Source of the DNA: Denitratisoma sp. DHT3
GTDB taxonomy: Bacteria; Pseudomonadota; Gammaproteobacteria; Burkholderiales; Rhodocyclaceae
Direction of reading: 5' to 3'
Length of the DNA: 64,000 bases
Assembly: GCF_007833355.1 (NCBI RefSeq)
Contig: NZ_CP020914.1
Location: forward strand, 3,334,047-3,398,046
The position numbers were made by a program, and so were the translations under genes. The stretch's first letter is position 1; every line of letters starts with the position of its first letter. The notes below the pieces were generated by a model. It made no database searches, was not told the DNA's origin, and was given only the letters and a program-made list of their open reading frames with translations. Positions 1 to 64,000 of this stretch are shown one piece after another.

Positions 1-1161
1 GGTGTAGGCGCGCAGCCAGTCGGCCTCGGCACAGAAGCCCTCGACCCGCTCCACCAGCACCCGGCCGTACCAGGACCGGTCGAAGATGGTGACCCGGCCC
101 CGGCGGGGAATGTGGCGCCAGAAGCGCCACAGGTAGGGCTGGGCGCGCTCTTCCTCGGTGGGGGCGGCGATGGGCACGATCTGGTAATCCCGCGCGTCCA
201 GGGCCGTCGTGACGCGCCGTATGGCGCCCCCCTTGCCGGCGGCGTCCGAACCTTCGAACACGCAGATCAGGGAGCGTTGCTTGAAACGCGCGTCCAGCAC
301 CAGTTCGGAGAGCCGGCCCTGCCATTTGGCCAGTTGGTTCTCGTATTCCTTTTTCGCGATCCTGCGGGTGAGGTCCAGTTCCGAGAGCACGTCGCGCCCG
401 TCGATGTTGGGCGGCAGCGGAGGCGCCACCGGGGTGGCCTGCCGGTCCGCGGAGGTCAGGCGCTGCCGCAGCGCGTCGAGCAGGATCTGGCCGGTGGTGA
501 GGGCGCGGTAGCGGTCGTCCTCGCCTTCGATGGTGATCCAGGGCGCCCAGGGCGTATTGGTCATCCGCAGCACGTGGCCCGCCACCTCCTGGAGCTTGCC
601 GTAGGTCTTGAGCCGATCCCAATTCTGCTTGGTGACCCGCCACGCGGTCAGGGGATCTTTTTCCAGCGCCTTGAGGCGGCGCTTCTGTCCGTCCTTGGTC
701 AGGTGAAACCAGAACTTGAGGATCAGCGCGCCTTCATTGACCAGCATCTGCTCGAAGCGGTTGATCTGGTCGATGCGCTGGTCCATGTCCGCCTTGGTCA
801 TGTGGCCGTTGATGCGGTCGTGGATGGGGCTGGAATACCAGGAGCCGGCGAAGATGCCGACGCGGCCCTTGGGCGGCAGCGCCCGCCAGTAGCGCCACAT
901 GAAGGGGCGCTGGCATTCCTCGTCGGTGGGCGCGGAAAAGGCCAGGGTGGAAATGAAGCGGGGGTCCATCCACTCGTAGAGGACGTTGATGGTCTCGCCC
1001 TTGCCGGCCCCGTCCTGGCCGCTGATCAGCACGACGACCGGGATGTTCCGGTTTTCCTTGAGCTCGTACTGCGCCTCCAGCAGCGCGGTGCGCAACTGCG
1101 GCACCGCCTTGCGGTACGTTTCCTTGTCGATCTTGTGACCCAGTTCCGCGGATTCGAACAT
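1..1161 (-). CDS. pap: Polyphosphate:AMP phosphotransferase (double PPK2 domain), 3' end outside window
   Basis: The frame reads from ATG at 1161 (MFESAELGHKIDKETY) to the window edge without a stop, so at least 387 N-terminal residues are present. Two PPK2 kinase domains occur in tandem. The first has a Walker A-like LISGQDGAGKGETIN near residue 48. The second has FEGSDAAGKGGAIRR near residue 305, followed by FDRSWYGRVLVERVEGF. Fused double-domain PPK2 proteins transfer phosphate from polyphosphate to AMP to make ADP; this is family knowledge. In domain 1 the RSWYGR motif reads GSWYSS, so domain 2 is probably the catalytic one. rsmE lies just upstream on the same strand (12-bp gap), so they may be co-transcribed. 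The C-terminal part is missing only because the window ends. Confidence 0.92.
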   Translation of the reverse strand, partial: MFESAELGHKIDKETYRKAVPQLRTALLEAQYELKENRNIPVVVLISGQDGAGKGETINVLYEWMDPRFISTLAFSAPTDEECQRPFMWRYWRALPPKGRVGIFAGSWYSSPIHDRINGHMTKADMDQRIDQINRFEQMLVNEGALILKFWFHLTKDGQKRRLKALEKDPLTAWRVTKQNWDRLKTYGKLQEVAGHVLRMTNTPWAPWITIEGEDDRYRALTTGQILLDALRQRLTSADRQATPVAPPLPPNIDGRDVLSELDLTRRIAKKEYENQLAKWQGRLSELVLDARFKQRSLICVFEGSDAAGKGGAIRRVTTALDARDYQIVPIAAPTEEERAQPYLWRFWRHIPRRGRVTIFDRSWYGRVLVERVEGFCAEADWLRAYT

Positions 1162-1173
1162 TGCCGGCAGCTC

Positions 1174-1905
1174 CTATGAATCGCCCCACAGCGACATGAT
1201 GGCCGCCAAGGCCGCCGGCCCCGCGGTTTCCGTGCGCAACACCCGCGGCCCCAGTCCCAGGGCGGTGAATCCGGCGCTTGCGGCGGCACTGTACTCGTCA
1301 TCCTCGAAGCCCCCCTCGGGGCCGATCAGCAGATGCAAAGGCATGGCGGCGGGCGGCGGCAGATCCCGCAGCCGCTGGGCGGTTGCGGGCGCCAGCAGCA
1401 GCTTGACGGCGTTTGCCTGCGCGGCCTGCGCCAGGTAGTGGTGCAGGTCGAGCAGGGGCGCCACGACCGGCACCCGGTTGCGGCCGCACTGTTCGCAGGC
1501 GGCGACCACCACCGCCTGCCAATGCTGGAGCCGGCGCTGCATGCGCTCGCCGGACAGGCGGACCACGCTGCGCCGGGCGGTGACCGGCTGGATCGCCGCC
1601 ACGCCCAGTTCCACGGCCTTCTGCACGATCCAGTCCATCTTGTCGGCGGCGGGCAGGCCCTGGACCAGGGTCACCGCCAGGGGCGGCTCCCGGTCTTCCG
1701 GATCGAAGCCGTCGAGGCGCACCCGCACCTGGGGCCGCAACCGTTCGATGCGGGCGCTCCAGACGCCGCCGCTGCCGTCGAACAGGCGCACTTCGTCGCC
1801 CTCGCCCAGCCGCAGCACGCGCACCGCATGGTGGGCGGCCGCCGGCGCAAGGTCATGGACACCCCCGGGGGGCAGGGGCTCGGGGCAATAGAGGCGAGGA
1901 ATCAT
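1174..1905 (-). CDS. rsmE: 16S rRNA (uracil1498-N3)-methyltransferase RsmE
   Basis: The 243-residue protein has the normal length for RsmE, a SPOUT-fold SAM-dependent enzyme that methylates U1498 of 16S rRNA. Seen in the sequence: an N-terminal PUA-like part (HHAVRVLRLGEGDEVRLFDG), then the C-terminal SAM-binding knot with LLIGPEGGFEDDEY and the hallmark GLGPRVLRTETA. The ATG at 1905 gives MIPRLYC, as expected for the family. It is followed by pap on the same strand after 12 bp. Nothing is unusual. Confidence 0.96.
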   Translation of the reverse strand: MIPRLYCPEPLPPGGVHDLAPAAAHHAVRVLRLGEGDEVRLFDGSGGVWSARIERLRPQVRVRLDGFDPEDREPPLAVTLVQGLPAADKMDWIVQKAVELGVAAIQPVTARRSVVRLSGERMQRRLQHWQAVVVAACEQCGRNRVPVVAPLLDLHHYLAQAAQANAVKLLLAPATAQRLRDLPPPAAMPLHLLIGPEGGFEDDEYSAAASAGFTALGLGPRVLRTETAGPAALAAIMSLWGDS

Positions 1906-1930
1906 GGGCCGATTATTTCACAGCGCGGCT

Positions 1931-4513
1931 TCAAGCCGAGCGCAGGGCATGGTTCGGCGCCCGCCAATGGCTGGTCGCCAGGATGTGCCGGCTGGGGCGG
2001 CCGAGGTGGAAGCCCTGGGCGAAATCGATGCCCATTTTCCCGACTTCCTCCAGCACCTGCTGATCCTCGACGAATTCGGCGATGGTCTGGATTTTCAGCT
2101 CATGGGCGAGGGTGTGCATGCTCTGCACGAAGGCACGATCCTTGGCGCTGTGCAGCATGTTGGCGATGAAGTCCCCCTCGATCTTCAGGTAGTCGATGGG
2201 GAAGCGGCGCAGATAGTGGAAGGAGGAGAAGCCGGAGCCGAAATCGTCGACGGCCAGCTTGAAGCCTTCCAGCTTCAGGTCGAGGAGGAAGTTTTCCAGC
2301 AGGGCCAGATTCTTGATGGTGTCGCGCTCGGTGATCTCGAACACGATGCGCTCCGGGCTGATTCCGCTGCCGGCCACCAGGGCGATCATGTCGCGGGTGA
2401 ATTCGGAAAGCACCAGCGCCCGCGGCGAGAGATTGAGGAAAATCCTGCCCTGGTAGTTCTGCTCGCTGATTTCCTGCAGGGCGCGCTCGATGACCAGCGT
2501 ATCGATACGATGGATGACGCCCATTTTCTCGGCGATCTCGATGAAGTCGCCGGCGCCGACGATGCGCCCGTCCAGTTCCAGACGGCTGAGCACCTCGTAG
2601 GCGGCGATTTCGCCGGAGTCGGGAGCGACGATGGGCTGGAAGAAGGGAATCACGCGCTTCTCGTCGATCGCCTTGATGATCATCACGCCGTTCTGGGTGA
2701 TGTCGCGGAACACATCCACCACGTCCTGCTCCGAGGGTACCGAGATGCGTCCCTTGCCCTCGGCCTTGGCCTTGTACATCATGTTGTCGGCGAACATGAA
2801 CAGATCGCGCACGTCCTCCGCATGCTGCGGATACATGGCGACACCGATGGAGGCGGCGCCATGCACCTCGCTGCCGTCGGGCGCGTCCAGGGTCATGCCG
2901 GTGGCCGCGTCGAGGAGGCGCTGGGCCACCAGCGTGGCTTCCTCCAGCGCCGTTTCCGGCAGGATGATGACGAACTCGTCGCCACCGTAGCGGGCGAAAA
3001 TGTCCCCCGTGCGCAAGGCACCACCGATGGTGTCGGCGAAGGTTTGCAGGAATTTGTCGCCGAAGCTGTGGCCGTAGCCGTCATTGACCAGCTTGAAGTT
3101 GTCCAGGTCCAGCAGCAGCAGGGCGAACGAATAGGCATGGCGCTGCGCGCGCAGGCGCTCGTATTCCAGCAGTTCCCAGAACACGCGCTGGTTGAACAGG
3201 TCGGTCAGCGGGTCGCGCGTGGCGTAGTACTCCAGGTCGCGGGTGTATTTGTAGATGGCCTTCACCGATCCCACCACATTCATCAGGGTGGACAGGATGC
3301 TGTCCATCACCAGCCGCAGGGTCGAGTCGCCTAGCACGTCGGTATGGACGCCGATACCCACGATGCCGCCGATTTTCGGGGTGTCGACGAAGAACGACTT
3401 GACCTGGAGTCGGACGTCCTCGTCACTGAGTTCGATCGCGGGCGTTTCCGGCGCCGCATGGCAGTGATGATGGATATGGACGGTCGTCAGGTCCCCCATC
3501 TGGGTGTGCTGGTTGATCGCCTCCCGGATGTAGCGCTCCACCATGGCGCGGGTGTCGTCGGTGGGCGGATGGCGCCAGAAGATTTCCAGTTCGAACAGTT
3601 CCTCATCGATCTTGAAGATCGAGAACAGCACGTGGGCGGTGATGACCTGGTTGATGTCCTCCAGCAGGCGGGCCACGTAATCGCGCCAGTCGCGGACGAC
3701 CTCGGAGGTGATGACGAATTTTTCCAGCAGGCCGATCTCGAACTGAAGGATGTTCTTGTCGACGGCGATATCCCGGATGCGCCGGGTCAACTGTTCGAAG
3801 GCCGAGAGCAGTTCGTCGAACTCGAGAATGCCCGAAGTGCGGTGCGGCGCCTGGATCTGCCGCAGGTCGGAGACGTCGTTGATGGCGTTGATGTTGTGGG
3901 TGAGCTGGTCCAGCGGCAACTCGATCCTGCGCCGCACCCGCCACACCATCAGGGCCGCGATGGCCAGGGCGGCGGGGATGACCAGCCTGGCCCAGTTCAG
4001 GAACTCCTGGCGGCTGGCGGCGAGACGAGGGCCCACGTCGTGCCGCACGTCGATGACCCCCAGGGTGTCTCCGGCGCGCACATTGACGTGGCAGCCCAGG
4101 CATTTTTGCTCGGCTTCGAGGGGGAAAAGGTAGCGGATGTTGTCGCCGGCCGTGGTTTGGCGCGCCTGGCCGTCGGCAAGCACCCGGTTCAGGAGGGCGT
4201 CGGCCTCGGTTTGCGGTATTTCGCCGAACAGCTCGGCCACCAGGGGGCCGCGATGGATCTGCAGCCGGGTGGGGGTGTCGGCGGTGGCGCGGCCCATGGC
4301 TTCGAGGAAGGACTGGAGCTGGGCCCGGTTCCAGCCGGTGCTCATCAACTCGAACATGGCGTTGAAGGTGACCTGGGCCATGGCGCGCGAGCTTTGTCTG
4401 GCTTCGTCCTTGAGCGACTGATCGAAAACCCGATTCAGGACGAAATAGGTGCCACCAATGAACATCACCGAGACCACCGCCGAGGTCGCCATGATGAAAT
4501 TACGTAAGCGCAT
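1931..4513 (-). CDS. Membrane-bound GGDEF-EAL protein with periplasmic CxxCH haem motif
   Basis: An 860-residue c-di-GMP turnover protein. I start it at ATG 4513 (MRLRNFIMATS), which follows a GGGAG ribosome site; the frame also opens 18 codons upstream. Order: TM1 (about residues 8-28), a periplasmic region with CLGCH near residue 138, TM2 (about 180-198), a HAMP-like linker, a regulatory middle section, GGDEF (ARYGGDEF near 508), then EAL. The GGDEF domain keeps an RxxD inhibitory site (RTGD five residues before GGDEF). The EAL domain keeps the catalytic-type Glu in YEVLSR, plus NLSPR, EITER, DDFGSG and QGFHLGRP. Both activities look possible. The CxxCH suggests covalent haem and redox or gas sensing, as in DUF3365/Tll0287-like sensors; that role is inference. 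Confidence 0.93.
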   Translation of the reverse strand: MRLRNFIMATSAVVSVMFIGGTYFVLNRVFDQSLKDEARQSSRAMAQVTFNAMFELMSTGWNRAQLQSFLEAMGRATADTPTRLQIHRGPLVAELFGEIPQTEADALLNRVLADGQARQTTAGDNIRYLFPLEAEQKCLGCHVNVRAGDTLGVIDVRHDVGPRLAASRQEFLNWARLVIPAALAIAALMVWRVRRRIELPLDQLTHNINAINDVSDLRQIQAPHRTSGILEFDELLSAFEQLTRRIRDIAVDKNILQFEIGLLEKFVITSEVVRDWRDYVARLLEDINQVITAHVLFSIFKIDEELFELEIFWRHPPTDDTRAMVERYIREAINQHTQMGDLTTVHIHHHCHAAPETPAIELSDEDVRLQVKSFFVDTPKIGGIVGIGVHTDVLGDSTLRLVMDSILSTLMNVVGSVKAIYKYTRDLEYYATRDPLTDLFNQRVFWELLEYERLRAQRHAYSFALLLLDLDNFKLVNDGYGHSFGDKFLQTFADTIGGALRTGDIFARYGGDEFVIILPETALEEATLVAQRLLDAATGMTLDAPDGSEVHGAASIGVAMYPQHAEDVRDLFMFADNMMYKAKAEGKGRISVPSEQDVVDVFRDITQNGVMIIKAIDEKRVIPFFQPIVAPDSGEIAAYEVLSRLELDGRIVGAGDFIEIAEKMGVIHRIDTLVIERALQEISEQNYQGRIFLNLSPRALVLSEFTRDMIALVAGSGISPERIVFEITERDTIKNLALLENFLLDLKLEGFKLAVDDFGSGFSSFHYLRRFPIDYLKIEGDFIANMLHSAKDRAFVQSMHTLAHELKIQTIAEFVEDQQVLEEVGKMGIDFAQGFHLGRPSRHILATSHWRAPNHALRSA

Positions 4514-4624
4514 GTCTTTGCTCCCTGATCGGCCTCGGAGGGTATAGCAAGACCATGCTGGTGGCAATGTTGATGAGGCTGGATCTTGATCAGGCTCACG
4601 TCATTGCGGTCGCACGGGAAATGC

Positions 4625-4658
4625 GGGCGGACACCGGGCGAACACCCGGCGTCCGCCC
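4625..4658 (-). terminator. Hairpin downstream of the monooxygenase gene
   Basis: Arms GGGCGGACACCGGG (4625-4638) and CCCGGCGTCCGCCC (4645-4658) pair with a single mismatch around a 6-nt loop. It lies 9 bp beyond the stop codon of the minus-strand monooxygenase. No clear U-run follows on that strand, so it is a candidate terminator or 3' stabilising hairpin rather than a textbook intrinsic terminator. Confidence 0.5.
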
Positions 4659-4666
4659 GGTGTGCG

Positions 4667-6145
4667 TCAGGTTCGGCCGATCCGGTCGAATGCCTCCAGA
4701 TTGGGCCGGGTCATCGCTTCGGCGAAATTGTTGTAACTCCAGGGCCAGCTGGCGGGCACCCCTTCCGCGTCCAGGTACCAGCTCGTGCAGCCGGAAGCGA
4801 AGATGGTCTTCTTGGCGGCGGCGATGCGCCGCTGCTCATAGTCCTCCATGGCCGCCGCGGTGACGCTGATCTCCCGGCAATGGCCGGATTCGATCTGGTC
4901 CAACAGTTGGGCGATGTAGTTCCACTGCCGCTCCGCGATGTCGATCAGGGAGAAATTGCCGACCGGACCGGTGGGGCCGTTGAGCAGGAAGAAGTTGGGG
5001 AACTCCGGAATGGAAATCGCCAGATAGGCCGTGGGCCGCGCGGCCCATACCCGGTCCAGGTCGGCGCCGCCGCGACCCAGCACGGTCATGGGGCGGACGA
5101 AGCGGTCGGCCTTGAAGCCGGTGGCCAGCACCAGGACATCCAGGGGATGCAACACGCCGTCCTTGGTGCGCACGCCTTCCGGCTCCACGCCGGCGATGCC
5201 TTCGACCACCAGTTGCGAATCCGGATGCTGGATCGCCTGGTAGTAGTCGGGGGAGAAGATCAGGCGTTTGCAGGCCGCCCGGTAGGTGGGGCGCAGTTTC
5301 TCCCGCAGCACGGGATCCTGGACGCTCTGCTCCAGATTGGTCTTGACCACTTCCTCGATCGCGGCGATCTGGGGGGAGTCGGCGTCGATGATGGCGTCGG
5401 TGAAGTTGCGGACGTTGGTCAGATAGGCCTCGTTGTAGCGTTCCTTGTCCACCAGCGCCGGATCCTGGCGGAACGCGGCGATCTGGGCCTCGCTGTAGGC
5501 GTAGTTGTCCACCGGCATGATCCACTGGGGGGAGCGCTGGAAGTGCAGCAGCTTGCCGGCCCGGCCGGCCAGGGCCGAGATGATCTGGACCCCGGTGGAG
5601 CCGTTGCCGACGACCCCCACCCGCCGTCCGTCCAGGGGAACGCCGTGATCCCAGCGGGCGCTGTGGAACGCCGCGCCGGCGAAGCGGTCCAGTCCGGGGA
5701 TGTCGGGAAGGCTCGGGTGATGGAGGACGCCGGTGGCGGCGATGACCACGTCGGCGGTGTCCGCCAGGCCGTCCGCGGTGCTCAACCGCCAGGCGCCGTT
5801 CTCGAACGCGCAGCGGGTGATTTCCTGGCGGAAGCGGATCAACGGCTCGATCTCGTAGTCGCGGACGACGCCCTCGAAATAGGCCTGGATCTCGGGGCCC
5901 GGCGCCAGGTAGTGGCTCCAGTTGGGGTTGGGGGCGAAGGAATAGGTGTAGGCATGGGCCGGCACGTCGCAATTCAGTCCCGGATAGGTGTTCTCGCGCC
6001 AAGTGCCGCCGATGCGGTCGGCCTTCTCGTAGATCGTCACCTGTTGGTGGCCCGACTCGCGCAATTTGATGGCCGCCAGAATGCCGGCCATGCCGGCGCC
6101 GATGATGGCGAAGCGCAGGTCTCGTCGTTGGGGGGTGTTTTTCAT
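4667..6145 (-). CDS. Flavin-dependent (Baeyer-Villiger-type) monooxygenase
   Basis: A 492-residue class B flavoprotein monooxygenase, normal length for the family. Seen: FAD-binding GAGMAG near residue 17 followed by GGTW; the fingerprint FAGAAFHSARWDH (F-x-G-x3-H-x3-W-D, near 165); and the NADPH-binding VVGNGSTG. These enzymes insert oxygen next to ketones or oxidise heteroatoms using NADPH and O2. The substrate cannot be told from sequence. The ATG at 6145 has GAGGA 7 nt upstream. It is divergent from the thioredoxin-fold gene at 6310 and otherwise isolated, with a hairpin after its stop codon. Confidence 0.92.
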   Translation of the reverse strand: MKNTPQRRDLRFAIIGAGMAGILAAIKLRESGHQQVTIYEKADRIGGTWRENTYPGLNCDVPAHAYTYSFAPNPNWSHYLAPGPEIQAYFEGVVRDYEIEPLIRFRQEITRCAFENGAWRLSTADGLADTADVVIAATGVLHHPSLPDIPGLDRFAGAAFHSARWDHGVPLDGRRVGVVGNGSTGVQIISALAGRAGKLLHFQRSPQWIMPVDNYAYSEAQIAAFRQDPALVDKERYNEAYLTNVRNFTDAIIDADSPQIAAIEEVVKTNLEQSVQDPVLREKLRPTYRAACKRLIFSPDYYQAIQHPDSQLVVEGIAGVEPEGVRTKDGVLHPLDVLVLATGFKADRFVRPMTVLGRGGADLDRVWAARPTAYLAISIPEFPNFFLLNGPTGPVGNFSLIDIAERQWNYIAQLLDQIESGHCREISVTAAAMEDYEQRRIAAAKKTIFASGCTSWYLDAEGVPASWPWSYNNFAEAMTRPNLEAFDRIGRT

Positions 6146-6309
6146 ATTGAATCCTCGTTATGTTTTAGTGGTGGATAACGCCCCGATTGGCCGAGGCGCG
6201 AAAGCGTATTAGATCATGGCGCCGGGCCCCCGACGGAGTGCCGGCCATTGACGGACACTGCGGCTGGAGGCTATACAAAGGCCACATCTCGTTGCTTCGA
6301 AAGTCCCTC

Positions 6310-6861
6310 ATGGTCAGTATTTCGCCGCCGCCCTGTCTTCCCGGCTGGAAGGCCCCCGATTTTTCCCTGCCCGGCACCGATGGCCGGCGCCATTCGTTGG
6401 CCACGGTGGCCGGTCCCCGCGGGTTGCTGGTGATGTTCATCTGCAATCACTGCCCCTACGTCAAGGCCGTGATCCACCGCATCATCCGCGACGCGAGCGA
6501 ACTGCGGCCGCTCGGGGTGGGCGCGGTCGCGATCATGTCCAACGATCCCACCGACTATCCGGAGGACTCCTGGGACGACATGGTGCGAGTGGCGCAGGAA
6601 CTGGCGTTTCCCTTTCCCTATCTGCTGGATGCGGACCAGTCCGTGGCACGGGCCTATGGCGCGGTCTGCACGCCGGATTTCTTCGGTTTCAACGGCGCGC
6701 TGGAACTGCAATACCGCGGCCGGCTCGATGCCTCGCGCAAGGAAACGGCTCCGGCGGACGCGCGACGGGAGCTGTTCGAGGCGATGCGCCAGGTGGCGCT
6801 GACCGGCACGGGGCCGGCCGAGCAGATTCCGAGCATCGGCTGTTCCATCAAGTGGCGGTGA
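6310..6861 (+). CDS. Thioredoxin-fold family protein (AhpC/TSA-like)
   Basis: I choose ATG 6310 (MVSISPPPCLPGWKAPDFSLPG), giving 183 residues; the longer open frame from 6187 adds a sequence unlike any family start. The protein begins like AhpC/TSA proteins (APDFSLPGTDGRRHSL) and carries CNHCPYVK, a CxxC pair in the thioredoxin active-site position, near residue 45. A later PDFFGFN resembles the cis-Pro region of this cytosolic family. The role is probably thiol-disulphide or peroxide chemistry, with unknown partner. There is no signal peptide. The ribosome site is weak. A dispersed repeat starts 6 bp after the stop. Confidence 0.85.
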   Translation: MVSISPPPCLPGWKAPDFSLPGTDGRRHSLATVAGPRGLLVMFICNHCPYVKAVIHRIIRDASELRPLGVGAVAIMSNDPTDYPEDSWDDMVRVAQELAFPFPYLLDADQSVARAYGAVCTPDFFGFNGALELQYRGRLDASRKETAPADARRELFEAMRQVALTGTGPAEQIPSIGCSIKWR

Positions 6862-6867
6862 TTGGGT

Positions 6868-7101
6868 GGCTCGCCCCCTTCGTGGCCCGCCCCCCTTCGC
6901 CCCCCTCCGGGGGGTTCGATACGGCTCGCTGCGCTCGGGTGTTTGGGGAAACGCTGTAGCGGACACCGATGCGTTGCGGCTTTGCCGCGTGCCGCTTTTC
7001 CCCATCGTGAGAAATAGCGGCGCGGCGGAAAAGCTTTTTCGGTATTCCATTTCTTCGCCATCCTCCGGAGCAGCCCGACGGAAAAGCGCGTTTTGGGGCT
7101 A
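6868..7101 (+). repeat. Dispersed intergenic repeat, copy 1 (long form)
   Basis: This copy shares with 18189-18343 and the reverse complement of 27367-27520 the blocks GGCTCGCCCCCTTCG, GGCTCGCTGCGCTCG, GCTGTAGCGG, GGTTGCGGCT-like (here GCGTTGCGGCT), GCCGCGTGCCGCTTT and the tail CGGAAAAGC..GTTTT..CTAA. It is about 80 bp longer than the other two because of extra sequence around 7000-7070, where a second CGGCGGAAAAGC-like tail occurs. No ORF is evident. It fills most of the 347-bp gap between the thioredoxin-fold gene and tkt; the remaining 7102-7208 is the tkt leader. Confidence 0.85.
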
Positions 7102-7208
7102 ACAGGGCGATAAAACAAACACTTGGCGAGAGTCCCTGGTTTCGCCGATAATTACGGGCTCGATTTTGCGGTCTCCCGACCGTTCCGATCAGCCTTCGAG
7201 GCGAAAAA

Positions 7209-9230
7209 ATGTCTTCCACCTTCAGCGATTTCGAGCCCCCCGTGTTCAACAACCTCACCAGCGCGATCCGCGCCCTCGCCATGGATGCCGTGGAAAAGGC
7301 CAAGTCCGGCCATCCCGGCGCGCCGCTGGGCATGGCGGAAATCGCCGAAGTCCTCTGGAACCACCATCTGCGGCACAACCCCGACAATCCGTCCTGGCCC
7401 GACCGCGACCGCTTCGTGCTGTCCAACGGCCACGGCTCGATGCTGATCTACGCGCTGCTGCACCTCACCGGCTACGATCTTTCCATCGACGACATCAAGC
7501 AGTTCCGCCAGTTGCATTCGAAGACCCCGGGCCATCCGGAGCACGGCTACACACCGGGTGTGGAGACCACCACCGGCCCCCTGGGTCAGGGCGTCACCAA
7601 CGCCGTCGGCATGGCCCTGGCGGAAAAACTGCTGGCCAGCGAATTCAACCGTCCCGGCCATGAGATCGTCGATCACCGCACCTATGTCTTCCTCGGCGAC
7701 GGCTGCCTGATGGAGGGGGTCTCGCACGAGGCCTGCTCCCTGGCCGGCACCTGGGGGCTGTCCAAGCTGATCGCCTTCTGGGACGACAACGGCATCTCCA
7801 TCGACGGCCATGTGGAAGGCTGGTTCACCGACGACACGCCGGGCCGTTTCGAATCCTATGGCTGGCAGGTGATCCGCAATGTGAACGGGCACGACCCCGA
7901 GGCCATCCACAAGGCGCTGGAAATGGCCAAGGCCGACCAGAACCGGCCGTCGCTGATCTGCTGCAAGACCAAGATCGGCATGGGCGCCCCCAACAAGGCG
8001 GGGAGCCACGACGTGCACGGCGCCCCCCTGGGCGCCGAGGAAATCGCCGCCGCCCGGCCCCACATCGGCTGGAACTTCGCGCCCTTCGAAATTCCCCAGG
8101 AGGTCTATGAAGCCTGGGACGGCCGCAAGAAAGGCGCCGAGACGGAAGCCGTCTGGCAGCGGCGGTTCGACCACTACGCGGCCGCCCATCCGGAGCTGGC
8201 CGCCGAATTCAAGCGCCGCATGGCGGGCGAGCTGCCCGTCGACTGGGCGGCCCACGTGCAGGGCGTGCTGGCGCAGTTCAACGAAAAGGCGGAAACCGTC
8301 GCCACCCGCAAGGCGAGCCAGATCGTGATCGGCGCCTATGCGCCGAAACTGCCGGAGATGCTGGGCGGCTCGGCCGACCTGACCGGCTCCAACCTGACCA
8401 ACTGGTCCGGTTCCAAGTCCGTGGGCCGGGACGGCAAGGGCAACTACATTCATTACGGCGTGCGCGAGTTCGGCATGGCCGCGATCATGAACGGCATCGC
8501 GCTGCACGGCGGCTTCATTCCCTACGGCGGCACCTTCCTGGTGTTCTCCGACTACCTGCGCAACGGCCTGCGCATGTCGGCGCTGATGAAGCAGCGCGTG
8601 GTCTACGTGCTGACCCACGATTCCATCGGCCTGGGCGAGGACGGCCCCACCCACCAGCCGGTGGAGCACATCGCCAGCATGCGCCTGATCCCCAATCTCG
8701 ACGTCTGGCGCCCCTGCGACACGGTGGAGACCGCCGTGGCCTGGGCCGCCGCCCTGGAGCGCCAGGGTGACGACAGCGGTCCGACCGTGCTGGCGCTGTC
8801 GCGCCAGAACCTGCCCTTCGTCAAGCGGGAAGCCGCTACCCAGGCCAACATCGCCCGGGGCGGCTACGTGCTCTCCGATTGCGCCCATCCGAAGGCGGTG
8901 ATCATCGCCACCGGCTCGGAGGTGGAACTGGCCCTCAAGGCCCAGGCGCAACTGGCCGCAGAGGGCGTGGCGGCGCGGGTGGTCTCCATGCCCTGCGTCG
9001 ACATCTTCGAGCGCCAGGCGGCGGCCTATCGCGCCAGCGTGCTGCCCCACGGCGTGCCGCGCGTGGCGGTGGAGGCCGGCGTCACCACCGGCTGGTACAA
9101 GTACGTGGGCCTGGAGGGCGCGGTGGTCGGCATCGACCATTTCGGCGAGTCCGCCCCCGCCGGCGTGCTGTTCAAGGAATTCGGCTTCACGGCGGACAAC
9201 GTCGTGAAGGCCGTGCGGTCCGTTCTGTAA
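7209..9230 (+). CDS. tkt: Transketolase
   Basis: At 673 residues it has the normal length for bacterial transketolase, the TPP enzyme that moves two-carbon units between sugar phosphates in the pentose phosphate pathway. Seen: [11 protein letters not shown] near residue 32, GPLGQG, the TPP motif starting [18 protein letters not shown] and ending WDDN (about 155-185), and [11 protein letters not shown] near 478. Cytosolic. ATG 7209 is preceded by CGAGG. It heads a plus-strand series tkt-gap-pgk-pyk-fba whose intergenic gaps are 14-76 bp, consistent with a glycolysis/pentose phosphate transcription unit. Confidence 0.97.
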
Positions 9231-10280
<1,050 letters not shown>

Positions 10281-10289
10281 GTCCGGCAC

Positions 10290-10336
10290 CGAGGACCGCA
10301 AGGCCGCAAGGCTTTTCGGTCCTCGTTTTTCTTTTC
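10290..10336 (+). terminator. Intrinsic terminator after gap
   Basis: Arms CGAGGACCG (10290-10298) and CGGTCCTCG (10317-10325) pair perfectly around an 18-nt loop. A T-rich run TTTTTCTTTTC (10326-10336) follows at once. It lies 9 bp after the gap stop codon and 20 bp before pgk, so it should end or attenuate transcription between the two genes. Confidence 0.85.
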
Positions 10337-10356
10337 TCATACCGCACCGGGTCGCC

Positions 10357-11517
10357 ATGAATTTCAAAAAGCTCACCGATCTCGACGTCGCCGGCAAACG
10401 GGTCTTCATCCGCGCCGACCTCAACGTGCCCCAGGACGATGCCGGGGCGATCACCGACGACACCCGCATCCGCGCCGCCCTGCCGGGCATCCGCTATGCG
10501 CTGGAGCAGGGCGCCGCCGTCATGGTGACGTCCCATCTGGGCCGCCCCACCGAGGGCGAGTTCAAGCCCGAGGACTCCCTCGCCCCGATCGCCGTCCGCA
10601 TGGCCGAACTGCTCGGCCAGCCGGTGCGCCTGGCGCAGAACTGGGTCGACGGCGTCGAGGTCAAGCCCGGCGAAGTGGTGCTGCTGGAGAACTGCCGCCT
10701 GAACAAGGGCGAGAAGAAGTCCGACGACGCGCTGTCGCGGAAGCTGGCCAGGCTCTGCGACGTCTGGGTCCATGACGCCTTCGGCACCGCCCACCGCGCC
10801 GAGGCCACCACCTACGGCATGGGCAAGTACGCCCCCGTCGCCTGCGCCGGCCCCTGCGTCGCCGCCGAGCTGGAGGCCCTGACGCTGGCCCTGGCCAAGC
10901 CGGCGCGGCCGCTGGCCGCCATCGTCGCCGGCTCCAAGGTGTCGACCAAGCTCACGGTGCTGGAATCCCTCGCCGACAAGGTGGACCAGTTGATCGTCGG
11001 CGGCGGCATCGCCAACACCTTCCTGCTCGCCGCCGGCAAGAGGATCGGCAAGTCCCTGGCCGAGCCCGACCTGGTCGAGCAGGCGAAGAAGGTGATGGCC
11101 AAGGTGGCCGTGCCCCTGCCCACCGACGTGGTCTGCGCCAAGGCGTTTTCCGCCACGGCCGCCGCCACCGTCAAGCAGATCGACGACGTGGCCGACGACG
11201 ACATGATCCTCGACATCGGCCCCGAGTCCGCCAAGGCGCTGGCCGCGATCGCCGCGCAGGCCGGCACCATCGTCTGGAATGGCCCGGTCGGCGTGTTCGA
11301 GTTCGACGCCTTCGCCAACGGCACCAGGACCCTGGCCCAGGCGATCGCCGGCTCCAAGGCATTCTCCCTGGCGGGCGGCGGCGACACCATCGCCGCGATC
11401 AACAAATTCGAAACCAGGGTCAGCTACATTTCGACCGCCGGCGGTGCCTTCCTCGAATTCCTCGAGGGCAAGAAGCTGCCCGCCGTGGAAATCCTCGAAT
11501 CCCGCGCCAACACCTGA
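10357..11517 (+). CDS. pgk: Phosphoglycerate kinase
   Basis: I start at ATG 10357 ([15 protein letters not shown]), the family start; the open frame extends further upstream through the terminator. The protein is 386 residues and makes ATP from 1,3-bisphosphoglycerate. Seen: [43 protein letters not shown] and the nucleotide-site GGGDT. Cytosolic. The next gene, pyk, starts 14 bp later. Confidence 0.97.
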
Positions 11518-11531
11518 AGGAAAGGCAACAC

Positions 11532-12971
<1,440 letters not shown>

Positions 12972-13000
12972 TCCGTCAAACCCGCCACGAGGAGACTTCC

Positions 13001-14065
13001 ATGCCCATCGTATCCATGCGCCAATTGCTCGACCACGCCGCCGAGAACGGCTACGGCCTGCCCGCCTTCAACGTGAACAACATGGAGCAGGTGTGGGCCA
13101 TCATGGAGGCGGCCAACGAACTGAACGCCCCCGTGATCATGCAGGCTTCCGCCGGCGCCCGCAAATACGCCGGCGAGCCCTTCCTGCGCCACCAGATCCT
13201 GGCCGCCCTGGAAGCCTACCCCCACATTCCCATCGTCATGCACCAGGACCACGGCCAGTCGGCCGCCGTCTGCATGGCGGCGATCAAGTCCGGCTTCAGC
13301 TCGGTGATGATGGACGGTTCCCTGGAAGAGGACGGCAAGACGCCTTCCAGCTATGAATACAACGTCGCCGTGTCGAAGAAGGTGGTCGAGTTCGCCCACT
13401 ACATCGGCGTCACCGTCGAAGCCGAACTGGGCGTGCTGGGTTCCCTGGAAACCATGAAGGCCGACAAGGAGGATGGACACGGCGCCGAAGGCCACATGAC
13501 CCGCGAGGACCTGCTGACCGACCCCGACCAGGCCGCCGACTTCGTCAAGCAGACCAACTGCGACGCCCTGGCCATCGCCATCGGCACCAGCCACGGCGCC
13601 TACAAGTTCACCAAGAAGCCCACCGGCGACATCCTCGCCATCGGCCGCATCAAGGAAATCCACGCCCGCATTCCCAACACCCACCTGGTGATGCACGGCT
13701 CCTCCAGCGTGCCGCAGGAGCTGCTGGCCGAGATCCGCCAGTTCGGCGGCGACATGAAGGAAACCTACGGCGTGCCGGTCGAGGAGATCCAGGAAGGCAT
13801 CAAGCACGGCGTGCGCAAGGTGAATATCGACACCGACATCCGTCTGGCCATGACCGGCGCCATCCGCCGCTACTTCGCCGAGAACCCCGGCAAGTTCGAC
13901 CCCCGCGACTACCTGAAGCCCGCCCGCGAAGCCGCCAAGAAGATCTGCCTGGCCCGTTATCAGGCCTTCGGCTGCGAAGGCCGCGCCGGCCAGATCAAGC
14001 CCGTGCCCCTGGAAAAGATGGCCGAGCGCTACAAGAAGGGCGAGTTGAACCAGATCGTCAAGTAA
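13001..14065 (+). CDS. fba: Class II fructose-bisphosphate aldolase
   Basis: A 354-residue zinc-dependent aldolase cleaving or forming fructose 1,6-bisphosphate. The sequence ([27 protein letters not shown], then HQDHGQS with a zinc-ligand His, and VEAELGVLG) matches the class IIA subtype common in proteobacteria and often linked to Calvin-cycle genes. No RuBisCO or phosphoribulokinase is in this window, so a glycolytic or gluconeogenic role is the safe reading. GAGGAG precedes the ATG. A strong terminator follows and closes the glycolytic series. Confidence 0.96.
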
Positions 14066-14083
14066 GTCGGCAACCGTATCGCC

Positions 14084-14110
14084 CGGGGCCGCCCTCGGCG
14101 GCCCCGTTTT
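14084..14110 (+). terminator. Intrinsic terminator after fba
   Basis: A perfect 10-bp stem CGGGGCCGCC (14084-14093) / GGCGGCCCCG (14097-14106) with a CTC loop is followed by TTTT. It lies 18 bp after the fba stop and 24 bp before purC. Confidence 0.9.
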
Positions 14111-14134
14111 CATTCCATCCCAGGAATCGACGCC

Positions 14135-15028
14135 ATGACCGCTCCTCTTTTCGAGTCCTCCATCAAAAGCCTGCCCCTGCTGGGGCGCGGCAAAGTCCGC
14201 GACATCTACGCCGTGGGCGAGGACAAGCTGCTGGTGGTGACCACCGACCGCCTTTCGGCCTTCGACGTGATCCTGCCCGATCCGATCCCCGGCAAGGGGC
14301 AGGTGCTGACCGCCGTGGCCGATTTCTGGTTCGGCAAGCTGGCCCACGTGATCCCCAACCACCTGACCGGCATCGACCCGGAAACCGTGGTCGGCGGCGA
14401 GGATGAGAAGGCGCAGGTGCGGGACCGCGCGATCGTGGTGCGGCGCTTGAAGCCCCTGCCGATCGAGGCGGTGGCGCGGGGCTATCTGATCGGGTCGGGC
14501 TGGAAGGACTACCAGACCACCGGCAAGGTCTGCGGCATCGAACTGCCGGTGGGGCTCAAGCTGGCCCAGCAACTGCCGCAGCCCATCTTCACGCCGGCCA
14601 CCAAGGCCGAGGTGGGCGATCACGACGAGAACATCGACTTCGCCACGGTGGAGAGGCTGATCGGCGCCGAACTGGCCGCCAAGGTCAGGGACGTGACCCT
14701 GCGTCTCTACAAGGAAGCGGCCCTCTACGCCCGGGTGCGGGGCATCATCATCGCCGACACCAAATTCGAGTTCGGCCAGGACGAGACGGGACGCCTGTAT
14801 CTGATCGACGAGATCCTGACGCCGGACTCCTCCCGCTTCTGGCCGGCGGACCAGTATCAGATGGGCACGAGCCCCCCCAGTTTCGACAAGCAGTTCATCC
14901 GCGACTACCTGGAAACCCTGGACTGGGACAAGAAGGCGCCCGGCCCCCGACTGCCGCCGGAGATCATCGCCAATACGGCGGCCAAGTACCGGGAGGCCCT
15001 GTCGCGCCTGGTTGGCGTGTCCGCCTGA
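14135..15028 (+). CDS. purC: Phosphoribosylaminoimidazole-succinocarboxamide synthase (SAICAR synthetase)
   Basis: A 297-residue ATP-dependent ligase of de novo purine synthesis that joins CAIR and aspartate. Seen: [19 protein letters not shown] at the N-terminus, [27 protein letters not shown] and [19 protein letters not shown]. The length matches the larger SAICAR synthetases of proteobacteria and yeast rather than the 237-residue E. coli form. It stands alone behind a terminator and before an unrelated esterase gene. Confidence 0.96.
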
Positions 15029-15110
15029 CGGGGCCCCCTTTTCCCCTGCCGACCCGCCATACGGCGCTGGACCGGTCTCATCCTTTTTCGACCCTACCCC
15101 TGGAGCAACC

Positions 15111-16046
15111 ATGCCGCTGAATCCCCAGACCCGGACGATGCTCGATGCATTTGCGGGCGGTTCCATGATGGACGGCCTGAAAGCCATCGTGGCGGCGCGC
15201 AGCGAGGGCCGCGAGCCGCCGTCGATGATGCCGCCGATCCCCGCCGAGCCGGTGGCCGCCATCGACGACCGGCTGATCGATGGCGCCGCCGGTTCGATCG
15301 CCGCCCGCTTCTACACGCCCGCCGGCCCGGGCCCTTTTCCGGTGACGGTGTATTTCCACGGCGGCGGCTTCGTGACCGGTGACCTGGACATGTACGACGC
15401 CACCTGCAGCCGTATCGCCAACCGGGCCGGCTCGGTGGTGGTGTCGGTGGACTATCGGCTGGCGCCGGAAACCCGCTTCCCCGGAGCGGCCGATGATGCC
15501 ATGGCGGCCCTGCGCTGGATTCATGCCAACGCCGCTCGCTTCGCCGGCGACGCCCGCCGCATCGCCGTGGCCGGCGACAGCGCGGGCGGCAATCTGGCGG
15601 CGGTGGCCGCCCAGCAGGCGCGGGCGGCGGGTATCGCGCTGAGGCATCAGTTGTTGATCTACCCGGTGCTGGATTTCGGCGCCGACACGCCGTCGATCCG
15701 GGAATACGGACCCAAGGCGTACCTGCTGTCCGACGAGATGATGCGCTGGTTCTGCGACCAGTACCTGCCCGATCCCGGCTGCATCCTCGATCCGCGCGCC
15801 AGCCCGCTGCGAGCACCGGACCTGCGGAATCTGCCGGCCGCGACCATCGTCACCGCCGAGTACGATCCGCTGCGGGACGAGGGCGAGGCCTATGCCGACC
15901 GCCTGCTGCGGGCGGGTGTGCCGACGACATTGCGGCGCTGGGATGGACAGGTGCATGGCTTTGCGGCGCTCTTCGGCATGCTGGACGACGCCCAGGCCGC
16001 CATCGACTTCGCCAGCGCGGAACTGCGAAAATTCTTCGTCGCCTGA
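15111..16046 (+). CDS. Alpha/beta-hydrolase esterase, hormone-sensitive lipase family
   Basis: I start at ATG 15111 (MPLNPQTRTMLDAF), preceded by GGAG, giving 311 residues. The oxyanion motif HGGG (VYFHGGGF near residue 85) and nucleophile motif GDSAGG (near 155) place it in the HSL/family IV esterases. The catalytic Asp is likely in EYDPLRDEGEAY and the His in GQVHGF near the C-terminus. It should hydrolyse short-chain carboxyl esters; the natural substrate is unknown. Cytosolic, no signal peptide. Confidence 0.92.
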   Translation: MPLNPQTRTMLDAFAGGSMMDGLKAIVAARSEGREPPSMMPPIPAEPVAAIDDRLIDGAAGSIAARFYTPAGPGPFPVTVYFHGGGFVTGDLDMYDATCSRIANRAGSVVVSVDYRLAPETRFPGAADDAMAALRWIHANAARFAGDARRIAVAGDSAGGNLAAVAAQQARAAGIALRHQLLIYPVLDFGADTPSIREYGPKAYLLSDEMMRWFCDQYLPDPGCILDPRASPLRAPDLRNLPAATIVTAEYDPLRDEGEAYADRLLRAGVPTTLRRWDGQVHGFAALFGMLDDAQAAIDFASAELRKFFVA

Positions 16047-16107
16047 CGCCATCGCCGTCTTCTACTTGCCTTTCCGCCCCGCTCGGGGCCGTCATCCGGA
16101 ACATTCC

Positions 16108-18150
16108 ATGGACAATCCTCTTCTCGATTTCACCGGCCTGCCCCGCTTCGACACCGTGCAACCCGAACACGTGGCCCCCGCCATCCGCCAGTTGATCGGC
16201 GAGAACCGCGCCTTGATCGAAACCTTGACCCGGCCGGAGACGCCCGCCACCTGGGAGGACTTCATGGCACCCATGACCGATGCCGGCGAGCGCCTGTCGC
16301 GGGCCTGGGGCATCGTCGGCCATCTGCACTCGGTCAATGACGTGCCGGAATGGCGCGAGGCCTACAACGCGATGCTGCCCGAGGTCTCCGGCTTCTACGC
16401 CGAACTGGGGCAGAACCTGGCGCTGTTTGCCAAGCTGAAGACCCTGGCCGCCGGCCCGGAATATCCCGCCCTGGCAACGGTGCGCCGCCGTATCGTCGAC
16501 AACGACCTGCGCGATTTCCGCCTCTCCGGCGCCGAGCTGGCCGAGGAGCTGAAGCCGCGCTTCAAGGCGATCCAGGAGGAACTGTCGGCGCTGGCCGCCA
16601 AGTTCTCCGAGAACCTGCTCGACGCCACCAACGCCCATGCCGAATGGGTGACCGGGGAGACTGGCCTGGCGGGCTTGCCGGAGGACGTCAAGGCCGCCGC
16701 CCGCGCCGCCGCCGAGAAGGAGAACAAGCCGGGCTGGAAGTTCAGCCTGCAGGCGCCGTCCTACATCCCGGTGATGCAATACGCCGAGGACCGGAGCCTG
16801 CGCGAACGCATGTACCGGGCCTACGCCACGCGCGCCGCCGAGTTCGGCAAGCCCGAATGGAACAACACGCCGCTGATCGAGCAGATTCTGTCGCTGCGGG
16901 CCGAGGAGGCGAAGCTGCTCGGCTACGCCAATTTCGCCGAGGTCTCCCTGGTGCCGAAGATGGCCGACACGCCACCGCAAGTGGCCGTCTTCCTGCGCGA
17001 CCTGGCGGGGAAGGCCAAGCCCTTCGCCGAGCGCGACATGGCCGAGTTGCGCCAGTTCGCCCGCGACGAACTGGGCCTGACGGCGCTGGAGAGCTGGGAT
17101 CTGGCCTGGGCCTCGGAAAAGCTCAAGCAGGCTCGCTACGCATTTTCCGACGAGGAGGTGAAGCAGTATTTCCCCGAGCCCAAGGTGCTGACCGGGCTGT
17201 TCCGGGTGATCGAGAGCCTGTTTGGCGTCACCCTGGCGCCGGACACGGCGCCGGCCTGGCATCCGGACGTGCGCTTCTTCCGCATCCTGCGCGACGGCCA
17301 ATTGGTGGGGCAGTTCTACCTCGACCTCTACGCCCGGGAAACCAAGCGCGGCGGCGCCTGGATGGACGAGGCGATCACCCGCCGGCGTCTGCATGCCGGC
17401 ATCCAGACGCCGGTGGCGTACCTGAACTGCAATTTCCCCGCGCCGGTGAATGGCAAGCCGGCCACCTTCAGCCACGACGACGTGATCACCCTGTTCCACG
17501 AATGCGGCCACGGCCTGCACCATCTGCTGACCGAAGTGGAGGAACTGCCGGTGTCCGGCATCCACGGCGTGGAATGGGATGCGGTGGAACTGCCCAGCCA
17601 GTTCATGGAGAACTTCTGCTGGGAATGGGACGTGCTCGCCGGCATGACCGCCCATGCCGAGAGCGGCGAAACCCTGCCGCGGGCGCTGTACGACAAGATG
17701 ATCGCGGCGAAGAACTTCCAGAGCGGCATGCAGATGCTGCGCCAGATCGAGTTCGGCCTCTTCGACCTGCTGCTGCACAGCGAATTCGCGCCCGGCGCGG
17801 GCGCTTCCTTCATGGCACTGCTGGACCAGGTGCGGCGCGAGGTCGCGGTGGTGATCCCGCCCGAGTGGAACCGCTTTCCGCAGAGCTTCTCCCACATCTT
17901 CGCCGGCGGCTACGCGGCGGGCTATTTCAGCTACAAGTGGGCGGAAGTGCTGTCGGCCGATGCCTTCGAGGCATTCGAGGAAGCCGCCAAGGTTTCGCGG
18001 ACGGTGCTCGACGGGGCGACCGGCAAGCGCTTCCAGCGGGAAATCCTTGCGGTGGGGGGCTCGCGTCCGGCGCTCGACTCGTTCAAGGCTTTCCGTGGCC
18101 GGGAACCGCGCCCCGACGCGCTATTACGGCACAACGGGATGACGGCCTAG
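16108..18150 (+). CDS. prlC: Oligopeptidase A (M3 zinc metallopeptidase)
   Basis: I start at ATG 16108 (MDNPLLDFTGLPRFD), giving 680 residues, the usual OpdA/PrlC length; the open frame continues upstream into the esterase gene. The zinc motif HExxH is present in LFHECGHGLHHLL near residue 470, and a downstream E in the helix GIHGVEWDAVELPSQ supplies the third ligand. The enzyme degrades oligopeptides and signal peptides in the cytosol. The ribosome site is weak. An inverted repeat begins 4 bp after the stop, followed by a dispersed repeat. Confidence 0.95.
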   Translation: MDNPLLDFTGLPRFDTVQPEHVAPAIRQLIGENRALIETLTRPETPATWEDFMAPMTDAGERLSRAWGIVGHLHSVNDVPEWREAYNAMLPEVSGFYAELGQNLALFAKLKTLAAGPEYPALATVRRRIVDNDLRDFRLSGAELAEELKPRFKAIQEELSALAAKFSENLLDATNAHAEWVTGETGLAGLPEDVKAAARAAAEKENKPGWKFSLQAPSYIPVMQYAEDRSLRERMYRAYATRAAEFGKPEWNNTPLIEQILSLRAEEAKLLGYANFAEVSLVPKMADTPPQVAVFLRDLAGKAKPFAERDMAELRQFARDELGLTALESWDLAWASEKLKQARYAFSDEEVKQYFPEPKVLTGLFRVIESLFGVTLAPDTAPAWHPDVRFFRILRDGQLVGQFYLDLYARETKRGGAWMDEAITRRRLHAGIQTPVAYLNCNFPAPVNGKPATFSHDDVITLFHECGHGLHHLLTEVEELPVSGIHGVEWDAVELPSQFMENFCWEWDVLAGMTAHAESGETLPRALYDKMIAAKNFQSGMQMLRQIEFGLFDLLLHSEFAPGAGASFMALLDQVRREVAVVIPPEWNRFPQSFSHIFAGGYAAGYFSYKWAEVLSADAFEAFEEAAKVSRTVLDGATGKRFQREILAVGGSRPALDSFKAFRGREPRPDALLRHNGMTA

Positions 18151-18154
18151 CTTT

Positions 18155-18184
18155 CATGATGCAGAAAGAACGTTCTGCATCATG
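18155..18184 (+). terminator. 12-bp perfect inverted repeat after prlC
   Basis: Arms CATGATGCAGAA (18155-18166) and TTCTGCATCATG (18173-18184) are perfect complements around the loop AGAACG. The centre also contains the self-complementary AGAACGTTCT (18167-18176). There is no T-run, so it may be a 3' protective hairpin, a factor-dependent terminator element or a protein-binding palindrome. Confidence 0.5.
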
Positions 18185-18188
18185 AGAA

Positions 18189-18343
18189 GGCTCGCCCCCT
18201 TCGCCCCCGGAGGGGGTTCTCTCTGGCTCGCTGCGCTCGAAGTTACGGGGAATGCTGTAGCGGCACCGATAGGTTGCGGCTGGCGCCGCGTGCCGCTTTC
18301 CCTTGGGACTGCCCGGCGGAAAAGCTTGTTTTTTTTACGCTAA
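18189..18343 (+). repeat. Dispersed intergenic repeat, copy 2
   Basis: A 155-bp copy whose full length aligns with the reverse complement of 27367-27520. Shared blocks include GGCTCGCTGCGCTCG, GCTGTAGCGG, GGTTGCGGCTGGCGCC, GCGTGCCGCTTTCCC, TTGGGAC and the tail CGGAAAGCT..TTTT..ACGCTAA with small gaps. It starts 38 bp after the prlC stop and is read in the same direction as prlC. It contains GC hairpins such as CCCCC-GGA-GGGGG. No ORF. Confidence 0.88.
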
Positions 18344-18357
18344 GACTGGCCCCGGAC

Positions 18358-18723
18358 CTAAACTTTGTGCAGCAGGGCGCTCAATTCCCGTTCCAGCAGA
18401 CCGGCGTCGCCCGCGTTCAGTTCCACCAGGCGGCGCAGGTGGGTGATGCTGTCCAGGTCGATGTCCTCGCAGCGCAGACCGACTTGCGTGCCCTGGATAT
18501 GGGCCACCGTCACCCACATGCTGATTTCGACATCCGGCGCCAGCACCAGGCGCAGCCGGCAATGCTCCTGTAGTTTGCCGCGCCAGTCCGCATCGACCTC
18601 CACCAGGGCACCCTTGAGCGATAGATCGAGGATCCGCACCTGTGCCGGGCCGTTGGCATCGATCAGATGGGCGGGGGATTGGAACGCGGCGCGCCAGAAG
18701 TGGCGGCGGTCGGCAGCAGTCAT
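18358..18723 (-). CDS. PilZ domain protein (c-di-GMP receptor)
   Basis: A 121-residue single-domain protein. It has the RxxxR-type motif near the N-terminus (RRHFWRAAF, residues 6-14) and the DxSxxG motif as DLSLKGA near residue 33, the two c-di-GMP contact motifs of PilZ. Length and the helical C-terminal tail resemble small stand-alone PilZ receptors. It would bind c-di-GMP and act by protein contact; no target is nearby. It is divergent from xthA (51-bp gap). Confidence 0.88.
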   Translation of the reverse strand: MTAADRRHFWRAAFQSPAHLIDANGPAQVRILDLSLKGALVEVDADWRGKLQEHCRLRLVLAPDVEISMWVTVAHIQGTQVGLRCEDIDLDSITHLRRLVELNAGDAGLLERELSALLHKV

Positions 18724-18774
18724 GGCATTTCCGGCAAGGCGAATGTAGGCCGGACGATTATAGATAGGCGCATC

Positions 18775-19560
18775 ATGAAAATAGTGACGTGGAACGTCAA
18801 TTCCCTCAAGGTCAGGCTACCGCAGGTGCTGGACTGGCTGGCGCTTCACCAGCCGGATGCCCTCTGCCTGCAGGAGACCAAGACCGAGGACAAGGGGTTC
18901 CCCTTTGCCGAGCTGGAAGCCGCCGGCTATCGGGCGGTGCATAACGGCCAGAAAACCTACAACGGTGTGGCCATCCTGAGCCGGCAGCCGGCCGGCGAGG
19001 TTCAGTTGGACATTCCGGATTTCGACGACCCGCAGAAGCGCATCGTCGCCGCCACCGTCGAAGGCGTGCGCCTGGTCTGCGCGTATTTCCCCAACGGCCA
19101 GGAGGTGGGCAGCGACAAGTACGAATACAAGCTGCGCTGGATGGCGGCCCTGACCGACTGGCTGCGCCGGCAACTGAGCCAGTATCCGCGCCTGGCGCTG
19201 CTGGGGGATTTCAACATCGCGCCCGAGGACCGGGATGTGCACGATCCGGTGGCGTGGAAGGACCGGATTCTATGTTCCCCGCCCGAGCGTGAAGCGTTCG
19301 CGCAACTGCTGCAATTGGGCCTGACCGACGCCTTCCGGCTCTTCGATCAGCCGGAGCGGACCTTCAGTTGGTGGGACTACCGGATGATGGGGTTCCGCCG
19401 CAATCTGGGCCTGCGCATCGACCACATCCTGCTTTCCTCCGCCCTGGCGGCCGACTGCCGGGTCTGCACCATCGACAAGGGGCCCCGCCGCCTGGAGCGG
19501 CCCTCGGACCACGCGCCGGTGCTGGCGGAACTGGCGCTGGCGCAAAGCGCGGTCAAATGA
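18775..19560 (+). CDS. xthA: Exodeoxyribonuclease III
   Basis: I start at ATG 18775 (MKIVTWNVNSLKVRLPQV), giving 261 residues. Exonuclease III/AP endonuclease motifs are all present: WNVNSLKVR, CLQETKTED, GDFNIAPEDRDV, WWDYR and the C-terminal SDHAPV. The enzyme incises at abasic sites and degrades 3' ends in base excision repair. The longer open frame upstream overlaps the divergent PilZ gene and is not credible. Its 3' end overlaps the convergent 19553-20482 gene by 8 bp. Confidence 0.95.
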   Translation: MKIVTWNVNSLKVRLPQVLDWLALHQPDALCLQETKTEDKGFPFAELEAAGYRAVHNGQKTYNGVAILSRQPAGEVQLDIPDFDDPQKRIVAATVEGVRLVCAYFPNGQEVGSDKYEYKLRWMAALTDWLRRQLSQYPRLALLGDFNIAPEDRDVHDPVAWKDRILCSPPEREAFAQLLQLGLTDAFRLFDQPERTFSWWDYRMMGFRRNLGLRIDHILLSSALAADCRVCTIDKGPRRLERPSDHAPVLAELALAQSAVK

Positions 19561-20482
19561 CGATGTAGCGGTGGGCCCGTTCCTCCCGCGCCACGGCGGC
19601 CAGCGCCTGCGCGCGGGAGATGCCCACCAGCAGCACCGTCCAGCGGCGCCGGTCGCGTCCCGCCAGTTCCGGAAAGACGATCCGCTCGCCATTCGACGGA
19701 GCGCTTTCCGGCGGCAAAAGAACGCCCATCCGGTCCATCATGCGCGGCACCTGTTTCAGGTACAGCGCCTGTTCCGGCGCCGCCAGCCAGCGCGCCAGGG
19801 CGACGAGCTGGCTTTCGGGGGCCAATTGCCGCCGCAGCCGCTCCAGATCCTGCTCGATCTCCCCGGCGTCCGGCGTTCCCCGCCGTGTGCTCAACGCCGT
19901 GGTCATCGCATCCCGCCGCTCGCGCATGGCGCTCAGTTGTCGTCCGAACTGGCGCAGCAGGCTGTCGAAAGCCGTCTGCCGCAGCTGCCGGCGCACGGAA
20001 TCGAGATCGGCGGCAAGGCTGGATACGGTGTGGTCGCTGAAATACAGCAAGGTCTGCGGCACGTCGTGGCGGATCACGTCGCCCATCATCGCGCTGCCCA
20101 TCACGGACTTCTGATGGGAACGCATGCCGAGCAGGCCGTAGCAGATATCTTCCAAGCCTCCCGGAGTGTCCTTGAGAAAGGCGCGGACTCCTTCGCTGCG
20201 CGCCAAGGTCGTGGCGATCGTCTCGCTGCTGCCGAAGAAGGCGTGGATCAATGGATCGGCGGCGAACTGGGCCGGACCGATCGCATGGGGGCCGGGAATG
20301 GCGCCGACCAGGTCGGCGCAGTAATCCAGGGCGCGTTCCACCGCCGGCGCCAGTTGGCGCCGGTAGTCGGACAGGACTTTCAGTTGCGGGGCCTCCACCG
20401 CATGGTCGATGGCGCTCTCCAGCTCCCGCGCCAGGGGCGGCGCGGGGGCCAGCCAGTGGCTCAGCCGATCGAAAAACTCCAT
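19553..20482 (-). CDS. Uncharacterised 309-residue protein
   Basis: I choose ATG 20482 (MEFFDRLSHWLAPAPPLARELES). The frame is open far upstream, but that part lies over the cfa gene and is non-coding in character. The protein is soluble, helix-rich and charged, with an Arg-rich middle (RRQLRQTAFDSLLRQFGRQL) and no signal peptide, TM segment, cysteine motif or P-loop. I do not recognise a domain. It follows cfa on the same strand after 179 bp and converges with xthA (8-bp overlap). Codon use and GC are like the neighbours, so it is a real native gene of unknown function. Confidence 0.75.
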   Translation of the reverse strand: MEFFDRLSHWLAPAPPLARELESAIDHAVEAPQLKVLSDYRRQLAPAVERALDYCADLVGAIPGPHAIGPAQFAADPLIHAFFGSSETIATTLARSEGVRAFLKDTPGGLEDICYGLLGMRSHQKSVMGSAMMGDVIRHDVPQTLLYFSDHTVSSLAADLDSVRRQLRQTAFDSLLRQFGRQLSAMRERRDAMTTALSTRRGTPDAGEIEQDLERLRRQLAPESQLVALARWLAAPEQALYLKQVPRMMDRMGVLLPPESAPSNGERIVFPELAGRDRRRWTVLLVGISRAQALAAVAREERAHRYIVI

Positions 20483-20661
20483 GGGCGAATGGGGGGCAAG
20501 TAGGCCGTCGAATGGACCGTCAAATGGGGGGGCGGCCAAAGGAAATGGAAATGCATTGGGCCGGCGGAAAATGGATACGCCGAGAGTACCCGATGCGGCA
20601 GCCTTTGTCAGGGGCGGCGCGCTGCGCGGTCCGGGCGGCCCGGTCTTCCGGGCAACCCCGG

Positions 20662-21834
20662 TCACCGGAGCGACCGATAGACGCCCGGCCGGCTGCGCTT
20701 GGTGAGCACGATTTGCCAGAGCTGGCCCTGGCGGGAACGGAAGAAGCCGGCGCAGCTCATCAGGTAGTAGCGCCACATCCGATAGAAGCGCTTGCCGTAT
20801 TTCTCCTCCAGCGCCGGCCACTGCCGGTCGAAATTCGCCCACCACGCCATCAGGGTGCGATCGTAGTCGGCGCCGAAGTTGTGCCAGTCCTCGACCAGGA
20901 AGCGCCCTTCCACACTGCATGCGATCTCGGCGGCGGAAGGCAGCCGGCCGTTGGGGAACACATATTTGTCCATCCAGGGGTCGGGCTTGTGCGAGGTGAG
21001 GTGACTGCCGATGGTGTGCAGCAGGAACAGGCCCTCGTCCTTGAGGACACGGTCGACGATGGAAAAATATTCGACATGATTCTTCGGGCCGACATGCTCG
21101 AACATGCCGACCGAAACCACCTTGTCGAAAGTTCCCAGGATATCCCGGTAATCCATCAACTCGATGGTCACCGGCAACCCCGCGCAACGTTCCCGGGCCA
21201 GCCGCTGCTGCTCCCTGGAGACCGTGATGCCGACCACCTCGACCCCGTAGTTCTCGGCCGCGAAACACGCCAGGCCGCCCCAGCCGCTGCCGATGTCGAG
21301 GAGCCGCTCGCCGGGGCGCAGCTCCAGCTTGCGGCAGATCATGTCGAGCTTGTCCCGCTGCGCCTCTTCGAGCGTGGCGGCGCGCGCCCAGTAGCCGCAG
21401 GAATAGCTCATCGTCGGATCCAGCATCGCCTCGAACACGTCGTTGCCGATGTCGTAGTGCTGCTCGCCCACCTGGAAGGCGCGCTGGGCGGACTGGAGAT
21501 TGAACAGGCTGTGGCGGATCACGTCGGAGATCAGGCGCAACCGCGCCCACTTGTCGATACGTTGATCCGCGTCGATGGACAACAGCCGGTGGAAAAACTG
21601 GTCGAGGCGGTCGCATTCCCACCAGCCGTCCAGATAGGCCTCGCCGAAACCGAGCGACCCGGCGGTGAGGATGCGGAGATACAGGTTCTCGTTGGCCACC
21701 CGAATGTCCCAGGGCGCGTCGCCGTTGAAGCGGACCCCCGCTTCGGCGACCAGCTTCTGCAGCGCCGCGGGCACCGCCGCGTCCGTCGCCGAGGGGTACT
21801 GCATACCGTGAGTGGGATGGGTCAGATAGGCCAC
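20662..21834 (-). CDS. cfa: Cyclopropane-fatty-acyl-phospholipid synthase
   Basis: I choose the GTG at 21834 (VAYLTHPTHG), because AGGAGG lies 8 nt upstream; the frame is open 17 codons further. This gives 390 residues. The enzyme adds a methylene from SAM across double bonds of membrane phospholipid acyl chains. Seen: QHYDIGNDVFEAMLDPTMSY, the SAM site LLDIGSGWGGL near residue 175, GITVSREQ, and GMFEHVG. Cytosolic face of the membrane. The product stabilises membranes in stress or stationary phase. Confidence 0.95.
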   Translation of the reverse strand: MAYLTHPTHGMQYPSATDAAVPAALQKLVAEAGVRFNGDAPWDIRVANENLYLRILTAGSLGFGEAYLDGWWECDRLDQFFHRLLSIDADQRIDKWARLRLISDVIRHSLFNLQSAQRAFQVGEQHYDIGNDVFEAMLDPTMSYSCGYWARAATLEEAQRDKLDMICRKLELRPGERLLDIGSGWGGLACFAAENYGVEVVGITVSREQQRLARERCAGLPVTIELMDYRDILGTFDKVVSVGMFEHVGPKNHVEYFSIVDRVLKDEGLFLLHTIGSHLTSHKPDPWMDKYVFPNGRLPSAAEIACSVEGRFLVEDWHNFGADYDRTLMAWWANFDRQWPALEEKYGKRFYRMWRYYLMSCAGFFRSRQGQLWQIVLTKRSRPGVYRSLR

Positions 21835-21901
21835 GGCCGTTACCTCCTGGTGATTGAAGCCTGAACGGTATGTGCTGCGGGCCACGCCCGCCGGATCGGG
21901 A

Positions 21902-22324
21902 TCACAGGCAGAGCGTGCCGGTGTTTTCGATCTTCCTGATCGTCAGCCGTATGGTCCGGCCGTCGGTACCGTGTATATAGGTGAAAAATACCGCGCACGC
22001 AAAATCGCGGCCGTGATTGCGATTGGCCCGGAAGGCGACGCCGCAGTGGCTCAGATAGGCGAGGCGGCGGAAGACCTCCTGATCGTGCACTTCAGCCAGC
22101 TTGGGAAGCAGCAGGGATACGTGCCAATCCAGCAATTCGGCGCGGGAATAGCCGAACAGGCATTCAGCGCTGCGGTTCGCGTCCCGCACGCGTCCTGCGA
22201 GGTCGAGCAGGAGGGCCGCGCATTCGATGCCCTCGGTTTCGATGTTCTCCGCGGCCATCGTTCCCAGCAGCGCCGCTGCGTTGCGTTGCTGAAGAGTAAC
22301 GCCGGTATCGATGCGTGTATTCAT
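21902..22324 (-). CDS. Stand-alone PAS domain protein
   Basis: A 140-residue protein that is essentially one PAS fold: LLLDLAGRVRDANRSAECLFGYSRAELLDWHVSLLL (written here only as a location, residues about 40-75), then a beta-rich half ending IRLTIRKIENTG. No kinase, HTH or cyclase domain is attached. A possible role is small-ligand or redox sensing by protein contact. The divergent neighbour is a decayed prs/pncB remnant, and a PAS-GAF-PAS kinase lies 2 kb away. The function is inferred from the fold only. Confidence 0.75.
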   Translation of the reverse strand: MNTRIDTGVTLQQRNAAALLGTMAAENIETEGIECAALLLDLAGRVRDANRSAECLFGYSRAELLDWHVSLLLPKLAEVHDQEVFRRLAYLSHCGVAFRANRNHGRDFACAVFFTYIHGTDGRTIRLTIRKIENTGTLCL

Positions 22325-22582
22325 GTCTCGGTCCCCAGATACGTTGTTTGACGGGCCCGGATGAGTCGCCCAAACCTCTCACGGAAGGCCGGCCGCAAGC
22401 CGGTGCCGGCGATCTCCAGGGTGTCTATTCGATTACAGCGGGGCGGTACTGCCAATACCAACCCACCCGTAAGTGGCGGCACGGATTGAGGCGGTGAAGC
22501 GGCGGCATAGCATCGGATCAACATGGCCGGCCGGATCGTCCAGGACGCCGGGCGCGGAGCATGAGGTGAAGGGACAGCATGA

Positions 22583-23304
22583 ATGCCGATGAATGAACTG
22601 TGCTTGTTTGCGCTGGGCGGCTATCGCGACTTCGGCCTGCGCGTCGCGCATTGCCTGGGGCTCGATCTTCTGGAATGGGAGGGGTGGACGTTTGCGGACG
22701 GCGAGCACCGGGCGAATCCCTGCGCGCCGGTGCGCGGCAGGCACGTCGTGGTCATGCAGTCGTTGCGCGCCTCCCGGGCGGAGAGCGTCGATGGCAAGCT
22801 GTGCCGTCTGCTGTTCTTCATCGGTGTCTTGAAGGATGGCGCCGCCGAGCGGGTGACGGTGGTGGTGCCCTATCTTTGCTACGCGCGGCAGGATCGTCGC
22901 GACGATCTCCGGGACCCGCTGACCAGCCGCTATGTCGCGCAATTGCTGGAGGCCGTCGGCACGGATCGCTTGTTGACGCTCGATGTGCATAACCCGGCAG
23001 CCTTTCAGAATGCTTTTCGGCACGGCGCCGAGCACCTGGAAACGACCGGACTGTTCGTCGAGCACATTGCCGGCGCCGGGCAAGCTGCTGGTGGACTTCG
23101 GCCTGCGCCGCGCGCACGGTGCCGAGGCGGGGCTGCTGTCCGCCCGTGCCAGCCATTTCGCCGGTTTCGACGGGACCGCCACCGTGCTGGCGGGGATGCG
23201 CTGGGGCGTCCCGCTGTTCGGCACCATGCCAAGCCCACGAGGACGATCGTACCGACGGTATCCCATTGCTGGCCCCGGTGATGCACGGCGGGCGCCGGTT
23301 GCCT
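22583..23304 (+). pseudogene. Decayed ribose-phosphate pyrophosphokinase / nicotinate phosphoribosyltransferase remnant
   Basis: Residues 1 to about 165 from ATG 22583 read as a PRPP synthetase N-terminal domain (DGEHRANP, VVVMQSLR, KLCRLLFFIG, VVPYLCYARQDRR, TLDVHNPAAFQNAF). The homology stops near 23078. Another frame then reads GKLLVDFGLRRAHGAEAGLL through GMRWGVPLFGTM (23079-23228), typical of nicotinate phosphoribosyltransferase. A third frame reads QAHEDD (about 23236-23253) and GIPLLAPVMHGGRRLP (about 23257-23304), the tail of the same enzyme. The C-terminal half of Prs and most of PncB are missing. This is best read as an operon remnant collapsed by deletions and frameshifts; no functional product is expected. 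Confidence 0.82.
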
Positions 23305-23387
23305 AGCGAAGTGGCGTTCGTGTCTCTTGGTGGGTTGGTTTTGATCTTATTGACGTACCGCAGCTTTTCGATGCGAAGGAGAAATCG

Positions 23388-23888
23388 ATGAATGCCCGAG
23401 CCATTCCCGCCGGATTCCAGGCCATCCGCCGCGATCAACTGCGCCAGGAGCGCGAACATGACGCCTATAAGTCACGGCATAAATTGTCCGAACCCGCCGC
23501 CTGCTCCGACTGCGGTGCCGTTTTCCATGCCGGCCGCTGGCAGTGGGCGCCGCGGCCGCAGGGCGCTGAGGAGGTGCTGTGTGCTGCTTGCCATCGGATC
23601 CGCGATCATTTCCCGGCCGGCTTCGTGCAGGTGGGCGGCCAGTTCTTCGCTGAGCATCGCGGCGAGTTGATGTCCCTGATTCGCCATCACGCCGACAAGG
23701 CCAAGGAACAGCACCCGCTGGCCCGGATCATGGATATCGAACCGGATGGAGAGGGCGTCCTGATCACGACCACCGACGTCCATCTGGCGCGGGATCTGGG
23801 CGTGGCCCTGCACCACGCATGCCAGGGGGAGCTGGAGCTGCACTACAACCCGGAGGAGAAGTTGTTACGAGTGTACTGGCAGCGCTGA
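23388..23888 (+). CDS. Zinc-ribbon protein of the BCAM0308 (lxa) type
   Basis: A 166-residue soluble protein with AAGGAG 7 nt before ATG 23388. Two Cys pairs, CSDC (near residue 39) and CAAC (near 65), form a likely zinc ribbon; a basic, helical second half ends ELELHYNPEEKLLRVYW. It resembles BCAM0308-family proteins, named after a gene in the Burkholderia cenocepacia low-oxygen-activated (lxa) locus; this is recalled, not searched. The biochemical role is unknown. It follows the prs/pncB remnant and its 3' end overlaps the convergent response-regulator gene by 24 bp. Confidence 0.75.
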   Translation: MNARAIPAGFQAIRRDQLRQEREHDAYKSRHKLSEPAACSDCGAVFHAGRWQWAPRPQGAEEVLCAACHRIRDHFPAGFVQVGGQFFAEHRGELMSLIRHHADKAKEQHPLARIMDIEPDGEGVLITTTDVHLARDLGVALHHACQGELELHYNPEEKLLRVYWQR

Positions 23889-24491
23889 CAGACCGCCTGC
23901 GGCGGCGAGCTGGGCCAATTCCAGCAGCGTCGTGGCGCCGGTCTTGAGCAGGATGTGGGAACGGTGGGTTTCCACGGTCCGGTAGCTGATGCCCAAATGG
24001 CGCGCGATTTCCTTGTTGGACTGGCCGGACAGCGCGAGCGCGAGGATTTCCCGCTCCCGTTCGGTGAGGCCGGACAGGCGGCTCAGGGCATTTTGCTGGA
24101 TCGCCGCTTCCTGGTGGCGGCGGTGGTCGGCATCCAGGGCCAACTGGATCTGCGCGATCAGCGCCGCGCCGCTGACCGGCTTGACCAGGAACTCCATCGC
24201 CCCCGCCTTGATCGCCTTGACGCTGGAGGGAATGTCGCCGTGAGCGCTCAGGAAGATGATCGGCAGACAGATGCCGCGCCGCACCAGCTCCTCCTGCAAT
24301 TCCAATCCATTCATGCCCGGCATGTTGATGTCGAGCAACAGGCAGCCGCGCGACTCCGGCCCGATGGTCGCCAGCAGGGCTTCCGCGCAGTCGCAACAGC
24401 GTTGCTCCAGTCCGGCGACCTCCAGCAGCAAGGCGGTTCCCTCGCGGACCGCGGCGTCGTCGTCGACGACGAAGACGGTAGGCGTGTTCAT
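23865..24491 (-). CDS. Response regulator, FixJ/NarL type with LuxR HTH
   Basis: A 208-residue two-domain regulator starting at ATG 24491 (MNTPTVFVVDDD). The receiver has the acidic pocket VVDDD (residues 8-12), the phosphoacceptor Asp near residue 54 in LLLDINMPGMNG, and the Lys in FLVKPV. The C-terminal LuxR HTH reads SGLTEREREILALALSG and NKEIARHLGISYRTVETHR. The start overlaps the stop of the upstream kinase gene (ATGA), so the two form a translationally coupled two-component pair. Target genes are unknown; adjacent sodB and the zinc-ribbon gene are candidates. Confidence 0.93.
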   Translation of the reverse strand: MNTPTVFVVDDDAAVREGTALLLEVAGLEQRCCDCAEALLATIGPESRGCLLLDINMPGMNGLELQEELVRRGICLPIIFLSAHGDIPSSVKAIKAGAMEFLVKPVSGAALIAQIQLALDADHRRHQEAAIQQNALSRLSGLTEREREILALALSGQSNKEIARHLGISYRTVETHRSHILLKTGATTLLELAQLAAAGGLSALPVHS

Positions 24492-26524
24492 GGCGCGAGG
24501 GGCAGGGTGAAGTGGAAGGTGGCGCCGGGACCGGTGCCGATTTCGCACCAGAGCTTGCCGCCCTGGGCTTCGATGAGCGCCCGGCTGATGGTGAGGCCCA
24601 TGCCGATGCCGCGGGGTTTGGTGGTGAAAAAGGGCTCGAAGATGCGCTGCGCCGCCGTGGCGTCGAGGCCGGGCCCCTGATCCTGGATCGTGATGTGGGC
24701 CTTGTCGCCTTCGGCGCAGACGTGTCCACTGATGGTGATCCGGCCGCGGCTGCCGGCGCCGAGCATCGCGTCCATGCTGTTTTGCAGCAGTACGACGATG
24801 ACTTTGCTGATCTGGGGCCGGTTGGCGCGGACCGGTTTCAAGTCGGGGGCGAAATCGGTGGCGATGCGGAATTTGCCATGGCTGGTGGATTTGGCGACCG
24901 CGATGGCTTTGCGCACCACCTCCTTGAGGTCGATCGTTTCCACCGTTGTCTCGCCCTTGTCGAGGAAGGTGATGAGTTCGCGCACCACCTTTCCCGCACG
25001 ATCCGCCTGCTGGGTGATGCATTCCAGCACGTGGGCCAGTTTTTCGGGAGGTTGATTCAGCTTGCCCAGCAGCTGCTGGGCGGCCTCGCTGTAGGCCGTG
25101 ACGGCGTTCAGGGGCTGGTTGATCTCGTGGGCGATCGCGGCGACGGTCTGATGCGCGACCTGCCATTGCAGCAGTTGCTGCATCTCGGCCTGCAGGTGCT
25201 TGAGTTCCTCGTCGGTGCGCTTGGTCTCGGTGATATCCCGATTCACCGAGGCATAGCACCACGGGCCTCTGGTCTGCGGGTCGCGGATCAGGAAGACGGT
25301 GTTGAATACATCGACCAGGGCGCCGGTCCGCAGGTTGCGCAACTGCATTTCACCGACCCAGACCCCTCGCTCGTCGATGGCGGGACCGATCGTGTCGAGC
25401 AGGAACTCATGCCATTCCGGCGGCACGTAATCGCTGAAGCGGAGTTCGCCCAGGCTCTTGTTCGACGCCATGCCGATCAGGCGCCGTCCCGCCGGATTCA
25501 TGTAAGTGACGCATCCCTTCAGATCGGTGGTGATGACGGCGTGTCCGGTGTATTCGATCAAACGGGCCAATTGCTCCCGTTCATGCTCGGTGAAGCGGTA
25601 GTCCAGCAGGGCCGCAACCTGGTGGGCCAAGGTCTCGATCAGGTCGAGCACGATGGCGTCCAGCTGGGGCGGCTTGCGCCAGAAGGCGCTCACCATGCCC
25701 AGGAAGCGGCCGTGGTGGCTCATCAGCGGCGTGCAGAGCATGGCGCGGACGCCCGCAGCGCGCAGAATTTGGCGCAGGCCGGGGTCGATCGTGGAGGATG
25801 CAGATTCGATATCCTCGCTCAGGGTCCGCTGCTTCTGCCACGGGGCGCGTGCGTCCGGCGAGGGTGAGTCGGCATTCAAGGCGGCCAGCCGCTCCAGCAT
25901 CGCGGGCGGACAGCCATGCTGGGCGACGATCTGCAAGGCGCCGTTCTCCGGATTCGCGGTCTGCAGCAGCCCCATGTCGCAGCCCGAGATCTTGATGGCG
26001 GTATCCACCACGGCATCCATCAGCGGTGCCAGCTCCCGGTTCGAGGTGAATTGCGTGGTGATGTCATGGAAAAGCGACATCGCCGCCAGGTGGACGCTCA
26101 GCCGTTTTTCGACGGCGCGGCGGTCGCTGATATCCACCAGCACCACCAGCAGTTCCTGACTCTGCTCGTCCCATTGACCCTGTACCCGGACATAGTGCTC
26201 GGCGCCGTCCGTCCGCCGCAGGACGGCTTCGCACTGCTCCTGATGGTTCGAGCCCAGCGCGCGTTGCAGGAAACAATCGTAGCCGTTCCGGTCGGCGGCG
26301 ATGATGAAACTGGCCAGCGAGTGTCCGACCAGCTGGTCGCAGGAGGTGTTCAGCAATAGTCCGGCGGCATCGTTGGCGCGACTGATGTCGCCGTGGCGGT
26401 CGAGTGTGAGGTAGCCGACGGGGGCCGATTCGTAGAGGTCCGCATGACGCGCCCCGGCGGCTGCCGGCTCGCGCTGTTCCCGTCGCAATGCGCTGCGGAC
26501 GTTCGAGGCTAGTTCCTTATTCAC
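24488..26524 (-). CDS. Soluble PAS-GAF-PAS sensor histidine kinase
   Basis: I choose GTG 26524 (MNKELASNVR when initiated), because GGAGGAG lies just upstream; the open frame extends 47 codons further. This gives 678 residues. Order: PAS (about 28-140), GAF (about 155-310), PAS (about 325-440), HisKA with H-box IAHEINQPLNAV (about 470), and HATPase with N-box LLQNSMDAM, QDQGPGLD and GIGMGLTISRAL. There is no TM segment, so it senses a cytoplasmic signal; haem, flavin or a diffusible gas is possible but no ligand residue can be named. The HEINQPLN H-box is of the FixL/DctB class. Paired with the overlapping FixJ-type regulator. Confidence 0.92.
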   Translation of the reverse strand: MNKELASNVRSALRREQREPAAAGARHADLYESAPVGYLTLDRHGDISRANDAAGLLLNTSCDQLVGHSLASFIIAADRNGYDCFLQRALGSNHQEQCEAVLRRTDGAEHYVRVQGQWDEQSQELLVVLVDISDRRAVEKRLSVHLAAMSLFHDITTQFTSNRELAPLMDAVVDTAIKISGCDMGLLQTANPENGALQIVAQHGCPPAMLERLAALNADSPSPDARAPWQKQRTLSEDIESASSTIDPGLRQILRAAGVRAMLCTPLMSHHGRFLGMVSAFWRKPPQLDAIVLDLIETLAHQVAALLDYRFTEHEREQLARLIEYTGHAVITTDLKGCVTYMNPAGRRLIGMASNKSLGELRFSDYVPPEWHEFLLDTIGPAIDERGVWVGEMQLRNLRTGALVDVFNTVFLIRDPQTRGPWCYASVNRDITETKRTDEELKHLQAEMQQLLQWQVAHQTVAAIAHEINQPLNAVTAYSEAAQQLLGKLNQPPEKLAHVLECITQQADRAGKVVRELITFLDKGETTVETIDLKEVVRKAIAVAKSTSHGKFRIATDFAPDLKPVRANRPQISKVIVVLLQNSMDAMLGAGSRGRITISGHVCAEGDKAHITIQDQGPGLDATAAQRIFEPFFTTKPRGIGMGLTISRALIEAQGGKLWCEIGTGPGATFHFTLPLAP

Positions 26525-26672
26525 CAGGACTCCTCCAACACGCTGTAGCTCGTTCCGGAAGGGTATCTCCGGAAGGGTATCAGGTGCACAGTCGAGGCGC
26601 CAATCCCTCCTGTGCCGCAGTTCGCGGTCTATCGTCGGTCGAAATGTCGTTGCCTGGGTGAACACCAGAAAT

Positions 26673-26701
26673 ACCGAAGGCCCCGCGAGGGAGCCTTCGG
26701 T
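26673..26701 (-). terminator. Hairpin terminator after sodB
   Basis: Perfect 9-bp arms ACCGAAGGC (26673-26681) and GCCTTCGGT (26693-26701) lie 29 bp beyond the sodB stop codon. On the minus strand the stem is followed by ATTTCT, a weak U-rich tail. It separates sodB from the sensor kinase gene on the same strand. Confidence 0.7.
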
Positions 26702-26729
26702 CGGATGGTTGAAGCGTTCAGGCGATGGT

Positions 26730-27320
26730 TCAGCCGGCGAAATTCTTCGCCGCGAAATCCCAGTTGGCCAGGGAAGCGAGGAAGGTCTCGACGAACTTGG
26801 GCCGCAGGTTGCGGTAATCGATGTAGTAGGCGTGCTCCCAGACGTCGATGGTCAACAGGGGCCTGCCCTCGCCGCTCTTGATCGGGGTGCCGGCGGCGCC
26901 GGTGTTGACGATGTCGACGGAGCCGTCATCCTTTTTCACCAGCCAGGTCCAGCCGGAGCCGAAATTGCCCACGGCGGATGCCTGGAAGGCTTTCTTGAAC
27001 TCGTCGAGGGAACCCCATTTCTTGTTGATGGCCTCCAGCAGCGCGCCACCGGGGGCGCCGCCGCCCGCGGGCTTCATCGAGTTCCAGAAGAAGGTGTGGT
27101 TCCACACCTGCGCGGCGTTGTTGTAGATGCCGCCGGCCGGGGCCTTCTTGACGATGGCTTCGAGGTCGAGATTTTCGAACTCGGTGCCCTTGATCAGGTT
27201 GTTCAGGTTGGTCACATAGGCCTGGTGGTGCTTGCCGTAGTGGTATTCGATGGTCTCTTGGGAGATGTGGGGCGCCAGCGCGTTCTGGGCGTAGGGCAAG
27301 GTGGGGAGGGTATGTTCCAT
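26730..27320 (-). CDS. sodB: Superoxide dismutase, iron type
   Basis: A 196-residue Fe/Mn-family SOD. Ligand motifs are visible: the first His in [11 protein letters not shown] (near residue 27), the second in NHTFFWNSM (near 74), and Asp and second-helix His in [11 protein letters not shown] (near 157-161). GSGWTWLV and the [10 protein letters not shown] context suit the iron type. It converts superoxide to H2O2 and O2 in the cytosol. AGGAGA precedes the ATG by 9 nt. A dispersed repeat lies upstream, between it and xseA. Confidence 0.95.
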
Positions 27321-27366
27321 GGTTTTATTCTCCTGTTTGTTGGGGGTGCTCTAAAGCCCGGCAATT

Positions 27367-27520
27367 TTAGCGTGAAAAGCGAGCTTTCCCGCCGGGCCGT
27401 CCCAAGGGAAAGCGGCACGCGGCGCCAGCCGCAACCCATCGGGCCGCTACAGCGTTCCCCGTGATATCGAGCGCAGCGAGCCATATCGAACCCTCGAAGG
27501 GGGGGCGAAGGGGGCGAACC
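27367..27520 (-). repeat. Dispersed intergenic repeat, copy 3
   Basis: The reverse complement of this 154-bp stretch aligns nearly end to end with 18189-18343 and partly with 6868-7101. It starts 34 bp after the xseA stop and is read in the xseA direction, the same relation to a 3' end as the other two copies. The end nearest xseA reads GGTTCGCCCCCTTCG on the minus strand; the far end reads ACGCTAA. Confidence 0.88.
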
Positions 27521-27554
27521 CCAAAATTAGTCGGCTATGCGGGGAGGCACGATC

Positions 27555-28871
27555 TCATTCTATATGCTCGATACGGCCTCGGGCGGCGCCTCTGGCGAAA
27601 CTCAGGTTGACGGTGTCCTCCGGACGCAGTTGGGCGCTGTCGGTGACGACCTGGCCTTGCGCGTTGCGCACGATGCTGTAGCCGCGGGCGAGGGTGGTGG
27701 CCGGGTTGAGCGCGCCCAGCGTGGCTTCCAGCCTGGCCAGGGTCTGGTACCGGTGTCCGAGGGCGGCGTCGGCGACGCTCCCGAGCCGCTGCCGGACCAG
27801 GGCCAGGCGCCCTTGCATGGCGTCCAGTGCGGGGCGCCGGCGGGCGAGACGCAAGGCCAGTTCCGCCAGCCCGGCTTCCTCCCGCCGCAGACGGCGGGCG
27901 ATCGCCGCCGCCAGGCGGGTTTCCAGGTGGGCGAGGTGACGGCGCGAGCGGTCCAGGCGCTGGGCCGGGTGCAGCAGGCGATTGGCCAGCAGATCCAGCT
28001 TCTGCATCCGGGCTTCGAGCTGCTGCCGCATCCGGCCGCGCAGATTGGCGGCCAGATCGCGCAGTTCGTCGCCGGCGGCGTGCCAGCCGGCGCTGGCCAG
28101 TTCCGCCGCCGCCGTGGGCGTGGCGGCGCGCTGGTCGGCGGCGAAGTCGGCGATGGTGAAATCGGTCTCGTGGCCGATGCCGCTGATCACCGGTAGGGGC
28201 GAGGCGGCGATGGCGCGGGCCACGGCTTCCTCGTTGAAGGCCCAGAGATCCTCGATACTGCCGCCGCCGCGGGCCAGCAGCAGCAGGTCGCACTCGCTGC
28301 GCCGGCCGGCGGTGGCGATGGCTTCGGCGATGGCCGCCGCCGCGCCGGCGCCCTGCACCAGGGTCGGGTAGATGACGACCGGCACCCGCGGCGCGCGCCG
28401 CGCCAGGGCCGCCAGAATGTCATGCACGGCCGCGCCGCTGGGCGAGGTGATGACGCCCAGCGTGCGGGGAAAGCGGGGCAGGGGGCGCTTGCGTTCGGCC
28501 GCGAACAGCCCCTCCCGCTCCAGCCGCTCCTTGAGCCGGGCGTAGGCTTCGAACAGCGGCCCCAGGCCACCCCGGCGCAGGGCCTCCACGTTCAGCTGGA
28601 AATCCCCGCGCGGCTCGTACAGCCCCACCAGTGCCTGGGCTTCCACCTGCTGGCCGTTCTCCAGGCGCCAGGGCAGCAGTTGGGCGCGGGAGCGGAACAT
28701 CACGCATCGGACCTGGGCGTTCTCGTCCTTGAGGGAGAAATAGACGTGGCCGGAGGCGGCCCGGGTCAGGTTGGAAATTTCGCCGGCGACCCAGAGCAAG
28801 GGGATCTGGCTTTCCAGTGCCTGGCGGGCGAGGCGGTTGAGCTGGCTGACGGTCAGGGGGGAAGCAAACAT
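27555..28871 (-). CDS. xseA: Exodeoxyribonuclease VII large subunit
   Basis: I use ATG 28871 (MFASPLTVSQLNRLARQ), giving 438 residues; a GTG two codons upstream is an alternative and neither has a good ribosome site. The protein has the OB-fold N-terminus (WVAGEISNLTRAASGHVYFSLKD), the catalytic core (PLPRFPRTLGVITSPSGAAVHD, GGGSIEDLWAFN, GIGHETDFTIADFAAD) and the long helical C-terminal arm that binds XseB. Exonuclease VII degrades single-stranded DNA in repair. The small subunit gene is not adjacent. Confidence 0.95.
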   Translation of the reverse strand: MFASPLTVSQLNRLARQALESQIPLLWVAGEISNLTRAASGHVYFSLKDENAQVRCVMFRSRAQLLPWRLENGQQVEAQALVGLYEPRGDFQLNVEALRRGGLGPLFEAYARLKERLEREGLFAAERKRPLPRFPRTLGVITSPSGAAVHDILAALARRAPRVPVVIYPTLVQGAGAAAAIAEAIATAGRRSECDLLLLARGGGSIEDLWAFNEEAVARAIAASPLPVISGIGHETDFTIADFAADQRAATPTAAAELASAGWHAAGDELRDLAANLRGRMRQQLEARMQKLDLLANRLLHPAQRLDRSRRHLAHLETRLAAAIARRLRREEAGLAELALRLARRRPALDAMQGRLALVRQRLGSVADAALGHRYQTLARLEATLGALNPATTLARGYSIVRNAQGQVVTDSAQLRPEDTVNLSFARGAARGRIEHIE

Positions 28872-29064
28872 GGACACATTCTATTTCATCCCCAGTGGCC
28901 GGCCAGCCGCGAATCCGCCTTCCGTGGAACACGCATCAATTCCAGGGGATTTCGTTAAACAATTGATTCATAAGACATTGAGCTGGCTGACCCGCTTGGG
29001 GCGCAGTAATGAAACCCCAGTCAGAAAGCCGATCTAGGCGATTCATAACAGGCCTATTCACACT

Positions 29065-29089
29065 CTTATCCACAGATTTTGTGGATAAG
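29065..29089. promoter_or_regulatory. Inverted pair of consensus DnaA boxes
   Basis: TTATCCACA (29066-29074) and its reverse complement TGTGGATAA (29080-29088) are separated by GATTT. With C/G flanks this is a palindrome with 10-bp arms. Both arms match the E. coli DnaA-box consensus exactly. It lies in the 269-bp gap between divergent xseA and the Sel1-repeat gene, 52 bp before the latter's ATG. It may be a DnaA-responsive regulatory or titration site. It could also fold as a hairpin in the leader mRNA. Confidence 0.6.
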
Positions 29090-29140
29090 CTGAGAGACCT
29101 CGCGCTGCCCGATCCTTTCCCGCTTTACCCATCTCCGTTC

Positions 29141-31117
29141 ATGACCCGTCATTTGATTTCCCTGCCCGCCGCCCAGGTCGTCGGTGCCTTGCGCGAAGTG
29201 CTGGACAGCGATCTGGTGGCCCGGGGCGCGGCCCAGGGCCTGCAATTGCTCGGGCCGGCGGATGCGTTCTGGCGCGATGTGCCGCTCCTGGAACTGGCGC
29301 GCATGGCCCAGGCCGGCAATCCCAAGGCGCAGGCGGAACTGGCCTGGCGCCACGCCGCCGGCGCGGGCGTGGCGCGCTCCTATGCCCAGGCGCTCGATTG
29401 GGCCGGGCGCAGCGTCGAGCAGCAGTGCGGCGCCGGCGAGGGCGTGCTGGGATGGCTGCTGTACCACGGCCGCGGCCTGCCGCGCGACGTCGGCGAGGCG
29501 GTGCGGCTGTTCGAGTCCGCGACGGCGCGGGACGACACCCGGGGCATGACTTGGCTCGCCCTGTGCCTGTTGCGCGGCGAAGGCATCGAGACGGATGCCG
29601 AACGCGGCCGGCAACTCCTGGAGGCCGCCGCCTGGCGGGAAAGCCCGGACGCCCAGTACTGGCTGGGGCGGCTGCTGTATTTCGGCGAGGGGTTGCCGCG
29701 GGACGCCCAGGAGGCGGCGCGCTGGCTCCTGCGCGCGGTGGAGCGGGGCGAGCCCGCCGCCGCCGATCTCCTCGGGCGCTGCCGGTTCTTTGGCCGCGGC
29801 GTGGCCGAGGACCGGGCCGAGGCCGCGCGCCTGTGGTGCCTGGCGGCGGAACGGGGCATCGCCAGCGCGATGTATTGCCTGGGGCTTTGCCTGTATTCGG
29901 GAGAAGGCGTACCGCAGGACCATGGCGAGGCCGTGCGCTGGTTCGCCGAGGCGGCCAAGCAGCGGATTGCCGGCGCCATGTACTTTCTCGGCTATTGCCA
30001 CAGCCACGGCTGCGGCGTCGAGCCCGACGAGGATCTGGGCATCGCCTGGTACCGGCGTGCCGCCGCCCGCGGCCACCGCGAAGCCCAGTTCGAGCTCGGC
30101 GAGTGCCACGCGTTCGGCCGCGAGCTGGCCCAGGACATGACCGAGGCCGTGCGCTGGTACCGGGCGGCGGCGCGCCAGGGCCATGCCCGGGCTCAGATCA
30201 AGCTGGGGCATTGCTACCGCTGGGGCGACGGGGTCGCGGAGAGCAAGGATCTGGCCGTCACCTGGTATGCCCGGGCGGCCGAGGGCGGCGATGCCGCAGC
30301 CCGGGTCTGGCTGGGGGATTGCTACGAACACGGCGAAGGCGTTCCTCGGGACCTCTCGATCGCCGTCGAGCATTACCGCGCCGCCGCGGCCACCGGCGAT
30401 GCCCATGCCCAGGCCGAGCTTGGCCGCTGCTATCTCAACGGCATCGGTGTGCATACCAACCTGGCGCGCGGCGAGGAGTTGCTGCGCACGGCCGCCGAGG
30501 CCGGCTGGAAACCGGCCCTGGGGGAGCTGGAGCGCTACTGGTTCGCGCGGGCCGAGGCATTCATGCAGGGGATGGGTGTGCCGCGCGACGAGGAAAAGGC
30601 CGCCGCGCTCTACCGCAAGGCCGGGGAGTTGGGGCACCGTCGCGCCGCCTACATGCTGGGCGAGTGCTACCGCCATGGCTGGGGCATCGCGCCGGACGAC
30701 ACCCAGGCGGTCACCTGGTATCGGCGCGCCGTGACTTTGTTCGACGCCAAGATGGCCCTGGGCGACATGTACTACGAGGGGCGGGGCGTCGCGCGGAATG
30801 CCCGGGAAGCCTATCGCTGGTATGAACAGGCGCTGGCCCAGCACGAGGACGCCTATGCCCTGTATTGCGTCGGCTTCTGCCTGCTGCACGGCCAGGGGGT
30901 GCGCCGCGACCTGCGCGCCGCGCTGCGCCATCTGCGGCGCGCCGCAACGCTGGGCGACATCAATGCCCAGTTCGAACTGGGCAGCGCCTACTATCGGGGA
31001 CGCGGCGTGGCCCGCAGTCCACGCCTCGCCCTCAAGTGGCTGCGCCAGGCCGCCTATCACGGCCATGAGGAAGCCCAATCCTTCCTGCTGCGTCTGGAAC
31101 AGGCGGCGGCGGATTAA
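29141..31117 (+). CDS. Large Sel1-repeat protein
   Basis: I start at ATG 29141 (MTRHLISLPAAQVVGAL), giving 658 residues; the frame is open 44 codons upstream through the DnaA-box palindrome. From about residue 50 to the end it is a run of roughly 15 Sel1-like repeats of 36 residues (pattern A-x2-xLGxxYxxGxGVxxDxxEAxxWYRxAA). Examples are YCLGLCLYSGEGVPQD, FELGECHAFGRELAQD and FELGSAYYRGRGVARS. Such alpha-solenoids mediate protein-protein contact. No signal peptide or TM segment is seen, so it is cytosolic. Partners are unknown. It converges with the J-domain gene, overlapping by 4 bp. Confidence 0.88.
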   Translation: MTRHLISLPAAQVVGALREVLDSDLVARGAAQGLQLLGPADAFWRDVPLLELARMAQAGNPKAQAELAWRHAAGAGVARSYAQALDWAGRSVEQQCGAGEGVLGWLLYHGRGLPRDVGEAVRLFESATARDDTRGMTWLALCLLRGEGIETDAERGRQLLEAAAWRESPDAQYWLGRLLYFGEGLPRDAQEAARWLLRAVERGEPAAADLLGRCRFFGRGVAEDRAEAARLWCLAAERGIASAMYCLGLCLYSGEGVPQDHGEAVRWFAEAAKQRIAGAMYFLGYCHSHGCGVEPDEDLGIAWYRRAAARGHREAQFELGECHAFGRELAQDMTEAVRWYRAAARQGHARAQIKLGHCYRWGDGVAESKDLAVTWYARAAEGGDAAARVWLGDCYEHGEGVPRDLSIAVEHYRAAAATGDAHAQAELGRCYLNGIGVHTNLARGEELLRTAAEAGWKPALGELERYWFARAEAFMQGMGVPRDEEKAAALYRKAGELGHRRAAYMLGECYRHGWGIAPDDTQAVTWYRRAVTLFDAKMALGDMYYEGRGVARNAREAYRWYEQALAQHEDAYALYCVGFCLLHGQGVRRDLRAALRHLRRAATLGDINAQFELGSAYYRGRGVARSPRLALKWLRQAAYHGHEEAQSFLLRLEQAAAD

Positions 31118-32505
31118 GCATCCGTCCCGGCCGCCTGGGCGCGCAGGCCATCGAGGCGCTGGCGGGCGGTGCGGATCTGGCCGTCCAGGTTGTCCGCCAT
31201 TTCCTGCAATAGATCGCGATGCTGGCGACGGGCCATGCGCGCGGCCAGGAACAGTTCGTAGAGCGGCGAGCCGAACAGCCGGTTGAGCTCGCCCTGGATT
31301 TCGGCCAGGCGCCGCCGCAGTCGTTCCACCTGCCGCGCCAGACTGTCGCTGTCGGTTTGCTCGGGGGCGGCATCGGGTCGGCCTTCTTCCCAGAGCGCCA
31401 GCACTTCCCGCAGCCCGCTTTCGTCGTTGTCCCGATAGGCCCGGTTGGCCTCGACCATCAAGCGGGTGCGCCAGTGCCGCTCCTCCTCGCTGCCGGCCCG
31501 GTCCGGATGGATTTTCTGCGCCACCTGGCGGAACAGTTTCTTCAGGTTTCCGGACGGCTTGAAATGGCGCGGGGCCTCGCCGGCGGCCTCTTCATAGCGG
31601 GCCTGTTCGCGGCGGCTGCCTTGCGCGCGAACTTCCGCCTGCCGCGCTTCCTGGCGGGCACGTTCGCTCTTGGGCGCGCGGGCCGCCAGTTCCGTGGCGA
31701 TGCGTGCCTGCAGGTGATCCAGTTCGACCATCCGGGTGCCGATCAGATCGTGGTAGCGATGGGTGAATTCGGCCAGTTCCGCCCGTGCGGTGGCCAGTTC
31801 CAGCTCCAGGTCGGGAATGCTGCGGGTCAGCGCCTCCAGTTCGGCGCGCAGCCGGCTGGTTTCGTCGGTCAGCACGAGGGCGCCGAAGACCATGCCTTCG
31901 CGCGGCATGCTCAGCCGGATCACCCGGCTGGCCGGCAGCGCCTGGACTTCAGGCGGCAGATGCTCCGCGCCGAGCAACAGCAGGCAGTCGGCGCTGCCTT
32001 GATGGAAGGCCAGGGCGCGCCGGGCCGGCACCACGCGGACGGGAAACAGATGCGGCACGGCGGGCGGCCAGGGCGCCCGGTTGTCGTTGCTGGCGCACCA
32101 GTCCAGGATCTGCTGCCAATCGTCGGCCAGCCGCGCGATGCGCGCCCGCTCCTCGTCCCAGGCGGCGCCGAAGGCGTCTTCCTCGTCGCAACGGGTGAGC
32201 CGGCTCTTGAGCAGGGCGAGGCTGGCGCGCAGCGTGATCGGCGCGACGAAATCGGCCCCCGGCAGGACCAGGCAGAGCGGGCGGATCGCCAGATCCAGGG
32301 CATTGGATAGGTCCGCCAGCAAGGTGTCGTCCGGGGTCACCAGCAGCAGTCTGCGGTTTTCCGCCAGGGCCAGGGCGCACAGTTCCGCCAGGGCTTCGGC
32401 CACCTGTTCCGGCGCCGTGGCCGCGAAGGGGCGACCTCCTGCGGCGACGGCGGCACTCCGGGACCACCATCGGTGGGCGAGATCGGCGGCGGGATTGAGA
32501 CTCAT
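31114..32505 (-). CDS. J-domain-containing coiled-coil protein
   Basis: A 463-residue soluble protein. Residues 1 to about 215 form an unrecognised globular part. A charged coiled-coil (about 220-300, rich in RARQEARQAEVRAQ-like sequence) follows. Then comes a J-like domain, LKKLFRQVAQKIHPDRAG, with the HPD triad near residue 332 and NRAYRDND in its last helix. A final coiled-coil ends the protein. HPD should let it stimulate a DnaK-type Hsp70; the client is unknown. It lacks the Gly/Phe and zinc regions of DnaJ. Tail-to-tail with the Sel1-repeat gene. The N-terminal function is unknown. Confidence 0.75.
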   Translation of the reverse strand: MSLNPAADLAHRWWSRSAAVAAGGRPFAATAPEQVAEALAELCALALAENRRLLLVTPDDTLLADLSNALDLAIRPLCLVLPGADFVAPITLRASLALLKSRLTRCDEEDAFGAAWDEERARIARLADDWQQILDWCASNDNRAPWPPAVPHLFPVRVVPARRALAFHQGSADCLLLLGAEHLPPEVQALPASRVIRLSMPREGMVFGALVLTDETSRLRAELEALTRSIPDLELELATARAELAEFTHRYHDLIGTRMVELDHLQARIATELAARAPKSERARQEARQAEVRAQGSRREQARYEEAAGEAPRHFKPSGNLKKLFRQVAQKIHPDRAGSEEERHWRTRLMVEANRAYRDNDESGLREVLALWEEGRPDAAPEQTDSDSLARQVERLRRRLAEIQGELNRLFGSPLYELFLAARMARRQHRDLLQEMADNLDGQIRTARQRLDGLRAQAAGTDA

Positions 32506-32630
32506 GGGCCGCCGATTCTAGCAGTGTGCAAATCTCATTCCGGATGTCGGCACGATGGCGCCGATGCCTTGCCCAGACGGGGTGGCAGCGCTAAAGTGCG
32601 GCCTTCGCTTCGCATTCCGGGAGTCCTTGC

Positions 32631-33236
32631 GTGTTTTCGATCCTTCAGGCCGCCGGTTGGCCGATCTGGTTCTTGTTGCTGGCATCCGTCATTTCCGTCG
32701 CCCTGATCATCGAGCGGGCCATGTCCCTGCGCCGCGGCAAGATCGTGCCGCCCGGCCTGCTGCAGGCGGTCGTCGGCGAATACCGCCAGAGCGGCGACGG
32801 CGAGGCGATCGCCGCCCGGCTGGAGACGCATTCCCCGCTGGGGCGGGTCTTCGCCGCCGGCTTGCGCAACGTCAAGAGTTCCCGCGAGATCATGAAGGAG
32901 TCCATCGAGGAAGCCGGCCGCGCCGCCGCCCATGAGCTGGAGCACTTCCTCACCACCCTCGGCACCATTGCCTCGATCTCCCCGCTGATGGGTCTGTTCG
33001 GCACCGTAGTCGGCATGATCGAGATTTTCGGTTCCGCCACGGGCGGCGGCAGCAATCCCCAGCAGCTGGCCCACGGCATTTCGGTGGCGCTCTACAACAC
33101 CGGCTTCGGTCTGCTGATCGCCATTCCGGCGATGATCTTCTATCGCCATTTCCGCGCCCTGGTGGACGGCTTCCTGGTGGAAATGGAGTGGCAGGCGGTG
33201 AAGCTGGTGGAACTGCTCCACGAGGAGCGCAAATGA
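32631..33236 (+). CDS. exbB: ExbB/TolQ/MotA-family proton channel subunit
   Basis: A 201-residue inner-membrane protein starting at GTG 32631 after GGGAG. Three TM segments fit the family: about residues 9-29, 112-135 and 152-175, with the conserved GLFGTVVGMIEIF and GISVALYNTGFGLLIAIPAM. With ExbD it forms the proton-driven motor that energises TonB or, in some operons, Tol. No tonB or tol gene is adjacent. exbD starts 22 bp later. Confidence 0.92.
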   Translation: MFSILQAAGWPIWFLLLASVISVALIIERAMSLRRGKIVPPGLLQAVVGEYRQSGDGEAIAARLETHSPLGRVFAAGLRNVKSSREIMKESIEEAGRAAAHELEHFLTTLGTIASISPLMGLFGTVVGMIEIFGSATGGGSNPQQLAHGISVALYNTGFGLLIAIPAMIFYRHFRALVDGFLVEMEWQAVKLVELLHEERK

Positions 33237-33258
33237 TGCCGGCGCAGCGGGGGCGGCG

Positions 33259-33678
33259 ATGAACTTCCGGCGCGGATACAGCCGCGAGGAGCCGGAGATC
33301 AATCTGATCCCAATGATCGACGTACTCCTGGTGATCCTGATCTTTCTGATGGTCACCACCAGCTATTCCAAGTTTTCCGGCCTGGAGATCAACCTGCCCA
33401 CCGCCGATGCGCCGGCCGCCAAGGAGCCGCCGGCGGAGATCGACGTCGCGGTCAGCGCGAGCGGCGAGGTGATGGTCAACAAGAGCGCGGTGGGCGGCGG
33501 CGACATCGATGCCATCGTCACCGCCATGAAGCGCGCCGCCGGGACGGGCAAGGAGCCTCTGGTGGTCATCAGCGCCGACGCCAAGGCCACCCATCAGCGC
33601 GTGGTGGATGTGATGCAGGCGGCCCAGCAGGCCGGCCTGCCCCACATTTCCTTCGCCACCCAACAGACCAAGCCCTGA
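33259..33678 (+). CDS. exbD: ExbD/TolR-family biopolymer transport protein
   Basis: A 139-residue protein with a short cytoplasmic N-terminus, one TM helix (about 17-36) containing the conserved proton-path Asp in INLIPMIDVLLVILIFLM, and a periplasmic domain ending FATQQTKP. It partners the ExbB encoded immediately upstream. lpxK starts 1 bp after its stop, so exbBD and the lipid A/KDO genes probably share a transcript. Confidence 0.92.
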   Translation: MNFRRGYSREEPEINLIPMIDVLLVILIFLMVTTSYSKFSGLEINLPTADAPAAKEPPAEIDVAVSASGEVMVNKSAVGGGDIDAIVTAMKRAAGTGKEPLVVISADAKATHQRVVDVMQAAQQAGLPHISFATQQTKP

Positions 33679-33679
33679 G

Positions 33680-34705
33680 ATGCCGGCCGCGCCGCGCACG
33701 CCAGGCGGCTCCGGGCTGGTCGAGGCCTGGCGTTCGAGGGGGCCGGCGGCCTGTCTGCTGCTGCCCCTGGGATTGGCGTTCGCCGGCCTCGCCGCGCTGC
33801 GCCGCCGGCTCTACCGCTGGGGCCTGTTGCGCAGCGAGCGCCTGCCGGTGCCGGTGGTGGTGGTGGGCAACATCATCGCCGGCGGCGCCGGCAAGACGCC
33901 GCTGACCCTGTACCTGGCGCAACGCTTGCGGGAGCTGGGGCGCCGGCCGGGGATCGTCAGTCGCGGCTACGGCGGGGATGGCGCGGTGGTGGAGGTGCGG
34001 CGCGACAGCGCACCCGACGAGGTGGGCGACGAGCCGGTACTGATGAAACGCCGCTTCGCCGGTCCGGTGTTCGTCGGCCGGCGCCGGGCGGCGGCGGCGC
34101 GGGCGCTGCTGGCGGCGTATCCGGACTGCGACCTGATCCTCTGCGACGACGGGCTACAGCATTACGCCCTGGCCCGCGATGTGGAAATCGCCGTGATGGA
34201 TCGCCGCGGCCTGATGAATGGCTGGCCACTGCCGGCCGGGCCGCTGCGGGAGCCGCCGGGGAGATTGCGGGAAGTCCAGCTTCTGGTGGCCCATGGTCTC
34301 GCCGCACCGCCGGATTGCGGCGTGCCACTGTGCGCGATGACGCTGGCGGGCAGCCGCTTCGTCCGCCTCGGCGATCCCGCGCAGCATTGCGACAGTGCCG
34401 CGCTGACGGGGTCGCGGCTGCACGCGGTGGCCGGCCTCGGCGAGCCGCAGCGGTTCTTCGATCACCTGGCGGCGCTGGGGCTGTCCTGCGCGCCGCACGC
34501 CTTTCCCGACCATCATCGTTATGTCGCCGCCGATCTGGATTTCAGCGGCGACGCGATCCTGACCACGGAAAAGGATGCAGTAAAATTTCCCGCCTCCCTC
34601 CCCCTCCCGGTCTGGATATTGCCGGTGGAGGCCAAACTCGAACCCGATCCGGCCCCGTGGGTGCTGGACTTACTGGAGACGGCCCATGGACGCCCGCCTG
34701 CTTGA
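33680..34705 (+). CDS. lpxK: Tetraacyldisaccharide 4'-kinase
   Basis: A 341-residue inner-membrane kinase that phosphorylates the lipid A precursor at the 4' position. Seen: an N-terminal hydrophobic membrane segment ([20 protein letters not shown], about 22-41), the P-loop [12 protein letters not shown] near residue 61, RGYGG, DDGLQHY and, near the C-terminus, the TTEKDAVKF motif. The ATG follows the exbD stop by 1 bp. Its 3' end overlaps the small Trm112-like gene by 20 bp. Confidence 0.95.
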
Positions 34706-34862
34706 AATCCTCGTCTGCCCTCTGTGCAAGGGCCCCCTCGACTACCGCAAGAGCCGCTCGGAACTGGTGTGCAAGCCCTGCCGCCTGGCCTACCCCGTGA
34801 AGGACGACATTCCGGTGATGCTGGAGGGCGAGGCCCGTCAACTGTCGGCCGACGAAGAGTGA
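34686..34862 (+). CDS. Small Trm112-family protein (YcaR-like)
   Basis: A 58-residue ORF starting [16 protein letters not shown] and ending SADEE. Two Cys pairs, CPLC and CKPC, form the zinc-knuckle-like fold of Trm112/YcaR proteins, which sit between lpxK and kdsB in many proteobacteria. The YcaR function is not well defined; homologues elsewhere activate methyltransferases. It overlaps lpxK by 20 bp, and kdsB starts 2 bp after its stop, so translation is coupled across all three. Confidence 0.9.
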
Positions 34863-34864
34863 GT

Positions 34865-35656
34865 ATGGGACGGGGGGCGGGGGGAAGGTTCAGAGTAATC
34901 ATCCCCGCCCGCTACGCCTCGACCCGTCTGCCCGGCAAGCCGCTCGCCGACATCGCCGGGCGGCCCATGGTGGTGCGGGTCGTCGAGGCGGCGTTGAAGA
35001 GCGGCGCCGACGGGGTCTGGGTCGCCACCGACGACGAGCGGGTGTTCGATGCCGTGACGGCCCACGGCCATCCGGCGTTGATGACCGCCAGCGATCATCC
35101 CAGCGGCACCGATCGGATCGCCGAGGCGGCGCGGCAACTGGGCTGGGGCGCGGACGAGATCGTGGTCAACGTGCAGGGCGACGAGCCGCTGATCGATCCC
35201 GCCCTGGTGGCACGGGTAGCCGAGGCGCTGGCCGCCGATCCGGGGGCTGCGATCGCCACCGCCTGCCATCCGATCCGGCAGGTGGACGAGTTCTTCAATC
35301 CCAACGTGGTCAAGGTGGTGCTGGATGCCGCCGGTCGGGCGCATTACTTTTCCCGGGCGCCGATCCCCTATGCCCGCGATGCCTTCGCCCGGCGCCGCGA
35401 TGTCCTGCCGGCGGATTTCCCGGCGCAGCGCCATATCGGCCTGTATGCCTACCGGGTCTCCTTTCTCCAGCGTTACGGCCAGTTGCCGCCGGCACCGACC
35501 GAGCAGTGGGAGTCGCTGGAACAATTGCGCGCGCTCTGGCACGGTTATCCGATCCGGGTCGTGGTCTGCGAACAGGCGCCGCCGGCCGGCGTGGATACCC
35601 CGGAGGACCTGGAGCGGGTGCGGCTCGCGTTTGACCCGGCCGGCAATTGCCGGTAA
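34865..35656 (+). CDS. kdsB: 3-deoxy-manno-octulosonate cytidylyltransferase (CMP-KDO synthetase)
   Basis: I start at ATG 34865 ([19 protein letters not shown]), giving 263 residues; the open frame extends back over the Trm112-like gene. The enzyme activates KDO with CTP for lipopolysaccharide core synthesis. Seen: [43 protein letters not shown] and HIGLYAYR. Cytosolic. It fits the lpxK-ycaR-kdsB arrangement of Gram-negative bacteria. Confidence 0.96.
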
Positions 35657-36352
<696 letters not shown>

Positions 36353-36376
36353 ATGTCGATCCAAGGAGGTGGCACC

Positions 36377-37636
36377 ATGTCGGCGAAGAATGCGTTTTAT
36401 GCACAATCCGGTGGTGTCACTTCTGTCATCAACACCACCGCCTGCGCCGTCATCGAAACGGCCCGGGCTCACCCCCAGCGGATCGGCAAGGTCCTCGCCG
36501 GCCGCAACGGCATCATCGGCGCGTTGGCCGAGGACCTGATCGACACCTCGTGGGAAAGCGCCGACGACATCCGGCGCCTGCGCCATACACCGGGGGGCGC
36601 CTTTGGTTCCTGCCGCTACAAGCTGAAAAGCCTGGACGAGCATCGTGCCCAGTACGAACGCCTGATCCAGGTGTTTCGAGCCCACGACATCGGCTACTTC
36701 TTCTACAACGGCGGCAACGATTCCATGGACACCGCCTGGAAGGTCTCCCAGATCGGCGAGCAACTGGGATATCCGGTGGTCTGCGTGGGTATTCCCAAGA
36801 CCGTCGACAACGACCTGCCGATCACCGACAACTGCCCCGGGTTCGGCTCGGTGGCCAAGTACGTGGCGACGTCGATGCGGGAGGCCGGCTTCGACGTGCT
36901 CTCCATGGCCAAGACCTCCACCAAGATCTTCGTGCTCGAAGTGATGGGCCGTCACGCCGGCTGGATCACCGCCGCCTGCGGCCTGGCGGCGGAGACCGAG
37001 GGCGAGGCGCCGCACCTGTTGCTGTTCCCGGAAGTCCCCTTCGACGAGCGCGCCTTCATTGCCCGCGTCGAGGATTGCGTGGCGCGCCATGGCTATTGCT
37101 GCATCGGCGTCTCCGAGGGCCTGCTCGACCAGCATGGCAAGCTGATGGCCGAGGCCGGCGGCAGCGACGCCTTCGGTCACAGCCAACTGGGCGGCGTGGG
37201 GCAGGTGATCGCGCAACTGATCAAGGACCGCACCGGGTTCAAGTATCACTGGGCGCTGGCGGACTACCTGCAGCGCAGCGCCCGCCACATCGCCTCGGCC
37301 ACCGACGTGGAGCAGGCCTACGCGGTGGGCAAGGCGGCCGTGGAACTGGCGCTGGCCGGGCGCAACGCGGTGATGCCGGCGATCCTGCGGGTTTCGGATG
37401 CGCCCTACCGTTGGGAAATCGGCGTGGCCAACCTGAAGGACGTGGCCAACGTGGAAAAGAAGATGCCCAGTGAATTCATCAGCACCGACGGTTTCGGCAT
37501 CACCGATGCCTGTCGTGCCTACCTCAAGCCCCTGATCGCCGGCGAGGAGCCGCCGCCGTATCGGGACGGTCTGCCGGATTACGTCCGGCTCAAGAATGTC
37601 GGCGTGGAGAAGAAGCTAGAAGAATTCGAGATTTGA
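36377..37636 (+). CDS. pfp: Pyrophosphate-dependent 6-phosphofructokinase
   Basis: I start at ATG 36377 (MSAKNAFYAQSGGVTSV), because a perfect AAGGAGG lies 7 nt upstream; the open frame begins 8 codons earlier. The protein has 419 residues. PPi rather than ATP use is inferred from the GGNDS motif (Asp where ATP enzymes have the GGDGS Gly) and from the Lys of GIPKTVDND. MGRHAGW and the sugar-binding region are intact. The enzyme interconverts fructose 6-phosphate and fructose 1,6-bisphosphate reversibly with PPi, serving both glycolysis and gluconeogenesis. hppA follows by 93 bp. Confidence 0.93.
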   Translation: MSAKNAFYAQSGGVTSVINTTACAVIETARAHPQRIGKVLAGRNGIIGALAEDLIDTSWESADDIRRLRHTPGGAFGSCRYKLKSLDEHRAQYERLIQVFRAHDIGYFFYNGGNDSMDTAWKVSQIGEQLGYPVVCVGIPKTVDNDLPITDNCPGFGSVAKYVATSMREAGFDVLSMAKTSTKIFVLEVMGRHAGWITAACGLAAETEGEAPHLLLFPEVPFDERAFIARVEDCVARHGYCCIGVSEGLLDQHGKLMAEAGGSDAFGHSQLGGVGQVIAQLIKDRTGFKYHWALADYLQRSARHIASATDVEQAYAVGKAAVELALAGRNAVMPAILRVSDAPYRWEIGVANLKDVANVEKKMPSEFISTDGFGITDACRAYLKPLIAGEEPPPYRDGLPDYVRLKNVGVEKKLEEFEI

Positions 37637-37729
37637 GCAATCGTCGAGCAAGGGTCTTCGCATCCTGCGGGGGCCGGCAATAGGGAGGCGGCCCGTAGCC
37701 GTCGAATTCAGAAACAAGAGGAGCAGTGC

Positions 37730-39805
<2,076 letters not shown>

Positions 39806-39842
39806 TACCGCTTCGGCGGCGACTCCGGTCGCCGCCATCGGA

Positions 39843-39883
39843 CAAGCAAAAAGGCCAGACGCGATGTCTGGCCTTTTTGCTTG
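39843..39883. terminator. Bidirectional terminator between hppA and aceA
   Basis: Perfect 18-bp arms (39843-39860 and 39866-39883) around the loop GCGAT. The stem starts CAAGCAAAAAGGCC, so A-runs on the left and T-runs on the right give U-tracts on both strands. It serves convergent hppA (+) and aceA (-). Confidence 0.95.
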
Positions 39884-39898
39884 GTGCCGCGACGGTGC

Positions 39899-41209
39899 TC
39901 AGTGGAACTGCTCTTCTTCGGTGGAACCGGTCAGGGCGGTCACCGAGGACTTGCCACCCTGGATCACCGTGGTCACGTCGTCGAAGTAGCCGGCGCCGAC
40001 TTCCTGCTGGTGGGAGACGAAGGTATAGCCTTGGTCGCGGGCGGCGAATTCGGGTTCCTGGACCATGTCCACGTAGTGCATCATGCCGGCGCCGCGGGCG
40101 TAAGCGTGGGCGAACTGGAAGGTGTTGTACCAGTTGATGTGGATGCCCGCCAGGGTGATGAACTGGTACTTGTAGCCCATGGCCGAGAGCTCGTCCTGGA
40201 ACTTGGCGATGGTGATGTCGTCCAGGTTCTTCTTCCAGTTGAAGGAGGGCGAGCAGTTGTAGGACAGCAGCTTGCCCGGGCACTCCTTGAGCACGGCCTG
40301 GGCGAACTCGCGGGCGAAGCCCAGGTCGGGGGTGCCGGTTTCGCACCACACCAGATCGGCGTAGGGCGCGTAGGCGACGCCGCGGCTGATGGCCTGTTCC
40401 AGACCGTTCTTGACGCGGTAGAAGCCTTCCTGGGTACGCTCGCCGGTGAGGAAGGGCTTGTCGTTGTCGTCGCAATCCGAAGTCAGCAGGTTGGCGGCTT
40501 CGGCATCGGTACGGGCCAGTACGATGGTGGGCACGCCCATCACGTCGGCGGCGAAGCGGGCAGCGATCAGTTTTTCGACGGCTTCCCGGGTCGGCACCAG
40601 CACCTTGCCGCCCATGTGGCCGCACTTCTTCACGGCGGCGAGCTGATCCTCGAAATGCACGCCGGCGGCGCCGGCGACGATCATGTTCTTCATCAGCTCG
40701 AAGGCGTTGAGCACGCCGCCAAAACCGGCTTCCGCGTCCGCCACGATGGGCAGGAAGTAGTCGACGAATTCCGGGCTGCCGGGCTCGATGCCGCGCGACC
40801 ACTGGATCTCGTCGGCGCGCTTGAAGGTGTTGTTGATGCGGCGGACCATGGTGGGGACGGAGTCGTAGGCGTACAGCGACTGGTCGGGGTACATGGTCTC
40901 GGAGGTGTTGCCGTCGGCGGCAACCTGCCAGCCGGACAGGTAGACGGCCTCGAGGCCCGCCTTGGCCTGCTGCATGGCCTGGCCCGCAGTGATCGCGCCG
41001 AAGGCATTCACGTAGCCCTTCTTGGCGCCGCCATTGATCTTTGCCCACAGCTTTTCGGCGCCGAGCTTGGCCAGCGTGTGTTCGACTTGGAGGGAGCCGC
41101 GCAGACGGACGACGTCCTCTGCCGAATATCCGCGCTTGACGCCTTTCCAGCGGGGATTCTCGGCCCAGTCCTTCTCCAGTTGGGCAATGGCTTGTTGGCG
41201 AGTGGTCAT
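39899..41209 (-). CDS. aceA: Isocitrate lyase
   Basis: A 436-residue glyoxylate-shunt enzyme that splits isocitrate into glyoxylate and succinate. Seen: [10 protein letters not shown], the catalytic loop KKCGHMGGK (Cys near residue 195), and [11 protein letters not shown]. The ATG at 41209 has AGGAG 8 nt upstream. Malate synthase is not in the window. aceA competes with icd (46235-48471) for isocitrate and would be needed for growth on the acetate imported by ActP (61068-62789). A near-perfect 28-bp palindrome about 90 bp upstream is a likely operator. Confidence 0.97.
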
Positions 41210-41566
41210 GACGGATTCTCCTGGTCTCGATGAATTTGGGGGAAATCGGGGATCTCGACACTGGCATCCTCCGATAGGTTGGCAGTATATAGATTTATCT
41301 TATGTCTTATATAAGACTTAAGATTTAAATATTTTTCATTTGAAACATAGTGATATGCAATATTTCCCGCGATGTGAAATGTGTTTCGCTGCATGAAATA
41401 GTCCAACTTCGAGACCAGCAGTGGTACACTCCGCGCCCCTTCCCCGGCCTTCCTTCAGTCTGTCTGCCGGGATGTCGCGCAGTCTGCGCGCACTTTTCTC
41501 TTGAGCGTTTCGGCCCAGACTGGCTCGTGTCCAAGCACACGCGGGGCTGAAGCCAGGAGCATCATC
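41210..41566. other. Divergent aceA/rhlE intergenic region with an AT-rich island
   Basis: This 357-bp gap separates aceA (-) from rhlE (+). Roughly 41280-41400 is strikingly AT-rich in an otherwise GC-rich window, as expected for promoters. It contains the 28-bp palindrome listed separately. The rhlE side (about 41410-41566) is a GC-rich, C-rich leader with AGGAG 8 nt before ATG 41567. No small gene was seen. Confidence 0.7.
41297..41324. promoter_or_regulatory. 28-bp near-perfect palindrome, candidate operator for aceA
   Basis: The core GTCTTATATAAGAC (41304-41317) is a perfect 14-bp palindrome. It extends outward with ATCTTAT on the left and TTAAGAT on the right, so 13 of 14 positions per arm match across 41297-41324. 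It lies 88-115 bp upstream of the aceA start, inside the AT-rich island. Size and symmetry suit a dimeric regulator. The regulator is not identifiable from this window, and rhlE is an alternative target. Confidence 0.7.
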
Positions 41567-42883
41567 ATGAGTTTTTCCAGCCTCGGTCTTCGCGCCGAGA
41601 TTCTGAAATCCATTGCCCGCCAGGGTTATGACACCCCGACACCGATCCAGCTGCAAGCGATTCCCGTCGCCCTGCAAGGCCGTGACCTGATGGCCGCAGC
41701 ACAGACCGGCACCGGCAAGACCGCCGGTTTTACCCTGCCCATCCTGCACCGCCTGTCCGCCGATACCTCGTTGTCCGTCAAACGCTTCAAGCCGCGTGCG
41801 TTGATCCTGACGCCGACCCGCGAACTGGCGGTCCAGGTCCATGAGAGCGTGCGCACCTATGGCGCGCACCTGCCGTTGCGGGCCACCGCAATTTACGGCG
41901 GGGTCAGCATGGGGCCGCAGACCAAGGCGCTGAAAGCAGGAACCGATATCGTCGTTGCCACGCCGGGGCGCCTCCTGGACCACGTCAATGAACGCAACGC
42001 GGATCTGTCGGGCGTCGAGATCCTGGTGCTGGACGAAGCCGACCGCATGCTGGATATGGGCTTCATCCGCGACATCCGCAGGATTCTCTCGCTGCTGCCG
42101 AAAAAGAAGCAGAGCCTGCTGTTCTCCGCCACCTTCTCGGAGGAGATTCGCGGCCTGGCGCATGGACTTCTGGTGGACCCGATCAGCGTCGAGGTGGCGC
42201 GGCGCAACGCCCCGGCGGAGGCCGTGGCGCAAACCGTCTATCCGGTGGACCGGGTGCGCAAGAAGGACCTGCTGGTCAAATTGATCCAGGATCACGGCTG
42301 GCACCAGGTGCTGGTGTTTACCCGCACCAAGCACGGCGCCGACGCGCTGGCCCGGCACCTGGACAAGTCGGGCATCAGCGCCGCCGCCCTCCATGGCAAC
42401 AAGACCCAGAACGCACGCCAGCGGGCGCTCGACGATTTCAAGCGCCTCAAGGTGAATGTGCTGGTGGCGACGGACATCGCGGCGCGCGGAATCGATATCG
42501 ACCAGCTGCCGCAGGTCGTGAATTACGAGCTGCCCAACGTACCGGAGGACTATGTGCACCGGATCGGCCGCACCGGCCGGGCAGGCGCCGAGGGTGCCGC
42601 GGTGTCCCTGGTGTGCATCGATGAAGCGAAGCTGCTGCGGGATGTCGAGAAGCTGCTCAAGCGCCCGATCGAAAAGCGGGTGGAACCGGGGTTCGAGCCG
42701 GACCCGAGCATCCGGCCGGAACCGATCCAAAAACCCCGCGCGCCGCGCGCATCTCCCCGCCCCGGCGAGCCTTCCCGCAAGACTCTGGGCGCTGCGGGGC
42801 GCGCTCATCCGGCACCCGGCCGGCGCAGTGCGCCCAAGCCCGGCAACGGCGCCACCCGCCACTCGGGTACTCGCCATCACTGA
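41567..42883 (+). CDS. rhlE: DEAD-box RNA helicase RhlE
   Basis: I start at ATG 41567 ([20 protein letters not shown]), giving 438 residues. Motifs in order: Q-motif ([11 protein letters not shown]), AQTGTGKTA near residue 50, [30 protein letters not shown] and [11 protein letters not shown] basic, Pro-rich tail of about 70 residues ([15 protein letters not shown]) is typical of RhlE and binds RNA. It unwinds RNA in ribosome assembly or turnover. Its 3' end faces clpA. Confidence 0.93.
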
Positions 42884-42885
42884 AA

Positions 42886-42921
42886 CGAGGGTACCGGCGA
42901 CAAATGCCGCCGGTACCCTCG
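42886..42921. terminator. 14-bp perfect hairpin between rhlE and clpA
   Basis: Arms CGAGGGTACCGGCG (42886-42899) and CGCCGGTACCCTCG (42908-42921) lie 2 bp after the rhlE stop and 9 bp before the clpA stop codon on the other strand. No T-run follows on either side, so termination may need Rho or the hairpin may simply cap both mRNAs. Confidence 0.6.
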
Positions 42922-42930
42922 CCGATGCAC

Positions 42931-45218
<2,288 letters not shown>

Positions 45219-45222
<4 letters not shown>

Positions 45223-45545
45223 TTCACTTCCTCCATCACACAGGCTAGTGGATGTTGATGTTGACGGGCAAATGCGGTGACGCGTTCAACTTTCGTGGCG
45301 GCCACATCGTGCGGATAGACGCCGCAAACGCCTTTTCCTTCACGGTGCACCTTGAGCATGACGACGGTGGCCATTTCACGGTTCATGGCGAAAAATCTCT
45401 CCAGCACGACAATCACGAAATCCATCGGCGTGAAATCGTCGTTGAGCAGAGACACGCGATAGAGCGGCGGGGGCTTGACGCGAATCTTCTCGGGTTCGAG
45501 AGCTGTATTGCTCTCCCTCCCGGAACTTTCCTTCTTTGATGGCAT
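45219..45545 (-). CDS. clpS: ATP-dependent Clp protease adaptor ClpS
   Basis: A 108-residue N-end-rule adaptor that delivers proteins with destabilising N-termini to ClpA. Seen: a flexible N-terminal extension, then [19 protein letters not shown] (the NDDxTPM motif near residues 35-41), [15 protein letters not shown] and the conserved [18 protein letters not shown] end. It is coupled to clpA by a 4-bp overlap. Cytosolic. Confidence 0.96.
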
Positions 45546-45877
45546 GGTTTGATTTTAATTCGAATCGACGGTACCGCAATGCGGGCCACGGATTGGAATA
45601 TGGGGGCGATTTGGCTCTAAATCCAGTCGGAGACCGACTGTTGGAATGTTGTCGCGCAACAAAAAAAAATCTTGACGCGAAAATACAAAGTGCGTAAAAG
45701 GCGAACGGTGTTTGCTTCACGGTCAAACTGCAGTGGTCGCCCCGGGGTTCTTCAGATTCCTGGATTGCCGCCCGGTCCCTTCCGCAGTTGTGATCTTGTT
45801 CAGGCATGTCCCGGCACCTCGATTCCCAGAGGTCAATGCGGCGCCGGAGTTTTGATCAACGCAAAGGAAGAAGGTTT
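45546..45877. other. clpS/csp divergent intergenic region
   Basis: The 332-bp gap holds a candidate sigma-70 promoter for the cold-shock gene (45672-45700) and, downstream of it, a leader of about 170 nt, as is usual for csp mRNAs. The stretch 45661-45700 is A-rich, including nine consecutive A bases. The clpS-proximal part (45546-45660) should contain the clpSA promoter, but I cannot point to clear boxes. No small gene was seen. Confidence 0.6.
45672..45700 (+). promoter_or_regulatory. Candidate sigma-70 promoter of the cold-shock gene
   Basis: TTGACG (45672-45677) matches five of six -35 bases. A 17-bp spacer then leads to TAAAAG (45695-45700), matching four of six -10 bases. Transcription from about 45707 would give a roughly 170-nt untranslated leader before ATG 45878. 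Confidence 0.55.
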
Positions 45878-46081
45878 ATGGCAACTGGTACTGTCAAGTG
45901 GTTTAACGACGCCAAGGGTTTCGGCTTCATTACGCCGGATGATGGTAGCGAAGATCTGTTCGCGCATTTTTCCGCCATCACTATGTCTGGGTTCAAAACA
46001 CTGAAGGAAGGCGAAAAGGTTTCCTTCGATGTTACCCAGGGCCCCAAAGGCAAGCAGGCCTCGAACATTCAGAAGGCCTAA
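45878..46081 (+). CDS. Cold-shock protein (CspA family)
   Basis: I start at ATG 45878 ([18 protein letters not shown]), giving 67 residues, the normal single-domain length. RNP1 KGFGFI and RNP2-like DLFAHF are present, so it binds single-stranded RNA and DNA and melts mRNA secondary structure. GGAAGAAGG precedes the start. The long leader, promoter and a strong terminator make it monocistronic. Whether it is cold-inducible or constitutive cannot be told. Confidence 0.95.
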
Positions 46082-46108
46082 GACGGCGTCGGCGACAGCA
46101 CCGACACC

Positions 46109-46145
46109 AAAGAAGAAGCCCGCCTTGCGCGGGCTTCTTCTTTTT
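46109..46145 (+). terminator. Intrinsic terminator after the cold-shock gene
   Basis: Perfect 15-bp arms AAAGAAGAAGCCCGC (46109-46123) and GCGGGCTTCTTCTTT (46129-46143) flank a 5-nt loop. The right arm runs into TTTTT (46141-46145), giving a strong U-tract for the plus-strand gene. Confidence 0.93.
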
Positions 46146-46171
46146 GGCGCGCCCGTGTCGGGTGCACGAAG

Positions 46172-46201
46172 AAAAACGGCCCGCCATGACCGGCGGGCCG
46201 T
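46172..46201 (-). terminator. Intrinsic terminator after icd
   Basis: Perfect 10-bp arms ACGGCCCGCC (46176-46185) and GGCGGGCCGT (46192-46201) are followed on the minus strand by TTTTTC. It lies 34 bp beyond the icd stop codon. Confidence 0.88.
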
Positions 46202-46234
46202 GATCCTGGGTGCTTGCGCGGTGCGCCTGGTTGC

Positions 46235-48471
46235 TCAAGCGTGCGTTGTCGCCAGGGTGGCGTTGAAGGTCGGGCTCGGACGCATGACGGCTTCGCATTT
46301 GGCGGCGTCGGCCTTGTAGTAGCCGCCGATGTCGGCCGGCTTGCCTTGCACCGCCTTGAGTTCCGCGATGATCTGCGCTTCGCTCTTGGCCAAGGCGGCG
46401 GCGAGGGGCGCAAAGCGGGCGGCCAGTTCCTTGTCCTCGGTTTGCGCGGCCAGTTCCTGGGCCCAATACATGGACAGGTAGAACTGGGAGCCGCGGTTGT
46501 CCAATTCACCGGTCTTCGGCGAGGGGGACTTGTTGTTGTCGAGGAGCTTGCCGGTCGCCGCGTCGAGGGTCCTGGCCAGCAGCTTGGCGTGCGGATTGTT
46601 CTCCTTGATGCCGAGATCTTCCAGGGACACCGCCAGGGCAAGGTATTCGCCCAGCGAATCCCAGCGCAGGTGGTTTTCCTGAGTCAGTTGCTGGACGTGC
46701 TTGGGTGCCGAGCCGCCGGCGCCGGTCTCGTACATGCCGCCCCCGCCATCAGCGGGACGATGGACAGCATCTTGGCCGAGGTGCCGAGTTCCATGATCGG
46801 GAACAGGTCGGTCAGGTAATCGCGCAGGATGTTGCCGGTCACCGAGATGGTGTCGAGGCCTCGGGCGACGCGCTCCAGGGTGTAGCGCATGGCGCGCACC
46901 TGGGACATGATCTGGATGTCGAGGCCGCTGGTGTCGTGATCCTTGAGGTACTTCTCGACCTTCTTGATCAGCTCGGCCTCGTGCGGACGGTACGAATCCA
47001 GCCAGAAGACGGCCGGCATGCCGGAGTTGCGGGCGCGGGTGACGGCCAGCTTGACCCAGTCGCGGATCGGCGCGTCCTTGACCTGGCACATGCGCCAGAT
47101 GTCGCCGGCTTCCACGTTCTGGGTCAGCAGCACCTCGCCGGTGGCGATGTCGACGATGTTGGCGACGCCGTCCTCGGGGACCTCGAAGGTCTTGTCGTGG
47201 GAGCCGTATTCCTCGGCCTGCTGGGCCATCAGGCCGACGTTGGGCACCGTGCCCATGGTCTTCGGATCGAAGTTGCCGTGCCACTTGCAGAAGTTGATCA
47301 TCTCCTGGTAGATACGGGCGAAGGTGGACTCCGGCATCACGCACTTGCTGTCGTACTGCTTGCCGTCGGCGCCCCACATCATGCCGCCTTGACGAATCAT
47401 CGCCGGCATCGAGGCGTCGACGATGATGTCGTTGGGCGAGTGGAAGTTGGTGATGCCCTTGGCCGAGTCCACCATGGCCAGTCGCGGACGGTGCTCCTGG
47501 CAGGCGTGCAGGTCGCGGATGATCTCGTCGTGCTTGGATTCCGGCAGGGTCTTGATCTTCTCGTAGAGCGTGGCCATGCCGTTGTTGACGTTGATGCCCA
47601 GTTCGTCGAACAGCTTGCCGTGCTTCTCGAAGGCTTCCTTGTAGTAGATCTTCACGCAGTGGCCGAAGACGATGGGGTGCGAGACCTTCATCATCGTCGC
47701 CTTGACGTGCAGCGAGAAGAGGATGCCGGCCTCGCGGCAGTCTTCCATCTCGCGCTCGTAGAACGCGCACAGCGCCTTCTTGCTCATGAACATGGAGTCG
47801 ATGATCTCGCCGGCCAGGAGCGAAACCTTGGGTTTCAGGACCGTGGTCGTGCCGCTCTTGCCGACCAGCTCCATGCGCACATCGCGGGCGCGGTCGAGGG
47901 TCATCGACTTCTCGCCGTGGTAGAAGTCGCCGGTGTGCATGTGGGAGACATGGGTCTGCGACCACTGTTTCCATTCGCCCATCGAATGGGGATGCTTCTT
48001 GGCGTAGTTCTTCACGGCCGCCGGGGCGCGGCGGTCGGAGTTGCCTTCGCGCAGCACCGGATTCACGGCGGAACCCAGGCACTTGGCGTAGCGCGTCTTG
48101 AGCGCCTTCTGTTCGTCGGTGGCGGGGTTTTCCGGGTAGTCGGGGACGGCGTAGCCCTTGCCCTGGAGCTCTTTGATGCAGGCCATCAACTGAGCCACGG
48201 AGGCGCTGATGTTGGGCAGCTTGATGATGTTGGCGTCGGGTTCCAGCGTCTTCTTGCCGAGTTCGGCCAGGGTGTTCGGTACCCGCTGCTCTTCTTTCAG
48301 GTACTCGGGAAACTCGGCCAGCACGCGTGCAGCCACCGAGATGTCCGCCGTTTCAACCGCGATTCCCGCCGGCTCCGTAAAGGTGCGGATGACGGGCAGA
48401 AATGCGCAGGTCGCCAGGAAGGGCGCCTCGTCAGTCAGCGTGTAGATGATTTTTGACTTTGCTGCGGCCAT
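46235..48471 (-). CDS. icd: Isocitrate dehydrogenase (NADP+), monomeric type, with a one-base frameshift
   Basis: The monomeric IDH oxidises isocitrate to 2-oxoglutarate. I start at ATG 48471 ([17 protein letters not shown]), which follows GGAGG. Restoring one base gives about 745 residues, the family length. The first frame covers MAAAKSK to SIVPLMAG and ends at 46684. The second resumes as [18 protein letters not shown] and ends at 46235 ([10 protein letters not shown]). The break lies in a five-C run at 46740-46744 (G-run on the coding strand); a sixth base restores [26 protein letters not shown] and [10 protein letters not shown] are family hallmarks. The lesion is either a sequencing error or a recent inactivation. 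Unless another icd exists, an error is more likely, since this is a TCA-cycle gene. Confidence 0.9.
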
Positions 48472-48645
48472 GTTTCCTCCAGAATGTTTTACGTTGAAAT
48501 CGGCCGCGACGGGTAAGCCTCGACCTGCAAGCGCCGACGCCGGGGGTATCCCGGACATCCGCTGGAACAACTCCTTTATATTTTATCTTTATTCAAAACC
48601 GGATAGCGGGAATATGTTTCACATTACGAAATGACATAAGCGCCA

Positions 48646-48936
48646 ATGTTAAAATCTACTCCATTCAAGGTGCGGTGCGCCGGTCGGGAGGATTTGATCG
48701 AACAGGACGCCAAGGAATACGGTGTCGCCATCCGCGCACTGGCTATCGCCAGCATCTTTCCCGACGACATGCCGTGGAAGAACTTTGGCGTGACGCGCTA
48801 CGGCCGGGTGGCATTCCACGACGATGACGAAATCGAACACATGACCGACTGCAATTTCCGCCGCATTCCGCCCGCGCCCGATCCGGAGCCGTTGCGCTTC
48901 CGCCATTTCTTCCCCCGCGCGGCAGAGGGGGACTGA
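48646..48936 (+). CDS. Small hypothetical protein
   Basis: A 96-residue soluble ORF ([20 protein letters not shown] to FFPRAAEGD). It is rich in charged and aromatic residues, with no signal peptide, TM segment or known motif. GC and codon use match the neighbours, and rluE begins 3 bp after its stop codon, which supports a real gene co-transcribed with rluE. It is divergent from icd (174-bp gap). I do not recognise the family. Confidence 0.6.
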
Positions 48937-48939
48937 GTC

Positions 48940-49476
48940 TTGTCCAGGATCGTGCTGTTCAACAAGCCCCACGGCGTGATCACCCAGTTCAGCGGCGGCG
49001 ATGGGCATCCCACGCTGAAGGACTACATTCCGCTGCCCGGCGTTTATCCGGCCGGACGTCTGGACGCCGACAGCGAGGGCCTGCTGGTGCTGACGGACGA
49101 TGGCGCGCTCCAGGCCCGGATCGCGGATCCCCGCCACAAGCTGGCCAAGACCTACTGGGCGCAGGTGGAGCGGGTTCCCGATGCGGAGGCGCTGGCCCGG
49201 CTGCGCCGCGGCGTGGACTTGGGCGATTTCGTCACCCGGCCATGTCAGGCACGCCTGATCGATGAACCCGCGGGACTCTGGCCGCGCGACCCGCCGGTCC
49301 GCTATCGGGCGGCGATCCCCACCGCCTGGGTGGAACTGGTGTTGAAGGAGGGCAAGAACCGTCAAGTGCGGCGCATGACCGCCAAAGTGGGTTTCCCCAC
49401 CTTGCGCCTGATCCGCTGGGCGGTCGGCCCCTGGACCCTGGAGGGACTGTCACCCGGAGAATGGCGCCTGGCGTGA
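48940..49476 (+). CDS. rluE: 23S rRNA pseudouridine synthase, RluE type
   Basis: A 178-residue RsuA/RluE-family pseudouridine synthase without an S4 domain. It appears to start at TTG 48940 (LSRIVLFNKPHGVITQF) after an AGAGGGGG ribosome site. Seen: NKPHGVI, the catalytic Asp in AGRLDADSEGLLVLTDD near residue 42, and GKNRQVRRM. The lack of an S4 domain and the size point to RluE, which modifies U2457 of 23S rRNA; a sister enzyme is possible. Cytosolic. Confidence 0.88.
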   Translation: MSRIVLFNKPHGVITQFSGGDGHPTLKDYIPLPGVYPAGRLDADSEGLLVLTDDGALQARIADPRHKLAKTYWAQVERVPDAEALARLRRGVDLGDFVTRPCQARLIDEPAGLWPRDPPVRYRAAIPTAWVELVLKEGKNRQVRRMTAKVGFPTLRLIRWAVGPWTLEGLSPGEWRLA

Positions 49477-49590
49477 AACAGCAAATCGAAGCGAGCCGAC
49501 CCGCCCCTCGGACGACAGAAAGCGGAAGCAGCCGCTCCCGCTGTCGGCAAGAAGCGCCATCACAAGAAGAGCAAGCATAAGCAAGCCAAC
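49477..49590 (+). other. Short gap with a lysine-rich pseudocoding stretch
   Basis: In the rluE frame just after its stop, the sequence reads KAEAAAPAVGKKRHHKKSKH without a start codon. This composition (Ala/Pro, then Lys/His-rich) resembles the C-terminal tail of small exported basic proteins common in betaproteobacteria. It may be a remnant or chance. No terminator is evident for rluE or the convergent cphA. Confidence 0.3.
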
Positions 49591-52164
49591 TTACCCTGCG
49601 CCCGTGCAGCGGCTGGCGATATGGGCCAGAGCCTCTTCCACCTGGTCGATCAGGACCAGGCAAAGGTCGCCTGGTTCCAACCGCTCCAGGGCGGTATCGA
49701 TGGCCAGGAACTCGCCGCGGATTTCCTCGATCCGGCGGGCCCGGTTGGCCCCTTCCAGGCCCTGGCGCAAGAGCGCCAGCACTTCGCCATCCTCCCGGCC
49801 TCGCTGGCATTGATCCTGGTAGAGCACGACCTCATCGAAAGCGTCGCCCAGAATCCGGGTCTGCTGCCGGATATCCTCGTCGCGCCGGTCGCCGGCGCCG
49901 CTGATGACCACGGTCCGGCGTTTCGTCGGCATGGTGTTCACCGCGTTCACCAGCGCCTGGATGGCATCGGGGTTGTGGCCGTAATCGGCGATCACCGTGG
50001 CGCCCCGGTAGTCGAAGAGATTGAAGCGGCCGGGGGCGGTCCGGGCATCGGCCACGAAACTGCCCAGACCGGCGCGAACCGTCTCCCAATCCAGGTTCAG
50101 CGCCCAGGCGGCGGCCGTGGCGGCCATCACGTTTTCCACCTGGAAGCCGATGTCGCCCTTGCCGGTGATGGGAATCCCGTCCAGCGGCAGGCGCCGCTCC
50201 TCCCAGCCTTCCGCGGCGACGATGTCGTTGCCGTCGACGAAGACCACGCGCCGTCCCTGGGCGCGATGGGTCGCCATCACCGGATGGTTGGGGTCGCGGG
50301 CGAAAAAGGTCACCACCCCCTGGCAGACGGCGGCCATCCGCGCCACCATGGGGTCGGCCGCGTTGAGCACGGCGACGCCCTTGGGCGCGACGTTCTGCAC
50401 GATCACCCGCTTCACCACCGCGAGGTCCTCGACGGTGCTGATGTAGGACAGGCCCAGGTGGTCGCCCAGGCCGATGTTGGTGACCACCGCCACGTCGCAG
50501 CGGTCGAAGGCCAGGCCCTCGCGCAGCACGCCGCCGCGGGCGGTCTCGAACACGGCGGCCTCGACGGCGGGATGCAGCAGCACGTTGCGGGCGCTGCGGG
50601 GACCGCTGCAGTCGCCGGTATCGGTGCGCCGGCCATCGACGTAGACGCCGTCGGTGCTGGTCATGCCGACGCACAGGCCCTGGCTGGCCAGCAGGTGGGC
50701 GATCAGGCGCACCGTGGTGGTCTTGCCGTTGGTGCCGGCCACCGCCACCACCGGAATGCGTCCGTCCTCGCCGTCGGGAAACACCGTGGACACGATGGCC
50801 TCGCCCACCGGGCGGCCTTTGCCGAAGGAGGGCGCCAGATGCATGCGCAGGCCGGGGGCGGCGTTGACCTCGACGATGCCGCCGCCCTGTTCCTCGATGG
50901 GGCGCAACACGCTGTCGCAGACCAGGTCCACGCCGCAGATGTCGAGCCCCACCATCTTCGCCGCCGCCACCGCACGGGCCGCGACTTCGGGATGGACGTC
51001 GTCGGTGACGTCGGTGGCCGAACCGCCGGTGCTCAGATTGGCATTGTTGCGCAGGACCACCCGCATGCCCTTGGGCGGCACCGATTCGGCGCTCAGATTC
51101 TGCGCCGCCAGGCAGGTCAGGGCGATGTCGTCGAAGCGGATCTTGGTCAGCGAGGTGGCATGTCCCTCGCCGCGCCGCGGATCGCTATTGACCTGCTCCA
51201 CCAGCTCGCGCACGGTGTGCGCGCCGTCGCCGGTCACATGCGGCGGTTCGCGCCGGGCGGCCGCCACCAGTTGATCCCCCACCACCAGCAGGCGGTAGTC
51301 CTGGCCGGGCAGGTAGCGCTCCACCAGGATTTCCGAGCTGATCTCGGTGGCGGCGGCATAGGCCGCCTCGAAGCTCTCCCGGTTCTTGATGTTCACCGTG
51401 ACGCCCTTGCCCTGGTTGCCGTCCTGCGGCTTCACCACCACCGGCAGACCGATGTCCAGCGCCGCTTGCCAGCCATCCTCCAGATCGGAGGCCGGACGGC
51501 CCTGCGGCACCGGCACGCCGGCGGCGTCGAGCAGCATCTTGGTGAGCTCCTTGTCCTGGGCGATGGACTCGGCGATAGCGCTGGAACCGTCGGTTTCCGC
51601 CGCCTGGATGCGCCGCTGCCTGCAGCCCCAGCCGAACTGCACCAGGCTGCCTTCGGTCAGGCGCCGGAAGGGAATGCCGCGCAGCATCGCGGCCTGGACG
51701 ATGGCGCCGGTGCTCGGCCCCAGTCGCACGTCCTCGTCGAGCTCCTTGAGCCGCGCCAGGGCGTCCTCCAGATCGAAGGGCTCACCCGTCAGGGCGGTCT
51801 GGCACAGGGTCCGCGCCAAGTCCATCGCCAGGCGGCCCACCGGCTCCTCGCTGTACTCCACCACCACCTGAAAGACCCCGGATTCCACGGTCTGGGTGGT
51901 GCGGCTGAAGGTCACCGGGCAGCCGGCATGGGCCTGCAGCCCGAGGGCGGCGAACTCCAGCGCATGGGCCATGGACACGACATCCCCGTGGCGCGCGGGC
52001 TGCAGCACGCCGATTTCAGGAAAGCGCTGGCGCAGCCGCTCCTCGAAGCCGGCCAGGGTGTCCAGATCGCATTCCTCCGGGGCGCAGGAGACGATCGCCT
52101 CGATCGCGGTGTGGCGGCTCCACAGGTTGGGGCCTCGCAAGGCCCGGATACGAGAGACTTCCAT
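49591..52164 (-). CDS. cphA: Cyanophycin synthetase (CphA1 type)
   Basis: An 857-residue enzyme that polymerises aspartate and arginine into cyanophycin, an insoluble nitrogen reserve, using ATP. Order: an N-terminal cyanophycin domain (about 1-160), an ATP-grasp ligase (PVVVKPQDGNQGKGV near 235, GVDLVCDS, VEVNAAPGLRMHL) and a Mur-ligase-like domain with P-loop AGTNGKTTTVRL near 490, FETARGGVLREG, GRFNLFDYRG and ADYGHNPDA. All active-site motifs look intact. ATG 52164 is 27 bp downstream of cphA', giving a two-gene minus-strand operon. No cyanophycinase is in the window. Confidence 0.96.
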   Translation of the reverse strand: MEVSRIRALRGPNLWSRHTAIEAIVSCAPEECDLDTLAGFEERLRQRFPEIGVLQPARHGDVVSMAHALEFAALGLQAHAGCPVTFSRTTQTVESGVFQVVVEYSEEPVGRLAMDLARTLCQTALTGEPFDLEDALARLKELDEDVRLGPSTGAIVQAAMLRGIPFRRLTEGSLVQFGWGCRQRRIQAAETDGSSAIAESIAQDKELTKMLLDAAGVPVPQGRPASDLEDGWQAALDIGLPVVVKPQDGNQGKGVTVNIKNRESFEAAYAAATEISSEILVERYLPGQDYRLLVVGDQLVAAARREPPHVTGDGAHTVRELVEQVNSDPRRGEGHATSLTKIRFDDIALTCLAAQNLSAESVPPKGMRVVLRNNANLSTGGSATDVTDDVHPEVAARAVAAAKMVGLDICGVDLVCDSVLRPIEEQGGGIVEVNAAPGLRMHLAPSFGKGRPVGEAIVSTVFPDGEDGRIPVVAVAGTNGKTTTVRLIAHLLASQGLCVGMTSTDGVYVDGRRTDTGDCSGPRSARNVLLHPAVEAAVFETARGGVLREGLAFDRCDVAVVTNIGLGDHLGLSYISTVEDLAVVKRVIVQNVAPKGVAVLNAADPMVARMAAVCQGVVTFFARDPNHPVMATHRAQGRRVVFVDGNDIVAAEGWEERRLPLDGIPITGKGDIGFQVENVMAATAAAWALNLDWETVRAGLGSFVADARTAPGRFNLFDYRGATVIADYGHNPDAIQALVNAVNTMPTKRRTVVISGAGDRRDEDIRQQTRILGDAFDEVVLYQDQCQRGREDGEVLALLRQGLEGANRARRIEEIRGEFLAIDTALERLEPGDLCLVLIDQVEEALAHIASRCTGAG

Positions 52165-52191
52165 GGATGGTTTTCCTGAGATGCCGGCGGT

Positions 52192-54381
52192 TCAACCGGC
52201 CCGAACGTTCAAGGTGCGCTCCGCGTTGGCCGGGAGCGCATCGGCGTCGAAGGTGACAATGCCGGTCTGGACCAGATAATCCGGCAGATCGAGGGCCCAG
52301 GCCACGGCCACGGTGGCCAGCATGTCCTCGATGGTGACGGCGGCCGAGCCGCAGCTGGCGGAGATCCGGGCTTCCGTCCGGTCGCCGCGCAGCAGCGCCA
52401 TCTGGCCGGCGCGCAGCACCACCGCGCGTCCGCCTTGCGCGAGATGCGCGGCGACCGCCGGGTTGTCCTCGCGGGCCGCGTAGAAGATCACTTCGCCGTC
52501 GCACAGGCCGGCCATCCGCGCCACCAGCGGGTCGTCGGCGTTGAGCACGGCGGCGCCTCCGGGCAGCACCACGTCGACCTGGGTGCGGAACACGTTATAG
52601 ACCTGCTCCGGCTCGCGCACGTCGAAGGCCGCCAGGCTCTCGGCCCGGTCGAGATGCGTTACCACGCCCACCTGGCAGCGGTCGTAGGTGAGGCCCTCGG
52701 CGAGGATGTCGGCGCCGTCGTTTTCGAATATCGCGACCTTGACGGAACGGTTCAAGAGCACGCGGCGGGCGGATTTCCAGGGACTGCAGTTGCCATCCTG
52801 CACTTGCCGCTGCCCGAAATAGAGGCCGTCGCGGCAGGCCATCCCCAGGGTCTTGCCGCTCAACTGGATCAGCCGCCCCAGCAGCCGCGCGACCATCGTG
52901 GTGCCGCGGGTGCCGGCGATGCCGATGACGGGAATGCGACCCGCGTCCCCCTCCGGGAACAGGTGCTCGACGATCGCCTGGCCTACCGGGCGCGGTTGGC
53001 CGGTAACGGGTTTCAGGTGCATCAGCAGGCTCGGTCCGGCATTGACCTCGACGATGGCACCGCCCTGCGCCTCCAGGGGACGGGAAATGTCCTCCGCCAC
53101 CAGATCGATGCCGGCGATGTCCAGGCCCACGATGCGGGCCGCCAGGGCCACCGAGGCGGCCACTTCGGGATGAACGCGGTCCGTGACGTCGTTGACCATG
53201 TTGCCGTTGCGCTGGATCAGCACCCGCCTGCCCGCGGCGGGGATGGCCTCCCCCTCCAGGCCCTGGCGCGCCAGCAGCAGGCGGGTTGCGGGTTCCCGCT
53301 CCAGGACCAGGGGCTCCAGGGGGAATTCCTCCGCCTCGCCGCGCCGGGGATCGCTGTTGATCTGGGCGTCGATCAACTGGCGCACCGTGGAATCGCCGTC
53401 GCCCTCGATCCACAGGCTGTCGCCGCGGGTGGCGGCCACCAGTTTGCCGCCCACCACCAGCAGACGGTGCTCGTCGCCGCGGACGTAGCGCTCGACGATG
53501 ACCGCGCTGCCTTCGGCGTCGGCCACGCCGAAGGCGGCCTTGACCTCCTCCTCGGTGCCGAGTTCGATCGACACGCCACGGCCATGGTTGCCGTCGCTGG
53601 GCTTGACCACCACCGGCAGGCCGATGTCCTGGGCGGCTTCCCAGGCTTCGTCGGGACTGGCGACGACCTGGCCCTCGGGGACCGGCACGCCGCAGGACTG
53701 CAGCAGGCGTTTGGTCAGATCCTTGTCGCGCGAAATGCCTTCGGCGATCGCGCCGGTGCGGTCGGTCTCGGCGGTCCATACCCGGCGCTGATTGGCGCCG
53801 TGCCCCAGTTGCACCAGATTGCCGTCGTTCAGGCGCAGCGCCGGGATGCCGCGCTCCGCCGCGGCATCGACGATGCTCGCGGTGGAGGGGCCCAGACAGC
53901 GGGCATCGGCCAGCTCATGCAGGCGCGCCACGGTGCCCGCGACATCGAAGGGCGTGTCGTCGATGGCGGCCATCAGCAGGTCGCGGGCGGCATGGAGGCA
54001 GGCGCGGGTGACTTCCTCTTCGCGCGACCGGACCACGACCTTGTACACACCGCGGGTCGAGGTTTCCCGCGCCTTGCCGAAGCCGGTGCGCTGGCCGATC
54101 AGGTTCTGCAGTTCCAGCGTGACGTGCTCCATGATGTGCGCCGGCCACGTGCCTTCGCGCACTCGCCGCAGGAAACCGCCGGGTTCGCCGATGCTGCAGC
54201 GGTGCTCGGCCAGGGTCGGCAGCCAGGCGGAGAGCCGTTCATAGAGGCCGGGTATGGTGTTGGAGGGAGCGTCCTCCAGGTCGCCGATATCCACCAGGGC
54301 CTCCAGGGCCGGGCGGTAGGTCCAGACGTTCGGACCGCGCAAAGGGGTGATCCGCAGGATTTTGATGGTTCTGTCAGCCAT
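52192..54381 (-). CDS. CphA'-type cyanophycin synthetase homologue with degenerate Mur-ligase domain
   Basis: I start at ATG 54381 (MADRTIKILRITPLRGPNVW), giving 729 residues. The N-terminal and ATP-grasp parts are well conserved (PVVVKPSDGNHGRGV, GIDLVAEDI, VEVNAGPSLLMHL). In the Mur-ligase domain the P-loop reads GTRGTTMVARLL: the Lys of GTNGKTT is gone. The protein also ends before the region that in CphA holds GRFNLFDYRG and YGHNPDA. So ATP-grasp chemistry may persist while the second ligase activity should be lost. Second cphA-like genes (cphA') are known beside cphA in betaproteobacteria such as Cupriavidus. It precedes cphA by 27 bp and could act with it. Confidence 0.92.
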   Translation of the reverse strand: MADRTIKILRITPLRGPNVWTYRPALEALVDIGDLEDAPSNTIPGLYERLSAWLPTLAEHRCSIGEPGGFLRRVREGTWPAHIMEHVTLELQNLIGQRTGFGKARETSTRGVYKVVVRSREEEVTRACLHAARDLLMAAIDDTPFDVAGTVARLHELADARCLGPSTASIVDAAAERGIPALRLNDGNLVQLGHGANQRRVWTAETDRTGAIAEGISRDKDLTKRLLQSCGVPVPEGQVVASPDEAWEAAQDIGLPVVVKPSDGNHGRGVSIELGTEEEVKAAFGVADAEGSAVIVERYVRGDEHRLLVVGGKLVAATRGDSLWIEGDGDSTVRQLIDAQINSDPRRGEAEEFPLEPLVLEREPATRLLLARQGLEGEAIPAAGRRVLIQRNGNMVNDVTDRVHPEVAASVALAARIVGLDIAGIDLVAEDISRPLEAQGGAIVEVNAGPSLLMHLKPVTGQPRPVGQAIVEHLFPEGDAGRIPVIGIAGTRGTTMVARLLGRLIQLSGKTLGMACRDGLYFGQRQVQDGNCSPWKSARRVLLNRSVKVAIFENDGADILAEGLTYDRCQVGVVTHLDRAESLAAFDVREPEQVYNVFRTQVDVVLPGGAAVLNADDPLVARMAGLCDGEVIFYAAREDNPAVAAHLAQGGRAVVLRAGQMALLRGDRTEARISASCGSAAVTIEDMLATVAVAWALDLPDYLVQTGIVTFDADALPANAERTLNVRAG

Positions 54382-54635
54382 GGAGAAGGTCAGCGAAGAT
54401 CGGCAGGCGGCCCCGGACCGAGGGGCGGGAGAATTATTTATTGTGGCCCGGTCAACGTGCGGCGTCGAAAATGGTTTACCGATGGACCGCCGCTCCTCCC
54501 GAAGGCTCATCCGGGAGCGTTGAGTATACTGGCGAAGGCGGGGCGATGGCCGGCGGGCCGGTCGTCCCGCAGCTTTCGGGCCCTCCTTGGCGCCGGATGC
54601 CCGCCGTGCGGATTGCCGACCCCAGAACAGGTTTT

Positions 54636-56930
54636 ATGACGAAAAATCTTCCCGTTGCAGCATTTTCCGCGAGCGACACCGTGCCGAATCTCTGGCGCGA
54701 CAGAATCCTTTCCCACCTGGGCGCGGGCGAGCGCCTGCTGGCCTGGATGGAGCCGGATCTCGACGCCCGGCTGCATTTCGAGCGCGGCCTGCTGGTGGTC
54801 ACCGACCGGCGCCTGCTGGCCTGGACGCCAGGCGCGGAAGCCTGGCGGGAGTGGCCCTACCGGGAAGGGCTGCGGCTCTCCCACCACGACCATGCCGGCG
54901 TCGGCATCCTGGAACTGCAGGACGCATCGGCCCGCCTGGCCCACTGGCGCTATACCCTGGGGCAGAACCTGGCGGCCCAGCGTCTTGCCGATCAGTTCGA
55001 TCGGCAGCGGGACAGCTTCCTCGATGGCGTCCCGCTTCCGGTGGACGACGGCGCCGTCTGCCCCCGCTGCAAGGCGCCGCTGGGGCCGGACCAGGATGAG
55101 TGTCCGGTCTGCGCCCGGGAAATCCACACGCCGCCTTCCACCTGGACCCTGCTGCGTCTGTGGCGCTTCGCACGGCCCTATCGGGGGCAGCTGCTGTCCG
55201 GCTTCCTGCTGACCCTGACGGCCACCGCCGCGACCCTGGTGCCGCCCTATCTGTCCATGCCGCTGATGGACAACGTGCTGATCCCCTTCCAGAACGGCAA
55301 GCCGATCGACGTCGGCCTGGTGACGCTCTACCTGGGCGGCCTGCTGGGCGCGGCGCTCCTGGCCTGGGGCCTGGGCTGGGCGCGGACCTACATCCTGGCC
55401 CTGGTCAGCGAGCGCATCGGCGCCGACCTGCGCACCACCACCTACGAGCACCTGCTGAAGCTGTCGCTCGAATATTTCGGCGGCAAGCGCACCGGTGACC
55501 TGATGGCCCGCATCGGCTCCGAGAGCGACCGCATCTGCGTCTTCCTTTCCCTGCACCTGCTGGACTTCGCCACCGACGTGCTGATGATCGGCATGACGGC
55601 GGCGATCCTGATCTCGATCAATCCCTGGCTGGCGCTGGTGACCCTGCTGCCGCTGCCCCTGATCGCCTGGATGATCCACCTGGTGCGCGACCGGCTGCGC
55701 ACCGGCTTCGAGAAGGTGGACCGGATCTGGTCCGAAGTCACCAACGTGCTGGCCGACACCATTCCCGGCATCCGCGTGGTCAAGGCCTTCGCCCAGGAGC
55801 GGCGCGAGGTGGCGCGTTTCCGCGAGGCCAACCAGCACAACCTGGCGATCAACGACCGGGTGAATCGCGTCTGGTCGCTGTTCTCCCCCACCGTGACCCT
55901 GCTCACCGAGACCGGCCTGCTGGTGGTCTGGGCCTTCGGCATCTGGCAGGTGTCGAAGAACCAGATCACCGTCGGCGTACTGACCGCCTTCATCGCCTAT
56001 ATCGGCCGCTTCTACACCCGGCTCGACTCGATGAGCCGCATCGTTTCCGTGACCCAGAAGGCGGCCGCCGGCGCCAAGCGCATTTTCGACATCCTCGACC
56101 ATGTCTCCAGCGTGCCCGAACCGCAGCAACCGGTGCATCTGGACCAGGTGCGGGGCGCGATCGAGCTGCGCGGCGTCGGCTTCCGCTACGGCAACCGCTC
56201 GGTGATCCGCAACCTCGACTTCAGCATCCGGCCCGGCGAGATGATCGGCCTGGTGGGCCACAGCGGCTCCGGCAAGAGCACCCTGGTGAACCTGATCTGC
56301 CGCTTCTACGACGTCAGCGAAGGGGCGGTCCAGGTGGATGGCGTGGACATCCGTTCCCTGCCCGTGGCGGAATACCGGCGCCACATCGGCCTGGTGCTGC
56401 AGGAGCCCTTCCTCTTCTTCGGCACCATCGCCGACAACATCGCCTACGGCAAGCCCGGCGCCAGCCGGGCGGAAATCATCGCCGCCGCCCGCGCCGCCCA
56501 TGCCCACGAGTTCATCCTGCGCCTGCCGCTGGGCTACGACTCCCTGGTGGGGGAGCGGGGCCAGGGGCTCTCCGGCGGCGAGCGCCAGCGCCTGTCGATC
56601 GCGCGGGCGCTCTTGATCGACCCGCGCATCCTGATCATGGACGAGGCCACCTCCTCGGTGGATACGGAGACCGAAAAGGAAATCCAGAAGGCGTTGGACA
56701 ATCTGGTCCAGGGGCGCACCACCATCGCCATCGCCCACCGCCTGTCCACCCTGCGCCGCGCCGACCGGCTGGTGGTGATGGACCGCGGCCAGATCGTCGA
56801 AGTCGGCAACCACGAGCAGCTGATGGCCCGGGAAGGCCACTACTACCGGCTGTACCAGGCCCAGGCCCGCAATGTCGATGTGGATGGGATGGATGGCGAT
56901 GGACGGACCGGGGAGAGCGGCGATGACTGA
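54636..56930 (+). CDS. Cyanophycin-associated ABC transporter with N-terminal PH-like and zinc-ribbon domains
   Basis: I start at ATG 54636 (MTKNLPVAAFSASDTV), giving 764 residues; the frame is open about 65 codons upstream. Order: a PH-like domain (about 30-125, ARLHFERGLLVVTDRRLLAW), a zinc ribbon CPRC...CPVC (near 145-162), a six-helix ABC exporter domain (about 180-475), and an ATPase with Walker A GHSGSGKS (near 545), LSGGERQR, Walker B ILIMDEATSS and H-loop IAHRLS. It is a homodimeric exporter half-transporter by family; the substrate is unknown. It diverges from cphA' and overlaps the DUF1854 gene. Such ABC-DUF1854 pairs recur beside cphA genes, as I recall. Confidence 0.92.
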   Translation: MTKNLPVAAFSASDTVPNLWRDRILSHLGAGERLLAWMEPDLDARLHFERGLLVVTDRRLLAWTPGAEAWREWPYREGLRLSHHDHAGVGILELQDASARLAHWRYTLGQNLAAQRLADQFDRQRDSFLDGVPLPVDDGAVCPRCKAPLGPDQDECPVCAREIHTPPSTWTLLRLWRFARPYRGQLLSGFLLTLTATAATLVPPYLSMPLMDNVLIPFQNGKPIDVGLVTLYLGGLLGAALLAWGLGWARTYILALVSERIGADLRTTTYEHLLKLSLEYFGGKRTGDLMARIGSESDRICVFLSLHLLDFATDVLMIGMTAAILISINPWLALVTLLPLPLIAWMIHLVRDRLRTGFEKVDRIWSEVTNVLADTIPGIRVVKAFAQERREVARFREANQHNLAINDRVNRVWSLFSPTVTLLTETGLLVVWAFGIWQVSKNQITVGVLTAFIAYIGRFYTRLDSMSRIVSVTQKAAAGAKRIFDILDHVSSVPEPQQPVHLDQVRGAIELRGVGFRYGNRSVIRNLDFSIRPGEMIGLVGHSGSGKSTLVNLICRFYDVSEGAVQVDGVDIRSLPVAEYRRHIGLVLQEPFLFFGTIADNIAYGKPGASRAEIIAAARAAHAHEFILRLPLGYDSLVGERGQGLSGGERQRLSIARALLIDPRILIMDEATSSVDTETEKEIQKALDNLVQGRTTIAIAHRLSTLRRADRLVVMDRGQIVEVGNHEQLMAREGHYYRLYQAQARNVDVDGMDGDGRTGESGDD

Positions 56931-57384
56931 ATTCCAACTGACGCGCAATGCTTTCGGCCGGCTGGTGTTCACCGCCGGCGGCGAGTCACACAGCGGCGTG
57001 GTGCCGGTGCGCGCCTTCCCCATCGCCGCACCCGACGAGGGCCTGGCCCTGGTCAATGCCGAGGGTCACGAAGTCGCCTGGATCGAACGCATGACGGAGC
57101 TGCCGGCCGACCAGCGCAGCCTGCTGGAGGAGGAACTGGCGAGCCGGGAGTTCATGCCGGAGATCTGCCGCATCCACGGCGTTTCGAGCTTCGCCACGCC
57201 CAGCACCTGGCAGGTGGAGACCCACCGGGGGGAAACGGCTTTCGTCCTCAAGGGCGAGGAGGACATCCGCCGCCTGGGACACCATACGCTGCTGATCGCC
57301 GACAGCCACGGCATCCAGTTCCTGATCCGGGACATCAAGGTCCTGGACCGGCACAGCCGCAAGCTGCTGGATCGTTTCCTCTAG
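56923..57384 (+). CDS. DUF1854 protein (cyanophycin-associated)
   Basis: I start at ATG 56923 (MTEFQLTRNAFGRLVFTA), overlapping the ABC gene by 8 bp, which gives 153 residues. It is a soluble protein with DUF1854 features, including the acidic LLEEELASREFMPEICRI and the end GIQFLIRDIKVLDRHSRKLLDRFL. Its function is unknown; the tight overlap implies it works with the ABC protein. Its TAG stop codon lies inside the 4-bp target duplication CTAG of the IS1380-family element, so the insertion left the protein intact. Confidence 0.9.
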   Translation: MTEFQLTRNAFGRLVFTAGGESHSGVVPVRAFPIAAPDEGLALVNAEGHEVAWIERMTELPADQRSLLEEELASREFMPEICRIHGVSSFATPSTWQVETHRGETAFVLKGEEDIRRLGHHTLLIADSHGIQFLIRDIKVLDRHSRKLLDRFL

Positions 57385-57459
57385 CCCGGATATTTCACCA
57401 GCCCTATGATTTGGGCGCGTAGATATGCTGGACGGGTTGATCGTGATGCGTGTGGAGGC

Positions 57460-57482
57460 ATTTGATCAAATCTTGATCAAAT
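57460..57482. repeat. Tandem TTGATCAAAT repeat in the IS end
   Basis: The 12-bp palindrome ATTTGATCAAAT (57460-57471) is followed at once by a second TTGATCAAAT (57473-57482). It lies inside the element, between its left end and the transposase stop codon, and may bind transposase or host factors. Confidence 0.4.
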
Positions 57483-57550
57483 AAGCGAATTTCAGACGGA
57501 CTTCCCCCAACCCCCGAAGCTCACCATGTCGGGGACGCACTCGGTTGCGG

Positions 57551-58864
57551 CTATGGAGACGCCAAGGCGTTGGCGGCGATGAAGTAGATATCGCGCAGCG
57601 GATGGTGCGACGCCAGCAGGATGCGAATGCGCCGCGTATTGCGAATCACCGCCGCCCCGATCTTGAGCAGTTTTACGCGAATCGTCGCCGCCGTGGCCTT
57701 CGCCAGATCGGTGTGCCGGAGCGCGATCTCGCGCAGGCGTTGCATCAGCGTGTAAGCCAATGCCGAGAACAAGATGCGCAGCCAGTTGGCCAGGAACTTG
57801 TGGCAACTGGCGCGCGTACCGAACAGATCCAACTGGGTTTCCTTGATCCGGTTCTCGGCCTCGCCCCGCTGGCAGTAGAGGTCGTCATACAGCTCCTCGG
57901 CAGGACGGTCGAGGTTGGTCACGATGAAACGCGGATTGGTGCCCTGGACGCCAAACTCCAGGCGGGTGATCAGGCGTCGTTCCCGATCCCAGCTCTTGGC
58001 GGCGTAGGAGAATTGCCGGATCAGTCGCTGCTTGACCCCGGTGTCGTGGAAAGCCTGCGCCATCGTCTGCTCCCAGTCAGCTACGTGGCGATGCAGACGG
58101 GCATTCCTCGCCATCCCGATGATGTAGCCGACGCCGTGGCGTTCGCACCAGCGGATCAGGCGCTGGCGGCAGAATCCCGAATCCCCGCGCACAATGATCC
58201 GCAGGGCCGGCCAGGTCTGGCGTAGCCGGGTCACGATCAGCTTGATTACGGCGGCCGCATGCTTGGCACCGTCGATCCGGCTGCGGCGCAGGACGCAGGC
58301 GAGCATGGCCTTGCCAGCGAACACATACAGGGGCAGGTAGCAGTAGTGGTCGTAGTAGGCGTGGAACTCGGTCTGTTCCTGTTCCCCGTGCAGCGGGATG
58401 TCGGAGGCGTCGATGTCCAGCACCAGTTCCTCCGGACAGGTCGCCTGGCTAGCAATGAACTGGTCGACCAGTACCCGGTTCAAGGCCACGATGTCCGATC
58501 GCGTGGCCCGCTGCTCCAGCCGACACAGGGTCGGGCTGCTGCCCAATTCATCACCCGTGCCGACGGCGGTTTGCATCAGCGGGTCGTTGCGCAGGGCGGC
58601 ATGGTCGTTCAGATCCTCGTACCCGCAGCACAGGGCATACAGGCGCTGGGCGACCAGGTCGCGCATCCCATGCGTGATGCGATCCTGATCCCGTGGGTCG
58701 TGCAGTGCTTCCGCTACCGCACGTGACAATCCAATGCGCCGGTCGACTTGCCGCAGCAGCATCAGGCCGCCATCGGAACTGAGCGCGCCACCCTCAAAAT
58801 TCGCCTCAATCGTGCAACGACCCAGGCGCCCAAACTCCATGTCCCCACGCGTACAATTTGGCAT
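57551..58864 (-). CDS. IS1380-family transposase
   Basis: A 437-residue transposase of the DDE superfamily, full length for IS1380. Conserved features include GGLMLLRQVDRRIGLSR, the catalytic LVLDIDASD (first Asp region), IIVRGDSGFCR (second Asp) and the YCQRGEAENRIKE block with the Glu. It mobilises the surrounding element by cut-and-paste. The reading frame is uninterrupted. Confidence 0.93.
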   Translation of the reverse strand: MPNCTRGDMEFGRLGRCTIEANFEGGALSSDGGLMLLRQVDRRIGLSRAVAEALHDPRDQDRITHGMRDLVAQRLYALCCGYEDLNDHAALRNDPLMQTAVGTGDELGSSPTLCRLEQRATRSDIVALNRVLVDQFIASQATCPEELVLDIDASDIPLHGEQEQTEFHAYYDHYCYLPLYVFAGKAMLACVLRRSRIDGAKHAAAVIKLIVTRLRQTWPALRIIVRGDSGFCRQRLIRWCERHGVGYIIGMARNARLHRHVADWEQTMAQAFHDTGVKQRLIRQFSYAAKSWDRERRLITRLEFGVQGTNPRFIVTNLDRPAEELYDDLYCQRGEAENRIKETQLDLFGTRASCHKFLANWLRILFSALAYTLMQRLREIALRHTDLAKATAATIRVKLLKIGAAVIRNTRRIRILLASHHPLRDIYFIAANALASP

Positions 58865-58979
58865 CGGCGGAATACTCCGTTAACCCTGTCTCGACACCAG
58901 TATTAACGCGCCTCACGGCGATTCCGCCGACCTACTTTCGTGAAATATTCGGGCTAGCCTGGACCGGGAGTGCCGTTTC

Positions 58980-59423
58980 ATGAAGCGTCTTCTTTGCCTA
59001 CTGATAACCTTCGCCGGCGCGGCAAGCGCGTCGTGGGGCCAGCAGAGTCTGCCGGCGATGGAACTTTCCGCCGGCATCCACCGCATCGAGGCCGAGGTGG
59101 CTTCGACCCAGCCGCAGCGCATGCAGGGTCTCATGCACCGCCAGTCGATGGCCGCCAATCACGGCATGCTGTTCGTCTTCACCCAGCAGGCGCGGCACTG
59201 CATGTGGATGAAGAACACCCTGTTGCCGTTGGCCGTCGCCTTCCTGGACGAGCAGGGGCGGATTCTCAACGTCGCCGAGATGCGGCCCGGCAGCGAGGAG
59301 ACCCATTGCGCCGCGAGCCCCGCCCGCTATGCCCTGGAAATGAACACCGGCTGGTTCAAAAGCCGCGGCCTGACCGCCGGCGCCGTCATCCGCGGCGTGG
59401 ACAAGGCGCCGGTGCCGCAATGA
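58980..59423 (+). CDS. DUF192 exported protein
   Basis: A 147-residue protein with a signal peptide (MKRLLCLLITFAGAASASWG, likely cleavage near residue 20). The mature part is a DUF192 domain: QRMQGLMHRQSMAANHGMLF, CMWMKNTLLPLAVAFLD and GWFKSRGLTAG. The function of DUF192 is unknown; a periplasmic location is inferred. It begins 22 bp after the right CTAG copy of the IS, and its stop codon overlaps the start of the oxidoreductase gene (ATGA). Confidence 0.88.
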   Translation: MKRLLCLLITFAGAASASWGQQSLPAMELSAGIHRIEAEVASTQPQRMQGLMHRQSMAANHGMLFVFTQQARHCMWMKNTLLPLAVAFLDEQGRILNVAEMRPGSEETHCAASPARYALEMNTGWFKSRGLTAGAVIRGVDKAPVPQ

Positions 59424-60400
59424 AGCAGATTCACTACGATGTCGCTGGCGGGCCGGAGGTGCTGCGACTGGTCGAGGCGCCGCGTCCACAGCCGGGGCCG
59501 GGCGAGGCGCTGATCGAGGTGCACTACGCCGGCGTCAATCGTCCGGATGTGGTCCAGCGTTCCGGCAACTATCCCCCGCCGCCGGGCAGTTCGCCGGTGC
59601 TGGGGCTGGAAGTGGCCGGCACCATCGCCGCCCTGGGTGCCGGCGTGGAAGGCTGGCGGATCGGCGATGCCGTCGCGGCGCTGACCCCGGGGGGCGGCTA
59701 TGCCGAGTATTGCGTCGCCCCCGTCGGCCAGTTGCTGCCGGTTCCCGACGGACTGGGCCTGGCCGAGGCGGCGGGCCTGCCGGAGAACTGGTTCACCGTC
59801 TGGCACAACCTGATGGACCTGGGGCGGCTGAAGGCCGGTGAGCGTCTCCTGGTGCACGGCGGTTCCGGCGGCATCGGCCTGGCGGCGATCCAGTTGGGCA
59901 AGCTGGTCGGCGCGGAGGTTTTCGCCACCGCCGGCAGCGCCGAGAAAATCGAGGTCTGCCGGGCGTTCGGCGCCGACTGGGGCATCGACTACCGGCAGGA
60001 GGACTTCGTCGCCCGCATCCGCGAGATCACCGCCAAGACCGGCGTCGACGTGATCCTGGACATGGTGGGCGGCCCCTACCTGCAGAAGAATCTTTCCCTC
60101 TTGCGCCAGGACGGGCGCCTGGTGCTGATCGCCTTTCTCCAGGGCAGCCGCGTCGAGTTCGATTTCATGAACGTGATGATGCGGCGTCTGACCATCACCG
60201 GCTCCACCATGCGGCCGCGCACTCTGGCGGAGAAGACCGCCATCCGCGATGCCCTGCTGCAGCAGGTCTGGCCGGCCGTCGCGGCCGGGAAAGTCCGCAC
60301 CCGCATTCATCAGATCTTTCCTCTGTCCGAGGCAGTGGAGGCTCATCGGCTGATGGAGAGCAGCCGCCACATGGGCAAGATCCTGTTGCAGGTACGGTAA
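59420..60400 (+). CDS. NAD(P)H quinone oxidoreductase, PIG3-like (MDR family)
   Basis: I start at ATG 59420 (MKQIHYDVAGGPEVLRL), which overlaps the DUF192 stop codon; the protein has 326 residues. It is a zinc-free medium-chain dehydrogenase: GroES-like fold with YAGVNRPDVVQRSG, GLEVAGTIAALG, NADPH site LLVHGGSGGIGLAAIQLGK near residue 145, and MVGGPYLQKNLSLL. PIG3/QOR-type enzymes reduce quinones with NADPH. The link to cyanophycin may be only positional. Confidence 0.9.
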   Translation: MKQIHYDVAGGPEVLRLVEAPRPQPGPGEALIEVHYAGVNRPDVVQRSGNYPPPPGSSPVLGLEVAGTIAALGAGVEGWRIGDAVAALTPGGGYAEYCVAPVGQLLPVPDGLGLAEAAGLPENWFTVWHNLMDLGRLKAGERLLVHGGSGGIGLAAIQLGKLVGAEVFATAGSAEKIEVCRAFGADWGIDYRQEDFVARIREITAKTGVDVILDMVGGPYLQKNLSLLRQDGRLVLIAFLQGSRVEFDFMNVMMRRLTITGSTMRPRTLAEKTAIRDALLQQVWPAVAAGKVRTRIHQIFPLSEAVEAHRLMESSRHMGKILLQVR

Positions 60401-60759
60401 GCGGCGTCCGCCGCCAGAGGAAGAAGAAAAAACGGTAGGGGGCGTCCTTGCAGGGAGTTCCGCCCCCTGAGGCAAGTCGGATTCCGTTGCGGATACCCGT
60501 GCCTCCGAAGACCGCGTAAAGGAGAACAGCGGGACGGACTGTAACGAGTCATTCTTACGAATCACTGACGATCGGGCCATTTTCGTGATGTCTGAATATC
60601 GCGCTGCGCCTGTAAGTATCGGGTAAGTCATTCCTCCTAGCATGAGTTTCGAATCCCCGCGCGGGGCGCCGGCCGGCGCCGCGTGCGGGGAGGACGGTCG
60701 GTATTCGTCCGGACGGCGGACGCCGATCAATTCGATCAATGCGGTGGAGGAGGAAAACC
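60401..60759 (+). other. Leader and promoter region of the yjcH-actP operon
   Basis: This 359-bp gap has no gene that I can see. It contains strong GC palindromes, CCCCGCGCGGGG (60655-60666) and a 16-bp one at 60665-60680, closed by an outer CCCCGC/GCGGGG stem (60655-60660 with 60685-60690). This makes a probable structured leader 70-105 nt before yjcH. GGAGGAGG (60746-60753) is the yjcH ribosome site. A GG-N10-GC pair at 60438-60451 could be a sigma-54 box but matches poorly. Confidence 0.5.
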
Positions 60760-61068
60760 ATGAGGCAGGAACTTGCCCAGCGGGTCCAGGCGGACCCGGA
60801 GTTTCAGGAGTTGGTGCATAAAAAACGCAGTCTGAGCTGGACCTTGACGGCGCTGATGCTGGTGATCTATTTCGGTTTCGTGCTGCTGGTCGCCCTGGCG
60901 CCCGGCGTACTCAAGCAGTCCCTTTCCGGCGGGCTGACCACCGTCGGCATTCCGATGGGGATCGGCGTCATTCTCAGCGCCTTCGTCCTGACCGGGATTT
61001 ACGTCTTCCGCGCCAACCGCGAGTTCGACGATCTGACCCATGAGATTGTGGAAAGGGCGACCAAATAA
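60760..61068 (+). CDS. yjcH: DUF485 membrane protein YjcH
   Basis: I start at ATG 60760 ([19 protein letters not shown]), after GGAGGAGG, giving 102 residues. Two TM helices (about 24-46 and 60-84) and a short charged tail match the DUF485/YjcH family that accompanies ActP symporters. Its function is poorly known; an accessory role for the symporter is the usual suggestion. Its stop codon overlaps the actP start (TAATG), giving tight coupling. Confidence 0.9.
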
Positions 61069-62789
61069 TGAAAGCCATCTTTTCCCATCCCCTGGGGAGG
61101 GGGGCGCTGGGCCTGATGCTGTTGTCCGTGTCCGCCGCCGCGCTGGCCGCGGGCGGCGATCTGGGCCAGGCGCAGAAACAGGCGACCAACTGGCCCGCGA
61201 TCGCGATGTTCGGGGTTTTCGTCGCCTTCACGCTGGCCATTACCAAATGGGCCGCCGCGCGCACCAAGTCCGCGGCGGATTTCTACGCCGCCGGCGGCGG
61301 GATCACCGGATTCCAGAACGGCCTGGCGATCGCCGGCGACTACATGTCGGCGGCCTCCTTCCTCGGCATCTCCTCGATGGTCTTCGCCAAGGGCTATGAC
61401 GGTCTGCTGTATTCCATCGGCTGGCTGGTGGGCTGGCCCATCATCACCTTCCTGATCGCGGAGCGGCTGCGCAATCTGGGCAAGTACACCTACGCCGACG
61501 TGGCCTCCTTCCGCCTGGCCCAGACGCCGGTGCGTTCGATGGCCGCGACCGGCACCCTGGTGGTGGTGGCGTTCTACCTGATCGCCCAGATGGTGGGCGC
61601 GGGCCAGCTGATCAAGCTGCTGTTCGGCCTCGACTACATGACGGCGGAAATCATCGTCGGCGTGCTGATGGTGTCCTACGTGCTGTTTGGCGGCATGCTG
61701 GCCACCACCTGGGTGCAGGTGATCAAGGCGGTGATGCTGCTGGCGGGCGCGACCTTCATGGCCGGCGCCGTGCTGTGGCAGAACGGCATGTCGCCGGAGG
61801 CGATGTTCGCCAAGGCGGTGACGGTGTTCCAGGAGGCCAACAAGGTGTCGGACGGCAAGGTCATCATGGGGCCGGGTTCGCTGATCAAGGACCCCGTCGA
61901 CGCCGTCTCCCTGGGCCTGGCGCTGATGTTCGGCACGGCCGGCCTGCCGCACATCCTGATGCGCTTCTTCACCGTGCAGAACGCCAAGGAGGCGCGCAAG
62001 TCGGTGTTCTACGCGACGGGCTTCATCGGCTACTTCTATATCCTGACCTTCATCATCGGCTTCGGCGCGATTCTCTTCGTCTCCACCAATCCGGAGTATC
62101 TGGACGCGGCGAAGATGGCGGTGTCCGGGAAGCTGGAACTGAAGGGCGGCGGCAATATGGCGGCGGTGCATCTGGCTCATGCGGTCGGCGGCAACATGTT
62201 CCTCGGCTTCATCTCGGCCGTGGCCTTCGCCACCATCCTCGCCGTGGTCGCCGGCCTCACCCTGTCCGGCGCTTCCGCGGTGTCGCACGACCTCTACGCC
62301 AACGTCTTCGCCCGGGGCCGCAGCAACGAGCAGGACGAGATCCGGGTCTCCAAGATCGCCACTGTCTGCCTGGGTGTCGTCGCCATCCTGCTGGGCATCG
62401 TGTTCGAGAAGCAGAACGTGGCCTACATGGTCGGCCTGGCCTTCGCGATCGCCGCTTCGGCCAATTTCCCGGTGCTGATCCTCTCCATGTACTGGAAGGG
62501 TCTGACCACCCGCGGCGCGGTGGTCGGCGGCTTCGTCGGCCTGATCAGTTCGGTGACCCTGATCGTGATGACCAAAAGCGTCTGGGTGGACACCTTGAAA
62601 ATGGCCAAGGAACCGCTGATTCCCTACACCAATCCGGCGATGTTCTCGATGGCGGCAGCCTTCTTCTGCTGCTGGCTGTTCTCGGTGATGGACAAGAGCA
62701 GCCGGGCAGCCAAGGAGCAGGAAGCGTTCGCTCCCCAGTTCGTCCGTTCCATGACGGGCATCGGCGCCGCAGGCGCGGCGAGCCACTGA
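61068..62789 (+). CDS. actP: Cation/acetate symporter (SSS family)
   Basis: A 573-residue sodium:solute symporter with an N-terminal hydrophobic segment that may be cleaved and about 13 TM helices. Seen: [47 protein letters not shown] and [15 protein letters not shown], all typical of ActP. It imports acetate and related short carboxylates with a cation. It fits with aceA in the same window for growth on acetate. A strong terminator follows. Confidence 0.93.
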
Positions 62790-62806
62790 GTCTTGGTTCC
62801 TCGCAC

Positions 62807-62834
62807 AGCCCCGCCAGTCGGCGGGGCTTTTTTT
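62807..62834 (+). terminator. Intrinsic terminator after actP
   Basis: Perfect 9-bp arms AGCCCCGCC (62807-62815) and GGCGGGGCT (62820-62828) with an AGTC loop are followed by a run of seven T (62828-62834). Confidence 0.93.
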
Positions 62835-62856
62835 CATGGGCGTTCGCGCGGCGCGG

Positions 62857-63468
62857 CTATGCCGGCCGGTGCAGCTTGACGAAGGCCAGCGCAGCCATCA
62901 GGGCGTCGTTGAAGGCGTCGTGCTCGTCGCGCAGCGGCAGGTTCAGGTCGCGGAGAATTTCCATGAAGCGCAGGTCGATGAAGGTATTGGGGTTCTGCCG
63001 GTATTTGTGGTCGTAATAGAGGGCCGAGACCTCGATCTTTTCCTGGGGCAGTGGAATTCCAAGGAACGGCCGGACCAGCTTGTCGAGCATGGCCACGTCG
63101 AACTCAAGGTAGTAACCCACCAGGGGGCGGTTGCCGACGAATTCCAGGAAGCGGCGGATGGCTTCTTCCGGCGCCAGGCCGGTCCGTACGTCCATTTCCC
63201 GCAGGCGATGGATGCGGATGCTGGGGGCGCTGAGGGCGATGCCGGGCCTGACGATCAGTTCCAGCCGCTCGCTGGTCAGGATGCGCTGTCCCCGGATGCG
63301 GACGGCGCCGATGGCGATGATTTCGTCGCGCGCCGTGTCGAGGCCGGTGGTTTCGCAATCCACGGCAACCCATTCCCCGGCGGGGGGCGGATCGAAGAGG
63401 AAACGGAATTCGGGGCGCCGCAGCCGGTGCCGCCACCAGCGCCGTTGCAGGCGGCGGAATAGCTGCAT
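62857..63468 (-). CDS. DnaQ-like 3'-5' exonuclease
   Basis: A 203-residue DEDDh exonuclease. Exo I is VAVDCETTGLD near residue 37, Exo II is GYYLEFDVAMLD near 115, and Exo III is HDAFNDALMAALAF near 182. It degrades single-stranded DNA or RNA from the 3' end. It does not look like the replicative epsilon subunit. It begins 1 bp after the stop codon of the DUF294 gene; this pair next to an ActP-type symporter is a recurring arrangement, as I recall. Convergent with actP. Confidence 0.9.
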   Translation of the reverse strand: MQLFRRLQRRWWRHRLRRPEFRFLFDPPPAGEWVAVDCETTGLDTARDEIIAIGAVRIRGQRILTSERLELIVRPGIALSAPSIRIHRLREMDVRTGLAPEEAIRRFLEFVGNRPLVGYYLEFDVAMLDKLVRPFLGIPLPQEKIEVSALYYDHKYRQNPNTFIDLRFMEILRDLNLPLRDEHDAFNDALMAALAFVKLHRPA

Positions 63469-63469
63469 T

Positions 63470-64000
63470 TCAGAAGGCGTCCAGGCGGAAGTGGTGGCGC
63501 AGCAGGGTCTTGAAGCGCTTCACCTGTTGCAGGCAGTCCTTCAGGATGTCCCGCTCGACGGAGGTCAGTTCGTCCAGGCGGATGGCATTGCCCGGCGCCT
63601 GTTTCACGGTGATGCTGCGCAGGCCGAACTTCAGCTTCAGGCCCATCAGATAGTGCAGCGCCTGGATCAGCGTTTCCACCATCTGGCGATCCAGGATCTG
63701 TCTTTGCGTCAGCGCTTCCAGACGCTCCGCCGTGCTGACCTGGGGCAGCGCGCTTTCCAGCGCCAAGGCGCGTACCCCGTGCACAATGGGAAAGATGCCC
63801 TGTTTCTTCAGGTCGATCATCTCGTCGTCGTCGCCCACCAGGTGGCGCACCCGCGACCACCAGTGCCCCGGTTCTTCGAAACTGTCGATGGCGCGGGCGA
63901 AGTGGGCCAGGAACCCCTGGTGGTCATTCACCAGGGACAGCAGATAGGCGCGCGTCCGCTCCAGTATTTCACCGTCGCCCGCCACCGCCACCGCATCCAT
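63470..64000 (-). CDS. DUF294-type CBS/nucleotidyltransferase protein, 5' end outside window
   Basis: The frame is open to the window edge; only the C-terminal 176 or so residues are present. Seen: DEMIDLKKQGIFPIVHGVRALAL and TERDILKDCLQQVKRFKTLLRHHFRLD-like ending (VERDILKDCLQQVKRF), typical of the DUF294 C-terminal domain. Full-length members carry cyclic-nucleotide or CBS domains and a nucleotidyltransferase fold N-terminally; these would lie beyond 64000. The likely role is regulation of the neighbouring transport genes; inference only. Confidence 0.85.
   Translation of the reverse strand: MDAVAVAGDGEILERTRAYLLSLVNDHQGFLAHFARAIDSFEEPGHWWSRVRHLVGDDDEMIDLKKQGIFPIVHGVRALALESALPQVSTAERLEALTQRQILDRQMVETLIQALHYLMGLKLKFGLRSITVKQAPGNAIRLDELTSVERDILKDCLQQVKRFKTLLRHHFRLDAF

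Follow-up and report, generated by a model that had tools for sequence, protein, structure and literature searches.

Organisation of the cyanophycin locus

In the window (the whole stretch of 64,000 nucleotides of Denitratisoma sp. DHT3 DNA analysed here), two synthetase genes on the minus strand face two genes on the plus strand. The first, cphA (49591–52164), encodes a cyanophycin synthetase of 857 aa that matches NF010623 at 1270 bits and is characterised by residue counts over its relatives; the second, cphA' (52192–54381), encodes a partner synthetase of 729 aa that covers positions 1–720 of the 871 of the same profile at 1022 bits. The start of cphA' was placed at a conserved MADRT (54381), and its open frame extends to 54510. 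Across a divergent intergenic region of 254 bp (54382–54635), the size that the original prediction had given, lie the genes for an ABC exporter (54636–56930; 764 aa) and a DUF1854 protein (56923–57384; 153 aa), which share 8 bp (ATG at 56923, ABC stop codon at 56928–56930). Both products belong to curated families: the exporter scores 1460.5 bits against NF052233 (CphA_assoc_ABC; cut-off 880), and the DUF1854 protein scores 241.4 bits against NF052234 (CphA_assoc_prot; cut-off 150) and 187 bits against PF08909. Every feature of the predicted arrangement, cphA and cphA' facing an ABC gene that overlaps a DUF1854 gene, was thus found.

An IS1380-family insertion (57385–58953, minus strand; NF033539), which is outside the system, begins at the DUF1854 stop codon, and its transposase gene (57551–58864) separates DUF1854 from a DUF192 gene (58980–59423, plus strand; PF02643). 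The ends of the element are imperfect 14-bp inverted repeats (within 57381–57398 and 58940–58957), flanked by a CTAG target duplication (57381–57384 and 58954–58957). With the element removed, the stop-to-start distance is 22 bp, close to the approximately 25 bp that had been proposed for the ancestral spacing. However, DUF192 had also been counted as a member of the ABC–DUF1854 run, and this did not hold: of 80 relatives fetched with up to 10 kb of flanking sequence on each side, 9 contain it, and in one (L118) it adjoins DUF1854. DUF192 is a local neighbour outside the conserved unit.

The divergent order is found in 51 of 80 loci, and a co-directional order (ABC–DUF1854–cphA'–cphA) in 17. 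Six genomes keep both the synthetase and the exporter blocks more than 10 kb apart (beyond 10 kb in G590, approximately 13 kb in G462, 0.35 Mb in G534, 0.77 Mb in G485, 2.3 Mb on its contig in G515, and on different contigs in G542). It is highly improbable, and already disfavoured, that the linkage reflects descent or shared mobility alone, with no functional meaning. Insertion sequences do occur near some copies, including the IS1380 element here, and a composite transposon has been suggested (PMC10687191). However, the separated blocks were both retained in these six genomes, each of the other neighbouring genes turns up at 9 of 100 loci at most (greedy ORF picking may miss genes in GC-rich DNA), and the sole match at E ≤ 1 among 72,556 plasmid records, from which the near records of the window genome were possibly left out, was a distant Gemmatirosa gene; plasmid mobility of the module was not seen. 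A regulator shared by both transcription directions was likewise set aside, as no sigma-54, NtrC, ArgR, or Fnr consensus was enriched in 73 divergent intergenic regions.

Co-occurrence with cphA and cyanophycinase

The proposed tie between the ABC–DUF1854 pair and cyanophycin metabolism is strongly supported. Among 250 genomes of the window's order, cphA was found in 88 of the 88 that carry DUF1854; in a sample of the phylum (Pseudomonadota), it was found in all 22 genomes with a strong DUF1854 match (G304 was omitted, with a match of 27 bits, a best ABC relative at 31% identity, and cphA below the cut-off). Within Pseudomonadota, therefore, the pair does not occur mostly in genomes that lack cphA. 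Linked blocks inherited by descent inflate this association. Cyanophycinase follows the reverse pattern: it scored above the cut-off in 7 of 7 cphA genomes without DUF1854 but in only 6 of 88 with it (Fisher 1.6e-7, not corrected for descent), and the corresponding counts in the phylum sample were 8 of 8 and 2 of 22. The window genome itself (99.97% complete) gave no match to cyanophycinase (TIGR02069), IaaA (PF01112), or IadA (TIGR01975), a newer dipeptide hydrolase family being outside the search. A recognisable cyanophycinase is reported in only 2.8% of 903 complete beta-proteobacterial genomes with CphA1 (PMC10206079), and the question of how such bacteria use a polymer that they seemingly cannot degrade was raised in 2016 (PMC5178258).

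Nonetheless, a role in cyanophycin metabolism is not inherent in the ABC–DUF1854 pair, because matches also occur where no cphA was found. Plasmid 1 of Gemmatirosa kalamazoonensis (Gemmatimonadota) carries an ABC exporter immediately followed by DUF1854 (42% and 29% identity, respectively), and no cphA was found on that plasmid; Sulfolobus acidocaldarius has a DUF1854 match and no cphA match at E 1e-200. The Gemmatirosa pair differs from that of the window in that no zinc ribbon is seen in the alignment and the charges at most compared membrane-domain positions are different.

Division of sites between CphA and CphA'

Residues were counted in 88 CphA (at least 700 bits) and 92 CphA' (at least 450 bits) sequences from 102 scanned stretches. 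The CphA of the window keeps its Arg-adding M domain intact, carries Gln where His267 would stand in the G domain, and has lost the N-domain peptidase site. The window's CphA' has an intact N-domain Cx19HxxEH motif and His267, together with an altered M-domain P-loop, Leu in place of the Asp-recognition Arg458, and neither the Mur-ligase C-terminal domain nor the STGG loop. The relatives are similar: Cx19HxxEH is present in 92 of 92 CphA' and complete in 1 of 88 CphA; the M-domain residues are kept in 87–88 of 88 CphA; position 267 is His in 91 of 92 CphA' and Gln in every CphA; and position 458 is Leu in 91 of 92 CphA' (one gap) and Arg in 88 of 88 CphA. Within the M domain of CphA', the P-loop pattern is absent from 69 of 92 sequences and the lid columns are gapped in 66–69, whereas 23 keep both in part. 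As judged from these residues, CphA' appears to be a protein with a kept N-domain peptidase site and a truncated or degenerate Arg-adding domain, and CphA its converse. A clean split, with the N and G functions in CphA' and the M function in CphA, had to be softened, as CphA' combines His267 with Leu458 and CphA shows the opposite combination. Moreover, Gln267 need not imply a dead G site, because the CphA of G117 (L035), retained in the sample although its assembly is 8% contaminated, has the N motif, Gln267, and the M site in one chain.

In the 14 single classical CphA1 proteins compared (G240 and G589 were excluded and shown apart), the N, G, and M sites are likewise all in one chain. In a comparison of the M-domain and N-domain sites, cyanobacterial CphA2 shares with the window's CphA' the absence of the M-domain P-loop and lid (PMC9427784), whereas CphA2 is described in PMC9262961 as lacking the N-domain motif that all CphA' retain.

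The uniform retention of this motif raises an alternative, namely that cyanophycin is an intracellular store with another turnover route. CphA' or the DUF1854 protein would then be the missing cyanophycinase, and the exporter would only relieve an excess of Asp, Arg, or dipeptide. The N-domain site is an endo-cyanophycinase in SuCphA1 (PMC9262961), and IadA and/or IaaA are reported in 70.9% of beta-proteobacterial CphA1 genomes (PMC10206079), which fits turnover inside the cell and argues against export. On the other hand, the SuCphA1 activity is slow (PMC9262961), and the window genome has no match to the IadA or IaaA that would complete degradation. On balance, internal turnover seems rather unlikely.

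The exporter and the DUF1854 protein

The exporter consists of an N-terminal region with a zinc ribbon, a membrane domain, and an ATPase domain (PF00664 and PF00005 matched). The predicted zinc ribbon is real (CxxC-x10-CxxC, a pattern found in 88 of 95 ABC homologues), whereas the PH-like fold assigned to the same region is weakly backed: of 48 homologues, 4 matched Pfam bPH_3, with a best E of 0.072, and a fold search of the region by sequence gave chance-level matches only (best E 0.68). All 95 homologues preserve the Walker A, signature, and H-loop patterns, and 87 of them, the window's exporter included, match a strict Walker B pattern. Like Type IV (MsbA-like) ABC exporters, the protein fuses membrane and ATPase domains with these motifs intact, an architecture that suggests outward transport.

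For the DUF1854 protein, a search by sequence against the PDB gave no match below E 1, and kinship with the ABC N-terminal domain is unsupported (hhalign probability 3.1%). A hydrolase is disfavoured, as none of the His or Cys residues is invariant in 17 sequences, although Glu52, Asp144, and Ser147 are invariant in the same set and such a role could still be accommodated. Both the lack of an invariant His or Cys and the position of DUF1854 behind the ABC gene in Gemmatirosa, on a plasmid with no cphA found, speak against DUF1854 as the enzyme of internal turnover.

It might also be supposed that the ABC–DUF1854 pair serves as a membrane anchor for the synthetase or the granule, or links it to the state of the membrane, and moves no cyanophycin material. 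The zinc-ribbon region and the DUF1854 protein, at whose start visual inspection reveals no signal peptide, do resemble docking parts; however, ATPase motifs intact in all 95 homologues are beyond the needs of an anchor, and this explanation is improbable. Improbable, too, is that what the exporter transports is a lipid, a glycan, or a different peptide needed by the same physiology, with an indirect tie to cyanophycin. The closest other NCBIfam models are MsbA-like, the nearest entries among solved structures are multidrug exporters or an uncharacterised relative, and the pair occurs in Gemmatirosa at a locus without linked cphA. Nonetheless, the complete co-occurrence in the order sample, the two gene orders, and the unlinked co-retention fit a direct tie better.

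Asp345, Arg493, Asp495, and Arg499 of the exporter are invariant in 95 homologues, and position 456 is always Glu or Asp (numbering from 54543); of these compared charged positions, the Gemmatirosa homologue shares only the acidic residue at 495. Charged cavity residues also occur in lipid exporters, for example MsbA.

A possible export route

The observed basis for an interpretation comprises the four genes, their linkage, the unlinked co-retention, the cyanophycinase replacement pattern, the residue division, and the intact ATPase motifs. CphA would carry out Asp-Arg polymerisation, and CphA', a separate protein, would provide the N-domain endo-cyanophycinase lost from CphA and cut the chains to short (beta-Asp-Arg)n. 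The ATP-driven exporter might then remove chains or oligopeptides derived from cyanophycin from the cytoplasm, with its zinc-ribbon N-terminal region as a docking part and DUF1854 as its cytosolic accessory subunit. The substrate, the direction of transport, the accessory role, the enzyme activities, and any physical complex are here what we infer.

Among the roles originally offered for the transporter (export of dipeptides or monomers, handling of a coating component, or membrane contact), the evidence favours export, with a presumed substrate, and suggests that the product may exit the cytoplasm and is not solely stored. The exporter and the divided synthetase would stand in for cyanophycinase, with cyanophycin-derived peptides as the probable export. 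The whole reading, that the four-gene module replaces cyanophycinase and that cyanophycin-derived material is exported, is held tentatively, with slightly more doubt than belief; the same holds for its component claim that the locus represents a beta-proteobacterial cyanophycin type in place of the usual cphA1–cyanophycinase pair. It is a more doubtful possibility that cyanophycin, or (beta-Asp-Arg)n chains cut to size, is secreted by betaproteobacteria, with CphA polymerising, CphA' trimming, and ABC–DUF1854 exporting. If this were true, cyanophycin would not be a cytoplasmic store but an extracellular or periplasmic polymer or a peptide signal, and secretion would explain the absence of a recognised cyanophycinase from most such genomes.

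Several observations run against the export reading as a whole. No conserved outer-membrane partner was seen near the loci in the neighbour survey of 100 loci; in 6 of the 88 genomes, DUF1854 is accompanied by a protein of the cyanophycinase family; charged cavity residues are found in lipid exporters too; and the loss of the M site in CphA' is not uniform, with the P-loop Lys retained in 55 of 92.

Relation to known systems

The link of the exporter and DUF1854 to cyanophycin is already known: NCBIfam names both families "cyanophycin metabolism-associated", and the cluster appears in PMC10687191. The window's two proteins are members of NF052233 and NF052234 with no difference found, and these names give no mechanism; in the collection of papers searched, none was found for DUF1854. 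New here are the co-occurrence counts, the unlinked co-retention, the neighbour survey, the CphA/CphA' residue division, and the lack of matches to cyanophycinase, IaaA, or IadA in the window genome. In the storage system of CphA1 and cyanophycinase (CphB), the ATP-grasp G and Mur-ligase M domains are the same as those found here across the CphA/CphA' pair; the differences are that the window genome gave no cyanophycinase or IaaA/IadA match, that the sites are divided between two synthetases, and that a dedicated ABC exporter with DUF1854 is present. In activated-sludge bacteria, the Group 1 cphA cluster described in PMC10687191 shares with the window two cphA genes, an ABC transporter, IS elements, and the absence of cphB; section 3.3 of that paper mentions neither DUF1854 nor catalytic residues and contains no co-occurrence test. 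The same paper calls for study of cphB analogues and cyanophycin transport genes. Candidates for the missing degradation and transport would be CphA', whose peptidase site is retained, and the exporter, which occupies the genomic place of cyanophycinase.

Locus organization and annotation

The genes for the synthetases CphA (49591-52164, minus strand) and CphA', its partner (52192-54381, minus strand), are separated by 254 bp (54382-54635) from a divergently transcribed ABC exporter gene (54636-56930, plus strand) that overlaps a DUF1854 gene (56923-57384, plus strand) by 8 bp; a DUF192 gene (58980-59423, plus strand) lies beyond an IS1380 insertion (57381-58957, with a CTAG target duplication). 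The original prediction, which described cphA-cphA' facing an ABC-DUF1854-DUF192 run, was accurate. The IS1380 insertion point is exactly the DUF1854 stop codon, which is retained within the CTAG duplication, and DUF192 is displaced approx. 1.6 kb from DUF1854 by the element.

The exporter and DUF1854 proteins both score far above the NCBIfam cut-offs of NF052233 (1460 bits) and NF052234 (241 bits), respectively. Both families are named after cyanophycin metabolism; thus, the link was already known to annotators. In the paper collection searched, nothing was returned on DUF1854, on DUF1854 together with cyanophycin, or on cyanophycin export. A report on activated-sludge bacteria describes a cphA cluster with two cphA genes and an ABC transporter, without cphB, and raises the question of what replaces cphB function there (PMC10687191).

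Distribution and linkage

It is close to certain that the exporter pair is functionally tied to this type of cyanophycin synthesis. Among 348 Pseudomonadota genomes (completeness 90% or higher), the same set being searched for DUF1854, cphA and cyanophycinase, all 22 with a strong DUF1854 match have cphA above the cut-off, and only two of them have cyanophycinase; each of the eight further genomes with cphA and no DUF1854 has cyanophycinase above the cut-off. Within 250 genomes of the window's order, some shared with the phylum sample, cphA occurs in 95 and DUF1854 in 88, all of which fall within the 95. The seven exceptions, six from a single genus, all have cyanophycinase (233-251 bits), which is found in six of the 88 DUF1854 genomes. 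In four of these it scores 136-172 bits and lies more than 150 kb from cphA (G449, G420) or on a separate contig (G380, G541), while in G240 and G589 an additional cphA lies within approx. 5 kb of it. Fisher tests gave 7.7e-6 (phylum) and 1.6e-7 (order), values that ignore descent and are not independent because the samples share genomes. Two alternative types of system are the best reading of these data.

G240 and G589 carry the ABC-DUF1854 system too; their extra clusters (L154 and L155) hold two more cphA-like genes, oppositely oriented and close to a cyanophycinase gene. Neither product has the N-domain motif, and Gln267 is seen in the one that was aligned per locus. A second Mur-ligase-like gene, with an open frame of approx. 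580-720 aa, adjoins cphA1 in 10 of the 16 cphB-type loci retrieved (L148-L153, L156-L158, L161).

Linkage was examined in the best 80 named DUF1854 relatives, out of at least 563. The ABC gene is immediately upstream of DUF1854 in 79 (the contig of the 80th starts too close); cphA'-cphA is divergent from the pair in 51, and the order ABC-DUF1854-cphA'-cphA is co-directional in 17. The remaining 12 comprise 10 contig ends, L112, in which cphA is split, and L077, which has no cphA within 10 kb and a cphA-cphA' pair elsewhere in its genome. Among 11 order-sample genomes fetched for hits far apart or on different contigs, five have the pair away from cphA-cphA' (G485, 0.77 Mb; G534, 0.35 Mb; G462, approx. 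13 kb; G515, 2.3 Mb within its contig; G542, on different contigs); such retention of both blocks when apart is unexpected under plain hitchhiking. In the remaining six, the blocks are linked, approx. 8 kb apart or at the end of a contig. No further family recurs in more than nine of 100 loci checked for neighbours. The L112 cphA and the L169 ABC gene are apparently split, by frameshifts or assembly errors.

The window's genome (single contig, 99.97% complete) gave no match to cyanophycinase or to the isoaspartyl dipeptidases IaaA and IadA. Since these known breakdown enzymes were not found there, and since the exporter pair occupies the place otherwise taken by cyanophycinase, the most economical reading, tentatively predicted and somewhat short of an even chance, is that the exporter would move cyanophycin-derived material outward.

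Division of sites between CphA and CphA'

Comparison with the solved CphA1 over 88 CphA, 92 CphA' and 14 classical CphA1 revealed a division of the N, G and M residues. The N-domain motif Cx19HxxEH is present in 92/92 CphA' and 14/14 classical CphA1 and is complete in 1/88 CphA (L035). The M-domain P-loop Lys, Asp585, His586 and FETARGG Arg are found in 87-88 of 88 CphA and 14/14 classical CphA1; in CphA', the Lys is kept in 55/92, Asp585 in 36/92 and His586 in 29/92, Arg is absent from the commonest residues listed at its position, and the Mur C-terminal domain is absent from approx. 69/92. In the G domain, His267 occurs in 91/92 CphA' and 14/14 classical CphA1, with Gln there in 88/88 CphA. 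Arg458, whose role is given as Asp recognition in PMC9427784, is present in 88/88 CphA and 14/14 classical CphA1 and is Leu in 91/92 CphA' (one gap), and the STGG loop is missing from all 92 CphA'. Given this division, and the mutations E82Q, H267A and D585A/H586A, described in PMC9262961 as abolishing activity at the N, G and M sites, respectively, CphA is probably the polymerase, and CphA' carries the predicted chain-cutting site. The main rival to outward export is that CphA' turns cyanophycin over inside the cell, with the exporter as an overflow.

At L035 (G117 contig 9), a single CphA beside ABC-DUF1854 combines the N motif, Gln267 and the M site; it is perhaps an ancestral unsplit enzyme, in an assembly with 8% contamination and a contig ending at the locus. 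Twenty-three of the 92 CphA' are full length (872-947 aa) and have the P-loop pattern with several M-domain residues altered; these, 21 of them from named loci of Cupriavidus, Pandoraea and Achromobacter, resemble an earlier step in the loss of the M domain.

The exporter pair

On Gemmatirosa kalamazoonensis plasmid 1, an ABC gene (42% identity) is followed by DUF1854 (29%), and cphA was not found on that plasmid; Sulfolobus acidocaldarius has a DUF1854 match and no cphA match at E 1e-200. Because the pair is also found on a plasmid without cphA, and DUF1854 in S. acidocaldarius, the simplest view is that DUF1854 is an accessory of exporters of this type and that the present lineage recruited it to cyanophycin, a reading that draws on one distant pair.

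All 95 exporter homologues have intact Walker A, signature and H-loop patterns; 87 match a strict Walker B pattern, and 88 have the zinc-ribbon pattern. Counting residues from 54543, Asp345, Arg493, Asp495 and Arg499 are invariant (95/95), Arg489 occurs in 94/95, and residue 456 is always acidic (92 Glu, three Asp). In the homologue from Gemmatirosa, the residues at 345, 493, 495, 499, 489 and 456 are Ser, Pro, Glu, Gln, Met and His, respectively, so that only an acidic residue at 495 is shared. Positions 345 and 456 fall within hydrophobic peaks; 489-499 is where alignment places the sixth helix, below the hydropathy threshold used. These charges would be compatible with a zwitterionic peptide but are no proof of one. 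Among solved structures, TM287/288-type and multidrug exporters come closest, followed by lipid A and peptide exporters.
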